From assembly GCF_000010305.1 (NCBI RefSeq), contig NC_012489.1, forward strand, positions 3,355,646-3,419,645: a stretch of DNA of 64,000 nt, given 5' to 3'. The translations under genes and the position numbers were made by a program. Origin of the DNA: Gemmatimonas aurantiaca T-27 (lineage in GTDB: Bacteria; Gemmatimonadota; Gemmatimonadetes; Gemmatimonadales; Gemmatimonadaceae). Each line of letters begins with the position of its first letter. The first letter of the stretch is position 1. Positions 1 through 64,000 of the stretch are shown here, one piece after another. The notes under the pieces are model-generated. The model did no database searches. It had not been told where the DNA came from and saw only the letters and a program-made list of their open reading frames with translations.

Positions 1-1784
1 GCCGACGGTTGCATGCGTGGCCCAAAGGCGGCTTCCATGATCGGACCCGACTTGCCGGCAATATCGAGCCCCACTTCGTCGAGCAGCGTGAACGGTCCGA
101 CCGGAAAACCGAACTGCACCAACGCCTTGTCGATGTCCTCGATGGACGCCCCTTCGTCGACCATCCGGCCGCACTCGTTGAGATATGGCGCCAGGATGCG
201 GTTCACATAAAACCCCGCGCCATCCTGCACGACGATCACCGTCTTGCCAAGCTGCTTGCCGTAGGCCACGGCGGTCGCCGTGGTCTCCGCACTGGTCTCC
301 GGCGTGACAATCACCTCGAGCAGCGGCATGCGATGCACGGGCGAGAAGAAGTGCATGCCCAGCACCTGCTCCGGCCGTTTGGCGGCGCGCGCAATATCGC
401 GAATGGGGATGGTGCTGGTATTCGACGCAAAGATCGCCGCCGGTGTGGTTTCCTCGACCTCACGCAGCACCTGATGCTTCACATCGAGATCCTCGAACAC
501 GGCTTCGATCACCAGATCGACATTGGCGAAGCCGCGGTAATCCACGGTGCCGCCCACCAGTGACATGGTGTCGTCGAACTGGACCCGCGTGATCTGGCGC
601 TTGACGAGGCGTTCGCGCACCACATCGCGCACCGCCTTGAACCCCGACGCCAGCCGTTCGACCGTACCGTCCTTGAGCCGCACCACTGTGCCGGCTTGCA
701 CCGCCACCGCCGTGATGCCAGCCCCCATGAATCCCGCTCCCAGCACGCCGAGCTTGTGCACAGCACGTGGCGCCACGTTCTGGCCGGCGGGGAGCCCTGT
801 GTCTTTCTTGAGCGAGGTGGTGGCAAAAAACAGATAGGCGAGCTGACGGCATTCCGGCGACACGGCGAGTTCGCCAAAACGCTTCGCTTCCTCGAGCAGG
901 CCGGCGGCAAACGACTCGCGATAGCCGCGTTCGATCACGTCGAGCGCAGCAAACGGCGCTGGATAGTGACCACCGGTCTTCTTCGTCACGCTCTCGCGCG
1001 CCTTGCGAAAGATGATCGCGCGTCCCACCGAGTTTTCCTCGAGCGCACGCTCGACAAGACCGGGACGCCGCTCCCGTACCGCCGATCGATCGCCGTGCGC
1101 CAACTGGCGCGCACGCTGCATGGCCACATCGAGCAGGATCGCTGGGTGCACCAACTCGTGCACGAGCCCCATTGGCAGTGCCTTGCGGGCGCGCACATTC
1201 TTGCCGGTGAGAATCAGGTCGAGGGCCACCTGCAAACCCACCGTGCGTGGCAGCCGCTGTGTGCCGCCGGCGCCCGGTATCAACCCGAGCTGCACCTCAG
1301 GCAACGCCAGCACCGTCTTCGCATGATCGGTGATGATGCGGTGATGACAGGCCAGCGCCACTTCGAGGCCGCCGCCCAGCGCCGCCCCATGAATGGCCGC
1401 AATCACCGGCTTCCTGAGCGCGGCGAGGCGGTCGAGCAACAACTGTCCGCTGCGGGAGAGCCGTTCACCATCCACCGGGGCGGTGATGCGCTGCAGTTCT
1501 TCGATATCGGCGCCGGCAATCCAGCTATCTGTCTTGCCACTCACCAACACGGCTGCGACGATGGCCGCGTCCTGTTCGATGCGCAGGAAGAACTGTTCGA
1601 ACACCGGCCCGACGCGACTGTTCAGCGTGTTCACCGGCGATCCCGGCTGGTCGTAGGCGATCAGCGCGATGCCTTCATGCACCCGCAACGACAGTCCCAC
1701 CGTACTGTCCTCGAGCAACAGCGTGCCGGGCAGCGTGGCCACCGTCAGCCCTGCGCCCGATACATCGGATGCGGCACGACTCAT
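1..1784 (-). CDS. fadJ: Fatty-acid oxidation complex alpha subunit (enoyl-CoA hydratase / 3-hydroxyacyl-CoA dehydrogenase), 3' end cut by window edge
   Basis: This protein should hydrate trans-2-enoyl-CoA and then oxidise the 3-hydroxyacyl-CoA with NAD+, two central steps of beta-oxidation. The N-terminal crotonase domain (about residues 15-200) has the oxyanion-hole stretch IHGAALGGGLEVAL and the second catalytic glutamate in LPEVQLGLIPGAGG. The dehydrogenase domain starts near residue 320 with the NAD-binding motif LGAGFMGAG, and a downstream stretch reads GMHFFSPVHRMPLLEV, as in FadB/FadJ. About 594 codons lie in the window; family members have roughly 710, so about 120 C-terminal residues are missing. 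The ATG at 1784 overlaps the TGA of the thiolase gene (ATGA), which fits translational coupling in a two-gene operon. FadB is the alternative; FadJ fits better because the thiolase is FadI-like and lies upstream. Confidence 0.93.
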   Translation of the reverse strand, partial: MSRAASDVSGAGLTVATLPGTLLLEDSTVGLSLRVHEGIALIAYDQPGSPVNTLNSRVGPVFEQFFLRIEQDAAIVAAVLVSGKTDSWIAGADIEELQRITAPVDGERLSRSGQLLLDRLAALRKPVIAAIHGAALGGGLEVALACHHRIITDHAKTVLALPEVQLGLIPGAGGTQRLPRTVGLQVALDLILTGKNVRARKALPMGLVHELVHPAILLDVAMQRARQLAHGDRSAVRERRPGLVERALEENSVGRAIIFRKARESVTKKTGGHYPAPFAALDVIERGYRESFAAGLLEEAKRFGELAVSPECRQLAYLFFATTSLKKDTGLPAGQNVAPRAVHKLGVLGAGFMGAGITAVAVQAGTVVRLKDGTVERLASGFKAVRDVVRERLVKRQITRVQFDDTMSLVGGTVDYRGFANVDLVIEAVFEDLDVKHQVLREVEETTPAAIFASNTSTIPIRDIARAAKRPEQVLGMHFFSPVHRMPLLEVIVTPETSAETTATAVAYGKQLGKTVIVVQDGAGFYVNRILAPYLNECGRMVDEGASIEDIDKALVQFGFPVGPFTLLDEVGLDIAGKSGPIMEAAFGPRMQPS

Positions 1785-3076
1785 GTGCGCTCCACGATCA
1801 TCGCGTGCCCGAGTCCACCGGCCGCACACACGGTCAACATGCCGAACTGCGCGTCGCGACGTTGCAGTTCGTTGCACAGCGTGGTCACGATGCGCGCGCC
1901 GGTGGCGCCAAACGGATGGCCAATGGAGATCGAGCCACCCATCACGTTGAGACGCTCCGGATCCACTTCGCCCACCGGCGCACGGAAACCGCCCCGGTCT
2001 GCCCAGGCCTGCGACGTGAACCCCTGCAGGTTGCTGAGCACCTGGGCCGCAAACGCTTCGTGCATTTCGATGATGTCGAGGTCGTGCAGTGCGAGCCCGG
2101 CCCGTTGCAGCGCCAGCGGTGCCGCGAGCACCGGGGCCTGCAGCAACTGTTCACCCGGATCGACCGCAGCGTACGCGTATGAGCGGATGTAAGCGAGCGG
2201 CGTGTACCCCAACGCCTTCGCCCGGTCTTCACTCATGAGCAGCACCGCCGCTCCACCATCGGTGAGCGGTGAGGCATTGCCGGCCGTGACCGTGCCATAC
2301 AGCCGGTCGAACACCGGTTTGAGCGCCGCCAACTGTTCGTAGGTGGAATCCCGACGCACGCCATTGTCGGCGGCCAGCATGCTGTCGTGTTTTGGCGGTA
2401 CGGTCACCGGCGCAATCTCCGCCGTGAGTCGCCCATCATCGTGTCCGCGGGCCGCCATCTGATGCGAACGCAGCGCGAAACGGTCCTGCGCCTCACGGGC
2501 GATGCCATTGATCTTGGCCATCTTGTCGGCGCTCTGCCCCATCGTCTCACCCGTACTGGGCTCGGCGATCGCCGGCGTGATAGGCACAAGATCCCGGGGG
2601 CGCAACCGCGCCAGAATGGAGAGGCGCTGCGACAGACTGCGGGCCTTCGATGCGGCAACGAGGATGTCACTCATGCCGCGCGAATGCAGAATGGGCACCT
2701 GCGAGAGCGACTCACTGCCACCGGCGATCGCCACGTCGGCATGACCGAGCGCAATCTGGTCGGCCGCATCGGTGATGGCCTGGTTGGCAGACGCACAGGC
2801 GCGACCCACCGTATAGGCCTGCAACGACTTCGGAAAATGCGGCAGCAGCGAGACTTCGCGCGCAATGTTTGGGGCCATCACCGAAGGAATGACCGTCCCG
2901 AAGACCAGCAGGTCGGTCATCGAGGCATCCAAGGCCGTACGCTGCACCAATTCGGCCACCGCCAGCCGCCCGAGGTCGATGGCCGTGTAGTCCTTGAGCA
3001 GCGTGCCTGAGCGGGCAAATGGGGTCCGCACACCGGCCACGATCGCAACGCGCCGGCCGTTTCCAAAGGTGGCCAT
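1781..3076 (-). CDS. fadI: Acetyl-CoA C-acyltransferase (beta-ketothiolase), FadI type
   Basis: This thiolase cleaves 3-ketoacyl-CoA to acetyl-CoA and a shortened acyl-CoA, the last step of beta-oxidation. The nucleophilic cysteine lies in GRACASANQA (about Cys94). The HEAF-like stretch EMHEAFAAQ, the histidine in SIGHPFGATGARI and the C-terminal proton-donor cysteine in TVCAAGGLGHA are all present. At 431 residues it matches FadI (about 436) better than the shorter FadA. It is the first gene of the minus-strand pair, and its stop overlaps the start of fadJ, so the two subunits are probably made in balance. Its 5' end faces glpD across a 130-bp divergent gap. Confidence 0.94.
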   Translation of the reverse strand: MATFGNGRRVAIVAGVRTPFARSGTLLKDYTAIDLGRLAVAELVQRTALDASMTDLLVFGTVIPSVMAPNIAREVSLLPHFPKSLQAYTVGRACASANQAITDAADQIALGHADVAIAGGSESLSQVPILHSRGMSDILVAASKARSLSQRLSILARLRPRDLVPITPAIAEPSTGETMGQSADKMAKINGIAREAQDRFALRSHQMAARGHDDGRLTAEIAPVTVPPKHDSMLAADNGVRRDSTYEQLAALKPVFDRLYGTVTAGNASPLTDGGAAVLLMSEDRAKALGYTPLAYIRSYAYAAVDPGEQLLQAPVLAAPLALQRAGLALHDLDIIEMHEAFAAQVLSNLQGFTSQAWADRGGFRAPVGEVDPERLNVMGGSISIGHPFGATGARIVTTLCNELQRRDAQFGMLTVCAAGGLGHAMIVERT

Positions 3077-3206
3077 TCCTGCAAGCTAACGTTCACCCGG
3101 CTGGGTCGCCCACTCGACGGCCATTTGTCGTGACGGCAGGCACCCATGCCCAACAGCCCTGCCACCGGGGCTGGCCAACAGGCCCCCCGGGGCGCAATGT
3201 GCGCGC

Positions 3207-4850
3207 ATGGAACCGACCCAGGGCTGGCGCCCCGCCGCGATCGCCGCGCTGTCCAGCGAGCCTTTTGACATTCTCATCATTGGCGGGGGCATCACCGGGG
3301 CGGGCGTCGCCCGTGAGGCAGCCCTGGCGGGTTATCGCACAGCCCTGGTGGAACGCGACGACTTCGGCGCCGGAACCTCATCACGGTCCTCACGGCTCGT
3401 GCACGGCGGCGTGCGCTATCTGGAGCATGGGCATCTGGGCCTGGTGTTCGAGTCGAGCCGCGAGCGCCGGCTGCTGCTGTCCCTGGCCCCGCACCTGGTC
3501 CGTCCGCTGGCCTTTACGTGGCCGGTGTATCGCGGTGCCCGGGTGCCCCGCTGGAAAGTGCGAGCGGGGCTGGCGCTCTACGACGCCCTGTCACTCTTTC
3601 GCAATGTGCATCGGCATCAGGGACTGAGTCGCGAAGGCGTGTTGTCGCACGAACCCGCCCTCAATCGTGATGCCCTCGTGGGAGGCGCCCGCTACTGGGA
3701 TGCCGCCACCGACGACTCCCGGCTGACGCTGGCCAATGCCCAGGCCGCAGCCGACGCGGGCGCCACAGTCCTCAATCACTGCGCTGCCGCAGCCGGCATT
3801 CACGATGGCGCCCGCCTGGTCGGTGTGGTGGCCGAAGACCGACTGACGGGTAACCGCTTCGATGTGCGTGCCCGCGTGGTCATCAACGCCACCGGGCCAT
3901 GGAGTGATGCCACATCGGCGCTGACGGGCGAGGCCAAAGGCTCACAGGTGCTGGGTTCGGCCGGTGCCCACGTCGCCGTACCGCGCCAGCGCATTGGCAA
4001 CCGCGATGCGCTCACCATTGTTTCGCCACTCGATGGACGAGTGATGTTCGTGCTGCCGGCCGGCGCGCACGCCATCATCGGCACCACCGAACAACCGGCG
4101 CGGCGCGGTCCCGATGACATCCGCGCCACCATCGCCGACGTCACCTACTTGCTGCAGTCGGTGAATCGGGTCTTCCCCTTCGCACAGTTGTCTCTCGATG
4201 ACGTCATCACGGCGTGGTGTGGGATTCGTCCGCTGGCGATCGCCCGCGCCGGTGAACACAACGCCAATGCGGCGTCGCGTGAACACGCCATCTCGCGTCG
4301 AGCCGACGGCCAGTTGAGTGTGACCGGCGGCAAACTGACCACGTATCGCGCCATGGCGGCGGATATCCTCCGCCACGCCTTGCGGGAACTGGGTGAGCCG
4401 GCACCACCGCCAGCCGTGAGTCGCACCACGCCCTTGCCGGGGGGCGACTGGAATTCCCGCGAGGCCGTCGTGGCCGAGGCCAGTGCCACCACACATGACG
4501 TGGCAGTCGCCGAGCGTCTCGCGCAGGCGTACGGCAGCGGCTGGCGCAATGTGTGGAGCTATGTGCAGCGCGATCCACGGCTCGGCGCGCGGGTGTCCGA
4601 CGACCTGCCCTATCTGTCCGCCGAGGTGGCGTACGCCGTCGAGCGCGAATGGAGCTGCACGTTTGCCGACGTGTTGGTGCGGCGTACCCACCTGGCATTC
4701 GAGACGCGGGATCACGGCGTCGCCGCGGCGCAGCGGATCGCACCGTTGATGCAGGCCCGCCTCGGGTGGAGCGACGCGGAGCGGGAGCGTCAACTGGCCG
4801 CGTATGCCGCAGACGTCGCGCGTCTTTTCACCATCGATGGCATGAGCTGA
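3207..4850 (+). CDS. glpD: FAD-dependent glycerol-3-phosphate dehydrogenase
   Basis: GlpD oxidises glycerol-3-phosphate to dihydroxyacetone phosphate at the membrane and passes electrons to quinone. The N-terminus has the dinucleotide-binding motif IIGGGITGAG (about residues 24-33), followed by ERDDFGAGTSSRSSRLVHGG and RYLEHG, all typical of the GlpD/GlpA FAD domain. The stretch GGKLTTYRAMA, typical of the family, lies near residue 375. The C-terminal DAO_C-type domain follows. Its 547 residues are within the normal range. It is monocistronic, divergent from the fad genes and convergent with the reductase gene at 4866; the 15-bp gap holds a shared hairpin. I see no glpF or glpK nearby. Confidence 0.94.
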   Translation: MEPTQGWRPAAIAALSSEPFDILIIGGGITGAGVAREAALAGYRTALVERDDFGAGTSSRSSRLVHGGVRYLEHGHLGLVFESSRERRLLLSLAPHLVRPLAFTWPVYRGARVPRWKVRAGLALYDALSLFRNVHRHQGLSREGVLSHEPALNRDALVGGARYWDAATDDSRLTLANAQAAADAGATVLNHCAAAAGIHDGARLVGVVAEDRLTGNRFDVRARVVINATGPWSDATSALTGEAKGSQVLGSAGAHVAVPRQRIGNRDALTIVSPLDGRVMFVLPAGAHAIIGTTEQPARRGPDDIRATIADVTYLLQSVNRVFPFAQLSLDDVITAWCGIRPLAIARAGEHNANAASREHAISRRADGQLSVTGGKLTTYRAMAADILRHALRELGEPAPPPAVSRTTPLPGGDWNSREAVVAEASATTHDVAVAERLAQAYGSGWRNVWSYVQRDPRLGARVSDDLPYLSAEVAYAVEREWSCTFADVLVRRTHLAFETRDHGVAAAQRIAPLMQARLGWSDAERERQLAAYAADVARLFTIDGMS

Positions 4851-4870
4851 CACACTGGAGGCGTGTCAGC
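4846..4870. terminator. Hairpin spanning both convergent stop codons (glpD and the MDR reductase)
   Basis: GCTGACAC (4846-4853) and GTGTCAGC (4863-4870) form a perfect 8-bp stem with a 9-nt loop. The glpD stop TGA (4848-4850) and the reductase stop (4866-4868 on the minus strand) both sit inside the stem. There is no T-tract on either side, so a role as a bidirectional terminator is an inference from position and symmetry. Confidence 0.45.
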
Positions 4871-5846
4871 GCACCAGCAGCACCTTACCGTTGCGTTGGG
4901 CCTGCGCAGCGGCCGTCACGGCCTCGTGCAACTGTGCCAGCGGGTACGTGGCCTGCACACGCGCAGCGAGTTCCCCGCGCTGAATCATACCGACGAGCCC
5001 ATCGTACACCACCTGCTGTTCGGCGGGCGTGGTGCGACGGAACCAGTTCACCAGCCAAAATCCACGGACCGTGATATCGCGAAAGATCAGCGAACGCGGC
5101 GTGACGCGGCTCGATTCACCACCGGACGCGCCGTAATTCACCACGGTGCCCGTGGGCACGAGTGAGGACGCAATACGTTCCGTGGCACTGCCACCCACCG
5201 CATCGAATCCGAGACGGATTTTTGCACGCTGCGTGGCGTCGACCACGCGCTCCGGCAGATCTGGCCCATCGAGCAGCACCACATCGGCACCCATCTGCAG
5301 GAGTGGCGCAATGAGTGCCTCGCGGCGCACCACGTTCACGGTGCGCACACCACGACGCCGGGCGAGCTGGATGACGTACTCACCCACCCCGCTGTTCGCC
5401 GCGTTCTGGATGATCCAGTCTCCCGCCTCCAGCGCCACAAAATCACGCAGCAGCAATTCAGCGGTGGGCGGATTGACGCGCACCATGGCGAGTTGCAGCA
5501 GGTCCGCATCGGTGGGCACCGACCACAGTTGATCAGCCGGTGCGAGCATGTGGGATGCCCACGTGCCGTAACCCGGTGGCATCACCACACGCTCACCGAT
5601 ACGGATACGACTCACGCCTTCGCCCACGGCGACGATCTCACCGACGGCCTCGTTGCCCGCCACCGCCGGCAGCGCCGGCAACAATCCGTACTGACCCGTA
5701 ATGGTGAGCAGGTCGGACGGATTGATCGGCGCCGCCAACATCTCGACGAGGGCCTGCCCCGCTCGGGGCACCGGCGTGTCGCGTTCGATCAGGTGCAACA
5801 GAGCATGCAGCGCCGGACCGCGCTCACTGTATTCCGCGCGGATCAT
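4866..5846 (-). CDS. Zinc-independent medium-chain dehydrogenase/reductase (enoyl reductase or quinone reductase type)
   Basis: This is an MDR-superfamily oxidoreductase expected to use NAD(P)H. The GroES-like N-terminal half includes the motif PINPSDLLTITGQYG and GNEAVGEIVAVGEGV. The nucleotide-binding half carries QNAANSGVGEYVIQLARRRG (residues about 140-160), which resembles the mitochondrial trans-2-enoyl-CoA reductase (MECR/ETR1) group more than zinc alcohol dehydrogenases. No structural-zinc cysteine cluster is visible. I chose the ATG at 5846, which gives 326 residues; longer in-frame starts would overlap greA and add an unlikely Cys/Arg-rich leader. It lies 13 bp after greA on the same strand and is probably co-transcribed with it. 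The substrate cannot be assigned. Confidence 0.8.
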   Translation of the reverse strand: MIRAEYSERGPALHALLHLIERDTPVPRAGQALVEMLAAPINPSDLLTITGQYGLLPALPAVAGNEAVGEIVAVGEGVSRIRIGERVVMPPGYGTWASHMLAPADQLWSVPTDADLLQLAMVRVNPPTAELLLRDFVALEAGDWIIQNAANSGVGEYVIQLARRRGVRTVNVVRREALIAPLLQMGADVVLLDGPDLPERVVDATQRAKIRLGFDAVGGSATERIASSLVPTGTVVNYGASGGESSRVTPRSLIFRDITVRGFWLVNWFRRTTPAEQQVVYDGLVGMIQRGELAARVQATYPLAQLHEAVTAAAQAQRNGKVLLVR

Positions 5847-5859
5847 CGGGCGCGCCGCA

Positions 5860-6345
5860 TCACACGACTTCTTCGGCGTTGCGATCGTGGATGGTCTGCA
5901 ACTCCACAATCTGCAGTTTGCGAATACGCGTGGGCAGCTTGAGAATAGCTTCCTCACCCACGGACTTGCCCTGCAACGCGCGGCCAATGGGCGATCCCAT
6001 GGTCACGTGTCCGTCGTGCAATTCGCCCGCATCACCGAACACCAGTTCGTACGTTTCACGCGCCTTGGACTGGAGATCCTCGACGATCACCTTCGAACCC
6101 AGACCCACCCGGTCACCGGGGATCTGCGTGATATCGATATTCGCGAGCTTCGTGACGCGCTGCGTGAGCTGTCCCAGGCGTGCCTGCACGAACTGCTGGC
6201 GTTCGAGCGCAGCCTTGTACTCGCTATTCTCCTTCAAGTCGCCAAGCTCGACGGCTTTCCGGATTTCGTTGGGCAGCGTGACGTTCAGCTCGAACTGGAG
6301 CTTCTCCACTTCACGCGCCATCTGAGCGATGAGTTCCTGGAACAT
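5860..6345 (-). CDS. greA: Transcription elongation factor GreA
   Basis: GreA enters the RNA polymerase secondary channel and stimulates cleavage of backtracked transcripts. The N-terminal coiled coil contains the family signature LGDLKENSEYKAALERQ (about residues 34-50), including the acidic tip that helps coordinate the catalytic metal. The C-terminal FKBP-like domain contains VTMGSPIGRALQGKSVGEE. The length of 161 residues is normal for the family. It is followed after 13 bp by the MDR reductase gene. A hairpin at 6380-6405 separates it from the LOG-family gene upstream, so it probably has its own promoter. Confidence 0.96.
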   Translation of the reverse strand: MFQELIAQMAREVEKLQFELNVTLPNEIRKAVELGDLKENSEYKAALERQQFVQARLGQLTQRVTKLANIDITQIPGDRVGLGSKVIVEDLQSKARETYELVFGDAGELHDGHVTMGSPIGRALQGKSVGEEAILKLPTRIRKLQIVELQTIHDRNAEEVV

Positions 6346-6379
6346 GCGCTTTCAGCTCACGGATGGGTAATAAAGGCGA

Positions 6380-6405
6380 GCGCCCGACCGTTCCCGGCCG
6401 GGCGC
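6380..6405 (-). terminator. GC-rich hairpin, probable terminator of the LOG-family gene
   Basis: GCGCCCGACCG (6380-6390) pairs with CGGCCGGGCGC (6395-6405) with one mismatch and a 4-nt loop. Reading on the minus strand, the hairpin is followed by TCGCCTTTATTA, a weak U-rich tract. It lies between the LOG gene (stop at 6535) and greA (start at 6345), in the right place to end the LOG transcript. Confidence 0.5.
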
Positions 6406-6534
6406 GTTTCCTCTTGGGGCAATATGCCACTTCTGCTCGCGACTTCAAGCCGTCGACGAAGTGGCAGATATGAACCCTCCATGACCCCGGGCCATGGGAA
6501 AGGTTCCGTGCGTCGTTTTCTGCGTCCTTCCGAG

Positions 6535-7626
6535 CTACGCCTCGATGCGCGTGGCGATTTCATGCACCTGCGCGGCGTGCGCATCGATCACGGCCTGCGC
6601 CGCTTCCGCAGGATCGTCAGTGAGCGTGAGCAGATCGAGATCACCGGGGGAAACCTTGCCCTCGGCCGCCACGCGCGACGTGATCCAACGGATAAGCCCG
6701 GCCCAGTAGTGGCGGCCGAAGAGAATGATGGGGAACTGATAGATCTTGCCCGTCTGCACCAGTGTGAGCGCCTCGAAGAGCTCATCGAGTGTGCCAAAAC
6801 CACCGGGGAAGATGATGAACGCATTCGAATACTTGATGAACATGGTCTTCCGCACAAAGAAGTACCGGAAGTTCACCAACGTATCGACATACGGATTCGC
6901 ACCCTGCTCAAACGGCAATTCGATGTTGCAGCCCACGGAATGCCCTTTGCCTTCACGGGCCCCCTTGTTGGCGGCTTCCATGATGCCCGGGCCGGCACCG
7001 GTGATGATGGAGAATCCCTGCTCGGCGAGCAGACGTGCCGTTTCGCGCGCCGCCTGATACTGCGGGTCGTCGGGTCCCGTGCGGGCCGATCCAAAGATCG
7101 TGACACCCTTCTGAATATCCGCGAGTGCATCGAACCCCTCGACGAACTCCGAGGTGATGCGCTGCACCCGCCACGGATCACTCAACGTGAACGACGCCGT
7201 GGCCTCCGAGGGTGCCTGCAGCAGCTTCTCGTCTTCCGTCAGCATGGGGCGATCGCGGATCGCCTGGTCCACCAGACGCGGATCCATGCGCCGCACCGCC
7301 CGCGCACCACTCGACACGAGCGTGCGCGTACCGGCGGGCTCACGTCCCGCCTTCCGGTGTCCTTCTTCGGTGCGCTCCTTGAGCCCCTCGAGTGATTCGT
7401 GCTCGGCACGCGCCCGGGTGCTGGGCGACGCGGTCTTGCCCCCCGCGGTCTTGAGCTCGGGCGTATTGGAGGTCTTCGACGATGTCTTTGCAGACTTCGC
7501 TGCCGACGTTTTTGCGGCGGGCTTCGCCACAGACTTTGCCCCAGACGTGCGCGCCGCCTTCTTCGAGGACGTAGCGGCAGTCTTGGTGGACGTCTTCCGG
7601 GGCGTCGGGCGCGGAGATTTGGCCAT
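6535..7626 (-). CDS. LOG-family (TIGR00730-like) protein with a lysine/alanine-rich N-terminal tail
   Basis: The C-terminal two thirds is a Rossmann-fold LOG domain with the signature PGGFGTLDELFEALT and the upstream stretch TGAGPGIMEAANKGA. LOG enzymes release free cytokinin-like bases from nucleoside monophosphates, and some bacterial members are nucleotide hydrolases. The first 80 or so residues are different: a low-complexity tail of K, A, S, T and P that resembles histone H1 C-terminal tails and AlgP-like proteins, which bind nucleic acids through charge. I chose the ATG at 7626 (363 residues); the frame extends upstream, but that part overlaps the divergent gene at 7691. The tail-plus-LOG fusion is unusual; the domain is certain, the tail function is not. 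Confidence 0.85.
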   Translation of the reverse strand: MAKSPRPTPRKTSTKTAATSSKKAARTSGAKSVAKPAAKTSAAKSAKTSSKTSNTPELKTAGGKTASPSTRARAEHESLEGLKERTEEGHRKAGREPAGTRTLVSSGARAVRRMDPRLVDQAIRDRPMLTEDEKLLQAPSEATASFTLSDPWRVQRITSEFVEGFDALADIQKGVTIFGSARTGPDDPQYQAARETARLLAEQGFSIITGAGPGIMEAANKGAREGKGHSVGCNIELPFEQGANPYVDTLVNFRYFFVRKTMFIKYSNAFIIFPGGFGTLDELFEALTLVQTGKIYQFPIILFGRHYWAGLIRWITSRVAAEGKVSPGDLDLLTLTDDPAEAAQAVIDAHAAQVHEIATRIEA

Positions 7627-7690
7627 GAGAATTTCGGTGGGAGACTCGAGGGGCACCGACAGCACGGTCCATGCGCTACGATGTGAACCC

Positions 7691-9145
7691 ATGATGCATG
7701 ATATCACTCCGCCCAGGCACCTGCTGCTGGTCGTGGCAGATGGGCTTCGGCCCGATGTGCTGGCGGAGTGCATGGAACGCGGCGACGTGCCGACGCTGTC
7801 GGCACTACGCACCCATGGCAGTTACCACGCAGTGAGCGCGTCGTTCCCTTCGGTCACCGGACCGGCGTACATACCTTTTTTGATGGGGCGACATCCGGCG
7901 CGTGCCGGACTGCCGGGACTGCGCTGGTACGACCGAGCCCGATCACTCGCCTGGTCGCCAGCACAAAGCCGCAGCTACGCCGGTATCGATATCTGGCATG
8001 TCGACCGGGATGTGGACCCGACCTCACCCACCCTATTTGAGCTCGCACAGCCATCGCTGAGCTCTTCGTGTATGCTGGCACGTGGGGCTTCGCATGGTCG
8101 CATTGGCCGTTCCGTCGCCTGGATGTTGCGTGCAGCTCCGACACACTTCCGCGGCGATCTGGAGGGATGGCGGCGCGTGGAGCAACGCGCCATGCAGCAG
8201 TTTCTACACCGATTTGCCCAGGTGCAGCCACGCCTGTCCGTGATGGTGGTGTCAGGCCCCGACAAGTTCTCGCACCAGCGTGGCCCATTCTCGGAGATCG
8301 TGCGTCGCTCGGTGCTCGATATCGAACATGCCGTCACCATGGCCAAGGCCATGGCGGATCGTGATGGATGGGGCGATCGACTCCATGTCTGGTTGGTGGG
8401 CGATCATGGGCACGCGCCCGTCACACAGCACGACGATCTGCATGGCTGGCTCGAAAGCGAATCACTGCGCGTGCTCGCACACCCCCAACTGTTCGTGCGA
8501 CGGCCCGATATCGCGCTGATGGTCGGTGGCAATGCCATGGCACACCTCTACGTGGATCCGGCGCAGCGCACACGCCGCTGGTGGCCCGATCAACCGGCTC
8601 GTTGGCACACGCTGCACGAGCGTCTCCTGGCTCGACCATCGGTGGACCTGCTGTGTGTGGCCGAATCACCAACGGTCTCTCAGGTACAACACGCGCAACG
8701 TGGTGCGGCGCGCATCGTGCACGTACCGGCGCAGCAGTTCGAGGCCGAGCGATGGTCCTACCTGCCGCTGGCCGACGGCGATCCGCTGCAACTGGGAGGC
8801 GCGCACCTCAACCTCGATGCCTGCGATGCCTGGAACGCATCGGCCAACACCAACTACCCCGATGCCCTGGTGCAGTTGTCGCTGCTCACCACGGCGGCGC
8901 GATCGGGGGACATCATCATTTCGGCGAGCCCCGGGTGGGATCTGCGCACGCGCTTCGAACCCGTGGTGCACGTGTCCACACACGGCGCGTTGTTGCGCGA
9001 CCAGATGCTTGCCCCGTTGCTGCTGGACACTCCATCTGCCCGGCTGCCGCAGCGCACGTCGGATGTGGTACCGAGTGCGCTCGACTTGTTGGGGCTCCCA
9101 CCGCTGCCATTCGCCGAAGGTCGGTCGTTTCTGCGCACGGTATGA
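7691..9145 (+). CDS. Alkaline-phosphatase-superfamily protein (type I phosphodiesterase / nucleotide pyrophosphatase-like)
   Basis: The N-terminus LLLVVADGLRPDVLAE gives the first metal-binding aspartate, and FPSVTGPAYIPFLMGRHP places a serine/threonine nucleophile region as in type I phosphodiesterases. A second metal-ligand motif is VWLVGDHGHAPV (about residues 235-246), and a further histidine lies in VVHVSTHGALL. These are consistent with a two-metal hydrolase acting on phosphoesters or nucleotides. No signal peptide is evident, so it is probably cytoplasmic. The start is ATG 7691, just after a TACGAT element (7677-7682) and without an obvious Shine-Dalgarno site. It is 484 residues long and monocistronic. 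The substrate cannot be read from sequence. Confidence 0.78.
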   Translation: MMHDITPPRHLLLVVADGLRPDVLAECMERGDVPTLSALRTHGSYHAVSASFPSVTGPAYIPFLMGRHPARAGLPGLRWYDRARSLAWSPAQSRSYAGIDIWHVDRDVDPTSPTLFELAQPSLSSSCMLARGASHGRIGRSVAWMLRAAPTHFRGDLEGWRRVEQRAMQQFLHRFAQVQPRLSVMVVSGPDKFSHQRGPFSEIVRRSVLDIEHAVTMAKAMADRDGWGDRLHVWLVGDHGHAPVTQHDDLHGWLESESLRVLAHPQLFVRRPDIALMVGGNAMAHLYVDPAQRTRRWWPDQPARWHTLHERLLARPSVDLLCVAESPTVSQVQHAQRGAARIVHVPAQQFEAERWSYLPLADGDPLQLGGAHLNLDACDAWNASANTNYPDALVQLSLLTTAARSGDIIISASPGWDLRTRFEPVVHVSTHGALLRDQMLAPLLLDTPSARLPQRTSDVVPSALDLLGLPPLPFAEGRSFLRTV

Positions 9146-9169
9146 GGCAACGAGAGGCTCCCGCTGCCG

Positions 9170-9496
9170 CTATTCGGTGCGGTTCCGGCTGCGCTCGGGG
9201 TCGAACCCTTCAGGATAACGCTTGCGCAACTTGTCGATATTGCGCTGCGCAATGTCATCGAGCGACATGTCGAGCACCGTGGCAAAAGCTCCCAGATACC
9301 AGAGGCAATCGCCCAGTTCCTTGGCCAATGCTTCGCGATCAAGCGGCGTGGCGTGGAACAGGTGCTTCTTGATCACCTCGGCTACTTCCCCGGCTTCACC
9401 GGTGAGGCCGAGGGCGGCGTTGGCCAACTGCTGTTCGTGCGTGCGGTCGCGCCCGAGCGTGCGCGCCGCCAGGTGTTGATACTCGTCGAGGGTCAT
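9170..9496 (-). CDS. MazG-like nucleotide pyrophosphohydrolase
   Basis: This is a single-domain all-alpha NTP pyrophosphohydrolase of 108 residues. The metal-binding helices are visible as GLTGEAGEVAEVIKK (about residues 30-44) and KELGDCLWYLG (about residues 59-69), the E/E and E/D pairs that bind Mg2+ in MazG and dCTPase-like enzymes. Such proteins clear non-canonical nucleotides or dNTPs. It is the last gene of the minus-strand signalling operon, 16 bp after the HDOD gene, and faces the phosphatase-like gene across a 24-bp convergent gap. Confidence 0.85.
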   Translation of the reverse strand: MTLDEYQHLAARTLGRDRTHEQQLANAALGLTGEAGEVAEVIKKHLFHATPLDREALAKELGDCLWYLGAFATVLDMSLDDIAQRNIDKLRKRYPEGFDPERSRNRTE

Positions 9497-9512
9497 GCCC
9501 TCAAAGATATCG

Positions 9513-10370
9513 TCAGGCCGCCAGCAACGTGGAAGCCTGTGGCAGTTCCATCTCGAGGTCGTCGAGCAGCGACTCCAATTCGAGGCCGTCGATCCCCAAC
9601 AGCGCTAGAGCCTGCGGATGCGGGGCGCTGCTTTCCACCGTGTGCACATATCCGATGCCCAACTGCGCCGCCAGCACATCGGCCAGGTGAATGACCGCGG
9701 CAAAACGCTGCGCATCACCGGTCAACTCGCTGAAGTCGTGATGGTACCGGCAGGCCGAGGCCAGCGAGGGGGGGAAGTTCCACGCCTCGCACAGGGCCCC
9801 GCCCAACTGTTCATGTGTCGCCCCGATCTGCTCGAGCTCGAGCTCCCGGAATGTCAGCGCCCCTGGCGCGCCGGCACGCTGCATGATGAGAGAGAACTCG
9901 GGCAGCCACGCCTGCATGGCGACAATGATGCCGATGTCGTGCAGCAGACCAGCCAGCATCGCTTCTTCTGGCAGGCCCACACCAGTGCGCAGAGCCACGG
10001 CCCGGGCGGCAGTCCCCACAGCCACACTGTGCGCCCAGAGGTCGCTGGGATCGAATCCCGGGATCGTGCGCCCGCCGCGGAACAGGCGATGCAGGCTCGC
10101 GGCCAGCGCGATACTGCGAATGGCTTCCACACCCAGCAGGCGGATGGCGGCCCGTGGTGTGGATACCTCACGCTGCCGACGATAGAAGGCGGAGTTGACC
10201 ACCTTCAGCACACGGGCCGCAAGCGACGGATCGGAAATGAGGATCTCGTGCATCATCTCCTCGGTCGCCGCGGGATTTTCCGCCACCCGCATGATCCGGA
10301 TGGCAACATCCGGCAGCGTTCCCAATGCGCCGACGCGGCTCAGCGTCGCACGAATGATGAAGTCTTTCAC
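9513..10370 (-). CDS. HDOD-domain signalling protein
   Basis: HDOD proteins are degenerate HD-superfamily scaffolds found in bacterial regulation of motility, virulence and c-di-GMP signalling. The domain spans about residues 10-205, with ILISDPSLAARVLKVVNSAFY near the N-terminus, LLGVEAIRSIALAAS, and AGLLHDIGIIVAMQ where an HD phosphodiesterase would keep HD. The GTG at 10370 overlaps the TGA of the upstream REC-GGDEF-EAL gene (GTGA), so I chose it over an upstream ATG; it yields 285 residues starting VKDFIIRATL. The overlap suggests coupled translation and a shared pathway. Confidence 0.88.
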   Translation of the reverse strand: MKDFIIRATLSRVGALGTLPDVAIRIMRVAENPAATEEMMHEILISDPSLAARVLKVVNSAFYRRQREVSTPRAAIRLLGVEAIRSIALAASLHRLFRGGRTIPGFDPSDLWAHSVAVGTAARAVALRTGVGLPEEAMLAGLLHDIGIIVAMQAWLPEFSLIMQRAGAPGALTFRELELEQIGATHEQLGGALCEAWNFPPSLASACRYHHDFSELTGDAQRFAAVIHLADVLAAQLGIGYVHTVESSAPHPQALALLGIDGLELESLLDDLEMELPQASTLLAA

Positions 10371-12180
10371 GCAGCCTCCCGCGTATTTGTGCCGTTCCCC
10401 GAAGTGTTGCCGGAACCGGCGCCCGTGCGCGCCCACTCTTCGAGCGCATCCGCAGTGAGCGGACGGCCGAGGAGAAAGCCCTGTCCATAGGTGTAGCCCA
10501 GCGCCTGCAGTAGCACCAACTGATCCACCCGTTCGATGCCTTCCGCCACGATTTCCAGGCCCAGATTCTCGGCCAGTGACACCACCGCGTGCAGCAGGGC
10601 CGAGAAACCACGCCCCCGGCTGATGTTGTCGGTCAGAGTGCGGTCGACCTTCAGCGTATCGAACGGATACTCCTGCAGACAGGAGAGCGACGAATAGCCC
10701 GCACCAAAGTCATCCATCGCCAGCCGCACGCCGTGACGCTTGAACTCGGCCAGCAGTTCGGACGCCATGGAGCGCTGCTGCATGATCTGCGATTCGGTGA
10801 CCTCGAGCTGCAGACACTCCGGCGGCATGCCCATCTCATCGAGAATGGCCATCATGCGCTTGGCGAGCTGCGGATCCGTCAACTGCACGCGCGACAGATT
10901 CACGCTGATGTAGCGCGGAGCCAGCTCGGGCATATGCTCCCGCCAGTGCAGGAATTGCAGACAGGCCTGACGCAACACGATGTCCGACAGCGGCAGGATC
11001 AGGCGAGTCTCTTCGGCAATGGGGATGAACTGCGCAGGCGAGATGCTGCCGAGTTCCGGGTGCCGCCAGCGCAGCAACACCTCCACGCACTCGAGACGAC
11101 GGTCTTCCAGTGACAGGATCGGCTGATAGGCCAGAAACATCTGGTCCGTGCCAATGGCTTCACGCAGCGCGTTTTCGAGCTGCATGCGATACCGCACGGC
11201 TTCCCGCATATCGTTCGTAAAGACCGCGTGACACCCCTTTCCGCGCGCCTTGGCTTCGTACATCGCGATGTCGGCATCGCGCAGCATATCGGCCGCTTCG
11301 GTATATCCACCGCCGCTGTGCACGATGCCGATACTCGCGCTGGATCGCACGATGTGCTGATCGAGATGGTAGGGAAGTTCGATGACCTCGATCAATCGAT
11401 CGGCCACGACCGTGGCGGCCGCGGCGTCACGCGTGCCTTCCAGAATGACGATGAACTCGTCACCACCCAGGCGGGCCACGGTGGTTCCGCTCACATCGCG
11501 CGCCAGACTGTCCTGCACACGCAGACTGTCACGCAGGCGCTGCCCCAGCTCGGCGAGCAGCATGTCACCGAACGCGTGCCCGAGACTGTCGTTGATCAGC
11601 TTGAACCGATCAAAGTCGATGAACATCAGCGAGAATGATTCTTCGACATTGCGACGCGCCCGATCGATCGCATGCTGCAAACGCCACTGGAGCAGCGCGC
11701 GGTTGGGCAACCCGGTGAGCGGATCGATATGCGCTGCCCGTCCGAGGTCATCGAGCATGCGCTGCCGCTCGATGAGGGATTGCACACGCGCACGCAGTTC
11801 GGCGCCGAAGAACGGCTTGCGAATGTAGTCCGACGCACCGGCCTCGAAACACGCGGCGAGGACTTCCCGCTGTTCACTCGCGGTGATGATGATGATCGGC
11901 ACATCCGCGAGCGCCGGATGCAGGCGCAGCTTGGGAAGCAGTGCGACACCCGTGCCGTCCGGCAATTCCTGGTCGAGCAGAATGAGGTCAGGACGCATGG
12001 CAATGGCCTGCGCCATGCCGCCGCGTCCATCGTGCGCGCTCGCGAACTGCACATGGAGCGGGCGCAACATGGCCTCGACCAGCGGATGGATATCCGCGTC
12101 GTCGTCAATCAGCAGCACTCGGGCTGGTGGCTGCGCCAGGCGCCGCCAATCTTCCCGTCGTTGATCCATGGTCATATTGG

Positions 12181-12184
<4 letters not shown>
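10367..12184 (-). CDS. Response regulator with GGDEF and EAL domains (c-di-GMP turnover)
   Basis: Domain order is REC (about 20-140), GGDEF (about 155-315) and EAL (about 330-585). REC has the acidic pair IDDDAD, a phosphoacceptor in LILLDQELPDG and KPF. The cyclase site RLGGDEF is intact, so c-di-GMP synthesis is likely. In the phosphodiesterase domain the signature is EVL rather than EAL, but DDFGAGYSSL and EGIE, which carry metal ligands and the catalytic base region, are kept; activity is plausible. The start may be GTG 12184, which overlaps the stop of the kinase gene, or ATG 12175. It lies between a hybrid kinase and an HDOD gene with overlaps on both sides, so the kinase is the obvious phosphodonor via its Hpt domain. 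Confidence 0.93.
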
Positions 12185-15051
<2,867 letters not shown>

Positions 15052-15310
15052 GAGGCGACGGTGGTGCGGAAGTCCCGTCGACGGCAGGGCGGAATGATCG
15101 ATCCCTGCCCCCGGTTCGGGAGGCAAAAACAGTGGCGGCACCCTCGTCGGCGTCCAGCTTCCAGTATCGGCGGGGCGCCACAACCGCTTGATCGGTTTCA
15201 AGAGGGGAAACCCTACATTTCCGACAAACTCGTCACGAATAGGACGCCGCCCCGACCGGAGCGTCACGTGGCGGGCATGACCGTTTCAGACTTCATTGTC
15301 CGGCGTTGTT

Positions 15311-15316
15311 TATATT
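15311..15316 (+). promoter_or_regulatory. TATATT -10 element just upstream of the 82-aa gene
   Basis: TATATT occupies -12 to -7 relative to the ATG at 15323, which would place the transcription start at or next to the A of the start codon. There is no Shine-Dalgarno site and no clear -35. The 15052-15322 stretch otherwise holds no gene that I can support. Confidence 0.45.
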
Positions 15317-15322
15317 GCAGAT

Positions 15323-15571
15323 ATGGCGTGGATTTCCCTGACGACGACCCTGGCCCTGCGTGCCCTGCTCAATCCGGCACTGGCCGCGGACCTGCTGCGT
15401 GTGGCGTGGCGGTTCCGTCATCGGCATTGGTATCGTCGGGTGCCGTTCCTGCCGCTGCCGGCCATGAACTACGTGCGGTGGCGCATGTACACCGCCTACG
15501 GGGATGAGCATGCGGTGCCGCCAGCCGGGGATGTGATCGCCTTCGCGCGCTGGCTGGGACGCCAGCCCTGA
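15323..15571 (+). CDS. Small conserved protein of unknown function (82 aa)
   Basis: I do not recognise a named family. The protein starts with a hydrophobic, Ala/Leu-rich segment (about residues 4-22), then a basic aromatic stretch RFRHRHWYRR, and a well-ordered C-terminus with NYVRWRMYTAYGDE and VIAFARWLG. The aromatic pattern and the strong GC bias at third codon positions support a real gene. An earlier in-frame ATG exists at 15296, but a TATATT element lies between the two starts. It is upstream of queG on the same strand with a 46-bp gap. Confidence 0.6.
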   Translation: MAWISLTTTLALRALLNPALAADLLRVAWRFRHRHWYRRVPFLPLPAMNYVRWRMYTAYGDEHAVPPAGDVIAFARWLGRQP

Positions 15572-15617
15572 TCAGCGGCGGTGACGTCTGCTCGGCGTCA
15601 CTGATGCGTTCGCAGCC

Positions 15618-16712
15618 ATGTCGGACGTGCCTCCCGCTGCCCGCGCGGCCGCGTCTGCTGCGGCCCCCACACGGTCGCTGAGTGAGCGGCTGATCGCTCA
15701 GGCCTATGGCTTGGGGTTCGATGCTGCCGGCATCGCGGAACTTGGCGAGCCCGAAACACGCGCCGTCTTCGATGCCTGGCTCGCGGCCGGCCACCACGGC
15801 AACATGGGCTATCTCGACGGGGCGGGCGCGCAGTTGCGACATGACAGCCGTCGCCCCCATCCCGGGGCCACGCACGCGCTCGTGCTGGCCGCGTCATACG
15901 GTGGACGGGAACCGGCCGGCCCGGTGGCCCGCTACGCTCGTGGCGATGACTACCACGATGTACTGCGCGAGCGGATGCGCGAACTGCATCGGTGGCTGGA
16001 GCAGGAAGTTGGCGCTCCCATCGATGCACGACCCTACGTGGACAGCGCGCCAATTCTCGAACGGGATCTCGCACAGCGTGCTGGCCTGGGCTGGTTCGGC
16101 AAGAACACCATGCTGATTTCGCCACAGGCCGGATCATTCCTGTTTCTGGCGTCGCTGTTCGTGGCCTTTCCGCTCGAAGCCAGTGCCCCCTTCGAGGCCG
16201 ATCGCTGCGGGTCGTGCACACGCTGTATCGATGCCTGCCCCACCGACGCCATCACCGCACCACGCACCGTCGATGCCCGGCGTTGCATCAGCTATCTCAC
16301 CATCGAGCTGCGCGAAGAGATTCCGGAAGCACTCCGCCCAGGTATCGGATCCTGGTTGTACGGATGTGACATCTGCCAGGATGTCTGCCCATGGAATCGG
16401 CGATTCGCCCAACCCATTCGGTTCGACGAATTCCAGACACGCCCATTCCTCAGCGACAGTGATCCGCGGGCGATGGCGCGTTCGGTGCTCATGATGGACG
16501 CCGCCGACTATCGCGAAACGTTTCGCGGATCCGCGATGAAGCGCGCCAAGCTGTGGATGTTGCAGCGCAATGCCGCCGTGGTGCTGGGCAATGTGGGCAC
16601 GCCGGACGATCTGCCCGTGCTGGAAGCGGCGGCCGAGCTGCACGATCAGCCGCTGGTGCGTGAACACGCCACCTGGGCGATCAGGCGCGTCCAGGAGCGC
16701 CCAGAGAACTGA
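15618..16712 (+). CDS. queG: Epoxyqueuosine reductase
   Basis: QueG reduces epoxyqueuosine to queuosine in tRNA, using a cobalamin and two [4Fe-4S] clusters. The N-terminal part (about residues 20-190) is the DUF1730 domain. The cluster ligands are in CGSCTRCIDACPTDAI (about 201-216) and CDICQDVCPWN (about 252-262). The C-terminal region has a short HEAT-like repeat. The 364 residues match the family. The extra Ala-rich leader of about 20 residues before SLSERL suggests that a later start is possible. Its last 32 bp overlap the convergent MerR gene. Confidence 0.95.
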   Translation: MSDVPPAARAAASAAAPTRSLSERLIAQAYGLGFDAAGIAELGEPETRAVFDAWLAAGHHGNMGYLDGAGAQLRHDSRRPHPGATHALVLAASYGGREPAGPVARYARGDDYHDVLRERMRELHRWLEQEVGAPIDARPYVDSAPILERDLAQRAGLGWFGKNTMLISPQAGSFLFLASLFVAFPLEASAPFEADRCGSCTRCIDACPTDAITAPRTVDARRCISYLTIELREEIPEALRPGIGSWLYGCDICQDVCPWNRRFAQPIRFDEFQTRPFLSDSDPRAMARSVLMMDAADYRETFRGSAMKRAKLWMLQRNAAVVLGNVGTPDDLPVLEAAAELHDQPLVREHATWAIRRVQERPEN

Positions 16713-17109
16713 GAATACGACACTCCGACATCGCGTGTCCGCTGTCGCAGCACTGCGTGAGCTGGGAGAGTGCCTCCCGCAGCGTGAGCAACTGCTCGAG
16801 TTTGCGGTCTACAGCCACCAGTTGCTCCCGCGCCAATCTGTCCACTTCATCGCAGGGGTGATCGGGCTGCTCCGACAGGTGCAGCAGATTGCGCACCACG
16901 TCGAGCGAAAACCCGAGGTCTCGTGCTCGACGGATGAAGGTCAACCGACGCACGTCTGTGGCATCGTAGCGCCGATAGCGCCCGTTGCCCTGCCGATGCG
17001 CCGCCGGCAACACACCCACGCGCTCGTAGTACCGAATCGTTTCGGGGGTGGTGCCGGTGTGCTCGGCCAGCTCGCTGATGATGAGCAGTTCGGGGGAGGC
17101 GTTCGGCAT
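16681..17109 (-). CDS. MerR-family metal sensor, ZntR-like
   Basis: The N-terminus is a MerR winged-helix domain (ISELAEHTGTTPETIRYYERVGVLP), followed by the long dimerisation helix and a C-terminal metal loop. The cysteine and histidine pattern matches ZntR: Cys86 in DHPC, Cys120-Cys121, His125 and Cys130 in QCCDSGHAMSECRIL. ZntR-type sensors activate their target promoter by untwisting an over-long spacer when Zn2+, or Cd2+/Pb2+, is bound. I chose ATG 17109, giving 142 residues, because the longer frame would run through the divergent promoter. The target is the TonB receptor gene at 17172, whose promoter has the 19-bp spacer expected. It overlaps queG by 32 bp at the 3' end. Confidence 0.88.
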   Translation of the reverse strand: MPNASPELLIISELAEHTGTTPETIRYYERVGVLPAAHRQGNGRYRRYDATDVRRLTFIRRARDLGFSLDVVRNLLHLSEQPDHPCDEVDRLAREQLVAVDRKLEQLLTLREALSQLTQCCDSGHAMSECRILSSLGAPGRA

Positions 17110-17134
17110 GAGGCGCACGGGAGGTAGAAGACCG

Positions 17135-17165
17135 TTGACCTTGTAGTCACTACAAAGAATAGCTT
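17135..17165 (+). promoter_or_regulatory. MerR-type promoter and operator of the TonB receptor gene
   Basis: A -35 TTGACC (17135-17140) and a -10 TAGCTT (17160-17165) are separated by 19 bp, the long spacer typical of MerR-activated promoters. The spacer holds a perfect palindrome, TTGTAGTCACTACAA (17141-17155). The -10 lies at -12 to -7 relative to the ATG at 17172, so the transcript may be leaderless. The operator sits in the 62-bp gap shared with the divergent MerR gene. Confidence 0.8.
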
Positions 17166-17171
17166 GATGGC

Positions 17172-19643
17172 ATGACGGCTTCATCCCGCCCGCTCCTCTC
17201 AGCCCTGCTCCTGTTGGCCAGTCTGGCCGGCGCACCGCACCTCGCGGTGGCCCAGGATGCACCCCAGACATCTGTTGGCCCCGGCGCCACGGCCCGGATC
17301 ACCGTGCAGCACGATGGTGCACCGGTGCCGGCAGTTCGTGTGCGTGTCCTGGTCGACTCGGCACAGACGGACACCACCAACGGCATCACCGACGCCCGAG
17401 GCATGGTCACGTTGCGGGTGACGCCCGGTGCGCGCGCGTTCCTGCTCACCCGGGTGGGCTTCCGGCCCGACACCCTGCGCACGCAGCTCGTGGCTGGCCA
17501 GGACACCAGCTTTGTGGTGACCATGGAAGCGCTGCACACGGAACTCTCTGGTATGGTGGTGTCGGCCACACGCTCCGAACGGCGGGTGGAAGACACCCCA
17601 CTGCGCGTGGAGGTGATCGATGAGGAGGAGATCGCCGAAAAGGTGGCGATGACCCCCGGCGACATCGCGATGATGCTGAATGAAACCAGCGGCCTGCGGG
17701 TGCAGACCACCAATCCCTCGCTGGGCGGCGCGAACGTGCGGGTGCAGGGACTTCGTGGACGCTACACCCTGATCCTGGCCGATGGGTTGCCGCTGTACGG
17801 CGGACAGGCCGGTGGACTCGGGTTGCTGCAGATCCCGCCCGTGGATCTCGGTCGAGTAGAAGTGATCAAAGGCACCGCGTCGGCGCTCTACGGCAGCTCG
17901 GCACTGGGTGGCGTGATCAACCTGGTGAGTCGACGCCCGGCCGACGAAGCGGAGCGCACCATCCTGCTCAACCAGACATCACGTGGTGGCTCCGATGCGG
18001 TGTACTTCGGGTCCGGGCGTCCGGCCGACGGTGTGGGTTATACGCTGCTGGCCGGCGCGCACCGGCAGGGTCGCCGCGACCTTGATGCCGACGGCTGGAC
18101 CGATCTGCCGGGCTATGAGCGATTCGTGGTGCGTCCGCGACTCTATCTCGACAACGGACGCGGACGCTCGGCCTTCCTGACAACCGGCGTCACCGCTGAA
18201 GATCGCACCGGTGGCACCATGCCCGACGCCACCGTACCAACAGGTGGAGCCTTCCGTGAATCGTTGCGCACCCGCCGCGGCGATGTGGGTGGTCTGTTGC
18301 GTTGGACCCTGGGCAGCAAGCAGAGCGATAGCTACACCTATGAAGCCGACAGCGATCCTGTCGATTCAGACACGCATCGCGCCGTGCTCTCCATGCGGGC
18401 GTCAGCCATGCAGCAACAGCACAACCATGTGATGGGTGCCCAAACGGAAAAGGACAATCACGGCACCTGGTTCGCCGAGGCAACGATCGCCAAGCCCACG
18501 GATCGCGCCGTGTATGTCGCGGGTGTGGCCGCGCAGCAGGATCGCTATCGCAACAGCACGTTCGCCAATTTCAACTACACGTTCACGGCACCGGCAGCGT
18601 TTGTGCAGGCCGATGTGGATGCCACGACCTGGCTGTCGCTATCGTCGACCGCCCGTGTGGACTTTCACAGTCACTATGGCACGGTGTTCAACCCACGGGT
18701 CTCGATGCTCCTGCGTGCACCTGAATCGCCCGTGTTGGACGGATGGACTGCCCGATTCTCCGCCGGGACCGGTGCCTTCGCACCAACGCCGTTCACTGAA
18801 GAGACCGAAGCAACGGGCCTCGCACCACTGCGTGCGTTGGGCAACCTGAGTGCGGAGCGGGCATCCGGTGGATCGATCGATATCGGTGGCCCGGTGCGCA
18901 TGGGCTGGGGTCAGCTCGATCTCAATACCACGGCGTTCGGCTCACGTGTGACCTCGGCCCTGCAGGTGCGCAGCATCGGCGGCACAACGCCCAACGGTGC
19001 CACCCGCATCGAACTGCTCAACAGCGCCGCGCCCACTCGCACCTGGGGTGGAGAGTTGTTGGCACGCCTCACCCGGCCGCTTGGCGGGGGCGAGGACGAT
19101 GACCATGACGACGAGAAACCATCGAGCGAGCGCGGCAATCATGGCGCCGCGCGTGGCGAGAGTCACGGCGATGATCATGGCGATGATCATGGCGAGGGCG
19201 CCGTGTGGCGCACCACCGCGTCCATGACACTGCTGCGGGCCACCGAGTGTGCACCGGAGCAGTCGGTGGTGCAGTGCGTGCGGCGCGATGTGCCCCTCAC
19301 GCCGCGGGTCAGCGCCGGTCTGGTGAGCGCGGTGGAATGGGAGGGCGTACAGCGTGTGGGTCTCGAGGTCTACTACACCGGGCAGCAGTCCCTCGAGGAA
19401 AACCCGTACCGGCAGACGAGCCGGCCCTATGTGATCGTTGGTCTGCTCGGCGAGCGAGTGTTCAAGACGCCCATGGGCGCCATGCGGGTGTTCGTGAATC
19501 TCGAGAACATCACCAACGTGCGTCAGACCCGATTCGACCCACTGCGACTGCCTGCGCGGGGCATGGGCGGGCGATGGGCCACCGATGCCTGGACCGATCT
19601 CGTGGGCTTCACCACCAACGCCGGTATCCGCTGGTCACTCTGA
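17172..19643 (+). CDS. TonB-dependent outer-membrane receptor with a His/Asp-rich loop, probably for a metal
   Basis: The 823-residue protein has a signal peptide (hydrophobic about residues 7-25, cleavage after AVAQ), a carboxypeptidase-regulatory-like beta-sandwich domain (about 38-118), a TonB plug (about 125-240, with VRVQGLRGRYTLILADG and VEVIKGTASALYGSSALGGVINLVS) and a C-terminal beta-barrel. Near residues 642-677 there is an insertion rich in His, Asp and Glu, including DDDHDDE and HGDDHGDDHGE, that would lie in an extracellular loop, as in ZnuD zinc receptors. With the ZntR-like gene next to it, transport or sensing of zinc or a similar divalent metal is likely but unproven. The 3' end overlaps the convergent TetR gene by 9 bp. 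Confidence 0.9.
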   Translation: MTASSRPLLSALLLLASLAGAPHLAVAQDAPQTSVGPGATARITVQHDGAPVPAVRVRVLVDSAQTDTTNGITDARGMVTLRVTPGARAFLLTRVGFRPDTLRTQLVAGQDTSFVVTMEALHTELSGMVVSATRSERRVEDTPLRVEVIDEEEIAEKVAMTPGDIAMMLNETSGLRVQTTNPSLGGANVRVQGLRGRYTLILADGLPLYGGQAGGLGLLQIPPVDLGRVEVIKGTASALYGSSALGGVINLVSRRPADEAERTILLNQTSRGGSDAVYFGSGRPADGVGYTLLAGAHRQGRRDLDADGWTDLPGYERFVVRPRLYLDNGRGRSAFLTTGVTAEDRTGGTMPDATVPTGGAFRESLRTRRGDVGGLLRWTLGSKQSDSYTYEADSDPVDSDTHRAVLSMRASAMQQQHNHVMGAQTEKDNHGTWFAEATIAKPTDRAVYVAGVAAQQDRYRNSTFANFNYTFTAPAAFVQADVDATTWLSLSSTARVDFHSHYGTVFNPRVSMLLRAPESPVLDGWTARFSAGTGAFAPTPFTEETEATGLAPLRALGNLSAERASGGSIDIGGPVRMGWGQLDLNTTAFGSRVTSALQVRSIGGTTPNGATRIELLNSAAPTRTWGGELLARLTRPLGGGEDDDHDDEKPSSERGNHGAARGESHGDDHGDDHGEGAVWRTTASMTLLRATECAPEQSVVQCVRRDVPLTPRVSAGLVSAVEWEGVQRVGLEVYYTGQQSLEENPYRQTSRPYVIVGLLGERVFKTPMGAMRVFVNLENITNVRQTRFDPLRLPARGMGGRWATDAWTDLVGFTTNAGIRWSL

Positions 19644-20396
19644 CCAGACGGCGGCGCGTTCGGCGATGGCGTCGATGTCATCGCCAACCGCCTTGGTGTC
19701 GGACTCGCTTTCCGGTGGACTGAACCACTCCCAGCGCATACGCCCCACCGTGGTGGCCCCGTCGAATGTGCTGCTCACCGGCCAGCCAATGCTGCGCAGA
19801 AACGCCCGACTGTAACACGCCGGAGCGCGGTCGCGGGACAGGGAGTGAAACACTGGTAGCTCGTCGCGGGCCAGCGCATCACTCACCACCGCCGCCACCA
19901 GCATGCTCACCGCCGCTTCCCGCTCCGGCACACTGACCAGCGGCATCTGAGACGCCAGACGATCCACATAGGCGCGCACGATACTCGCACTGGCCGACAG
20001 CACCGTGCCCGCGTCGTCGGCGTGATGCCGACGCGATCCGGATTCGGCCATGCACTGCCGCCAGAAATCGGACGACCTGGCCAGCCGCGCCACTTCCTGC
20101 GCGCACCACTCCGTCAGCTCCTGCTCTGGATCGATGGGCGTATTGGGCAAACGCGCCGGCTGCTCCCCGTGCGCACAGGCCTGCAACGCCGCATCGAGCA
20201 ACGCGTCCTTCGACCCGAAGATACGGAACAGTGTCACTTCATTGACACCAGCCACCTCGGCGATGCGCTTGGTGGTGGCTCCCGCTGCGCCATGTCGGGC
20301 AAACACGCGGGCCGCGGCCTCGAGGAGGCGCGTGCGCGCCTCCCCGGTCAGCCCTGCCGCGCGCGACGAATCCGAGTTCGCTGCGAGCGATGCCAT
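19635..20396 (-). CDS. TetR-family regulator, last gene of the RND efflux operon
   Basis: The N-terminal helix-turn-helix domain (about residues 18-65) has GATTKRIAEVAGVNEVTLFRIFGSKDAL, which is typical of TetR proteins. The C-terminal ligand domain shows no recognisable family match and ends in an acidic tail. The length is 253 residues. The gene begins 1 bp after the stop of the RND pump gene, so it is co-transcribed with the pump it may sense or repress. A second TetR gene lies at the other end of the operon at 26596. Confidence 0.88.
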   Translation of the reverse strand: MASLAANSDSSRAAGLTGEARTRLLEAAARVFARHGAAGATTKRIAEVAGVNEVTLFRIFGSKDALLDAALQACAHGEQPARLPNTPIDPEQELTEWCAQEVARLARSSDFWRQCMAESGSRRHHADDAGTVLSASASIVRAYVDRLASQMPLVSVPEREAAVSMLVAAVVSDALARDELPVFHSLSRDRAPACYSRAFLRSIGWPVSSTFDGATTVGRMRWEWFSPPESESDTKAVGDDIDAIAERAAVWSE

Positions 20397-20397
20397 C

Positions 20398-23300
20398 TCA
20401 GTCTCCCCACGTCGGGCCAGTGGTCATACCAGCCGCTTCCCGTTCGGCCTCCATCTCCTTCTCGCGTTCCGGCGAAATGATGCGACGCTTCACCCAAGCG
20501 CCGATGTCATCGAGGTAGCTGTAGGCCACCGGCACCACGATCAGCGTCAGCATCGTGGAGGTGATGAGGCCACCGATCACCGCGCGGGCCATCGGTGAAC
20601 GGAACCCACCACCTTCACCCAGACCCAGCGCCACGGGAATCATGCCCACCACCATGGCGAGCGTGGTCATCGTGATGGGGCGCAGTCGCACCGCACCGGC
20701 TTCGACCAGCGCCGTGAAGCGATCCGCACCACCTGCCCGTCGCTCGTTGGCGTTGTCCACCAGCAGAATGGCGTTCTTCACCACGAGACCCATGAGCATG
20801 ATCACACCGATCATGGACATCATGTTGAGCGTGGAGCCGGTGAGAATGAGCGCCAGCAGCACACCCACCAGCGACAGCGGCAACGACAGCATGATGGCGA
20901 TCGGCTGCGTGAACGACTCGAACTGCGACGCCAGGATCAGGAAGATCAGGATGATGGCGAGCAGCAACGTCTCCACCACGTAGCCGCCGGTTTCGGCAAG
21001 CTGCTCGGTTTCGCCACCCAGTGAGATGGTGTACCCCGCCGGCAACGCCAGCTTGGACACCCGCTCAGTGATCTGCGTGGAGGCATCGGACAACGAGATC
21101 TCCGGCGCCGTGTTGGCGGCGATGGTCACGATACGCGAAAGACTCTTGCGATCGATCTGCGCCGGTGCCGTGCCCTGCTCCACCTTGGCGACATCACGCA
21201 GGGGCACTGTGGCCACACGACCTGCGGTACGCGTGGCTGTCGGCACCGGGATGGCGCCCACATCGTCCACCGAACGGCGGAACTCCGGCGCCACCTGCAC
21301 CACCACATCGCGCTCTTCACCCGACGGATCTTCCCAGCGCGTGGCCGTCTCACCCGCCATGAGCGGACGGATCGTGGCCGCGGCCATGCCGATGTCGAGA
21401 CCGACACGATTGGCCACTTCACGATCGAGCACGATGCGATACTCGGGCTTGGGATCGCCCAGTGAGGACTTGATGTCCACCACACCCGGGATCTGCTTCA
21501 TCTCGGCCATGGCCAACTGCGAAATGCGCTGCAGTTCGTTCACATCCGGTCCACGGATTTCCACGGCGATCGGGGCCACCGAGCCACCGAGGCCGCCCGC
21601 GACGAGCACGCTGGAACGCATGCCGTGCAGCGTGGCCAAACGCTCGCGTGCCGTCACCATCACTTCCGCCTGCGAACGCTGGCGTTCGCCGGAAGGCTGC
21701 AGCTTCACATAGATCTCACCCTTGGTGACCGTGCCCGTCGCACCAGAACCCACCGTGGTGTACGTGTACGCCACTTCAGGCAGCGCCCGCAACGTCTCGA
21801 TGGCCCGCTGCGCCTTGTCCTGCGTGTAGGCGAGGCTCTGTCCTTCGGGCGTCTCGATCTGCACGACGAACTCGGAGTTGTCGGTGTCCGGCATGAAGCC
21901 ACCACCGATGAACGGGACCAGTGCAAACGCGCCCACGAGGCTCAGCACCGCGATGCCCATGGTGGACTTCCGATGGTTGAGCGCCCAGGTGATGATCGAG
22001 CGGTACTTCGCAGCCTGACGGTCGAACCAGGTGTTGAATCCCGCGATTTTGCGCGTCAGCCAGTTGCCACCATGCGCACCCGCCACGTGGGGATTCACCC
22101 CCCACCAGGCGCTGAGCATCGGCGTCAGCGTGAACGACACGAACAACGACACGAGCACGGCCCACGCCACGGTCAGACCGAACTGGTAGAAGAATCGACC
22201 GATGATGCCCTGCATGAACGCCACCGGGACGAATACCGCCACGATGGCCAGCGTGGTCGCCAACACGGCGAGCACGATCTCCGCCGTACCGGTTCGCGCG
22301 GCCGTGAAGTGATCGCGTCCCATCTCCCGATGGCGCACGATGTTTTCCACTACCACGATGGCGTCGTCGATCAGAATACCGATGGACAGCGATAGTGCCA
22401 TCAGCGTGATCATGTTGAGCGTGAAGCCCAGCACGCTCATGAGCACGAACGACGAGATCACCGACACCGGGAGGGCCAGCGATGTGATGGCGGTGGCCTT
22501 CCAGTCGTTCAGGAAGAGCATCACGATCACGATCGTCAGCAAGGCACCAATCAGCAGTTCCTTGATGACGTCATCCACCGAGTGGCGGATGTTCACCGAG
22601 TTGTCGCGGATGACCTGCAATTCCACACCGGCCGGCAGTGTGGTACGCAGCTTCGTCAGCGCCGCCTGCACGCCGTCGGCCACGGCCACGGTGTTGGCGC
22701 CGGACACTTTCACGACGTCGATGGACAAGGCACGTTCGCCATTGACCAACGCCAGTGACCGCTCTTCTTCCGTACCGATCTCCACGCGCGCCACATCACG
22801 TACACGCACCGGTTGACCATTGCGCAGGGCCACGATCACATCCTCGAACTGCTTCGCGTCCGTGATGCGGCCCGTCACGCGCACAATGCGCTCGTTGGCG
22901 CCCTGTTCGACACGACCAGCAGGCACTTCAAGGTTCTGCGCCTGCAGCGCACCCATCACCTCGGGCACCGTGACACCACGGGCCTCGAGTTCGGCCGGAA
23001 GCAGATTCACGCGGATCTCACGCGCCAGACCACCCGCCAGACGCACTTCACCAACGCCCGACACCTGTTCGAGCTGACGGCGCAGGTCTTCGTCGGCAAA
23101 GGTGGTGAGCTCCACCATGGGCAACGTCTTGCTGGAGAGCGCCAGCGAAAGAATGGGCTGTGCCTGCGGATCGAGCTTCTGCACGACCGGCGGATCGATG
23201 TCCTCCGGCAGATCGCGGCGAATGGTCTCGATCTTGGTCCGGATATCCTGTGCGGCGACATCCACGGCGACGCCGAGGTCGAATTCCACCACGACCTGCG

Positions 23301-23604
23301 ACACACCCTCCAGCGATACCGATGTGATGCGATCGACGCCCTGCACCGGATTGAAGGCTTCTTCCATGCGGCGCGACACTTCGCGTTCGATGACTTCGGC
23401 ACTCGCACCCGGATAGATGGTCTGCACCGTCACGACCGGGATATCGACGTCGGGAAATTCGTCGATCGCCAGGCGGCTGTACCCGAAGATACCCAGCACG
23501 ATGAGGCCGACCATGAGCATGGTCGTGAACACCGGGCGTCGAATGGCGACGCCGCTCAGCCCCCCGCCTCCTCCCGATCCCTGCCCTGCACCTTGATTGG
23601 ACAT
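20398..23604 (-). CDS. RND-family inner-membrane efflux pump (AcrB/MexB-like, HAE type)
   Basis: This 1068-residue proton-driven exporter has the RND layout of 12 membrane helices and two large periplasmic loops. It starts with [20 protein letters not shown] and [23 protein letters not shown]. The TM4 proton-relay motif [17 protein letters not shown] carries the Asp-Asp pair of multidrug RND pumps, and the late motif [18 protein letters not shown] is present. A glycine-rich run at residues 9-15 precedes TM1. It is preceded by its adaptor (5-bp gap) and TolC partner, and followed by a TetR gene. The substrates are probably amphiphilic compounds; this cannot be refined from sequence. Confidence 0.95.
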
Positions 23605-23609
23605 GGCGA

Positions 23610-24929
23610 TTACTCCTTGGCCTTGGCGGACGTGCTGTCAGTTGTCGCAGGAGTCGCAGCGGGAGTTGTAGCAGGCGTGGTGGCCGGCGTCGCGGGAGCC
23701 GCGCCATCCGACGGAAGCACCTTCACCGTGCTGCCTTCACGCAGCGATACATTCGGCGTGCGCAGCACCTGTTCGCCTGCCGCGACGCCGCTCTTCACGG
23801 CCACCACACCGGCGGCATCGTCACGCGCACCGACCACCACATCGCGCTTCACCAGCTTGTCGCCGCTGATCACGAATACGCGGCCACCCGTGCCATCGGC
23901 CGCGGCATCGAGCACGGCCGTGATCGGCACCACCACCGACTTGCTCGACCCCATGTCGATCTTGCCGCGCGCAAACTGACCACCCACGATGCGACCGTTG
24001 GCGTTTGGCAGCTCGACATACACACCCACCTGGCGCGTCCCGGCGTCCGCCACCGGGTCGACACGCGCCACGCGGCCGCGGAAGTTTTCACCAGCCAACG
24101 CGTCCAGTGAGAACTGCACCACTTGGCCGGGGCGCACCCGCGACGCATCGGCCACACCGATCTGGCCGGACAACTCCAGCACGCGGCTGTCGACGATTGT
24201 GAGCACTTCGTCGTTCACACCCACCGCTTCGCCGCTCTGCCGACTGCGGGCGCTGACCACACCGGAAAACGGCGCCGTCACCGTGGCAAAACCTGCGGTT
24301 TCGTTGGCGCTGGCCGCCTGTGCCCGTGCCGCAGCCGCCTGTGCCTGTGCCGCTTCGAGTGAGGCTTCGGCGGTTTCTTTCTCGATGGCCGAGATCGCGC
24401 CCGCAGCGAACAGTGCCCGCGAGGCTTCGGCCTGCTTGCGCACCACCGTCAGATTGGCCTCGGCGGCAGCGACCTGCGCCTTCGCCCCGGCCGCCTGACT
24501 CATCACACCCGCGGCGCGAATGGAGAACAGACGCTGGCCGGCCTGCACCCGCGCGCCACGATCGACACGCAAGTCCGTGATCGTGCCGGCCACCTGTGCG
24601 CGCAGAATCACCTGATCCTTGGGCTGCAGTGCGCCACTGAGCAGGATGGCACTGCCGATATCGGATTCGGTGGCCACAGCCACGTCTTCACTGCCCAGCA
24701 TCAGCGCACTGGCGTCGGCCGTGGTGGAATCGGCGGCCTTTTCACCAGCGCCACCGCAGGCGGCCAGCGTCAGGGTGAGGAGCGCCGTGGAGAATACAGA
24801 GAAGGTCCGCAATGACGTGATCCGCATGGGTCGACGTGCGACGGTGTATGTGAGAAGCGACTCGGAAGTCGGCATGGCTGGCGTGCGATGAAAAGAACGG
24901 GATGGACGGCGAGGATCCTGTTTCGACAT
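23610..24929 (-). CDS. RND efflux periplasmic adaptor (membrane fusion lipoprotein)
   Basis: This adaptor bridges the RND pump and the TolC-like channel. A lipobox LTLAAC follows a hydrophobic stretch, so it is likely an inner-membrane lipoprotein. A biotinyl-lipoyl-like domain (LSGALQPKDQVILRAQVAGTI) flanks an Ala-rich coiled-coil hairpin, then beta-barrel and membrane-proximal domains. The C-terminus is rich in A, T and P. ATG 24929 has a good GAGGA Shine-Dalgarno site and lies 3 bp after the tolC-like stop, but gives an unusually long 34-residue basic n-region before MRITSLRTFS. ATG 24827 would give a normal signal peptide but has no Shine-Dalgarno site. Confidence 0.92.
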   Translation of the reverse strand: MSKQDPRRPSRSFHRTPAMPTSESLLTYTVARRPMRITSLRTFSVFSTALLTLTLAACGGAGEKAADSTTADASALMLGSEDVAVATESDIGSAILLSGALQPKDQVILRAQVAGTITDLRVDRGARVQAGQRLFSIRAAGVMSQAAGAKAQVAAAEANLTVVRKQAEASRALFAAGAISAIEKETAEASLEAAQAQAAAARAQAASANETAGFATVTAPFSGVVSARSRQSGEAVGVNDEVLTIVDSRVLELSGQIGVADASRVRPGQVVQFSLDALAGENFRGRVARVDPVADAGTRQVGVYVELPNANGRIVGGQFARGKIDMGSSKSVVVPITAVLDAAADGTGGRVFVISGDKLVKRDVVVGARDDAAGVVAVKSGVAAGEQVLRTPNVSLREGSTVKVLPSDGAAPATPATTPATTPAATPATTDSTSAKAKE

Positions 24930-24932
24930 GAC

Positions 24933-26483
24933 TCAGTTCCTCGAGCCGAAGATGGAGTAGCTGGGAGCGCGACCGAGTGCCCGTTCGACATTGGCATCGG
25001 CGATGTGGAAGTCGGCGATCGCCTGCGCCACATTCGTGCGCGCCTGCAACAACGCCAGTCGGGCGTCGGACACTTCGAGCTGTGTCGACAAACCACGTTC
25101 GAAGCGCAACACCGTGAGGTCGTGCACCCGCTGCGCCTGCTCGACGGTGCGCTGACGCGCGGAAATGGTGCTCAGGGCGCGCTGCCGTTCACCACGAGCC
25201 TGCTGGTATTGCAACTGCACATTTTCCTTGAGCTGACCGAGTTGCAGCCGGGCCTTCGTGAGCTCGATCTGCGCCTGCTGCATTTCGGCGCCACGACGGA
25301 AGCCCGTGAACAACGGCAGTGACACGCCGATACCGGCCGACACGTCCTTGTTCCACGGATTGTTCGTGAAACCGAAGGTGGTATTCGGAAGATTCTGCGC
25401 ACCGTAGTTCACGCGCAGGTCCACCTGCGGCAAGTACGAACCGCGCGCGAGCCCCACCTGCTGCTGACGAATGGCCACCTGCCGTTCGGCGGCCGCGACG
25501 GCGGCGCGTTGCATGGTCATGCGCGCCGGATCGGGTTCGCTGAGCGTGTCGGCCTGAAGCGCCGCGGGTGCATCGAGCGCCGTGGTGAGGCGCAGTGGCT
25601 GCGTGAGCGGCACGTCGATCAGGCGCTTGAGATCGAGCGCCGCCACTTCGGCCGCGTTCCGCGCCTCGACCAACTGCGGCCGCAGATTCTCGGCTGAGAC
25701 TTCCGCACGCAACAGATCGAGCTCCGAGGCCGTTCCGGCATCGAGACGCTGCTTCTGCTGGGTCTGGAATGCCAGCGCCTGGTCGAGCGCGGTCTGCGCG
25801 ATGGCCTCGAGCTGCTGCGCGAGGGCGGCCCGCACATAGGAAGTGCGCACCTGCATCGCGATCTGACTCACCTGCTCGGTGAATTCCGACTGTGCCGCGC
25901 GCTTGTAGTCGCTTGCAATGCGCAGCGCCGCGCCCGTACGGCCGCCCGAATACAACACCTGCGTGCCGGTAATGGACGCGACGTAGGCGTTGGGTCGACC
26001 CAGTGGCAGGTTGCCGAACAACCCGCCAAGACCACCCAGGGCGGCTTTGTCGGCATTCTGTTCGATGTAGCGCAGGCGTTCGAGAATCGACGCCATCGAA
26101 TCGGGTTGGAACTTCATCGAGTCCGGCGTCGGGGCGGCGCGGACATTGAAAGGCGTGTAGTAGGTGCGCGTGTAGTTGAGTGAGGCATTCAACTGGGGCA
26201 GCACCTGTGCGCGGGTCGCCGTGACATCGGCCCCCGCGAGATCCACGGCAGCCCGGGCGAGTTGCACTTCCTGGCTCTTGCCGAGGGCACGGCGGAGCGC
26301 GTCTTCGAGGGACATGAGGGCGCTGTCGGCAGGATTGTCAGCACGCGCTTGCGTGCAATTCTGACCCGGCGAACAGGCGGCACGTTCCTGCGCGGCAGCC
26401 GGCGTCACTGACGCAGCAAGCAGCAGGGCGATCCCGGCGATGCGGCCCAAAGGCCGACGATTGATGGAGTTGAAGCTGGGCAT
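24933..26483 (-). CDS. TolC-family outer-membrane efflux channel
   Basis: The protein has a signal peptide (cleavage near AAAQ, about residue 31) and two outer-membrane efflux (OEP) repeats, about residues 60-270 and 290-505, rich in long Ala/Gln helices such as QIAMQVRTSYVRAALAQQLEAI. The length is 516 residues, a little longer than E. coli TolC. It is the first gene of the operon tolC-like, adaptor, RND, TetR, all within a few bases of each other. Its promoter faces the divergent TetR gene. Confidence 0.93.
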   Translation of the reverse strand: MPSFNSINRRPLGRIAGIALLLAASVTPAAAQERAACSPGQNCTQARADNPADSALMSLEDALRRALGKSQEVQLARAAVDLAGADVTATRAQVLPQLNASLNYTRTYYTPFNVRAAPTPDSMKFQPDSMASILERLRYIEQNADKAALGGLGGLFGNLPLGRPNAYVASITGTQVLYSGGRTGAALRIASDYKRAAQSEFTEQVSQIAMQVRTSYVRAALAQQLEAIAQTALDQALAFQTQQKQRLDAGTASELDLLRAEVSAENLRPQLVEARNAAEVAALDLKRLIDVPLTQPLRLTTALDAPAALQADTLSEPDPARMTMQRAAVAAAERQVAIRQQQVGLARGSYLPQVDLRVNYGAQNLPNTTFGFTNNPWNKDVSAGIGVSLPLFTGFRRGAEMQQAQIELTKARLQLGQLKENVQLQYQQARGERQRALSTISARQRTVEQAQRVHDLTVLRFERGLSTQLEVSDARLALLQARTNVAQAIADFHIADANVERALGRAPSYSIFGSRN

Positions 26484-26508
26484 ATGTGGAAAGGGGTGTT
26501 TGTACGCC

Positions 26509-26542
26509 TTGAATGATTAGAACCATCGTTCTAGAATGTCAA
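26509..26542. promoter_or_regulatory. Overlapping divergent promoters with a shared TetR-type operator
   Basis: Plus strand: TTGAAT (26509-26514), 17 bp, TAGAAT (26532-26537), reading toward the TetR gene. Minus strand: TTGACA (26542-26537), then 17-18 bp to TAATCA/AATCAT (ending near 26514), reading toward the tolC-like gene. A perfect palindrome, TAGAAC-CATC-GTTCTA (26518-26533), lies in both spacers, so one bound repressor would block both directions. The adjoining TTCTAGAA (26529-26536) adds symmetry. Confidence 0.75.
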
Positions 26543-26595
26543 TACTAGAAACGTACGTCTATTTTTTTGACCGATCGGGAGGTACCATCCGTCCC

Positions 26596-27267
26596 ATGGA
26601 TTCCAAGGAACAGTTCGTCAGCGGCTCGCACGTGGCGGTAGAGCTCGGTACCGGGGGCAGCGGCAAACGTGAGCCACGGCAGGAGCGGGGGCAGCGTCGG
26701 GTCGACGAGATCCTCGACGCGGCGGAGGCGTTGGTACAGGAAGTGGGGGCTGCGGCCACATCAGTGCAGGAGATCGCCAAACGATCTGGTGCCTCGGTGG
26801 GGTCCATCTATCACTTCTTCCCCACCAAAGAGGCCATTTTTGATGCCCTCCGGGAACGTCATCGCGTGGAGGCCCGCCAGGTGGCGGAAGGGATTCGGCA
26901 AAGCGCGCCGCAATGGGCGACCGCCGACCTGGCCACATTTGTCCGCGGACTGATCGGTCCGTTCACTGACCTCCTGAGCCGGATGCCGGCCTATCCGGAG
27001 CTGGCGGTGAACGCGGCCGGGCATCGGCTGCCACGCGATGAGACGACCGATGCCAGCGTGCGGGAGGCGATGCTGGTGGCCTTTGCGTTGCGCTGGCCAC
27101 ATAGCACGGAGGAGGAGCGGGCTGTCCGGGCGGATGTGCTGAATGCCATTGGCGACGGGATGGCCTCTATGCTCTGCACGACACCGCACGCGGGACAGCA
27201 GGCGTTCATGGAAGAGTTTGGCCGAGCCATCTACGGATACCTCTGGACGCATGAACCCAAGCCCTGA
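26596..27267 (+). CDS. TetR-family repressor, divergent from the efflux operon
   Basis: The helix-turn-helix domain (about residues 30-80) contains VQEIAKRSGASVGSIYHFFPTKEAIFDAL. The C-terminal domain is of the AcrR type without recognisable ligand residues. I chose ATG 26596 (223 residues), preceded by GGGAGGT at 26577-26583; an upstream in-frame ATG at 26536 would lie inside the -10 element. It most likely represses both itself and the tolC-adaptor-RND-TetR operon through the operator at 26518-26533. Confidence 0.9.
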   Translation: MDSKEQFVSGSHVAVELGTGGSGKREPRQERGQRRVDEILDAAEALVQEVGAAATSVQEIAKRSGASVGSIYHFFPTKEAIFDALRERHRVEARQVAEGIRQSAPQWATADLATFVRGLIGPFTDLLSRMPAYPELAVNAAGHRLPRDETTDASVREAMLVAFALRWPHSTEEERAVRADVLNAIGDGMASMLCTTPHAGQQAFMEEFGRAIYGYLWTHEPKP

Positions 27268-27310
27268 GTTTCTTGTGGGCAACCACTTGCCCGCGCGCTA
27301 GTTTCCGGAA

Positions 27311-27790
27311 ATGCCGTCCATGCAGCGCGCGAAGTGGTATTCCCCACTCGTGCTCGTCCTCTGGCTGGCACTGCTGCAGTGGGTGCAGCCGTCGCCAATC
27401 GTCCCGGTGTCGCTCCGAAACACGGAGCGCATGGGGGCACTGGGTGGCACGCGGACCTTCCTGGACGCACCGCAGGCCATCAAGGCGGATGGTCGCACCA
27501 GCCTGTCACCCACCGGCGATACCCGCATGGTGCGCGTCTCGACTCCACCAGCGAATGCGCTGCTGCGGGCCACGCGGGTGGCGGGGGTCACGGCGCTGGT
27601 ACGCGACAGCGCCCCCACATCGTCGGGCACGCATTCCCATGGCCCGATCTGGCAGGCACTGCACGGACCGGGACTACCGACGTCGATGGCGCAGTGCGCC
27701 CTCGCACGGCGCGACCGTACCTCGCATCGATGTGCTGCCCACGGCGGCACATTGCCGTACTTCCCGACCGCTCCTCCGTTTTCGGCCTGA
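27311..27790 (+). CDS. Exported or membrane-anchored protein of unknown function
   Basis: I do not recognise a family. The first 30 residues look like a signal peptide or anchor (WYSPLVLVLWLALLQWV). The rest (159 residues in all) is low in charge and rich in T, S, A, P and H, with a C-terminal part containing several His and two Cys residues. Third codon positions are GC-rich in this frame, which favours it over a competing minus-strand frame across the same bases. It lies 43 bp after the TetR gene. Confidence 0.45.
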   Translation: MPSMQRAKWYSPLVLVLWLALLQWVQPSPIVPVSLRNTERMGALGGTRTFLDAPQAIKADGRTSLSPTGDTRMVRVSTPPANALLRATRVAGVTALVRDSAPTSSGTHSHGPIWQALHGPGLPTSMAQCALARRDRTSHRCAAHGGTLPYFPTAPPFSA

Positions 27791-28002
27791 TCTGAGGCGC
27801 TGCGCATGACGCGCGCCACTGCGATTCCTGTCCGTATCGGCCACTCGGGCCGGTACACGTTTCGTTGACTGATCACGATGTCCGCCCCGTGACGACGCGC
27901 GTGGGTCGAGTGCCCCTGTGGACCCCTGTGTGGGGACCGCCTGAGATGTGCACCGACCGATTGTGTGCTCACCGGAGCAGACGTCGACGCCAGGAGTATG
28001 TG

Positions 28003-28203
28003 ATGTCGTCTGTTCTCCCGTGGTATCGCCGTGAAGCCGGTCTGGCTGTCACGTTGGCCGGTTTTGTCCCTGCCCTGCTTGCCGTCGTGTTGCCGGTGGC
28101 TCTCCGCCTGCCCTTGCTGGGACTGGCGGGTGTGCTGCTCGCGGCCGGATTGTTCCTGATCATCCAGCGCGAACTGCGCCGGCCCAGCGAACGCAAGTCG
28201 TAG
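28003..28203 (+). CDS. Small membrane protein (66 aa)
   Basis: Two hydrophobic segments (about residues 12-30 and 33-53) end in a basic tail RELRRPSERKS. The ATG at 28003 has a strong AGGAG Shine-Dalgarno site at 27992-27996. The family is not recognised. It sits upstream of the CPA2 antiporter gene on the same strand, 94 bp apart. The preceding 27791-28002 stretch shows no gene. Confidence 0.6.
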   Translation: MSSVLPWYRREAGLAVTLAGFVPALLAVVLPVALRLPLLGLAGVLLAAGLFLIIQRELRRPSERKS

Positions 28204-28297
28204 CGCGCACGCGTCATACGCATTCATCGCGTCGAGGTCCCGGTGCGCCGGGGCCTCGATGCGCCTTCAATCGCCTGTTGCTTCTTGCCGTGAACTG

Positions 28298-30070
28298 ATG
28301 CCCCACGATACCGCCCTTATCGCCACCATCGCCGCTGGTCTTGGCCTCGCCTTCATCTTCGGCTTGCTGGCCACGCGCTTCCACCTTCCGCCGATTCTGG
28401 GCTACCTGCTGGCCGGTGTCGCAGTGGGTCCGTTCACCCCGGGATTCGTGGCCGACCAGGCCCTCGCATCGCAGCTCGCCGAGCTCGGCGTGATCCTGTT
28501 GATGTTCGGCGTGGGACTGCACTTCTCCATCGCCGACCTCATGTCGGTACGCCGCATTGCGATCCCGGGCGCGCTCGCCCAGATCGCCGTCGCGACCGGT
28601 CTCGGGGCCGTGGTCTCGCACTTCTGGGGATGGTCGTGGGGCAGCGGTATCGTTTTTGGTCTCGCGTTGTCGGTGGCCAGCACGGTGGTGTTGCTCAAGG
28701 CACTGGAAGAACGCGGTATTCTCGATTCGGCCGATGGACGGATCGCGGTGGGCTGGCTGATCGTGGAAGACCTCATCACCGTGCTCGCGCTCGTGTTGCT
28801 GCCGGCATTGGCGCCGTTGCTGGGAGCGTCTCCCGAAGCGATTGCCGCATCGAATGAGGCGGCCGGCCATGCCTCGGCGGCCACCACCGGCCTGTGGACC
28901 ACCCTGGGCATCACCCTGCTCAAGGTCGTGTCGTTCGTGGCGGTGATGCTCATTGTCGGACGCCGCACCATTCCGTGGGTGCTCGGCCGCGTGATGAACA
29001 CCGGTTCGCGTGAGCTCTTCACGCTGGCCGTGCTGGCCGTGGCCCTGGGTATCGCGTTTGGTGCGGCGGCGTTGTTCGGTGTGTCGTTCGCGTTGGGTGC
29101 ATTCTTTGCCGGCGTGATCGTGAGCGAGTCCGACTTCAGTCACGAAGCCGCGACCAATGCCTTGCCGTTGCAGGACGCCTTTGCCGTGTTGTTCTTCGTG
29201 TCGGTGGGCATGCTGTTCGATCCCACCATTCTGCTCCGCGAGCCGCTGCACGTGCTGGCCGTGGTGTTCATCATCATGATCGGCAAGGCCATCGCCTCGC
29301 TGGGCATTGTGTTGCTGTTCCGCTATTCGCTGCACACGGCGCTGACCATTTCGGCCAGTCTTGCCCAGATCGGTGAGTTCTCGTTCATCCTCGCGGCACT
29401 GGGTGTGTCACTCGGATTGTTGCCCGCCGAAGCCACCGGATTGATCGTCGCCGGTGCTCTGCTCTCCATCACGCTGAATCCGTTCGTGTTCAAGACGGTC
29501 GAACCGCTGGCGGCGTGGCTGCGCAGTCATCCGCGCCTGGCGGACATGTTCGAGCGTGAGGTGGGGGAGATTGCCGAATTGCCCACCGCCGTGAACGAAG
29601 AGTCGTTGCGCGATCATGCGGTGCTGATCGGATACGGGCGTGTGGGCGCCCCCATCGGCGCCGAGCTCGCGCTGCACAAGGTGCCATACGTGGTGATCGA
29701 AGCCAGTCGCGAACGCACCGAAGTGCTGCGTGAACGGGGGCTACCGGTCATCTATGGTGACGCCACACGACCCGATATCCTCGAAGACGCCCATCTCGAG
29801 CGTGCCCGCCTGCTGCTGGTGGCCGCCCCCGATGCCGTGCAAACCCGGGCGATTGTGGCCCTGGCCCACAAGCTCAATCCGTCCATCACCGTACTGGTGC
29901 GCACGCACAGCGACGGGGAGCGGACCTTCCTCGAAAGCCATGGCGCGAAGCAGGCGCTGGTCGGCGAGCGGGAGCTGGCCGTGAGCCTCACCCGCCATGC
30001 GCTGCGGGAGTACGGCGTGGCGCATGACATGGAAGCGGTGGCGGCGCGCATGATCGGCCACACCGCGTAG
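28298..30070 (+). CDS. CPA2-family cation/proton antiporter with a TrkA-N (RCK) domain
   Basis: The membrane part (about residues 5-390) has the Na+/H+ exchanger fold of KefB/YbaL-type proteins, with ILGYLLAGVAVGPFTPGF, ELGVILLMFGVGLHFS, SVASTVVLLKALEERG and the loop ending VGWLIVEDLITV. The cytoplasmic part has an NAD-binding TrkA-N domain (VLIGYGRVGAPIGAELALHKVPYVVIE, about 455-480). Such proteins exchange K+ or Na+ for H+ and are gated by nucleotides. I chose ATG 28298 (590 residues); an ATG 13 codons upstream lacks support. No kefF-like gene is nearby. Confidence 0.92.
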   Translation: MPHDTALIATIAAGLGLAFIFGLLATRFHLPPILGYLLAGVAVGPFTPGFVADQALASQLAELGVILLMFGVGLHFSIADLMSVRRIAIPGALAQIAVATGLGAVVSHFWGWSWGSGIVFGLALSVASTVVLLKALEERGILDSADGRIAVGWLIVEDLITVLALVLLPALAPLLGASPEAIAASNEAAGHASAATTGLWTTLGITLLKVVSFVAVMLIVGRRTIPWVLGRVMNTGSRELFTLAVLAVALGIAFGAAALFGVSFALGAFFAGVIVSESDFSHEAATNALPLQDAFAVLFFVSVGMLFDPTILLREPLHVLAVVFIIMIGKAIASLGIVLLFRYSLHTALTISASLAQIGEFSFILAALGVSLGLLPAEATGLIVAGALLSITLNPFVFKTVEPLAAWLRSHPRLADMFEREVGEIAELPTAVNEESLRDHAVLIGYGRVGAPIGAELALHKVPYVVIEASRERTEVLRERGLPVIYGDATRPDILEDAHLERARLLLVAAPDAVQTRAIVALAHKLNPSITVLVRTHSDGERTFLESHGAKQALVGERELAVSLTRHALREYGVAHDMEAVAARMIGHTA

Positions 30071-30106
30071 CCGGCGGACATGCCTCGGATGTCGGCAACC
30101 GCCGGC
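30070..30106 (+). terminator. Hairpin after the antiporter gene, weak terminator candidate
   Basis: GCCGGCGG (30070-30077) and CCGCCGGC (30099-30106) are perfect complements separated by 21 nt. No T-tract follows, so intrinsic termination is doubtful. Confidence 0.3.
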
Positions 30107-30132
30107 ATTCCGGGCACCCTGCTGGCGCGGGC

Positions 30133-30149
30133 TTCAGGTTGATGTCAGG
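30133..30149 (+). promoter_or_regulatory. Tandem half-sites, possible autoregulatory site for the OmpR-family regulator
   Basis: TTCAGG (30133-30138) and GTCAGG (30144-30149) are direct repeats spaced 11 bp start to start, the one-turn spacing bound by OmpR/PhoB-family dimers. They lie about 95 bp upstream of the regulator gene at 30243. Confidence 0.45.
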
Positions 30150-30242
30150 GTATGTGGTGTAGGGTACGTGCAGCGCGGCGGAACTGAAGGACTGCTTCAC
30201 CGCGCTGCTGTCCCGGTTCCACCCTTTGCGCCACATCACCGC

Positions 30243-30938
30243 ATGCGCCTCCTGCTTGCCGAAGACGATCCCCAGTTGCGCGACGCGATCACGCGTGGCC
30301 TGCGCGAGCTGGCGTTTGTCGTGGATTCGGTGGGCGACGGCGAAACGGCCTTCACGATGGCCCTCGTGAACAGCTATGACGCGGTGATCCTCGACATCCT
30401 GATGCCAGGCATGGATGGCATCGCCATCTGCCGTGGTCTGCGGGCTCGTCAGATGGCCGTGCCGATTCTTCTGCTCACGGCCCGCGACGCGGTCGACGAA
30501 CGCATTCAGGGACTCGACGCCGGCGCCGACGACTATCTCACCAAGCCATTCCACTTCGGCGAGCTGACGGCCCGTGTACGGGCACTGCTGCGTCGCATGA
30601 GTGTGGTGTTGCCTTCCACCATGGCGGTGGGCGATCTCGAGATCGACACCCGACTGCAGCAGGCACGACGCGACGGTGCCCTGCTGCCGCTGACGGCACG
30701 CGAATTCACGCTCCTCGCCTATCTGGCACGTCACGCTGGCCGCATCGTGAGTCGCGGAGAGCTGGCGGAGCACGTCTGGGACGAAAATCATGATCCCAAC
30801 GCAAACCTGATCGACGTGTACGTGAGCCGCCTCCGTCGGAAGGTCGATGGCGCCGGCCGCCGCCCGCTGCTGCATACCCGTCGTGGACAGGGCGTGCTGT
30901 TGAGCGACGATGGCGATATCGCCGGCGAGCGCGGATGA
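30243..30938 (+). CDS. OmpR/PhoB-family response regulator
   Basis: The receiver domain has MRLLLAEDDPQ, the phosphoacceptor in VILDILMPGMDG, LLTARD and YLTKPFHFGEL. The C-terminal winged helix (about residues 130-225) has LTAREFTLLAYLARHAGRIVSR and a DVYVSRLRRKVD recognition region. I chose ATG 30243 (231 residues), where the receiver domain begins. The stop overlaps the kinase start (ATGA). The pair heads a run of metal-exporter-like genes, so it resembles CusRS/CzcRS systems. Confidence 0.93.
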   Translation: MRLLLAEDDPQLRDAITRGLRELAFVVDSVGDGETAFTMALVNSYDAVILDILMPGMDGIAICRGLRARQMAVPILLLTARDAVDERIQGLDAGADDYLTKPFHFGELTARVRALLRRMSVVLPSTMAVGDLEIDTRLQQARRDGALLPLTAREFTLLAYLARHAGRIVSRGELAEHVWDENHDPNANLIDVYVSRLRRKVDGAGRRPLLHTRRGQGVLLSDDGDIAGERG

Positions 30939-32473
30939 TCGCGCGTTTCCGTGCCCGTCTGCTGCCACAGTCGATCCGGTGGCGCCTCACCCTGTGGTAT
31001 GCTGCGGCGCTGAGCGCAGGGTTGGGCGTGTTTGCCGTGGCCTCGCTGGCCGTGCTCGACGTCGAGCTCGAGCACCGCAACGATCAGTTTCTGCGCGATG
31101 CCCGGCAGGCGTTTCTCGTGGAGCTGGCTGTGGAACTGGGTGAACTGCCGACGACCGAATCGGCGGTGCGTATGGCCCTCGACGAAATTCGCTTCGAGGA
31201 TACCCGCTTCTTTGTGCAGACGACCGACGTGCCGTCGGTGCTGGCCACCCGTGCGGACAGCCGCACCGACAGTGTGCAGGCGCCTATCTGGCAGATGGAC
31301 TCGCTGGTGTTGCAACGGCTGCGGAGCACTGCGGCAGGTGGCGATGGCACACCATCCGCTGATGTGGCGGCAAGCACCTTGCCCAATGCATACGATGGCG
31401 CGCGCATGATTACGGGTCAGGCCATCGTACGCGATCGATGGTTCACCGTGGCCGCAGTACGCGATCTCGCCGGCATAGCTGCCACCATGCGCGATGTACG
31501 GCGTGCCTACCTGCTGGTGATACCGGTCATTCTGCTGCTGTCTGTAGTCGTGGGCTATCTGCTCGCTCGCCGTGCGCTCGAGCCGGTGGCGACCATGAGT
31601 CGACATGCGCAGACGATGGACGTGACCACGTTGCACGATCGCCTCCCAGTGCAGAATCCGCAGGACGAGCTGGGCGGGTTGGCGACGGTGATGAACGAAC
31701 TGCTGGCGCGCCTGGAACGTGGCTTCGCGCAACAACGGCAGTTCGTGGCCGATGCGTCACATGAGCTGCGCACCCCGGTCGCCATTCTGCAGGCGGAAGC
31801 GGATGTGGCACTGGCCAGAGCAGCGCGCAGTGAAGAGGAGTACCGGCAGGCCATCGGTGTCATGAGCAGCGCGAGCCAGCGTTTGTCGCGCATCGTCGAC
31901 GATCTGTTCCTGTTGGCCCGCGTGGACAGTGGGCGACGGCCAGTGGATCAGCAGCCGCTGTACCTCGACGAGGTGCTCGCCGACACGGTGCGCTCCATGC
32001 ACGCGGTCGCAGCGCGACGGGATGTGCACCTCGTCCTGCAACGTGGCATTCCGCCGGAAGATGGTGCGCCATTCACGGGCGATCCGGAGCTGCTCGGCCG
32101 ATTGCTCCTCAACCTGATCGACAATGCCGTGAAGTACTCACCGGCCGGCGGCACGGTGCGCGCGCGGCTGGATCAGGATGGCACGCAGTACCGCATCACG
32201 GTGAGCGACGAGGGGCCCGGCATTCCAGCCGATGCCCGTCCGTTCATCTTCGATCGTTTCTATCGCGTCGATCGGGCCCGGTCACGCGACAATGCCGCCG
32301 ATGTTACCAGCACTGCTTCCGGTGCTGGTCTCGGTCTGGCCATCGCGCAATGGATCGCGCAGGCGCATGGCGGCGCCGTGGCACTGACCGCCTCTGCACC
32401 ACCCGGTGCGCACTTCGAAGTTCGTCTCCCGCGTCCGCCTTCCGACGCTCTCGGTTCGAACGACTCTCCCTAG
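30935..32473 (+). CDS. Sensor histidine kinase of the CusS/CzcS type
   Basis: This kinase has TM1 (about residues 18-40), a periplasmic sensor region of about 140 residues, TM2 (about 188-210), a HAMP domain, HisKA with DASHELRTPV (His near 276), and an HATPase domain with NLIDNAVKYS, DEGPGIP and GAGLGLAI. The length is 512 residues. It overlaps the regulator gene by 4 bp and is followed 6 bp later by the outer-membrane efflux gene, so the two-component system and the exporter are probably one transcript. The signal is unknown; a metal cation is likely from context. Confidence 0.92.
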   Translation: MIARFRARLLPQSIRWRLTLWYAAALSAGLGVFAVASLAVLDVELEHRNDQFLRDARQAFLVELAVELGELPTTESAVRMALDEIRFEDTRFFVQTTDVPSVLATRADSRTDSVQAPIWQMDSLVLQRLRSTAAGGDGTPSADVAASTLPNAYDGARMITGQAIVRDRWFTVAAVRDLAGIAATMRDVRRAYLLVIPVILLLSVVVGYLLARRALEPVATMSRHAQTMDVTTLHDRLPVQNPQDELGGLATVMNELLARLERGFAQQRQFVADASHELRTPVAILQAEADVALARAARSEEEYRQAIGVMSSASQRLSRIVDDLFLLARVDSGRRPVDQQPLYLDEVLADTVRSMHAVAARRDVHLVLQRGIPPEDGAPFTGDPELLGRLLLNLIDNAVKYSPAGGTVRARLDQDGTQYRITVSDEGPGIPADARPFIFDRFYRVDRARSRDNAADVTSTASGAGLGLAIAQWIAQAHGGAVALTASAPPGAHFEVRLPRPPSDALGSNDSP

Positions 32474-32479
32474 ACAATC

Positions 32480-33784
32480 ATGTTCAGCTCGTCCATCCGT
32501 GGCGGGGTGCTGCTTGTTGCAGCCCTGGCCTCCGGGACGGTCGTGTCTGCGCAAACCACGGAACGCCCTCCGGCACCGTCTCAGCAGGCCTCAGAGCCTT
32601 CGCTGACACTGCGCGAGGGGTTGGACCGGGCGCGCGCGCACCGACCGCAAACACGACTCGCCGGTGCCGGCACCGCACGTGCGCGAGGTGCGGCGCGACT
32701 CACCGCGCTCATCCCCAATCCGCAGCTCAACGTGCAGGGTGACCAGCGCACCCCCACCCATCAGCTCGTGGTCGCACAGCCACTACAATGGCTGCCCCGA
32801 CGCGCCGCCGACCGGCGCACCGGGCGCGCACTGATTGATCGTGCGACCGCCGACTCCGTGCAATTGCTGGCCGATCTCGGGCGCGAAGTGCGTATGGCGT
32901 TCTTCGGTTCGCTCGCGGCACGGGAACGCCTCGTACTCAGCCACGAACAGGCGCTACTCGCCGACTCGCTGGTTCGCCTCGCCGATCGTCGCGTATCGGC
33001 CGGCGAAATCTCAGCGCTCGAACGCGACCAGATTGCGCAGGAGGCCCTGCGCGCCCGGTTGCTCGCGGCGCGCGCGCAGGAAACCGCACGAACCGCCGAT
33101 GTCGAACTGGCCCGAGCCGTGGCGTGGGACAGCAGTGGGACACCAGGCGCACGCGGCGCACTCGATGAAGCACTCGATGTGGTGACGGATGCAGCGGTCA
33201 ACATCCGTGCCGAAGGTGCAGCCTCCGTGAGCACCGCAACGATGCCGCTGGTCCAGGCTCGGGTGGCCGATTCCGTTGCCGCGGCGTCACGCCTGCGCGC
33301 CCTGCAGTGGCAACAATTGCCATTGCCATCCCTCACACTCGGCACCGAGTGGGGATCGTCCACCGACACACGATTGGGATCGGCGGCGTCATTGCCACGC
33401 ACGGGCATCGTGGGGGTGTCGGTGTCGGTGCCACTCTGGAATCAGGGACGTGAAGCGGTGGCCGAAGCCCGTGGCGCCGCCACGGAAGCCAGCGCACGTG
33501 CCGCCGAAGCCCATCTCTTGGCCGATGCGCAGCGACGCGCCGCCGAGATCCGCGTGGCCGAACGTGCCGTGCGCGCGCGACTGGCACGCGACTCGATGCT
33601 CGTGGACGCGCGCCGTGTGCGGGCCGGCGCGATGCGTCTGTACGAAGCCGGTCGTACCGGGCTGCTGCCCGTGATCGACGCCCTGCGCATCGAACGCGAT
33701 GTGGGACAGTTGCTGGTGCAGGAACTGCTCGACTTTCAGGCCGCCCGCGCCGATCTCGCGGCGCTTCTCGGAGTCTGGCCATGA
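32480..33784 (+). CDS. CzcC/CusC-like outer-membrane efflux protein
   Basis: The protein has a signal peptide (cleavage after VVSAQ, about residue 25) and two OEP-type helical repeats. Charged Ala/Arg-rich helices such as EARGAATEASARAAEAHLLA are typical of the periplasmic tunnel. The stretch IPNPQLNVQG matches the first barrel strand of CzcC-type channels. The length is 434 residues. Its stop overlaps the adaptor start (ATGA at 33781). Confidence 0.87.
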   Translation: MFSSSIRGGVLLVAALASGTVVSAQTTERPPAPSQQASEPSLTLREGLDRARAHRPQTRLAGAGTARARGAARLTALIPNPQLNVQGDQRTPTHQLVVAQPLQWLPRRAADRRTGRALIDRATADSVQLLADLGREVRMAFFGSLAARERLVLSHEQALLADSLVRLADRRVSAGEISALERDQIAQEALRARLLAARAQETARTADVELARAVAWDSSGTPGARGALDEALDVVTDAAVNIRAEGAASVSTATMPLVQARVADSVAAASRLRALQWQQLPLPSLTLGTEWGSSTDTRLGSAASLPRTGIVGVSVSVPLWNQGREAVAEARGAATEASARAAEAHLLADAQRRAAEIRVAERAVRARLARDSMLVDARRVRAGAMRLYEAGRTGLLPVIDALRIERDVGQLLVQELLDFQAARADLAALLGVWP

Positions 33785-35028
33785 CACCATTCCACTTCCG
33801 CCTCCCGTCCATGACCACCCGCGCCTCTGTTTCGCACGCCGCATGGCGTGGCACACTCACCGTGAGCACGATGTTGGTGGTGACATCGGCTTGCGCCGAG
33901 AAGCCGTCCAAAGCCGCGCCGCCGGCGACCATCCGTGGCGCTGTAACGGAGTCGCAGCTCACGTCCATCACATTGACACCCGATGCGGTGCGGCGGCTCG
34001 GCATCGAAACGGTATCGCTGGACTCCACCGCGATGGCACCCACCCGTACCGTGGGCGGTGAGATCGTGGTGCCACCCGGACAGGCCATTCCGATCAACGC
34101 TGCGGTCGCGGGATCGGTCGCGTCCATGAGCGCCGGTGTCTTCCCCATCGCCGGACAACGCGTGACACAGGGGCAGCCACTCGCGCGACTGGTGCCCATC
34201 ACGCCGGATATGGCGCGTGTGCGACAGGAGCTCGCCACGGCCGACGCGCGCCTGCGCCAGGCCCAGCTCGAGGCCGATCGCGTCGCGTCGTTGTATGCCG
34301 AAAAGCTGGTGGCCACGCGCGATCAGGAGCGCGCGCAGGCAGACCTCGCGGCCGCGCGCGCCGCACTGGAAGCCGCCCAAACACTGGAGCAGGTCGCCGG
34401 TGGTTCGGCGCCCGCAGCCAGTGTTGGCAGCATCACCATCGCCGCACCGTCGGCCGGTGTGGTACGCACCGTGAGCGTGGCCGCCGGACAGATCGTCTCA
34501 CAAGGCGCACCGATGTTTGAAATCGTGCGACTCGACCGGCTCTGGGTGCGTGTGCCGGTGTATGCCGGCGATGCGCGACTATTCTCGCGCCATGTACCGG
34601 CGTCGGTGCACGCGTTGACCGGGGACCAGGCCGGCAACGGCACTATGGCACTTGTTGCCATACCAGTGACGGCCCCACCATCGGCCGATCCACTGGCCGC
34701 GTCAGTGGATCTGTACTACGCGGTGCAGGGCGCATCGTTCGCTCCCGGTGAGCGGGTGGGTGTCACCATTCCGCTCGCGCCTGCAACCGGTGGCACGACG
34801 AAGTCCCGGGCACTCGCCATTCCACTCGCCGCCGTGGCACGCGATCTCAGTGGTGGCGCGTGGGTCTATGTGCAAACCGACTCACTGACCTTCACGCGGC
34901 GGCGCGTGGAAGTGGAGCGTGTGACGGGTGGCATGGCCGTCCTGGCGCTGGGCCCTGCGCGTGGGGCCAAGATCGTGACCACCGGTGTCGCCGAGTTGTT
35001 CGGCACCGAGTTCGGCGCTGGCAAGTAG
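33781..35028 (+). CDS. CzcB/CusB-like periplasmic adaptor lipoprotein
   Basis: An N-terminal hydrophobic segment ends in a lipobox-like VVTSAC (about residue 38). The adaptor domains are visible as GGEIVVPPGQAIPINAAVAGSV (lipoyl-like), a helical hairpin rich in A, R and Q (about 135-200) and a second lipoyl half IAAPSAGVVRTVSVAAGQIV. The length is 415 residues. It overlaps the upstream channel gene by 4 bp and ends 9 bp before the pump gene. No His-rich metal-binding N-terminus is seen, unlike some CzcB proteins. Confidence 0.88.
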   Translation: MTPFHFRLPSMTTRASVSHAAWRGTLTVSTMLVVTSACAEKPSKAAPPATIRGAVTESQLTSITLTPDAVRRLGIETVSLDSTAMAPTRTVGGEIVVPPGQAIPINAAVAGSVASMSAGVFPIAGQRVTQGQPLARLVPITPDMARVRQELATADARLRQAQLEADRVASLYAEKLVATRDQERAQADLAAARAALEAAQTLEQVAGGSAPAASVGSITIAAPSAGVVRTVSVAAGQIVSQGAPMFEIVRLDRLWVRVPVYAGDARLFSRHVPASVHALTGDQAGNGTMALVAIPVTAPPSADPLAASVDLYYAVQGASFAPGERVGVTIPLAPATGGTTKSRALAIPLAAVARDLSGGAWVYVQTDSLTFTRRRVEVERVTGGMAVLALGPARGAKIVTTGVAELFGTEFGAGK

Positions 35029-35037
35029 GGGGCGCGC

Positions 35038-38000
35038 ATGAACTGGCTCATCGAAAGCGCATTGCGCCTGCGCATCGTCGTGGTGGCGCTCACCGTCCTG
35101 GCCATCGTCGTGGGGACGCGCATCGTACGCGACGCCCCGCTGGATGTCTTTCCGGAATTTTCTCCGCCCCTCGTGGAAGTGCAGACGGAAGCGCCGGGTC
35201 TGTCCACCGAAGAAGTGGAGGCACTCGTCACCACACCCATCGAACAGGCGCTGGCGGGAACGCCGCACATCGAGACGCTGCGTTCGAAGTCGGTGCTGGG
35301 ACTTTCCAGCGTCGTACTGATCTTCGAGCGCGGCACCGACCTGCTGGTGGCCCGGCAGTTCGTCGGTGAGCGGCTGGCGCGCCTGCAAGGCACGTTGCCC
35401 GCTGTGGCCCGTCCACCGGTGCTGCTCTCACCGCTGTCGTCCACCAGTCGGGTGCTCAAGGTGGGCATGTCGTCGAAGACCATGTCACAGACCGACATGA
35501 CCACACTGGTGCGCTTCACCGTGCGTCCACGCCTCATGTCGGTGCCGGGTGTGGCCAACGTGGCCGTGTGGGGGCAACGCGACCGACAGTTGCAGGTGCT
35601 GGTGGACCCAGAACGTCTGCGCGCCAATCGGGTCACGCTCGACGAAGTGACACGCGCCACAGGTGAAGCGGTGGCCGTGCGCGCCGGTGGGTTCATCGAC
35701 GTGCCCAATCAGCGTTTCTCCGTGGCCCAGCGGTCGGAAGTGCATACCGGTGCCGATCTGGCGGCAGCCCCGGTGGCATTCCGCAACCGTGCCGCACTCC
35801 TGCTCGGCGATGTCACGCAGGTGACTGAAGGCAACCCACCACCCATCGGCAACGCGATCATCAACGACGGACCGGGCATCCTGTTGATCGTGGAAAAGCA
35901 GCCTTGGGGCAACACCCTCGAAGTGACACGGGGTGTGGAAGCGGCGCTCGCAGCCTTGCGCCCCGCGATGCCCGATGTGGAGGTGGACGCGACGATCTTC
36001 CGTCCGGCCACGTTCATCGAGATGTCGCTGCACAATCTCAATCGCGCCTTGCTGATCGGTTGTGTGCTGGTGGTCATCGTGTTGGGCTTGTTCTTGCGCG
36101 ACTGGCGCACGGCTGTCATCAGCCTCACGGCCATTCCGCTGTCGCTGCTCGCTGCCGCCATCGTGATGCGCTATCGCGGCGGCACCATCGACACCATGGT
36201 GCTCGCTGGGCTCGTGATCGCGCTGGGAGAAGTGGTGGACGACGCCGTGATCGACGTGGAGAACATCGTGCGGCGCCTGCGTCTCAATCGTGAAGCCGGC
36301 AGCCCACGCTCGGCATTTCTCGTGGTGCTCCAGGCGTCCATCGAAGTACGCAGCGCGGTGGTGTACGCCAGCCTGATCGTCTCGCTGGTGTTTCTGCCGG
36401 TGTTTTTTCTGAGCGGACTGGCCGGTGCCTTCTTCCGTCCGCTTGCCGCCGCGTACGTGGTGGCCATTCTGGCGTCGTTGCTCGTGGCGCTCATCGTCAC
36501 ACCAGCGCTGTCGCTGCTGCTCCTGCCAAAAGCCGTGGCCCATCACAGCGAAGCCCCGCTGGTGACATGGCTCAAGGCGCACTACCGTCGCCTGTTGCCA
36601 CGTTTTCTCGATGAGCCCACGTCAGACACCAATACCCGACGTGGCTGGTGGGCCCGCACACCGCGCGCGGCACGCATCATCGGTCTCGCGTTGTTCGCGG
36701 CGGGCGCCTCGTTCCCCTTTCTCGGCGAAGAGTTTCTTCCGCATTTCAAGGAATACGACTTCCTGATGCACTGGGTGGAAAAGCCCGGCACGTCCATCGA
36801 AGCGATGGACCGCATCACGATTCGCGCGAGCCAGGAGCTGCGCGCCATTCCCGGCGTGCGCAACTTCGGCGCCCATATCGGGCGTGCCGAGGTGGCCGAC
36901 GAAGTGGTCGGTCCAAACTTCACCGAGCTGTGGATCTCCCTCGATCCGTCGGTGGACTACGATGCCACCGTAGCCAAGGTGCAGACCGTGGTGGACGGCT
37001 ATCCCGGTCTCTATCGCGATCTGCTGACGTATCTGCGTGAACGCATCAAGGAAGTCCTCACCGGGACCAGCGCCTCGATGGTCGTTCGTCTGTATGGTCC
37101 CGACCTGGCCGTGCTGCGCGAGAAGGCCCAGGACGTGGCCAAGGTCATGGGTGGCGTGAACGGCGTGGCCGACCTCAAGGTGCAGCCGCAGGTCCTGGTG
37201 CCGCAGGTGGAGGTCAAAGTGCGGCAGGAGGCCGCTGCGCGCCTCGGACTCACGGCCGGTGTGGTGCGCGATCGCGTGGAAACGCTGGTGCGTGGCCGCA
37301 AGGTGGGCGAGGTGTACGAAGCCGACCGCGCGTTCGACGTGGTGGTGTGGGGTGCTCCTGGCGTGCGGGAAGACGTGACATCACTCGCGTCACTGCCCAT
37401 CGACATCCCGGGCGGTGGTGTGGTGCCGCTGGGCGATGTGGCCGACGTGCGGCTCATGCCCACCCCCAACGAGATCACCCGCGAGAACGCCTCGCGCCGC
37501 CTCGATATCACGGCCAATGTGCGTGGACGTGATCTGGGCAGTGTGGCGCGTGAAGTGGAGCGTGTGGTGCGCGAGCTGCCGTTTGCCGCAGGCTACCACC
37601 CCGAGTTCCTGGGCGAATACGCGGCACAGCGTGAATCCAGCCGCCGACTGCTGTCGCTGTCCCTGCTCGCGATGCTCGGCATCTTCCTCATCCTGCACGC
37701 CGACTTCGGGTCGATGCGCCTGGCGGTCCTGGTGTTCGGGTCGCTGCCCTTTGCCGTGATAGGCGGCGTGGTGGCAGTGTGGCTCACCGGCGGTGTGCTG
37801 TCGCTGGGGTCCATCGTGGGGTTCGTGACGGTGATCGGCATCGCGGCCCGCAACGGCATCATGCTGGTCAGCCACTATCGCCATCTCGAACACGAGGAGG
37901 GGATGACGTTTGGCCGTGGTCTGGTGCTCCGAGGGGCAGAAGAACGGCTGGCCCCGATCACCATGACGGCGCTCGTGACCGCTCTGGCACTGGTACCGTT

Positions 38001-38163
38001 GATCGTCTGGGGTGACCGTCCGGGACACGAAATCGAGCACCCGATGGCCATCGTGATTCTGGGCGGCCTGGTCTCGTCCACCCTGCTCACGTTGTTCCTC
38101 ATGCCGGCGCTGTACCTCCGGTACGGTCAGGCCCAACAGGAGGAGGACGCGGCGTTAGCTTGA
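35038..38163 (+). CDS. CzcA-like RND exporter with an atypical TM4 motif
   Basis: This 1041-residue RND pump starts [20 protein letters not shown] and has the CzcA-type stretch [21 protein letters not shown]. The TM4 region reads [16 protein letters not shown]. In CzcA the aligned sequence is DFGIIVDGAVVIVEN, whose first Asp is part of the proton/cation pathway; here that position is Ala, while a Glu and two extra Asp residues appear nearby. The later stretch [24 protein letters not shown] matches heavy-metal efflux pumps. It is probably a cation exporter by operon context, but the substrate is open. Confidence 0.9.
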
Positions 38164-38215
38164 ATCGGGGCCTGGGTGGTCCCGCCCACTCACTCCGACG
38201 CTTTCGAGGATAGCC

Positions 38216-39046
38216 ATGCGGTCGACGTCTGTCGTGCGGATCATGCAACGAATGATCATCGCGGGGCTGGTGGCGTTGACCGCATGCACGCCGCGCGACC
38301 AGGCAGCCGCGGCAGGCACGGGCACTCCTCTCACGGTGTTTGCCGCCGCGGACCTGCGTTTCGCCCTCGCCGATGTGGCCCGCCTCTATCGGGAACAGGG
38401 GGGCGACAGTCTGGTGCTGGTGTTCGGATCCACCGGCGACCTGACCACGCAGATCATCAATGGCGCGCCGGCCGACGTGTTCTTTGCAGCGAATGCGGAG
38501 GCCATCGATTCGCTCGCAGTGCGCACCATGATCGTCGACAGCACGCGACGGGTGTACGCGATCGGGCGTCTCGCTCTCATTGCCCGCTGTCCCACGGTGC
38601 AACGAGTGTCGCAAACGTCCTCCGCACCCTGCCCGGCCCCGGCGCGACTCGAGGAGGTGGCGGCCGCGTCGGTGCAGTCGATTGCGATCGCGGACCCGGC
38701 ACATGCGCCATACGGCAGGGCCGCCCGCCAGACACTCGAGCGCGCGGGACTCTGGCCGGCGGTCGAAAAGCGCATCGTGTTGGGGGCCAACGTGTCCCAG
38801 GCCTATCAGTTCGTCAGCACCGGCAATGCCGATGTGGGATTGGTGGCACTTTCGCTGGTGGCGCGTGATTCGGTGCTCGGGCACACGCTGGTGGACGCCT
38901 CCCTGCACGATCCACTGCGGCAGACGCTGGCCGTCCTGACGGCGAGTACACATCAGGCCTCGGCCGCGAAGTTCCTGGCCTTCCTGAACACACCGGCAGC
39001 GAAAAACGCGATGCACGGCTTCGGCTTCGCCGAGGACGCGCCGTAA
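38216..39046 (+). CDS. modA: Molybdate ABC transporter substrate-binding lipoprotein
   Basis: ModA captures molybdate or tungstate in the periplasm. A signal segment ends in a lipobox LTAC (about residue 24). The mature protein has FAAADLRFALADVARLY, FGSTGDLTTQIINGAPADVFFAAN and ALVARDSVLG-like stretches typical of ModA/WtpA-type class II binding proteins. The length is 276 residues. It is followed by modB after 24 bp and preceded by the RND gene by 52 bp. Confidence 0.9.
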   Translation: MRSTSVVRIMQRMIIAGLVALTACTPRDQAAAAGTGTPLTVFAAADLRFALADVARLYREQGGDSLVLVFGSTGDLTTQIINGAPADVFFAANAEAIDSLAVRTMIVDSTRRVYAIGRLALIARCPTVQRVSQTSSAPCPAPARLEEVAAASVQSIAIADPAHAPYGRAARQTLERAGLWPAVEKRIVLGANVSQAYQFVSTGNADVGLVALSLVARDSVLGHTLVDASLHDPLRQTLAVLTASTHQASAAKFLAFLNTPAAKNAMHGFGFAEDAP

Positions 39047-39070
39047 CACTGGCCAGACCGGGAAGAACGG

Positions 39071-39766
39071 ATGTCACTGCCCGCACTCGGCACTTGGCCT
39101 CTGGCGTTGTCACTGTTCGTGGCGACGCTCGCCACGCTGTGTGCATTGCTCGTGGGTTTGCCGTTGGCCTGGCTGTTGGCGCGGCGTCGTTTTCGCGGGC
39201 GGGCGGTGCTGGAGGTACTGGTACTGCTGCCGATGGTGCTGCCACCCACCGTGATCGGCTACTACCTGCTGCTGGGCGTAGGACGACGCAGTACACTCGG
39301 CGCGTGGTACGAATCAGTCATGGGTGCGCCGCTGGTGTTCACGCCGGCAGCAGCGGTGCTGGCCACGTTTGTGGCGGCGGCGCCGTTTCTGGTGCGTGCC
39401 GCGCAGGGTGGCTTCGAACAGGTGGACGCCAGCTACGAAGACGCGGCCCGCACACTTGGGCGCTCCGAGTGGTCGATCTTTCTCACCGTGACCACACCGT
39501 TGGCGTGGCGCGGTATTCTGGCCGGCACCGCACTGTGTTTTGCGCGGGCGATGGGTGAGTTCGGCGCCACACTCATGCTGGCCGGCAACATTCCCGGACG
39601 CACACAAACCGCCAGCCTCGCCGTGTACGATGCCGTGCAGGCCGGCGACTTTGCGCGGGCATCACGCCTGGCGATCCTGCTCTCGGTCATGACCGGTGTG
39701 GCACTGTGGGCGCTCACGCGGGCGGGGCGCGCACCGTCTGATCCTTCGCGCGAACCGCCGCGATGA
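39071..39766 (+). CDS. modB: Molybdate ABC transporter permease
   Basis: The 231-residue membrane protein has five or six hydrophobic helices and the permease EAA motif in FEQVDASYEDAARTLGRSEWSIF, which contacts the ATPase. The segment LVLLPMVLPPTVIGYYLL and the stretch CFARAMGEFGATLMLAGNIPGRTQT are strongly ModB-like. The stop overlaps the modC start (ATGA at 39763). Confidence 0.94.
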   Translation: MSLPALGTWPLALSLFVATLATLCALLVGLPLAWLLARRRFRGRAVLEVLVLLPMVLPPTVIGYYLLLGVGRRSTLGAWYESVMGAPLVFTPAAAVLATFVAAAPFLVRAAQGGFEQVDASYEDAARTLGRSEWSIFLTVTTPLAWRGILAGTALCFARAMGEFGATLMLAGNIPGRTQTASLAVYDAVQAGDFARASRLAILLSVMTGVALWALTRAGRAPSDPSREPPR

Positions 39767-40497
39767 GCATCGACACGAATACCGCGACCAACACGGGGAT
39801 GGAAGGCGCTCGCGAGGCCAGCAATCCCGTACTCGACGTGACCATTCGCCGGCGACTGCCGACGTTCGAGCTGGATATCGCGTTCCGCATTCACAATGGG
39901 ATCGCGGCCCTCGTGGGGCCGTCGGGCTCCGGCAAGACCCTCACACTGCGGGCGATCGCCGGCCTTTTGCACGTGACTGGGCGCATCGTGCTGAACACGC
40001 GCGTCCTGCTCGACATCAACGGCGCGCGGGCTCGTATCGATCTGCCGGCGCGGGATCGACACATCGGGTATGTGTTCCAGCACTACGCGCTCTTTCCGCA
40101 CTACACGGCGGCGCAGAACATCGCCTACGGTCTGCAACATCTTCCGCGCAGGGTGCGGGATGCGCGGGTGCAGGACATGCTGGCCCTGGTGCGCCTCGAA
40201 CAGCACGCGCAGAAACGACCGGCATCGCTGAGTGGTGGTGAACAGCAACGCATCGCGCTGGCTCGCGCCCTGGCGCCCAGTCCCTCGTTGCTCCTGTTGG
40301 ACGAACCCCTTTCGGCTCTCGATGCTCCCCTGCGCCGTACACTGGGCGCCGAGTTGCGTACGCTGCACCGGGAGACCGGTGTACCGATGCTGCTCGTGAC
40401 TCACGATCCCGATGAAGCTGCACGCATCGCCGATGTGACCGTGGAGATCGACGCGGGGAAGGTGATCACCACACGGGAAACGGGGACACCGCCATGA
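39763..40497 (+). CDS. modC: Molybdate ABC transporter ATP-binding protein, short form
   Basis: Walker A is GPSGSGKT, the signature is LSGGEQQRIALARAL, Walker B is LLLLDEPLSALD and the switch histidine lies in LVTHDPDEAARIAD. The protein has only 244 residues, about 100 fewer than E. coli ModC, because the C-terminal TOBE (molybdate-binding) domain is absent. It begins with an unusual 25-residue Thr/Asn/Glu-rich leader. Its stop overlaps the kdpE start (ATGA at 40494), tying the Mo transporter and the K+ regulator together. Confidence 0.9.
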   Translation: MSIDTNTATNTGMEGAREASNPVLDVTIRRRLPTFELDIAFRIHNGIAALVGPSGSGKTLTLRAIAGLLHVTGRIVLNTRVLLDINGARARIDLPARDRHIGYVFQHYALFPHYTAAQNIAYGLQHLPRRVRDARVQDMLALVRLEQHAQKRPASLSGGEQQRIALARALAPSPSLLLLDEPLSALDAPLRRTLGAELRTLHRETGVPMLLVTHDPDEAARIADVTVEIDAGKVITTRETGTPP

Positions 40498-41195
40498 GCG
40501 CACCGCGCTCGGCCATCCTCGTCGTCGACGACGAACCGGCCATTCGCTCCATCATTCGTGCGGCCGTGGAAGATGATGCCGGTATCGCGTTCGAAGCCGC
40601 GAATGCCGCCACCGGTCTCGAGATCGCGCGACGCGAACGGCCGGCATTGATCGTACTCGACCTCGGCCTGCCCGATCAGGACGGCGTGGATGTCTGTCAC
40701 GCGCTGCGGGAATGGAGTGCTGCGCCCATTCTCGTATTGTCGGCACGGCACAGCGACACCGAAAAGGCCCGCGCGCTCGACGCGGGCGCCGACGACTATC
40801 TCACTAAACCGTTCTCCACCATCGAACTGCAGGCCCGCATGCGCGCATTGTTGCGCCGCGCCCGCATGGCACCGGTTCCGGGTGGTGATGCTCCGCTGGT
40901 GCGTGGTGACGTGGTGATCGACCTCGCCAACCGGCAGGTGACGCAACACGGCATGCCGGTGCATCTGACGCCCACCGAATGGGATCTGCTGCGGGCCCTC
41001 GTGACACACGCTGGTCGTACCATGACCCACAAGCAGCTCTTCGATGCCGTGTGGGGACGTCACCATGGCGATGCGCAGCAGTATTTGCGTGTGTACATCG
41101 GGCACCTGCGCCGCAAACTCGAGGTCGACCCGCTGCGTCCCACACTCATCGTGACGGAAGGTGGTGTGGGTTACCGTTTTGCCGACCACCACTGA
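40494..41195 (+). CDS. kdpE: KdpE response regulator
   Basis: The receiver has AILVVDDEPAIRSIIRAAVE, the phosphoacceptor in IVLDLGLPDQDG, VLSARHSD and YLTKPFSTIEL. The DNA-binding domain (about residues 135-230) has LTPTEWDLLRALVTHAGRTMTHKQLFDAVWG, typical of KdpE. The length is 233 residues. It is followed by the sensor half of KdpD after 16 bp. It is expected to activate the kdp genes at K+ limitation; candidate binding repeats lie at 42371-42409. Confidence 0.92.
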   Translation: MSAPRSAILVVDDEPAIRSIIRAAVEDDAGIAFEAANAATGLEIARRERPALIVLDLGLPDQDGVDVCHALREWSAAPILVLSARHSDTEKARALDAGADDYLTKPFSTIELQARMRALLRRARMAPVPGGDAPLVRGDVVIDLANRQVTQHGMPVHLTPTEWDLLRALVTHAGRTMTHKQLFDAVWGRHHGDAQQYLRVYIGHLRRKLEVDPLRPTLIVTEGGVGYRFADHH

Positions 41196-41211
41196 GCATC
41201 GGTCACCACGC

Positions 41212-42348
41212 ATGCACGCCCGTGAGACCCGTGAGCTGAACGATCATCGACGATCGGGACGGGCAGCCTGGCTCGTGAGCATTCTCGCGTTGTTGCTCGC
41301 CACGCTGGCCCTGCATCAGGTGCGTGATGCGCTCGACAAGGCCCATGTGGCACTGGTATTGCTGCTGGTGGTGCTTGGCGGCAGCGCAGCGGGTGGGCGG
41401 GTGCTGGGCGTGGTGCTCGCACTGGCCGGCTTTGTGGTGTTCGATCTGTTTTTCCTGCCACCATTCAACACCCTGGTGGTGGCCGATCCATTGGACTGGC
41501 TGGTGCTGGTGGTGTTCCTCGCCACCGGTGTCGTGGCGGCGCAGTTGCTCACACGGGCGCAGCGTGAAGCCGATGAAGCCCGCCGTCGCTCGGAAGAGGT
41601 GGCGGCACTCACCGCACAGGCGCAGACCGATGCCGCCCATGCGGCAGCGTTGCGTGAAGCCGATCAGCTCAAGGACGCGCTGCTGGCCACGGTATCGCAT
41701 GACCTCCGCACACCCCTGACCACCATCCGCGGCCTGGCACACGACATTGTGCGCGATGGTGACGACCGGGCGCTGGCCATCGAAGAAGAGGTCGAGCGGC
41801 TCAATCGCCTCGTGACCGATCTGCTCGACCTGTCGCGCCTCAAGGCTGGCGGCGTGCCATTGGCACTGGCGCTCAACACCGCCGATGAGCTCATGGGCGC
41901 CACACTACAGCGTGTCTCTGGTGCAGCCACAGGCCGAGACATTCGGGCCTCGCTCGATCCCAATGAACCGCTGCTGGTGGGCACGTTTGACCTCACGCAT
42001 TCGGTGCGCATCCTGGGCAACCTGCTCGAGAACGCGCTCAAGTACGCACCGGACAATGCCCCCATCGATTTCACGGTGGTGCGCGAAGGCCCCATGCTGG
42101 CCTTCCGGGTGGCCGACCGCGGGCCTGGCATCGCCGACGAAGAGCGTGAACGCATCTTCACGCCGTTTCATCGTGCGACGTCGGCGCGTCCCGACGTGGG
42201 GAGTGTGGGTCTGGGGTTGGCCATTGCCCGCGGGCTGGCCGATGCGCAGGGCGGTTCGCTGCAGGTGACCCCACGCGACGGCGGAGGCAGTGTGTTCACC
42301 CTGCATCTGCCCGCGGCCGACCTCATCGACACCTTCGAGACCCGCTGA
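41212..42348 (+). CDS. KdpD C-terminal half: DUF4118 membrane domain and histidine kinase
   Basis: This protein has four hydrophobic helices (about residues 18-115, DUF4118-type, with FDLFFLPPFNTLVVADPLDW as in KdpD), then a coiled coil, HisKA with VSHDLRTPLTTIRGLAHDI (His near 163), and an HATPase domain with NLLENALKYAP, DRGPGI and GLGLAIARGLA. It is 378 residues long and lacks the N-terminal KdpD and universal-stress domains, which are instead encoded as a separate gene at 48415. I chose ATG 41212 because the frame upstream overlaps kdpE. The two parts together equal a full-length KdpD. Confidence 0.9.
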   Translation: MHARETRELNDHRRSGRAAWLVSILALLLATLALHQVRDALDKAHVALVLLLVVLGGSAAGGRVLGVVLALAGFVVFDLFFLPPFNTLVVADPLDWLVLVVFLATGVVAAQLLTRAQREADEARRRSEEVAALTAQAQTDAAHAAALREADQLKDALLATVSHDLRTPLTTIRGLAHDIVRDGDDRALAIEEEVERLNRLVTDLLDLSRLKAGGVPLALALNTADELMGATLQRVSGAATGRDIRASLDPNEPLLVGTFDLTHSVRILGNLLENALKYAPDNAPIDFTVVREGPMLAFRVADRGPGIADEERERIFTPFHRATSARPDVGSVGLGLAIARGLADAQGGSLQVTPRDGGGSVFTLHLPAADLIDTFETR

Positions 42349-42360
42349 ACCGCAGGCGGG

Positions 42361-42409
42361 TCCCACAAATCTTTGTGGGATCTTTGTGCCCTGCGGCCGC
42401 GCCTTTGTG
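42361..42409 (+). promoter_or_regulatory. Palindrome and phased CTTTGTG repeats upstream of the kdp structural genes
   Basis: TCCCACAAA (42361-42369) and TTTGTGGGA (42372-42380) form a perfect 9-bp inverted repeat with a 2-nt gap. CTTTGTG recurs at 42371, 42382 and 42403, spaced 11 and 21 bp, about one and two helical turns, as expected for OmpR-family (KdpE) binding. The palindrome could also act as a terminator for the upstream kinase gene. Confidence 0.5.
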
Positions 42410-42440
42410 CGGCGTTCACGGGTTGTCCGGCACCATGCAG

Positions 42441-42460
42441 CATCGCCCAATCGGGCGATG
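42441..42460 (+). promoter_or_regulatory. Leader hairpin before the kdp genes
   Basis: CATCGCCC (42441-42448) and GGGCGATG (42453-42460) form a perfect 8-bp stem with a 4-nt loop. It is followed at once by a smaller stem, CTACC-N5-GGTAG (42462-42476). I do not recognise a known riboswitch in it. Confidence 0.35.
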
Positions 42461-42498
42461 ACTACCCTCGCGGTAGCCTCACGCACTTCGAGGTCTGC

Positions 42499-42639
42499 AT
42501 GCGCGACTTGCTGTACCTGCTGCTCACGGTGGCCTGCTTTGCCGTGATGCTCCTCTATGTCCGAGGCTGTGCGGCCCTCGGACGGTCATCCGGCGCACAC
42601 GCCTCACGTGGCGAGTCGGGGCGAGGCCTGTCCTCATGA
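42499..42639 (+). CDS. Small membrane protein at the start of the kdp operon (KdpF-like position)
   Basis: The 46-residue product has one membrane helix ([20 protein letters not shown], about residues 4-23) followed by a polar tail. Short proteins of the form LLYLxLTVxxFxxxxLYVRGC occur upstream of kdpA in many bacteria. Its stop overlaps the kdpA start (ATGA at 42636). KdpF itself is a slightly different 29-residue peptide, so I leave the symbol blank. Confidence 0.65.
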
Positions 42640-44389
42640 ATGTCGCGCCCACCTCCACGAATGGCTGGATGCAGATCGCGCTGTTTGCGGTCGCCGTGCT
42701 GCTCGTGACCAAGCCGATGGGCTGGTATCTCGCGCAGGTCTACGAAGGCCGCATGCGCTGGCTGGCCCCGATCGAGCGTCGACTGTATCGCCTCGCCGGT
42801 GTGGATGCCGAGTCCGAACAACATTGGACCACGTACGCTACATCGCTGCTGCTGTTCAGCGCCGTGAGCATGTTGCTCACCTACGTGGTCCTGCGCCTGC
42901 AGGGCTGGTTGCCGTTCAATCCGGTCGGGCTGGGGGCCGTAACCGACCGGCAGGCCTTCGAGACATCGGCGTCGTTTGTCTCCAATACCAACTGGCAGAG
43001 CTATGCGGGCGAAAGCACGATGTCGTACTTCGCGCAGGCCACACAGCTCACCTTCCACAACTTCACCTCGGCAGCCACCGGGCTTGGTGTGGCGGTGGCA
43101 TTGATGCGCGGCATTGCGCGTCGTGGCACGGGCAACGGCGCGGGCGCCGGGCGTATCGGCAACTTCTGGGTGGACCTGGTGCGTGGCACGCTGTACGTGC
43201 TGCTGCCCCTGTCGTGCATCCTCGCGCTGCTCTTCGTGCAACAGGGTGTGCCACAACGCTCGACGGTGCCGCCATCGCTCACACGCTCGATGGCGCCACG
43301 CAGACCATTGCCCGTGGGCCGGTGGCCAGTCAGGAGGCCATCAAACAACTCGGCACCAATGGTGGCGGTTTCTTCAACGCCAACGCGGCACATCCTTTCG
43401 AGAATCCGACGCCAGTCAGCAACTGGTGGTCGATGCTGGCGATCTTTCTCATCCCTGCCGGCACCGTGTGGATGTTCGGCCGCGGAGTGGGCAGCACGCG
43501 GCATGGGTGGGCCCTGTGGACGGCCATGTTCGTGTTGTTCATCGGCGGCACGAGTGTCGCCTATTGGGCGGAATCGCGTGGCAACCCGCAGCATGCCGCG
43601 CTGGGTGTCGACGTGGCCGGCGTGGTACCGGGGCACGCGGCCGGCAACATGGAAGGCAAGGAGGTGCGCTTCGGCATCGCCAACTCCGCGCTCTACGCCG
43701 TGGTTTCCACTGACGCCTCCTGCGGCGCGGTGAACAGCATGCACGACTCGTTCACGGCACTGGGCGGTCTGGTGCCGCTGGTGAACATGCAGCTCGGTGA
43801 ACTGATCTTCGGCGGTGTGGGCGCCGGACTGTACGGCACGCTGATCATGGTGGTGCTCACTGTGTTCATCGCCGGGCTCATGGTGGGACGCACGCCGGAG
43901 TATCTGGGCAAGCGCATTCAGCAGCGCGAAGTGCAGATGGTCATGTGTTATGTACTCGCGTTTCCCGCCATCGTGCTGCCGCTCACGGCCATCTCGCTGG
44001 TATTGCCCGAGGGCCTCGCTGGTCTCAACAACCGCGGTCCGCACGGCCTGACGGAAGTGCTCTATGCCTTCACGTCCACCGCCGCCAACAACGGCAGTGC
44101 GTTCGCCGGCCTCACCGGCGGCACCACGTTCTACAACACCCTCTTCGGGATCGCGATGCTGCTGGGCCGTTTCGCGCTGATCGTGCCCGTCCTGGCGCTG
44201 GCCGGCTTCCTGGCCGAACAACGTATTGCTCCGGCCACAGCGGGCACATTCCCGGTCACCGGGCCGATGTTCGTCACGCTGCTGCTGGGCGTGATCCTGA
44301 TTGTCGGTGCGCTCACCTACTTTCCCGCCCTCGCGCTCGGTCCGGTGGTGGAACACCTCCTCATGACCGGCGGGAGGTTGTTCTCATGA
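42636..44389 (+). pseudogene. kdpA: kdpA, potassium-translocating subunit, interrupted by a 1-base frameshift
   Basis: KdpA is the channel-like K+ binding subunit of the Kdp ATPase. From 42636 the frame encodes a normal N-terminal third ([32 protein letters not shown], then [22 protein letters not shown]). After about 43256 it continues only in another frame, with [34 protein letters not shown] and the rest of KdpA to 44389. One extra A after CCACAA (43251-43256) would restore VPQTLDGA, the family consensus, and a 584-residue protein. Everything else is intact, including overlaps at both ends, so this is either a sequencing error or a recent inactivation. No slippery heptamer is present. Confidence 0.88.
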
Positions 44390-46452
44390 CCACCACATCG
44401 CGCCCCCTCCTTGATGGGGCCATCGTACGCCGGGCCATGAGTGAGTCAGTGCGCAAGCTCGATCCGCGCCAGATGGTGCGCAACCCGGTGATGTTCGTGG
44501 TGCTGCTGGGCTGTGTGCTCACGACGATCACTCTGTTGCTCGACATCAGCCGGGGGGCATCCGACATCGGCTTCACGCTGCAGCTCACGCTGTGGCTCTG
44601 GTTCACGGTGCTGTTCGCCAACTTCGCCGAAGCCATGGCGGAAGGACGTGGCAAAGCGCAGGCCGACAGTCTGCGTGCGGCACGCTCCGATGTGCAGGCC
44701 AAGCAGCTCGACGCCTCTGACGGCGATGGAGATATCGACATCAAGGCATTCGAGTTGGTGTCGGCCAATGCGCTGCGTCGTGGTGCGCTGGTGGTGTGTT
44801 TTCCGGGCGATGTGATCCCGAGCGACGGCGAAGTGATCATCGGCGTGGCGTCGGTGGATGAATCGGCCATCACCGGTGAAAGTGCACCGGTCATTCGCGA
44901 AAGTGGCGGCGACCGTTCGGCCGTCACCGGCGGCACCAAGGTGCTCTCCGATTATCTCGTGATTCGCATCGGCGCCAATCCGGGCGAAACGTTCATCGAT
45001 CGCATGATCGCCCTGGTGGAAGGCGCATCGCGGCAAAAGACTCCCAACGAAATTGCGCTCACCATTCTGCTGGTGGGGCTCACCGTGGTGTTTCTGTTGG
45101 CGGTGATCGCCCTCGAACCACTGGCCCGCTACAGCGGCGCCTCGGTGTCCATTCCCGTGCTGGTGGCGCTACTGGTGTGCCTCATCCCCACGACTATCGG
45201 CGGCCTGTTGTCGGCCATCGGTATTGCGGGCATGGATCGGCTCATCCAGCAGAACGTGGTGGCGATGAGCGGCCGCGCGGTGGAAGCCGCGGGCGATGTG
45301 CACACCCTGCTGCTCGACAAGACTGGCACGATCACGCTGGGCAATCGCGTGGCCTCGGCGTTTGCCCCGGTGCCGGGTGTGGACGAAGCGTTTCTCGCCG
45401 AACGGGCACAACTCGCCTCGCTGGCCGACGAAACGCCGGAAGGCCGCAGTATCGTGGTGCTGGCCAAGGAACGCTTTGGCTTGCGCGGCCAGCAGGTGGC
45501 CGATTCGGAGTTTGTGCCGTTCAGCGCCAGCACGCGCATGAGTGGTGTGAACATACATGGCATCGAACTGCGAAAGGGCGCCGCCGACGCGGTGATTCGC
45601 TGGGTACGCGAGCATCAGGGCGAGGTGCCGGACGCCCTCGAAGCCCTGGTGGGTGACATCGCGCGCGCCGGTGGCACTCCGTTGGTGGTTGGTGAGCGCA
45701 CCAACACGGGCTGCCGCGTGCTCGGCGTGATCGCCCTCAAGGACGTCGTGAAGGGTGGCATGCGCGAGCGCTTCGACCGGCTGCGTGCCATGGGCATCCG
45801 CACCGTCATGATCACCGGCGACAATCCACTCACCGCTGCGGCCATCGCCGCCGAAGCGGGCGTGGACGACTACCTCGCTGAAGCGCGCCCCGAAGACAAG
45901 ATGGCGCTCATCGTGCGCGAGCAGCAGGGCGGGCGGTTGGTGGCCATGGCCGGCGACGGCACCAACGATGCCCCAGCGCTGGCCCAGGCCGATGTGGGTG
46001 TGGCCATGAACACGGGCACGCAGGCTGCCAAGGAAGCGGGGAACATGATCGACCTCGACTCCAATCCCACGAAACTCATCGAGATCGTGGAGATCGGCAA
46101 GCAGTTGCTGATGACGCGCGGTGCGCTCACCACGTTTTCCATCTCCAACGATATCGCGAAGTACTTCGCGATCATCCCGGCGATGTTCATCGCGGCATTT
46201 CCCGAACTGGCCGTGCTCAACGTCATGGGACTGCACTCCCGCGAGAGTACCATCCTGGCCTCGGTGATCTTCAACGCGCTCATCATCGTAGCGCTCATCC
46301 CGCTGGCACTGCGCGGCGTCACCTACCGTCCCGCCGCGGCCAACATCGTGCTGCGTCGCAACCTGCTCATCTACGGTGTGGGTGGTCTCCTCGTGCCCTT
46401 CCTGGGCATCAAGGTCATCGACCTCGCACTCGTGGCGCTGCACCTGGCCTGA
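44386..46452 (+). CDS. kdpB: Potassium-transporting P-type ATPase, catalytic subunit B
   Basis: KdpB hydrolyses ATP to drive K+ uptake by the KdpFABC complex. The P-type motifs are TGES (about residues 164-167), the phosphorylation site [10 protein letters not shown] (Asp311), and the hinge [20 protein letters not shown]. The stretch [23 protein letters not shown] is specific to KdpB. I chose ATG 44386, overlapping the kdpA stop (ATGA), which gives 688 residues against about 682 in E. coli. The gene is intact. Confidence 0.96.
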
Positions 46453-46471
46453 GCTCACACAGGAAACGTCC

Positions 46472-47083
46472 ATGAAAGCTTCCATGATGCAACACCTTCG
46501 CCCCGCGCTCGTGATGACGGCCGCACTTTGCCTCATCACCGGCATCATCTACCCCGGCCTGATCACCGGCGCGGCACAACTGCTCTTCCCGGCGCAGGCC
46601 AACGGATCGCTCATCGAACGCGACGGGCGTGTGGTCGGTAGCGCGCTGATCGGTCAACGCTTCACCACGCCGAACTACTTCCACGGCCGGCCGTCGGCTG
46701 CGGGCGCCGATGGCTACGACGCCATGGCATCGGGCGGCAGCAACAAGGGCCCCACCGACAGCACACTCGCGGCCCGTATTGCCGAACGCGTAGACAGCGT
46801 CGTTGTAGACGGCGGCGTACGCGGCCGCATTCCGGCCGACCTGGTCACGGCATCGGGATCGGGACTCGACCCCGACATCTCGCCAGCGTCGGCAGCGCTG
46901 CAGGTCGCGCGTGTGGCGCAGGCGCGCGAGCTGCCCGCCGCAACCGTGACCCTTCTCGTCGCCCAACACACCACGCCGCGCCAGCTCGGCGTTCTTGGCG
47001 AGCCACGCGTGAATGTGCTGCGCCTCAATCTCGCGCTGGATTCCCTGAGCGCGACCTCCCCGTCAGTGCGTTCGGTGCGCTGA
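46472..47083 (+). CDS. kdpC: Potassium-transporting ATPase subunit C
   Basis: KdpC stabilises the KdpAB complex. The N-terminal helix ALVMTAALCLITGIIYPGLITGAAQLLFP is followed by the family motifs GSALIGQRFTTPNYFHGRPSAAG and SGLDPDISPASAALQVARVA. The length is 203 residues. ATG 46472 has an AGGAAA Shine-Dalgarno site and lies 19 bp after kdpB. Confidence 0.95.
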   Translation: MKASMMQHLRPALVMTAALCLITGIIYPGLITGAAQLLFPAQANGSLIERDGRVVGSALIGQRFTTPNYFHGRPSAAGADGYDAMASGGSNKGPTDSTLAARIAERVDSVVVDGGVRGRIPADLVTASGSGLDPDISPASAALQVARVAQARELPAATVTLLVAQHTTPRQLGVLGEPRVNVLRLNLALDSLSATSPSVRSVR

Positions 47084-47119
47084 CTCCCATATCGATCCCC
47101 ATCGATTCACAAACGAGCC

Positions 47120-48415
47120 ATGAATCCGCTTCTCGTTGCGTCTTTCGTCGTGCCGCTGCTGGGCAGTGACACGCTAGGTGTGCAGAAACCCGCGGTCGAC
47201 TCCGCCGAGGCCAAGGTACCCTTTGGGCACGCCGACTTCACCTGGATGAATGGACAGAGCCGTCAACGTTCCACGCCGTTGCAGCTCGGCAAGTACGTCA
47301 CCGGCAGTCTGTACCTCGACACCTACTTCTCGCAGTCCAACAACCGCCCGCGCGACAACACCATCGTGGGTTCGGCCAGCATTGGACGCAGTGGCGAATT
47401 CCAGATCAACCTCGCCAGTGTCGGTGTGTCGTGGAACTACCAGAACGTCATCGGGCGCATCGAGCTGCAGTCGGGTAGCATGCTCAACATCGTGCAGGAC
47501 CTCGATGGCAGTGTGGGCCGAGGCCGCAACCTCACCACTGCGGGGCTGCGCAACATCCGCCAGGCCACAGCGGGCTACCACTTCGACAAAGGCTACGGCA
47601 TCGACGTGGAGGCGGGCATCTTCGCCAGCTACGTGGGCCTCGAGAGCTACCTGCTGGGCGAGAACTGGAATTACCACCGCTCGCTGGTGTGTGACTTCAC
47701 GCCCTTCTACTTCCAGGGGGTGAGGGCGTCATTCTATCCCACGCAAAAACTCAAGCTGGAACCGTGGATCATGAACGGCTTCCAGACCTACGGGCGATGG
47801 AATGTCGCACCCAGCGTGGGTTTCTCCACCTACTATCGCCCCACCGGCTCACTCGGGCTGATCGGCAACTTCTACTATGGCGCGGATCAGCGTGGCAATC
47901 CTGGCCGCAAGCGCTTCCATCACGACAATTCCGTGCTGCTGCGCTATCTCGACCGTCCTACGGCGCACGGTATCAGCAAGATGGCCTTTTCGCTCAACTC
48001 GCACTACGGATTCGAGCAGGGTGGCAATGGCCCATCGGCCGGCCAGGCCTACATGGCCGGCACATCGTTCGTGAACAGTATCTGGTTCAACCAGGACCGG
48101 CTGGCACTGGCGGTGCGGGCCGAGTTGGTAGCCAACCCGTCGCGCTATCTCGCGCCGGCGCCGACCCCGGGTGGATTCACCGACGGCGGCACCGACTTCA
48201 TGGCGCGTGGACTCACGGCCACGTTCGATGTCATGCCGACGGACTTCTTCTCCGTACGTGCCGAGGTGATGACACGCGCTTCCAGCGTGCCGTTCTTTGC
48301 GGGCCCCGGTGGTACCACGTCGGTGGACGGATACCTGGGCACTCCAGGCGACTTCACGCCCGATGTGCGTCGTGCGCAGACACTCTTCACACTCGCGCTC
48401 AATTTCCGACTCTGA
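47120..48415 (+). CDS. Outer-membrane beta-barrel porin (OmpL/BBP2-like) within the kdp operon
   Basis: The 431-residue protein has a short hydrophobic start and alternating aromatic strands (GSLYLDTYFSQSNNRP, GFSTYYRPTGSLGLIGNFYYG) ending in a C-terminal Phe-x-Leu strand (LALNFRL), the usual signal for outer-membrane insertion. It resembles the putative porin type BBP2/OmpL, and such porins sit in kdp operons of other Gram-negative phyla. Its likely role is passage of K+ across the outer membrane. Its stop shares one base with the start of the next gene (TGATG), and it lies 36 bp after kdpC. Confidence 0.8.
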   Translation: MNPLLVASFVVPLLGSDTLGVQKPAVDSAEAKVPFGHADFTWMNGQSRQRSTPLQLGKYVTGSLYLDTYFSQSNNRPRDNTIVGSASIGRSGEFQINLASVGVSWNYQNVIGRIELQSGSMLNIVQDLDGSVGRGRNLTTAGLRNIRQATAGYHFDKGYGIDVEAGIFASYVGLESYLLGENWNYHRSLVCDFTPFYFQGVRASFYPTQKLKLEPWIMNGFQTYGRWNVAPSVGFSTYYRPTGSLGLIGNFYYGADQRGNPGRKRFHHDNSVLLRYLDRPTAHGISKMAFSLNSHYGFEQGGNGPSAGQAYMAGTSFVNSIWFNQDRLALAVRAELVANPSRYLAPAPTPGGFTDGGTDFMARGLTATFDVMPTDFFSVRAEVMTRASSVPFFAGPGGTTSVDGYLGTPGDFTPDVRRAQTLFTLALNFRL

Positions 48416-49560
48416 TGGCGTCGCCCACACCCATCGACCCGCGCGACCAGGCGCTGCTGTCGCTGTTGCCACGCAACGGCCGCGGACACTTCAAGGTGTA
48501 CCTTGGTTCGGCGGCGGGTGTTGGCAAGACCGTGCGCATGCTGCAGGAAGCGCACGACCTGCGTCAGCGTGGTGTCGATGTGGTGGTGGGGTTCATCGAA
48601 ACACATGGACGGGCAGAGACGGCGGCACTGGTGCGCGACCTCGACATCGTGCCGCGTACCAGCATGACGTACCGTGACGTCACACTGGAAGAGATGGACC
48701 TGTGCGCTGTGTTGGCCCGTGCACCCCAAGTCGCCCTGGTGGACGAACTGGCGCACAACAATGTGCCGGGCAGCGTACATCGCAAACGCTGGGAGGACGT
48801 GCTCGATCTGCTCGAAGCAGGCATCAGTGTGGTGAGCGCGATGAATGTGCAGCACGTGGAGTCGATCGCGCCTATCGTGCAGCAGGCGCTGGGCGTGGTC
48901 GTGCGGGAGACCGTGCCCGACTGGGTGCTGGGCCGTGCCGATCAGGTGGTGAACATCGACATTCCGGCTGACGAACTGCGCCGGCGGCTGATCGACGGCA
49001 AGATCTATGCGTTAGACAAAGTACCGACCGCGCTCGACCATTTTTTCACGGCCGAAAACCTCACGACACTACGGGAGCTGGCACTGCGCGAAGCTGCCAG
49101 CTCTGTGGATCGGGAGCGTATGGAGCTGGTGCGCCGAGAGACGGGGCGCAGTGCCACCGTGCATGCCAGCGCCGATCGATTGATGGTGGCGATGGCCAGT
49201 CACCCACCGCGCACCGCAGCACTGCTGCACAAGGCGCGCCGCATTGCCGGTCGGCTCAACTCCGACTGGTACTGCGTGTATGTGCAGACGCCGTCCGAAC
49301 GTGCGGATCGCATCGACACCAGTATTCAGCGTGCACTCGTATCCAACATTCAGCTCGCGCAGCGCATGGGCGCCGAAGTGGTGAAACTGGAAGGCGACGA
49401 CGTGGCGGCCGCGATCATCCAGTTCGCCCAGCGCGAGGGTGTGTCACTGGTATTGGTGGGCCGGAGCGAACGCTCCTGGTGGCATCGCATCCGGCACGGC
49501 TCCGTTGTCGACCGTCTGCTCTCCCGCGACCTGGGGCTCGACGTGCTGATCGTCAGCTAA
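48415..49560 (+). CDS. KdpD N-terminal half: KdpD sensor domain and universal-stress (USP) domain
   Basis: This 381-residue protein is the cytoplasmic N-terminal part of KdpD without transmembrane or kinase domains. The ATP-binding motifs are GSAAGVGKT (Walker A, about residues 31-39) and VALVDELAHNN (Walker B, about 107-117). The stretch GFIETHGRAETAALVRDLDIVPR is KdpD-specific. A USP domain (about 250-381) ends LVGRSERSWWHRIRHGSVVDRLL. The kinase half lies 6 kb upstream at 41212. The two are expected to act together in K+ sensing. Confidence 0.9.
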   Translation: MASPTPIDPRDQALLSLLPRNGRGHFKVYLGSAAGVGKTVRMLQEAHDLRQRGVDVVVGFIETHGRAETAALVRDLDIVPRTSMTYRDVTLEEMDLCAVLARAPQVALVDELAHNNVPGSVHRKRWEDVLDLLEAGISVVSAMNVQHVESIAPIVQQALGVVVRETVPDWVLGRADQVVNIDIPADELRRRLIDGKIYALDKVPTALDHFFTAENLTTLRELALREAASSVDRERMELVRRETGRSATVHASADRLMVAMASHPPRTAALLHKARRIAGRLNSDWYCVYVQTPSERADRIDTSIQRALVSNIQLAQRMGAEVVKLEGDDVAAAIIQFAQREGVSLVLVGRSERSWWHRIRHGSVVDRLLSRDLGLDVLIVS

Positions 49561-49585
49561 AGACTCGCCAGGTCGCAACAACTTC

Positions 49586-49703
49586 AACAGCGGGGGGAAC
49601 GCAGACAACACAGAAGCCATGCAGATCACACGGATAAAATCAAAAAAATTTGTATCTGTGTTTTCTGCTCTGCTTTCGTGCGATCTGCGTTCCCCTCGCT
49701 GTT
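49586..49703. repeat. Intact copy of a long palindromic intergenic repeat
   Basis: The arms begin AACAGCGGGGGGAAC (49586-49600) and end GTTCCCCTCGCTGTT (49689-49703), complementary except for one base. Inside, both arms are variants of CAGATCNCACNGA-like sequence, around an A/T-rich centre with A7 and T3 runs. It lies just after the kdpD N-half gene. A second copy flanks the IS element at 50620 and 52034. It could fold into a long hairpin. Confidence 0.75.
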
Positions 49704-49909
49704 TACCATTTCCTATCGACGCGCAGACTGACCGACCGGTCTGTTCGGCAGTAGCTCTGCCTTCGCCACCGCATTCATAGAACCACCGCGACGACGACAT
49801 CATCGAACGGGAAGGCGACCTGTGGGTGAGACATGGGCCATTCCCATATGCTCCCGATTTCTTCCGTGCGCCGCTATCCAATCCGGTCCGATATCACGTA
49901 ATTTCGGAC

Positions 49910-50605
49910 ATGCCTGCTCGCCGCGTGGAACAACACTACTCGCAACGCACCGGATGGCTGCGTGCTGCCGTACTCGGTGCCAACGATGGCATCGTATCCA
50001 CCGCAGCGCTGGTCGTGGGTGTGGCAGCGGCCACTCCCGACCGTCACGCCATCCTGCTGGCTGGACTCGCAGGCATGGTGGCAGGTGCCATGTCCATGGC
50101 GGCTGGCGAATACGTATCGGTCAGCTCCCAAGCGGACACGGAGAATGCCGACCTTGCCCGTGAAGCGCAGGAACTGGCGGACTATCCCGACGACGAGCTC
50201 CGCGAGCTACAGGCCATCTACATGGCCCGCGGGCTCGACGAAGCGCTGTCCTTGCAAGTGGCCCAGCAACTCTCCGCACGTAACGCGCTGGCTGCACACG
50301 CCCGCGATGAACTGGGCCTGGTCGACATCCACGCCGCCCGCCCAATACAAGCGGCATTCGCATCGGCCAGCACCTTCGCGATCGGTGCGGCGGTTCCGTT
50401 GGCAGCGGCATTCCTGACCCGACCAGCCAACGCCATCACCACCGTGTCGGTGACTTCTCTGATCTGCCTGGCCAGCCTGGGTGCCATCGCTGCGCAGGTT
50501 GGCGGCGCAAGCCTGCTGCGGGGCGCCCTTCGCGTGACCTTCTGGGGCACACTGGCCCTCGCGCTCACCGCCGCCGTCGGCAAGCTGTTCGGCGCCACCG
50601 TCTAG
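49910..50605 (+). CDS. VIT1/CCC1-family transporter (iron or manganese)
   Basis: These proteins move Fe2+ or Mn2+ across membranes. The N-terminal signature is GWLRAAVLGANDGIVSTAALVVGVAAA, followed by GMVAGAMSMAAGEYVSVSSQADTE, both highly conserved in the family. Five hydrophobic segments are visible, the last two being LICLASLGAIAAQVGGAS and VTFWGTLALALTAAVGK. I chose ATG 49910 (231 residues), as the frame upstream carries no family sequence. It lies between the two palindromic repeats. Confidence 0.9.
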   Translation: MPARRVEQHYSQRTGWLRAAVLGANDGIVSTAALVVGVAAATPDRHAILLAGLAGMVAGAMSMAAGEYVSVSSQADTENADLAREAQELADYPDDELRELQAIYMARGLDEALSLQVAQQLSARNALAAHARDELGLVDIHAARPIQAAFASASTFAIGAAVPLAAAFLTRPANAITTVSVTSLICLASLGAIAAQVGGASLLRGALRVTFWGTLALALTAAVGKLFGATV

Positions 50606-50619
50606 CCATCCCGGGAGAC

Positions 50620-50701
50620 AACAGCGGGGGGAACACAGATCGCACAGAAACAGAGCAGATCACACAGACAAAACACGGACGGAAAACAAATTCAAGAGTG
50701 G
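50620..50701. repeat. Left part of a second palindromic repeat, split by the IS element
   Basis: It starts AACAGCGGGGGGAAC (50620-50634) and continues with ACAGATCGCACAGAAACAGAG. Its mirror arm lies at 51984-52034, beyond the IS. The last three bases, TGG (50699-50701), are repeated after the IS. Confidence 0.8.
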
Positions 50702-50732
50702 TGAGCTTGCCCCGGTTTCGTGGACACCGGGG

Positions 50733-51645
50733 TTACGCCGCCTGCGCAGCGTGGCGAATCCTGTTCTCGTACTGCTGTGGTGATTGGTAGTCTAAGCTGG
50801 AATGCAACCGGTGCGGGTTGTACCAACCATCGATGTAGTCGCTGATGGTGTGACGCAGGGCCCGCACCGACGCGCACGCGCGATAGGCACACTCGCGCTT
50901 GAGCGTCGCGAAGAAGCTCTCGACGACCGCGTTGTCATAACAGTTGCCGACCGCGCTGAGACTCGGGGTGATCTCGTGCGCGGCGAGCAGGGCCCGGTAG
51001 GGGGGCGCTCACATACTGCACGCCGCGATCGGAGTGATGCAGCACGCGTCCCAGGCGCGGACGGAGGAGCGCACGACGAAGCGCCGCCGCCGGCAACGTG
51101 GTCAGGAGATGGGGGGCGAGCGCCCACCCGACGATCGCCCGCGACGCGAGGTCTTGGACGACCGCGAGATACGCCGTCCCGCCGTCGTAGTGCAGGTACG
51201 TGATGTCGGCCCCCCAGCGCGCATTCAGCGCCGTGGACGGCGCAAAGTCGCGCGCCAGCACGTTGGGCGTGGCCGCGGTCGGATCACTCGGGCTGCTCGC
51301 CCGCCAACGACGCGATGTCTTGCCCACGAGCGTCGCGGCGTACATCAAGCGCGCGACGCGTTTGCGACTGACGCGTTCGCCCGCCTGCTGCAGCGCTTCC
51401 TGCACGCGGGGCGCGCCATACGTGCCCCGGCTGACGCGATGCACCACCGCGATCTGTGTCGTCAGATCCGCGTCGCGCTCGGCCCGCGCACTCGGCGGAC
51501 GGTGTCGCGACGCGTAGTAGCCGGAGCAGCTCACGCGGAGCACGCGCGCCATCAGCCGCACCGGAAACACGGCGGCGTGATCGGCCATGCAGGCGTACTT
51601 CGCGCTTATGGAACATCCCGCGCGAAGTACGCCGCCGCTTTTTTT
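50733..51645 (-). pseudogene. IS3-family transposase OrfB (DDE), with a 1-base frameshift near its 3' end
   Basis: OrfB is the catalytic part of the transposase. It is read by -1 frameshifting from orfA at A7 (51639-51645) and contains rve-type motifs: WGADITYLHYDGG (first Asp), HHSDRGVQYVS (second Asp) and, after the break, GNCYDNAVVESFFATLKRE (Glu). A run of six C on the coding strand (51000-51005 on the plus strand) shifts the frame after YVSAP; five C would restore YRALLAAHEITP and the family C-terminus to the stop at 50733. As in kdpA, this could be a sequencing error in a homopolymer. Confidence 0.85.
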
Positions 51646-51914
51646 GCGAAGTCGCGCTCCTGGCGCAACGTCTCGACTTCGCGGCGCAGGCGGCGCACTT
51701 CCGCTTCCAACGATTCGGACGGGGCCTCCGCGCTGGCCGGCGTCGCCTCGTCCGCCTCGCGACGCCAACGCGAGAGCATCCCATTGTTGAGGCCAAGCGC
51801 GCGTGCCACATCGCTCTGGGAACGGCCGCGCAGCAGCTCTTCTCGCACGCGCTGCACGGCCGCCGCCTTATACTCGGCCGTAAACTGCCGATGGGTCTTG
51901 CCTCGTTTGCTCAT
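51606..51914 (-). CDS. IS3-family transposase OrfA (helix-turn-helix subunit)
   Basis: The 102-residue protein has an N-terminal helix-turn-helix (RQFTAEYKAAAVQRVREELL, then QSDVARALGLNNGMLSRWRRE) and a leucine-zipper-like coil (LEAEVRRLRREVETLRQERDFAKKAAAYFA). It binds the IS ends. The A7 site near its end allows -1 frameshifting into orfB, giving the OrfAB transposase. ATG 51914 is preferred to the ATG at 51962, which lies close to the IS end. Confidence 0.9.
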   Translation of the reverse strand: MSKRGKTHRQFTAEYKAAAVQRVREELLRGRSQSDVARALGLNNGMLSRWRREADEATPASAEAPSESLEAEVRRLRREVETLRQERDFAKKAAAYFARDVP

Positions 51915-51980
51915 GAACCACCTCCTCCACAGATCTACATCTGCTGGGGTGAAGGTGTCCACTAAACCGGGGCAGGCTCA

Positions 51981-52034
51981 TGGTATCTGTGTAGTCTGCT
52001 CTGTTTCTGTGCGATCTGTGTTCCCCCCGCTGTT
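51981..52034. repeat. Right part of the second palindromic repeat, ending at the gabD stop codon
   Basis: TGG (51981-51983) is the duplicated IS target. From 51984 the sequence is the inverted arm of 50620-50669, ending GTTCCCCCCGCTGTT (52019-52033). It abuts the stop codon of gabD (52034-52036). Without the IS the copy would be about 133 bp and lie between the convergent VIT and gabD genes. Confidence 0.8.
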
Positions 52035-53491
52035 CAAATGCCGCCGTAGCAGAGGTACTTCGTCTCGAGGAACGAGTCGAGCCCATACTTCGACCCCTCG
52101 CGCCCCATGCCTGAGGCTTTCACTCCGCCGAAGGGCGCCACCTCGGTGGAGATGAGACCTTCGTTCACACCCACCATGCCGTACTCGAGCGCTTCCGACA
52201 CACGCCAGCATCGGCCCACATCGCGGCTGTAGAAGTAGGCCGCCAGGCCAAACTCGGTGTCGTTGGCCATACGCACCGCCTCGTCTTCGCTTGTGAAACG
52301 GAAGATGGGTGCCACCGGGCCAAACACTTCTTCACGGGCAATACGCATATCGGTCGTGGCATCAGCCAGCACGGTGGGCTCGAAATAGAGCCCCTCCTTC
52401 CGATGCCCGCCGCGCAGGAGGCGTGCGCCCTTCTGCACCGCATCAGCAATGTGGGCTTCCACCTTCTGGACACCCTTCTCGTTGATGAGCGGCCCCACCT
52501 GCACCTGCGTGTCCAGCACATCCCCCGTGCGCAGGCCACCCACAGCCGCCGCGAAACGCTCCACGAATGCGTCGTATGCACCGTCCTGCACCAGAATGCG
52601 ATTCACGCACACACACGTCTGACCATTGTGACGGTACTTGGCGGCCAGCGCCCCACGCACGGCGGCGTCGAGATCGGCATCATCGAACACCAGAAACGGT
52701 GCGTTGCCACCCAACTCCAGCGACAGCTTGGTGAGATTGTTCGCGCACTGCGCCATGAGTGTGCGGCCCACACCCGTGGAGCCCGTGAACGACAGCTTCC
52801 GCACCAGCGGGTTCTCGCACAGCTCGAGCCCCACCTCAGAAGAATGATTGGTGGTCACCACGCTCAACACGCCAGCGGGAATACCCGCCTCCTCGGCGAG
52901 TGCCGCCAGCGCCAGCGCCGTGAGTGGTGTTTCGGCGGGTGGCTTGATCACCACAGGGCATCCAGCGGCGAGTGCCGGTGCCACCTTCCGCGTGATCATG
53001 GCCAACGGGAAGTTCCACGGGGTGATCGCCGCCACCACACCCACCGGCTGCTTGATCACCACCAACCGCCGATCGCGGGTGTGCGCCGGAATCACGTCGC
53101 CATACGCCCGCTTCGCTTCCTCGGCGAACCACTCCACGAACGACGCACCATAGGTGACCTCACCCAGACTCTCGGTGATCACCTTGCCCGACTCCTGACT
53201 CATGAGACGAGCCAGCGTGTCGCGATGTGCCATGATGCGCGTGAACCACTCCCGCAGCAGTGCCCCACGTTCCTTGGCCGTCATCGCGCGCCATGCCGGC
53301 CACGCCGCCGATGCCCCTTCAATCGCACGACGCGTTTCCGCACGTCCCATGTTGGGTACATCCGCCAGGTGTACGCCGGTGGATGGACTGTGCACGGCAA
53401 ACGTGGATGCATCATCGGCATCCACCCACGCACCATTCACAAAGGCCTGCGTGCGATAGAACGGAAACTGCGCGAACTCGGAGGTAGCCAT
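52034..53491 (-). CDS. gabD: NAD(P)-dependent succinate-semialdehyde dehydrogenase (aldehyde dehydrogenase superfamily)
   Basis: This enzyme oxidises an aldehyde, probably succinic semialdehyde, to the acid. The family motifs are complete: TPWNFPLAMITRKVAPALAAGCPVVIKP (cofactor binding), FTGSTGVGRTL, the general base in LELGGNAPFLVF and the nucleophile in NGQTCVCVNRILV. The C-terminus EGSKYGLDSFLETKYLCYGG is typical of GabD. I chose ATG 53491 with a GGAGG Shine-Dalgarno site; it gives 485 residues. It lies 8 bp after the alcohol dehydrogenase gene, so the pair may convert an alcohol such as 4-hydroxybutyrate to the acid in two steps. GabD versus a broader aldehyde dehydrogenase cannot be settled here. 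Confidence 0.88.
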   Translation of the reverse strand: MATSEFAQFPFYRTQAFVNGAWVDADDASTFAVHSPSTGVHLADVPNMGRAETRRAIEGASAAWPAWRAMTAKERGALLREWFTRIMAHRDTLARLMSQESGKVITESLGEVTYGASFVEWFAEEAKRAYGDVIPAHTRDRRLVVIKQPVGVVAAITPWNFPLAMITRKVAPALAAGCPVVIKPPAETPLTALALAALAEEAGIPAGVLSVVTTNHSSEVGLELCENPLVRKLSFTGSTGVGRTLMAQCANNLTKLSLELGGNAPFLVFDDADLDAAVRGALAAKYRHNGQTCVCVNRILVQDGAYDAFVERFAAAVGGLRTGDVLDTQVQVGPLINEKGVQKVEAHIADAVQKGARLLRGGHRKEGLYFEPTVLADATTDMRIAREEVFGPVAPIFRFTSEDEAVRMANDTEFGLAAYFYSRDVGRCWRVSEALEYGMVGVNEGLISTEVAPFGGVKASGMGREGSKYGLDSFLETKYLCYGGI

Positions 53492-53499
53492 GAGGACAC

Positions 53500-54678
53500 T
53501 CAGAACAGGATGACCTGACGAATCGCCTCGCCACGCGCGAGCCGATCGAATCCGTCGTTGATCTCGTCCAGCGACAGACGATGGGTGAGCAACTTGTCCA
53601 CCGGCAGACGCCCGGATTGATACAGCGCGATATACGCCGGGATGTCGCGCGACGGCACACAACTGCCGAGGTAGGACCCCTGCAACGTGCGCTCCTCGGC
53701 GACCAACTGCACCGGGGAAATGGACAGCGTCTGCGACGGATGCGGCAGTCCCACTGTCACGGTCCGGCCACCACGCCGTGTGCCGCGCCAGGTGAAGTCC
53801 AGCGCCGCGACCACGCCCGCACACTCGAGCCCCACATCGGCTCCACCGCCCGTCAGCCCGCGCACACGTTCCAGCGCGTTGTCAGCACCACTGTTCACTG
53901 CAGCATGGGCCCCAAGGGCCAAGGCTTGCTGAAGTTTGTCGTCACTGACATCGGCCACGACCACCTGACCGGCGCCCGATGCCAACGCGCCCAGCAGCGC
54001 GGCAAAGCCGATACCGCCCAGACCGGTGATCAGCACCGACTCGCCCAAACGCAGCTTGGCCGTGTTCACGATGGCGCCCACGCCCGTCATCACCGCACAT
54101 CCGAACAGGGCACCGATCTCGAACGGCAACGAACGATCCACCCGAACGACGGACTGCCGCGACACCACGACCTCTTCGGCGAATCCCGACACCCCGAGAT
54201 GATGATGCATCGGTGTGTCGTTCATGTCGCGCAGGCGACGGCCACCATCCAGTAGTTCTCCCGCGCCATTTGCTGCGGCCCCGGGCTCGCACAGCGCCGG
54301 CCGTGCGCTCCGGCATGGCGCACAGTGTCCGCATTGTGGCACGAAAGAAAACACCACGTGATCACCGACCATGAGATCACGGACACCGGCCCCCACCTCG
54401 ATCACTTCACCGGCCGCCTCGTGCCCCAATACCATGGGCAGTGGACGTGGGCGATTGCCATCCACAACGGACAGATCGGAGTGACACAGCCCCGCCGCCG
54501 CGATGCGCACACGCACTTCCTGCTCTTGTGGCGCAGAAAGCCGCACGGATTCGATGTGCAACGGGCGGCTGTCGCCATACGGGCGTGGAAGTGCCGTCGT
54601 ACGCAACACTGCGGCGCGGATCGGAGCGTACATCGTTGGTGTGTATCCCGTGGCGGAAGTCAGCGCGTGATGCGTCAC
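53500..54678 (-). CDS. Zinc-containing alcohol dehydrogenase (MDR family)
   Basis: Catalytic-zinc ligands are in GLCHSDLSVVDG and GHEAAGEVIEVG. The structural-zinc cluster is CGHCAPCRSARPALC (about residues 115-129). The NAD-binding motif is GLGGIGFAALLGALASG. It resembles class III-like and aryl/alkyl alcohol dehydrogenases. The start may be ATG 54678 (392 residues) or ATG 54633 (377 residues, MYAPIRAAVLR), the latter fitting family alignments better. It is the first gene of a two-gene operon with gabD, and divergent from the NTPase gene. Confidence 0.88.
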   Translation of the reverse strand: MTHHALTSATGYTPTMYAPIRAAVLRTTALPRPYGDSRPLHIESVRLSAPQEQEVRVRIAAAGLCHSDLSVVDGNRPRPLPMVLGHEAAGEVIEVGAGVRDLMVGDHVVFSFVPQCGHCAPCRSARPALCEPGAAANGAGELLDGGRRLRDMNDTPMHHHLGVSGFAEEVVVSRQSVVRVDRSLPFEIGALFGCAVMTGVGAIVNTAKLRLGESVLITGLGGIGFAALLGALASGAGQVVVADVSDDKLQQALALGAHAAVNSGADNALERVRGLTGGGADVGLECAGVVAALDFTWRGTRRGGRTVTVGLPHPSQTLSISPVQLVAEERTLQGSYLGSCVPSRDIPAYIALYQSGRLPVDKLLTHRLSLDEINDGFDRLARGEAIRQVILF

Positions 54679-54714
54679 ATCAGTGCGAGGTTACCAAGGC
54701 AACGTGCTGTCAGT

Positions 54715-54734
54715 AACGTACGCAAACGTACGCA
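54715..54734. repeat. Tandem 10-bp repeat in the divergent gap, possible operator
   Basis: AACGTACGCA occurs twice in a row (54715-54724 and 54725-54734), one helical turn apart. Each unit contains the palindrome CGTACG. It lies 25 bp before the start of the NTPase gene and about 100 bp from the alcohol dehydrogenase start. Confidence 0.4.
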
Positions 54735-54758
54735 CCGACACCTGCCCTGACCACATAC

Positions 54759-55373
54759 ATGTCAGCGACGTCCATTCTGCTTCCGCTCGACGCACTCGGC
54801 CGCCGCCGGCTGAAAGTCGCCTTTGTAGGCACACATGGTGTGGGCAAGACCACACTGTGTTTTGATCTCGCCGCTCAGCTCAAGCGGCTCGACCTGGGCG
54901 TGGACATCGTCAAGGAAGTGGCTCGCCGTTGTCCCTTGCCGATCAACGAGGACACCACCTTCGACGCGCAGGCGTGGATCCTGCACACCCAGATCGCCGA
55001 GGAGATCGAAGCCGCGTCACATTATGAAGTGGTCGTGTGTGATCGTTCGGTGCTCGACAACTATGCCTACCTGGTGGCGCGCGTGGGACGTCGTCCCGAG
55101 CTCGAACCACTCGTGCGGGAGTGGGTGAGTGGCTATCAGGCTTTGTTCAAGGTGCCCGTGCTGTCGGCGCCCACATTCGATGGCAAGCGCGCCGTGAGCC
55201 CATCATTCCAACACGAGATCGACGCGATCATCGACGACCTCGTGCGTGATCTTGGCATTGCCGTACATCACCTCGACCCGCAGGATCGTGATCAGTGGAC
55301 GGCGCATGCGCTGCTGCAACTTGGGCTGCCGACACAACCGCCGCAGATCGACCTGTTTGCATTGCGGGACTGA
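54759..55373 (+). CDS. P-loop NTPase of the NadR-kinase/AAA_28-like type
   Basis: The 204-residue protein has a Walker A motif GTHGVGKTT (about residues 24-32), a lid-like region, and VVVCDRSVLDNYAYLVARV (about 88-106), the DR-containing stretch seen in nucleoside and nicotinamide-riboside kinase-like P-loop proteins. This suggests a small-molecule kinase, but the substrate cannot be identified. It is monocistronic, convergent with csoR across 24 bp. Confidence 0.7.
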   Translation: MSATSILLPLDALGRRRLKVAFVGTHGVGKTTLCFDLAAQLKRLDLGVDIVKEVARRCPLPINEDTTFDAQAWILHTQIAEEIEAASHYEVVVCDRSVLDNYAYLVARVGRRPELEPLVREWVSGYQALFKVPVLSAPTFDGKRAVSPSFQHEIDAIIDDLVRDLGIAVHHLDPQDRDQWTAHALLQLGLPTQPPQIDLFALRD

Positions 55374-55397
55374 ACGGCGGCTTTGGCCTGGAAGCGG

Positions 55398-55835
55398 TCA
55401 GCGGCTGTTGCGGTACATCATTTCCACGAGTTCGTCGTACATCGCCTCGGCTTCATCCGGATTGCGACGGATGGCTTCGGTGGCACAGTGCTTGAGGTGG
55501 TTGCGCATGAGTTCACGCCCCACAGCCCGCAACGCCTCATGCACGGACGCGATCTGCGTGAGGATGTCGGCGCAGTAACGGTCGTCGTTCACCATCTTCT
55601 GCAATCCACGCACCTGTCCTTCGATACGACGCAGACGTTTCTGGTTACGCAGTTTCACGTCGCTGTCCACGGCCACCGCCTTACGCCCTCCGGCGACGTC
55701 GTCACTACCCGTCTCATCGTCAGACCGGGTGCCACAGCCACACCCTACGATGTGCAGTGACCGGTGTGCGGGAGATGTGGCGTCCGGTGTGACATCGGTC
55801 GACGTCTCGATCTCGTGTTTCGGGGTCTTGGGCAT
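55398..55835 (-). CDS. csoR: CsoR-family copper-sensing repressor
   Basis: CsoR represses copper export genes and releases DNA when Cu(I) binds. The core (about residues 60-145) has RLRRIEGQVRGLQKMVNDDRYCADILTQI and MRNHLKHCA; the Cu(I) ligands Cys88, His113 and Cys117 form the canonical C-H-C triad. A 55-residue N-terminal extension is unusual and contains the cysteine pair CGCG (32-35) and an acidic stretch. It is the third gene of the operon copZ-copA-csoR, 17 bp after copA, and probably controls the operator at 58463-58481. Confidence 0.92.
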   Translation of the reverse strand: MPKTPKHEIETSTDVTPDATSPAHRSLHIVGCGCGTRSDDETGSDDVAGGRKAVAVDSDVKLRNQKRLRRIEGQVRGLQKMVNDDRYCADILTQIASVHEALRAVGRELMRNHLKHCATEAIRRNPDEAEAMYDELVEMMYRNSR

Positions 55836-55852
55836 ATCAGGAGACGGGCCGG

Positions 55853-58216
55853 TCAGGCGAAGGTGACACGACGGAGGCGCAGCGAGTTTGCCACGACGCT
55901 CACCGAACTGAACGCCATCGCGGCGCTCGCGAGGATGGGGCTGAGCTGCAATCCGAACGCGGGATACAGCACGCCCGCAGCAATCGGAATGCCGATGACG
56001 TTGTAGATGAACGCCCAGAAGAGATTCTGCTTCATGGTACGCATGGTGCGACGCGACAGAGCGATGGCGCGCACGACCCCCTGCAGATCGCCGCGCATGA
56101 GCACCACGTCCCCGGCTTCCACGGCGATGTCGGTACCACTGCCGATCGCCATGCCGACATCAGCCTGGGCGAGTGCGGGGGCGTCATTGATCCCATCGCC
56201 CACCATGGCCACCACGGCGCCTTCGTCCTGCAGACGCTGCACTTCGCGCACCTTGCCGTCGGGCATCACGCCGGCCACGACACGATCCACTCCCGCGGCG
56301 CGCGCAATGGCCTGCGCCGTGCGCTCGTTGTCGCCCGTGAGCATCACCACGGTGAGCCCCAGCGCGTGCAGATCGGCGATCGCCCGTGGCGAACTGTCGC
56401 GAATGGGATCGGCCACTGCGACGAGTCCAGCCAGTGCCCCATCCATCGCGATGTACATCGGCGTGCGCCCCTCGCCGGCAAGCCGGACGGCGTCGGCTTC
56501 GAGCGCGTCCACCGAAATCCCCCAGTCGTGCATGAAGGCCGCGTTGCCCACGGCCATGGCCGCATCGTCCACCACACCCTGCACACCACGCCCGGTGACC
56601 GAGGCAAAGCTCTCCGGTGTGCCGAGCGTGAGTCCCTTGGCCTGGGCATGCTGGACGATCGATTCGGCCAGCGGGTGTTCACTCGCGTGCTCCACCGAAG
56701 CGACACGCTGCAGCAGTACATCGGCGTCGATGGCAAGCGCCGGTGCCACGAGGAAATCGGTCACGGTCGGCGCGCCCTGCGTGATGGTACCGGTCTTGTC
56801 GAGCACCACGGTGGTGATGTCGCCGGCCCGCTGCAGTGCCTCACCACCCTTGATCAACACGCCAAGCTGCGCGCCCTTGCCACTGGCCACCATCACCGCC
56901 GTAGGCACGGCCAGTCCCATGGCACACGGACACGCGATGATGAGCACCGCCACCGCCGACGCAAACGCACGCACCAACGGCGCCTGATCGGCCGCGAAGT
57001 ACCAGATACCAAATGTGAGTGCCGCAAGACCAATCACCACCGGCACAAACACTGCACTGATCTGGTCGGCCAGTCGCTGAATAGGCGCACGGGATCCCTG
57101 CGCATCACGCATGAGTTTCACGATCTGCGCGAGCACACTGTTGGCTCCCAGTGTGGTGGCACTGTAGCGGAATGCTCCGGTGCGATTGATCGTGCCACCT
57201 ATCACACGATCACCCACCTGTTTGGCCACCGGCAGCGATTCGCCGGTGAGCATGCTTTCATCCACGGCGCTTTCGCCCTGTGTGATCTGGCCGTCCACCG
57301 GAATGCGCTCACCGGGACGCACGATGATCACTTCCCCGGCTTCGATCGTATCGACGGGCGCGTCGACCTCGGCATCGAACCGCAACACACGCGCTGTCTG
57401 CGGCTGCAGATCCACCAGCGCGCGCAACGCCGCCGACGTGCGCTGCTTGGCGCGCGCTTCGAACATGTTGCCGGTGAGGATGAGAGCGATGATGATGATC
57501 ACCGCCTCGTAGTACACATCGGGCGCTACACCGCGGGTGGTAAAAAACGCCGGCGAAAATGTAGCGACCAACGAGTAGCCAAATGCCGCCAGCGTGCCCA
57601 CCGACACCAGCGTGTTCATATCGGCCGCGCCATGTCGTGCTGCCGCCCAGGCCCGCGTATAGAAGTGCCGGCCGGCCCACACCATCACCACCAGCGTTGC
57701 CACCAGCAGTCCACCGGTGAGCACCGAGGCCGGCACGGTGTACAGCCACGGCATCACACTACGCAGTACGGGATCGAGAGTGTCCATACTCCAGCGCATG
57801 AACGGATCGACGACCACCGCGCCGCTCGATTGCGCACCATGCGCATGGTCCTCGCCGGCCAGCATGGACATGAGTGGCATGCTCACGATCATCGCGATGA
57901 CGCCGATGACACCGCTCACCACCGCCTTGCGGCGCAGTTCGTGGTACTCGTCGTTCTGCGCGCGATCACGCGCTTCCTGTTCTTCGAATGCGGTCTGATC
58001 GGGATTGGCCAATGACGCGCCGTATCCCGTGTCCTCGATGGTCGCGATGAGCGACTCCGGCGACACCGCAGCCGGATCGAACGTGACCGTCGCACTCTTC
58101 ATCATGAGATTGACGTTCGCGTCGGCCACTCCGGGCTGCTTCTGCAGGGCACGTTGCACGCGCGACGAACACGCGGCGCAGGTCATGCCGGAGACAGGGA
58201 TACGGACAGTTTCCAT
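55853..58216 (-). CDS. copA: Copper-exporting P1B-type ATPase
   Basis: CopA pumps Cu(I) out of the cytoplasm. It has one N-terminal heavy-metal-associated domain with GMTCAACS (about residues 10-17), eight predicted membrane helices, TGES (about 324-327), the metal-site motif ACPCAMG (Cys429-Pro-Cys431), the phosphorylation site DKTGTITQ (Asp473) and [21 protein letters not shown] short periplasmic loop DHAHGAQ may bind metal. The length is 787 residues. It is preceded by copZ, 17 bp away, and followed by csoR. Confidence 0.95.
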
Positions 58217-58233
58217 GGCGCGCCTCGCGCGAG

Positions 58234-58443
58234 CTAGTGCGAACCGGTGAGCTGAAAGCCGGCGTCGGCCACGGCTTCGGCGAGTTGCTGCGAGGTGGCA
58301 CGGGAAGGGTCGAAGGACACCGTGGCCTCACCGACACCGACGGACTGCACGGTGACGCCATCGACCTTCGAGAGGGCCTTGTCGACGGCCTTCACACAGT
58401 GGCCGCAGGACATGCCGCTGATTTCGAGCTTGAGGGACTGCAT
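58234..58443 (-). CDS. copZ: Copper chaperone
   Basis: The 69-residue single HMA domain has the Cu(I)-binding motif GMSCGHC (about residues 10-16) and the usual beta-alpha-beta-beta-alpha-beta pattern. It is expected to deliver Cu(I) to CopA or CsoR. ATG 58443 has a GGAGG Shine-Dalgarno site 7 nt upstream. It is the first gene of the copper operon. Confidence 0.93.
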
Positions 58444-58462
58444 AAAGCCTCCAAGGGATATC

Positions 58463-58481
58463 GATACCCCCAGTGGGTATC
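58463..58481 (-). promoter_or_regulatory. CsoR-type operator of the copper operon
   Basis: GATACCC-CCAGT-GGGTATC is an inverted repeat with 7-bp arms and a G/C-rich centre, matching the pseudo-palindromic operators bound by CsoR. It lies 20-38 bp upstream of the copZ start, in the promoter region. Confidence 0.75.
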
Positions 58482-58522
58482 CGTTCCTTGAATGGTAGCA
58501 TACCCCTACCCCCTATGCAACT

Positions 58523-58797
58523 ACGGGGGCTGGGGAAACGGAAGCTGGGACGACGGGAGCTGGAAACACGGGAGCTGAGGAAACGGGAGCTGGACCCACG
58601 GAGCAAAACGGGGGCCGGACCAACGGGTCGTTTCCCGTAGTCCACCCCCCGCTATTCCCCGTTTCCCCAGCTCCCGTCGGTCCAGCTCCCGTAACTCCAG
58701 CTCCCGTAACTCCAGCTCCCGTAACTCCAGCTCCCGTAACTCCAGCTCCCGTCGTCCCAGCTCCCGTCGTCCCACCCCCCGTATCACCCGCTCCCGC
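58523..58797. repeat. Inverted pair of 15-bp tandem repeat arrays
   Basis: On the left, units of ACGGGAGCTGG plus 4 variable bases recur with exact 15-bp phase at 58523, 58538, 58553, 58568 and 58583, with a degenerate unit at 58598. On the right, the complementary core CCAGCTCCCGT recurs with exact 15-bp phase from 58667 to 58757, with degenerate units at 58772 and 58787. The arms could pair into a long cruciform or RNA stem. The right end overlaps the stop codon of the VOC gene. It fills the gap between that gene and the copper operon promoter; no gene is seen in it. Confidence 0.85.
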
Positions 58798-59710
58798 CTC
58801 CCCCCGTCACCTTCACCACCGTCCCCCAAGGATCCGCAAACTCCCCGTTCCTCCCCTCGAACCCTCCCCCGATCAGGCTCGCCTCCACCTCCGCCGGCTC
58901 CGGCACCACCACATTCCACGACAGCAGCCGCGCCTCATCCTCGCGTGGCCCCGCGGCCCCTTCGGCCCAGGTGTTGGTGCCCAGATGGTGGTGGTACCCT
59001 CCCGCGCCCAGGAACAGCGCCCCCGGGTACCGCCACACGATCCGGTCGAAACCGAGTGCCGCGTGATAGAACTGTGCCCCTCGGGCCAGGTCTCCCACGT
59101 GCAGGTGCAGGTGACCCATGACCGTGCCCGCCGGCATCCCCGTCCACGGTTCGCCACGCGCCGCCGCCACCACTGACGGGAAGTTGAACGGATCGGTGGC
59201 CATCATCAGCTCACGTCCCGAACGCTTCCATTCCGAGCGCGGACGGTCGGCATACACCTCGATGCCCAGACCATCCGGATCGTGCAGGTACAGCGCCTCG
59301 CTGACCAGATGATCGCTCGCCCCTGCCCGTGCCCCGATGTCGGACAGATGCTGCACGAACCGCCCCAGCGCCGGTCGGTCGGGAAGCAGAATGGCAAAGT
59401 GGTAGAGCCCCAATCGCGACCCCGGTCTGGTGACCTTGGTGCCCGGCCGCGTCTCGAGAATCACCAGCGGCTCACGCGCGCCGGCAAACCCCAGCTCCAC
59501 CAGATCGCCCGCCCGACGCAGCTCCGACAGACCGAGCACCTGGCTGTACCAGGCCAGCGACCGATCGAGATTGGATACCTGGAGATGCACCGGCCCCAAA
59601 CGGAGCGACGCCGGCAACCGATAGCCCGGGGGAGCCTCACCGTAGCTGCCGGCCACCGCCGGCTGTGGCACCGCAGCGCCACCGAACATGTCATGACTGG
59701 ATACGCCCAT
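58784..59710 (-). CDS. Two-domain VOC (glyoxalase/extradiol dioxygenase-like) protein, CatE type
   Basis: Two vicinal-oxygen-chelate modules are present (about residues 38-160 and 190-300). The first has LGPVHLQVSNLDRSLAWYSQVLGL and ends GLGIEVYAD. The second has VMGHLHLHVGDLARGAQFYHAALGFD and GGYHHHLGTNTW. These resemble CatE-like catechol-2,3-dioxygenases, which use Fe(II) or Mn(II). In the second module the position where a third metal-binding Glu is usual reads DPWGTVVKV, so activity is uncertain. The C-terminal GGGGSG lies in the repeat array. Length 308 residues. Its promoter has an exact TTGACA -35. Confidence 0.8.
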   Translation of the reverse strand: MGVSSHDMFGGAAVPQPAVAGSYGEAPPGYRLPASLRLGPVHLQVSNLDRSLAWYSQVLGLSELRRAGDLVELGFAGAREPLVILETRPGTKVTRPGSRLGLYHFAILLPDRPALGRFVQHLSDIGARAGASDHLVSEALYLHDPDGLGIEVYADRPRSEWKRSGRELMMATDPFNFPSVVAAARGEPWTGMPAGTVMGHLHLHVGDLARGAQFYHAALGFDRIVWRYPGALFLGAGGYHHHLGTNTWAEGAAGPREDEARLLSWNVVVPEPAEVEASLIGGGFEGRNGEFADPWGTVVKVTGGGGSG

Positions 59711-59716
59711 GGATGA

Positions 59717-59745
59717 TATATCTATGTTTTAACAATGATTGTCAA
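59717..59745 (-). promoter_or_regulatory. Promoter of the VOC gene with an overlapping palindrome
   Basis: On the minus strand, TTGACA (59745-59740) is followed after 17 bp by GATATA (59722-59717). That places the expected transcription start at 59710, the A of the ATG. The palindrome ACAATCATTGT (59742-59732, minus strand) overlaps the -35 and may be a repressor site. The stretch is notably A/T-rich compared with its surroundings. Confidence 0.5.
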
Positions 59746-59831
59746 GCCATCAAACCAGCACTAAGACGCCCCATCGCGTGCATATTTCGGATGCTGGTAC
59801 GATTCAGGAGCTTCAGACAGGAGAGCGACCC

Positions 59832-60431
59832 ATGTCGATGCACCGTCCGCTCGTTGCCACCACCGGAGCCCGGCCAACTCCTTCCGTCAGGCTCACGGCG
59901 GTATTGCTGGTCGGCGCACTCGCCCCCACGGCCTGCGCGCAAAAGCCAGCACCGGCCCCTGAGTCCGCGCCCAAGTCTGCACCACAATCCGGCGACGCGC
60001 ATCCCGATGCCCTTCCCGATGCTCGTCCCGAGACCCGCGCCGACGCACCCGCCGATCGCAGCCGCCCGGCCGACGCCCCTTCCACCGGGCACGACGCTCG
60101 CGGCACCACACTCGATGCCCGCGACATCCGCGATCAGGCGGTGTCCCGCGTCGAAGAGCTCTTCGTGGGTCGATTCCCCGGTGTTCAGGTCTACCAGACC
60201 CCGAGTGGTCTCGAGGTGCGCATTCGCGGCGCCACCTCCCTCCTCGGCAACGGTGAACCGCTCTACGTGGTCGACGACATGGTCATGACACCGGGCACCG
60301 GCGGACTCGTCGCCATCAACCCGCGTGACGTGGCCCGGATCGAAGTGCTGAAAGACGCGGTATCACTCGCCGAGTACGGGGTACGTGGAGCCAACGGCGT
60401 CGTCCGTATCACCACCAAACGCCACGAGTGA
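59832..60431 (+). CDS. Lipoprotein with a stand-alone TonB-receptor plug domain
   Basis: A signal segment ends in a lipobox-like PTAC (about residue 37). A long low-complexity linker rich in P, A, D and S follows (about 38-100). The C-terminal part (about 115-195) is a TonB plug domain: VRIRGATSLLGNGEPLYVVDD, IEVLKDAVSLAEYGVRGANGVVRITTKR. No beta-barrel follows, since the protein stops right after the plug. The ATG at 59832 has an AGGAGAG Shine-Dalgarno site. Function is unknown; it could be a decoy or partner for barrel receptors, or a SusC-derived fragment that became independent. Confidence 0.8.
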   Translation: MSMHRPLVATTGARPTPSVRLTAVLLVGALAPTACAQKPAPAPESAPKSAPQSGDAHPDALPDARPETRADAPADRSRPADAPSTGHDARGTTLDARDIRDQAVSRVEELFVGRFPGVQVYQTPSGLEVRIRGATSLLGNGEPLYVVDDMVMTPGTGGLVAINPRDVARIEVLKDAVSLAEYGVRGANGVVRITTKRHE

Positions 60432-60502
60432 TCAGATGATCCGGCGTGCGGAGTTCCGGTTCATGCATCGACATCACGACCACACCCGTTAGCTTGCCCA
60501 CC

Positions 60503-60988
60503 ATGCAATCCGGCTTGCTGCACCTCTCGCTGCGATTTCGGCGGTTCCTGGCCATGGCGCTCAGCGCACATGTCCTGGTCACTGCTGTCATCACCGCATT
60601 GGCAGCCTGCAATCCGGTGGTCGATGCCACGGTCACGCAGACACGCCAGACACCATCGGCCGTTGTCGCCGCACACCACGCGGACCTGCCGACCGATCCG
60701 CATGCTGGACACGACGTCGCCGTGAGCACGGCCCCGTCACAGCACATCGGCCACGGCGCATCGTTCACGTCCTCGCCGACGCCCAGCGAATCCGCACCGT
60801 CGCATCATCACGGTTCCACCACCGTGACCTGCCCCATGTCCATGGCCTGCGCCGTCAGCGCCATCGCGTCACATGTGCCACCCATCAACACCGAGCACAC
60901 CTACGCGTCGTCGCGACGTGTGCTCGTGAATGACAGCCTGCCGCGCTCCCCGCGCGTCGCGCCCGAGCCACCCCCTCCGCGCGCGTGA
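60503..60988 (+). CDS. His-rich exported protein of unknown function, possibly copper-related
   Basis: The 161-residue product has a hydrophobic N-terminal segment ending LAAC (possible lipobox) and then a Ser/Pro/Thr-rich region with many His residues (HAGH, HIGHG, HHHG) and a Cys/Met stretch TCPMSMAC. This composition fits a periplasmic metal-binding protein. The family is not recognised. It lies 71 bp after the plug lipoprotein gene and upstream of an outer-membrane protein. Confidence 0.5.
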   Translation: MQSGLLHLSLRFRRFLAMALSAHVLVTAVITALAACNPVVDATVTQTRQTPSAVVAAHHADLPTDPHAGHDVAVSTAPSQHIGHGASFTSSPTPSESAPSHHHGSTTVTCPMSMACAVSAIASHVPPINTEHTYASSRRVLVNDSLPRSPRVAPEPPPPRA

Positions 60989-61109
60989 AACACGGCGGAT
61001 GCGATACCCGCATCCGATGCGCTCTCCCCGAGCGCCTGCATCCATCACGCGGCGTGCCCTGACGCCAGGGCCGTCCCACACCGTGTTTTCCTCGCAGCCA
61101 CACTTCTCC

Positions 61110-61952
61110 ATGGTCGCGCATATCCTGCGTGGGCCCGTGGTGCTGTTCGCACTCGCGATCGCACTCGTGTCCATGCTCCCATCCGTCGCGTTCGCGCAGA
61201 CGGACTATTTCAATACCGACGCCGGACGTCCGATCCGCGTCGAAGATGCCTATGCCCTCGAGCGACAGGCGCTCGAACTGCAGATCGCACCGTTCCGCGT
61301 GGAACGCGCACGCGCCGGAGGCTATCGCTGGGGCATCGAACCCGAAATCGCCATCGGCCTGTTGCCGCGCACACACATCGAAGTGGGTGTGCCCATCCTG
61401 CAGTCGGGAGGCAACGGTCTGCCACGCACCACCGCCGTGGGTGGCGTGGAGCTGTCGGCGTTTTACAACTTCAACGCCGAGACCCGCCTGCCCGCCTTTG
61501 CCATCGCCGGTGAAGTGGTGATTCCTGCGGGCAGCCTTGGGCCGTCCACCAAGATCCCCACGATCAAAGGCATCGCCACACGCACGCTGCCGTGGGCGCG
61601 CTTCCATGTGAACGGACAGTTCACCTTCGCCAGTGATCCCACCACCGCGCCGCCATCCACGCGCGCCGACGCCGAATCCAACGCCGAGTATTCGCGATGG
61701 CAGGTGGGCATGGCCGTCGACCGCTCGTTGCCATTGCGGTCCATGTTGTTCACCGCCGAAGTGGTGACGAGTCAACCGCTGGTGCGCGCGGCGGCGCTGC
61801 GCTGGGACGTGGCCGCCGGCACGCGTATTCAGTTCAGTCCACGTGTGGCCTTCGACATGGGCGGCGGCTACCGATTGACCGGGGAAGACCCGGGTTGGTT
61901 TGCCACCACCGGGGCCGCGGTGGCCATCGGCTTGCCGTGGCGGGGGAACTGA
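61110..61952 (+). CDS. Outer-membrane beta-barrel protein
   Basis: A signal peptide (about residues 8-30, cleavage near AFAQ) precedes alternating hydrophobic strands such as IGLLPRTHIEVGVPILQ and AFYNFNAETRLPAFAIAGEVVIPAG, with a C-terminal stretch TTGAAVAIGLPWRGN. It resembles transporter-like barrels of the phenol-degradation MetA type. The length is about 280 residues from ATG 61110. The next gene starts 2 bp after its stop, so the two are co-transcribed. Confidence 0.6.
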   Translation: MVAHILRGPVVLFALAIALVSMLPSVAFAQTDYFNTDAGRPIRVEDAYALERQALELQIAPFRVERARAGGYRWGIEPEIAIGLLPRTHIEVGVPILQSGGNGLPRTTAVGGVELSAFYNFNAETRLPAFAIAGEVVIPAGSLGPSTKIPTIKGIATRTLPWARFHVNGQFTFASDPTTAPPSTRADAESNAEYSRWQVGMAVDRSLPLRSMLFTAEVVTSQPLVRAAALRWDVAAGTRIQFSPRVAFDMGGGYRLTGEDPGWFATTGAAVAIGLPWRGN

Positions 61953-61954
61953 CC

Positions 61955-63598
61955 ATGACACATCCCATCATGCGTCGCGCCCTCTCGCTGGCGATGGCCG
62001 CTTCCACAGCGACGGCCGCCGCAATCACGCTGCTTCCCACCTCGCTCGCGGCGCAGTGGTCCACCGCGTACGAACAGTTCTATCTGCAGGCGCCACACAA
62101 CTGGCAGTTCCGGTCGCACTATGCGTACGCCGACCGTCTGTTCAACGCGTTCGACTTCGGGCACGCCATTCTCTACGAGACGATGTGGCGCTTCCCCAAC
62201 GCACCGGTGGCCGACCTGGAAACGCGGCGCTACGACCAGCTCACCAAACAGGTGCTGCAGAAGCCGCCCCGTCTGCCGCTCGAAGAGGCGGCCATCGAGC
62301 CGATGTATGCGCGCCTTGCACCGGAAGCCAAGACGATGTTCGACTGGGCGCACCTGCTGCATCGCCAGTTGTACGATGTGCTGGCTGATGATCGGCTCGA
62401 CTGGGCCCAGCGTGACAACGAAGTGAGACGGCTCATCGCCTACTATCGGTCACGTCCCGATATGGCGTTCAGCAGCAAGCCCAAGTCGATGGTGCTGATG
62501 CAGGAGCAACCGTACTCACTCGCGTTCCGTCTCAAGTATCCCAAGTTCAATGGACTCATCTGGGGGTACCACTGGTTCCAGGTGGGTCTCTATGAGCCGC
62601 TGATGGCGGGGCGCAACCCGGCGGAACGTCATGCCGGTGTGCGCGCGGCAACAGCACGCTTCTTCCAGATGCTCACCGACGCGCCGCGCAGCATGCCGTA
62701 TCAGATGCCCATGACCGCCACCGTCTCGCCCATGTTCGCCGAGCGTTATCCGGAAGCGGCCATCATCTTCGACAACCTGCACTCCATGCATGATGTCGTT
62801 TCGGATATCCTGGCCAACCCCAGTGTACCACGTGATCGCAAGCGGACCGAGATCATGCTGGCCGCGAGCCGTTTCCGTGATGACACCTCGTATGTCATGA
62901 CGGAAGCCGCGTGGCGTCGGATGTCGGAGCACATGGGCGTGGAGAACATGGGCGGCCCCGCCGTGGGTTTCGGACCGATACTGCCCACGCCATCGGTGAC
63001 CATGGGCGCCGTGATGCAGCATGACAGCACCGGCGCCATGACAGGATTCGCCCATGGTGGTGCGGCATCGAAGGCGGCGGCCGATGCGCATGCCGGACAC
63101 GGAGCACCTGCCGCGGCCAATGCCTCCCCGAGCAAGGCACCTGCCGCCAACGATCCGCACGCCGGCCATCAGATGCCGGTATCGTCTCCGCCGTCCGCCG
63201 CGTCGCGCTATCTGCATGGCAGCAGTGCCGACAGCGCCGCCGTGGCCGCACTGGTGACCCAGTTCCTCACCGCACTCGGCACGGGCGACAGCACGACCGC
63301 GCTCCGGACACTGGGCAACGTGCAGATTCTCGAACGTGGCACGGCCGAACCGCTCGCCGAATACCGGGTACGACATCTGCCGGCGGACATCGCCTTTGCG
63401 CGTTCGTCCGATGTGGCCCGCATTCCCCGCACCGTATTGGTGCTGGGGGACGTGGCATACAGCACCGTCACGCAGACCATCACCGGTCGCTACGGCAAAC
63501 GTCCCAAGGGGAGCGCGGGCGCCGAAGTGATCGTGGCGGAACGCACCGGTGGCGGATGGCGTATCGCGGCAGTGCACTGGTCGTCGCGCCGCCACTGA
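61955..63598 (+). CDS. Exported protein with a His-rich linker and a C-terminal NTF2-like domain
   Basis: The 547-residue protein has a signal peptide (cleavage near SLAAQ, about residue 33), a helical, Met- and aromatic-rich N-terminal region (about 34-345) that I do not recognise, then a low-complexity linker with HAGHGAP and HAGHQMP (about 365-410), and a C-terminal NTF2/SnoaL-like domain (about 425-547). The His/Met-rich segments are typical of periplasmic copper-binding proteins. Genes on both sides have similar composition, so it is likely part of a metal-handling set. Confidence 0.6.
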   Translation: MTHPIMRRALSLAMAASTATAAAITLLPTSLAAQWSTAYEQFYLQAPHNWQFRSHYAYADRLFNAFDFGHAILYETMWRFPNAPVADLETRRYDQLTKQVLQKPPRLPLEEAAIEPMYARLAPEAKTMFDWAHLLHRQLYDVLADDRLDWAQRDNEVRRLIAYYRSRPDMAFSSKPKSMVLMQEQPYSLAFRLKYPKFNGLIWGYHWFQVGLYEPLMAGRNPAERHAGVRAATARFFQMLTDAPRSMPYQMPMTATVSPMFAERYPEAAIIFDNLHSMHDVVSDILANPSVPRDRKRTEIMLAASRFRDDTSYVMTEAAWRRMSEHMGVENMGGPAVGFGPILPTPSVTMGAVMQHDSTGAMTGFAHGGAASKAAADAHAGHGAPAAANASPSKAPAANDPHAGHQMPVSSPPSAASRYLHGSSADSAAVAALVTQFLTALGTGDSTTALRTLGNVQILERGTAEPLAEYRVRHLPADIAFARSSDVARIPRTVLVLGDVAYSTVTQTITGRYGKRPKGSAGAEVIVAERTGGGWRIAAVHWSSRRH

Positions 63599-63660
63599 GC
63601 ATGACGTCGCGAAGGCGGTAGGTTTCGAGAGCGTGGGTCCCCGCAGTTCCGGAGAGCGAG

Positions 63661-64000
63661 ATGGCATTGTCGGCATGGCATGGCCGGTCCACACGGACCT
63701 CTATCACCACCCTGATCACCACATTGGTGGTCTCAGTGGGCGTGACCCCTGCCGTCAGTGCCCAGAGCTCGTCCGACACGCTCACAGCCACCGCCTCACG
63801 ACAACACACGGCGGCCGACATTGCCTTCATGCAGGGCATGATCGGCCACCATGCGCAGGCGTTGGAGATGGTGGCGCTGGTCGCCAGCCGCTCCACGCGT
63901 CTCGAAATGGAGAGCCTCGCCGAACGCATCGCCGTCTCCCAGCGTGATGAGATTTCCATCATGCAACGCTGGCTGACGGCACGCGGCGAGGCGACCAGCA
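63661..64000 (+). CDS. DUF305 exported protein, 3' end cut by window edge
   Basis: Residues 1-36 form a signal peptide (cleavage near AVSAQ). The DUF305 motif FMQGMIGHHAQALEMVALV (about residues 59-77) contains the Met and His residues conserved in this family, which is often found in copper-resistance loci. The window ends at about residue 113. ATG 63661 has a GGAGAG Shine-Dalgarno site. It closes the run of metal-related exported proteins. Confidence 0.88.
   Translation, partial: MALSAWHGRSTRTSITTLITTLVVSVGVTPAVSAQSSSDTLTATASRQHTAADIAFMQGMIGHHAQALEMVALVASRSTRLEMESLAERIAVSQRDEISIMQRWLTARGEATS

What the first reader, a model, noticed from the sequence alone, without database searches (positions are those of the whole stretch)
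58523..58797. A 15-bp-phased inverted repeat array between the copper operon and a VOC gene
Two tandem arrays with an 11-bp core (ACGGGAGCTGG or its complement) and 4 free bases keep exact 15-bp phase over five or more units on each side and face each other. The cores pair, so the whole stretch can form a long stem. I know of no named element with this form. It could act as a termination or insulator structure, a protein-loading site, or a rapidly evolving repeat.
Basis: seen in the sequence. Interest (0 to 1): 0.68.

Follow-up and report, generated by a model that had tools for sequence, protein, structure and literature searches.

The report
Hairpin repeats paired with IVP genes
The repeat array beside the copper genes is one of about a dozen dispersed hairpin repeats, one of which encloses a small gene of the '23S rRNA intervening sequence protein' family, and such genes in many bacteria turn out to be framed by their own inverted repeat arrays, which looks like a mobile repeat system without a recognisable transposase.

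Summary
In detail: 15-bp-phased arrays of ACGGGAGCTGG face each other at 58523-58797. They are not alone: the genome holds 87 exact cores, 76 in 12 arrays. One array's arms enclose a PF05635 gene (23S rRNA intervening-sequence protein, IVP). All three IVP genes of the genome lie between inverted arms of different sequence, and each arm type has gene-less copies. In the genus, 70 of 90 IVP loci have such arms against 0 of 269 random and 0 of 80 gene-anchored controls; likewise 22 of 26 in other Gemmatimonadota and 12 of 16 plasmid-borne IVP genes, mostly cyanobacterial. Eight of 9 informative relatives lack the element at the VOC-copZ site. I read the window array as a gene-less member of an IVP-linked repeat family, laid out like REP-RAYT, but PF01797 and RVT_1 are absent here. 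The association is shown; that IVP drives dispersal, and how, is inference. The open-access searches made found no description of it.

The parts
58523..58593 (+). left arm: five 11-bp cores (ACGGGAGCTGG or one mismatch) at 15-bp steps
58608..58618 (+). innermost left core, degenerate, after a 25-bp step
58619..58641 (.). central loop segment
58642..58652 (-). innermost right core, degenerate, before a 25-bp step
58667..58797 (-). right arm: seven exact cores and two degenerate ones at 15-bp steps
58784..59710 (-). VOC (glyoxalase-fold) gene whose stop codon lies in the outermost unit of the right arm
58234..58443 (-). copZ-like HMA metallochaperone gene on the other side of the element
55853..58216 (-). 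copper P-type ATPase-like gene downstream of copZ (named by eye)
   Evidence: orthologue synteny

Best explanation
The array is a gene-less (non-autonomous) member of a dispersed inverted-repeat family whose gene-carrying member, at genome 3663679-3664209, holds a PF05635 four-helix-bundle gene (IVP) between the same arms. IVP genes and their repeats form paired families: one IVP lineage, one repeat type. Shown: the anatomy, the dispersal in the genome, the IVP-arm association, absence of the element from the same site in relatives, and absence of the Y1 and RVT_1 families searched for. Inferred: the basic IVP protein (probably a pentamer, judging from its relative 2GSC) recognises the repeat unit as a DNA or RNA hairpin, and copies arise when host replication or repair copies hairpin DNA to new intergenic sites, usually just after a stop codon. 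Slippage on 7-8 or 15-bp units then lengthens the arms. Any effect on the copper operon is probably incidental.
For: 76 of 87 exact cores lie in 12 arrays. Eight of 8 two-armed arrays scored share the 15-bp phase, and 7 of them also a 25-bp inner step in at least one arm. The IVP gene lies between the same units. The other two IVP genes of the genome have their own arms, and those arm types have gene-less copies too. Genus: 70 of 90 IVP loci have inverted arms (score >=35) against 0 of 269 random windows and 0 of 80 ORF-anchored controls. Other genera of the phylum: 22 of 26 against 0 of 25. Plasmids: 12 of 16 above the maximum of 240 shuffles. In three other genomes a ~336-bp hairpin occurs at 11, 10 and 12 places of >=300 bp, exactly two of which in each genome flank one IVP gene. 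At VOC-copZ, 8 of 9 informative relatives have gaps of 67-175 bp without array; the window has 343 bp. Ten of 12 arrays end within 82 bp of a flanking ORF's stop codon. Arm k-mers track IVP distance among non-orthologous loci (Mantel 0 of 500; cluster level 93 of 5000) and not the host genome (-0.026 against -0.027).
Against: Movement was not seen directly and no target-site duplication was established. IVP genes are mostly old residents: 16 syntenic clusters, 16 changes on the tree where 15 is the least possible. The arm-IVP correlation is weak (rho -0.07 over loci, -0.135 over clusters). Twenty of 90 genus loci lack clear arms, among them most of the large cluster C. No catalytic activity is known to me for IVP. 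Spacer bases show no cross-arm pairing. Viral-contig IVP loci did not exceed the shuffle maximum (0 of 8).
Confidence: 0.6

Rival explanations
1. The IVP gene is a passenger: hairpin repeats spread by some unidentified agent, and IVP elements insert preferentially into hairpins, as 23S IVSs sit in rRNA helices.
For: IVSs replace the tips of rRNA helices (PMC4990558, passages). Gene-less hairpins outnumber gene-carrying ones.
Against: Each of the three IVP genes in one genome has its own repeat type, and arm type tracks IVP lineage, weakly. Both are unexpected if any hairpin serves as a target.
Confidence: 0.2
2. Host-serving 3' structure or binding array: the hairpin stabilises mRNA ends, blocks read-through or binds a nucleoid protein.
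For: Ten of 12 arrays lie just after a stop codon; strong fold.
Against: The site is empty in 8 of 9 informative relatives, the unit sequence is species-specific, and no terminator-like site was found. One array lies between divergent genes (L040).
Confidence: 0.12
3. Local tandem-repeat expansion plus chance inverted duplication, with no relation to IVP.
For: Runs of identical spacers show tandem slippage.
Against: 12 arrays with one layout; association with IVP genes in several phyla.
Confidence: 0.04

Closest known systems
REP / BIME sequences with RAYT (TnpA-REP) genes
   Same: Small gene flanked by two inverted copies of a palindromic repeat that is dispersed gene-less through the genome, mostly extragenic (RAYT features from PMC2817692, abstract and passages read).
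   Different: No Y1 (HUH) transposase domain in this genome. The central gene is a four-helix-bundle IVP, and the repeats are tandem arrays of 7-8 or ~15 bp, not a single 20-40 bp palindrome.
23S rRNA intervening sequences (IVS) with S23/IVP ORF
   Same: PF05635 ORF inside a stem made of inverted terminal repeats. A role of the ORF in mobility has been hypothesised (PMC4990558, passages read).
   Different: Located between protein genes, not in rRNA. Arms are long phased arrays with many gene-less copies.
Short heptanucleotide repeats: TAACTGA of Beggiatoaceae; STRR of cyanobacteria (STRR recalled)
   Same: Heptamer tandem arrays, intergenic, origin unknown; possibly carried by a mobile element (TAACTGA: PMC4679880, passages read).
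   Different: TAACTGA sets are direct, one of 170 inverted, and a word search of that paper finds no mention of 23S, S23 or helix bundle. Not tested here for IVP linkage.
Avd of diversity-generating retroelements
   Same: Resembles PF05635 in sequence and structure (PMC10053308, passages read).
   Different: Works with a reverse transcriptase; RVT_1 is absent from 27 of 30 genus genomes, this one included.

Membership tests
23S rRNA IVS | PF05635 ORF inside the element | tested here: met
   Met for the family's gene-carrying copy L055 (E 5e-19); the window copy is gene-less.
23S rRNA IVS | Complementary ends forming a stem | tested here: met
23S rRNA IVS | Inserted in a helix of 23S rRNA | tested here: not met
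   Window and the other own arrays lie beside protein-coding ORFs.
23S rRNA IVS | Excised by RNase III | not testable with these tools
   needs RNA work
REP-RAYT | Y1 (HUH) tyrosine transposase between inverted REPs | tested here: not met
   PF01797: 0 matches in the genome, positive in 5 of 14 control genomes.
REP-RAYT | Dispersed gene-less copies of the same repeat | tested here: met
REP-RAYT | GT(A/G)G head on the palindrome | not tested
   not searched for
MITE of a known transposon | Terminal inverted repeats of a full-length transposon, with target-site duplication | tested here: inconclusive
   Inverted arms present; ends are ragged by eye and relatives too diverged to read a duplication. 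No search was made for other transposase families.
Intrinsic terminator | GC-rich stem-loop followed by a T run | tested here: not met
   0 found in 58200-59000
Rfam RNA families | Match above gathering score | tested here: not met
   Only sub-threshold hits to microRNA precursor hairpins, best 75 bits against a gathering score of 168.

The most novel reading that the evidence does not exclude
IVP/S23 proteins are the dedicated proteins of a phylum-crossing class of mobile repeats with no transposase or reverse transcriptase of their own. Each IVP lineage maintains a private heptamer- or 15-mer-based inverted array and seeds gene-less copies around the genome. 23S rRNA IVSs, IVP genes inside cas operons and perhaps the unexplained heptamer repeats of cyanobacteria would all be products of this one class.
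Probability: 0.35. Interest if true: 0.9.

Novelty: new variant of a known kind. Interest (0 to 1): 0.75.

Why it matters
What IVP (S23, 'four helix bundle') proteins do, and where rRNA intervening sequences come from, is an old open question (PMC4990558, passages). A private repeat around most IVP genes gives each protein a candidate ligand and each genome a set of natural copies to compare, so specificity and dispersal can be tested directly. It also suggests that IVP genes reported in cas loci (PMC3936711, PMC10910872, passages read) may be insertions: the two plasmid IVP genes between cas6 and cas4 seen here have inverted heptamer arms.

Tried and rejected
Known RNA families: only sub-threshold hits. 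Terminator: none found. RAYT origin: no PF01797. Retro-element origin: RVT_1 in 3 of 30 genus genomes, not in this one. Long matched stem under selection: spacers do not pair. Host-genome-driven arm sequence: no same-genome effect. A two-unit scan of the 84,980-species genome collection gave 5 loci. I read three, which look like coding Pro/Ala linkers by eye, and did not read the other two. In G011 two of the array-like matches are also in apparent coding linkers (L075), so short matches alone are not arrays. IVP from L055 found nothing in plasmids; a more typical IVP (L191) found 43 records. Nothing was found in phages. Hotspot against vertical descent: tree and synteny favour old residence; the tree is quick, on 116 columns, with many open forks. 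Arm period labels gave 8 changes on the tree for 45 labelled loci, with no shuffle control run, so they are not used as evidence.

Rows dropped before counts: L116 and L155 (short flanks) before 90; L208 before 26. In some searches and 51 more IVP matches were listed than were fetched (92 of those; 27 new loci). 16 of 43 plasmid records were fetched. VOC orthologues: loci of 12 of the 25 genomes with a match (own included) were read; L186 and L190 did not show copZ and were not counted.

Full report
Observation. The window holds two facing arrays of ACGGGAGCTGG with 15-bp phase at 58523-58593 and 58667-58797, plus a degenerate core 25 bp further in on each side. The array lies between the stop codon of a VOC gene and a copZ-like gene, both on the minus strand.

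Not a local accident. The own genome is one contig of 4,636,964 bases; from memory this is the size of Gemmatimonas aurantiaca T-27, but no call names it. It has 87 exact cores (47 forward, 40 reverse) against 2 + 2 for the reversed control. By my count of that list 76 lie in 12 arrays and 11 are single. Nine arrays have units on both strands; L036, L041 and L052 are essentially one-armed. In the eight two-armed arrays scored (L055 was left out), steps are 15 bp throughout apart from a 25-bp innermost step in at least one arm of seven (L037 lacks it; L040 also shows one 85-bp step to a stray match). Ten of 12 arrays end within 82 bp of the stop codon of a flanking ORF (nine within 50 bp). The two exceptions are L040 (between divergent genes) and L041, where no such stop was found. 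Pfam supports most of these ORFs, not the one left of L037.

The gene-carrying copy. At 3663679-3664209 (L055) the two arms enclose a 124-aa ORF on the minus strand that matches PF05635, 23S rRNA-intervening sequence protein (E 5e-19). Its only solved relative by sequence is 2GSC (E 1e-6). A typical IVP of the phylum matches 2GSC at 4.5e-30. The IVP domains are basic: median pI 10.0, 83 of 92 at 8.5 or more.

Generality. The genome has three IVP genes. All three have inverted arms (scores 42, 89, 50; control maximum 29), with three unrelated repeat types. The other two arm types also have gene-less copies: the L088 type matches at 21 places (two of them its own arms), many in opposite-strand pairs within about 150 bp, and the L087 type at 7 places (one its own arm). 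Several of these were read and are plain hairpins, for example L265, L269 and L271. In the genus 28 of 30 genomes have PF05635. I fetched 92 loci; 90 had usable flanks. Arms score 30 or more in 73 of 90 (controls 2 of 269) and 35 or more in 70 of 90 (controls 0 of 269; Fisher p about 1e-56). ORF-anchored controls give 0 of 80, and 11 VOC-anchored loci at most 23. In other genera of the phylum, 22 of 26 against 0 of 25. For IVP genes on plasmids (13 cyanobacterial records, one each of Azospirillum, Riemerella and Gemmatirosa), 12 of 16 exceed the maximum of 240 mononucleotide shuffles. Those arms are mostly heptamer arrays by eye. The eight viral-contig loci do not exceed that maximum. Within the genus the best self-repeat lag of an arm is 7 in 27 of 68 (shuffled 3 of 68) and 14-16 in 19 of 68 (shuffled 8 of 68).

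Gene-less copies in other genomes. The ~336-bp hairpin beside the IVP gene of G002 matches at least 300 bp at 11 places in G002, 10 in G015 and 12 in G019. In each genome exactly two of these flank one IVP gene, and the others are away from every IVP gene listed (my count, both strands merged). In G008 only short matches were found, and none in the own genome. In G011 and G012 gene-less arrays share their unit, by eye, with an arm of one IVP locus there (L073 with L164; L079, L081 and L189 with the one arm next to L168).

Presence and absence. Loci for 11 relatives' VOC orthologues were read. In nine the next gene is copZ. Eight have 67-175 bp between the genes and no array; the window has 343 bp. 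The ninth (L189, G012, 193 bp) carries a different array of ACGGGAGCG type at the same place. In G015 two IVP loci with identical IVP domains and 93% identical arms lie in non-matching flanks (L106, L125), which fits one recent duplication or transposition. That genome is a draft, so this is weak.

Old genes, young arms. IVP loci fall into 16 syntenic clusters (grouped by me from flank matches), and the protein tree needs 16 changes where 15 is the minimum (shuffled mean 60.2, 0 of 200). So most IVP genes were inherited at their site while the arms changed. The L055 site is shared on its left flank with five species whose arms are different. Arm similarity follows IVP distance weakly among different sites (Mantel 0 of 500; cluster level 93 of 5000) and is not raised within a genome. 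The L055 IVP belongs to a strongly supported clade of 20 rows with mostly ACGG/ACTGCG-type arms (arm type judged by eye).

Mechanism. REP sequences with RAYT genes have the same layout (PMC2817692, abstract and passages), but no Y1 transposase domain is in this genome, and RVT_1 is found in only 3 of 30 genus genomes. I therefore propose that IVP recognises its repeat and that host replication or repair makes the copies. Only the association is shown; recognition and copying are inferred. IVSs in 23S rRNA have the same core plan (ORF inside a stem) and an old hypothesis of mobility (PMC4990558, passages).

Literature. Searches in open-access PMC were read as listings, plus the passages named above. 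None of what I read described repeat arrays around IVP genes. IVP genes in cas loci are reported (PMC3936711, passages; PMC10910872, one legend). Most subscription papers and bioRxiv were not covered.

Noticed in passing
L226, L231, L238 (plasmids of Anabaena, Pseudanabaena, Picosynechococcus): IVP genes sit between cas6 and cas4 or between cas10 and cmr3. Two of the three have clear inverted heptamer arms (scores 56, 61; the third 29), so they may be insertions rather than cas genes.
   Followed up: partly
L189 (genome G012), VOC-copZ intergenic region: A different array of ACGGGAGCG type sits at the same intergenic site as the window element, a possible hot spot or an ancestral element with replaced units.
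   Followed up: partly
window 58521-58919 minus strand: A 132-aa ORF reads through the array as a RELEL repeat; gene callers could annotate it falsely.
   Followed up: no
L075 and L077 (genome G011): Array-like units appear inside apparent coding sequence (Pro/Ala linkers, possibly an N-terminal extension), by eye.
   Followed up: no
L087 (genome 995518-995826): This IVP gene has a TGA inside the PF05635 match, so it may be decayed, while its arm type persists in gene-less copies.
   Followed up: no
L048 (genome about 2336084-2336145): A 9-bp tandem repeat (CGTTCACGC) abuts the right arm; similar GTGAACGGC edges occur at L050 and L054.
   Followed up: no
L106 and L125 (genome G015): Identical IVP domains within roughly 120-bp tandem hairpin blocks at two places with different flanks.
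   Followed up: partly
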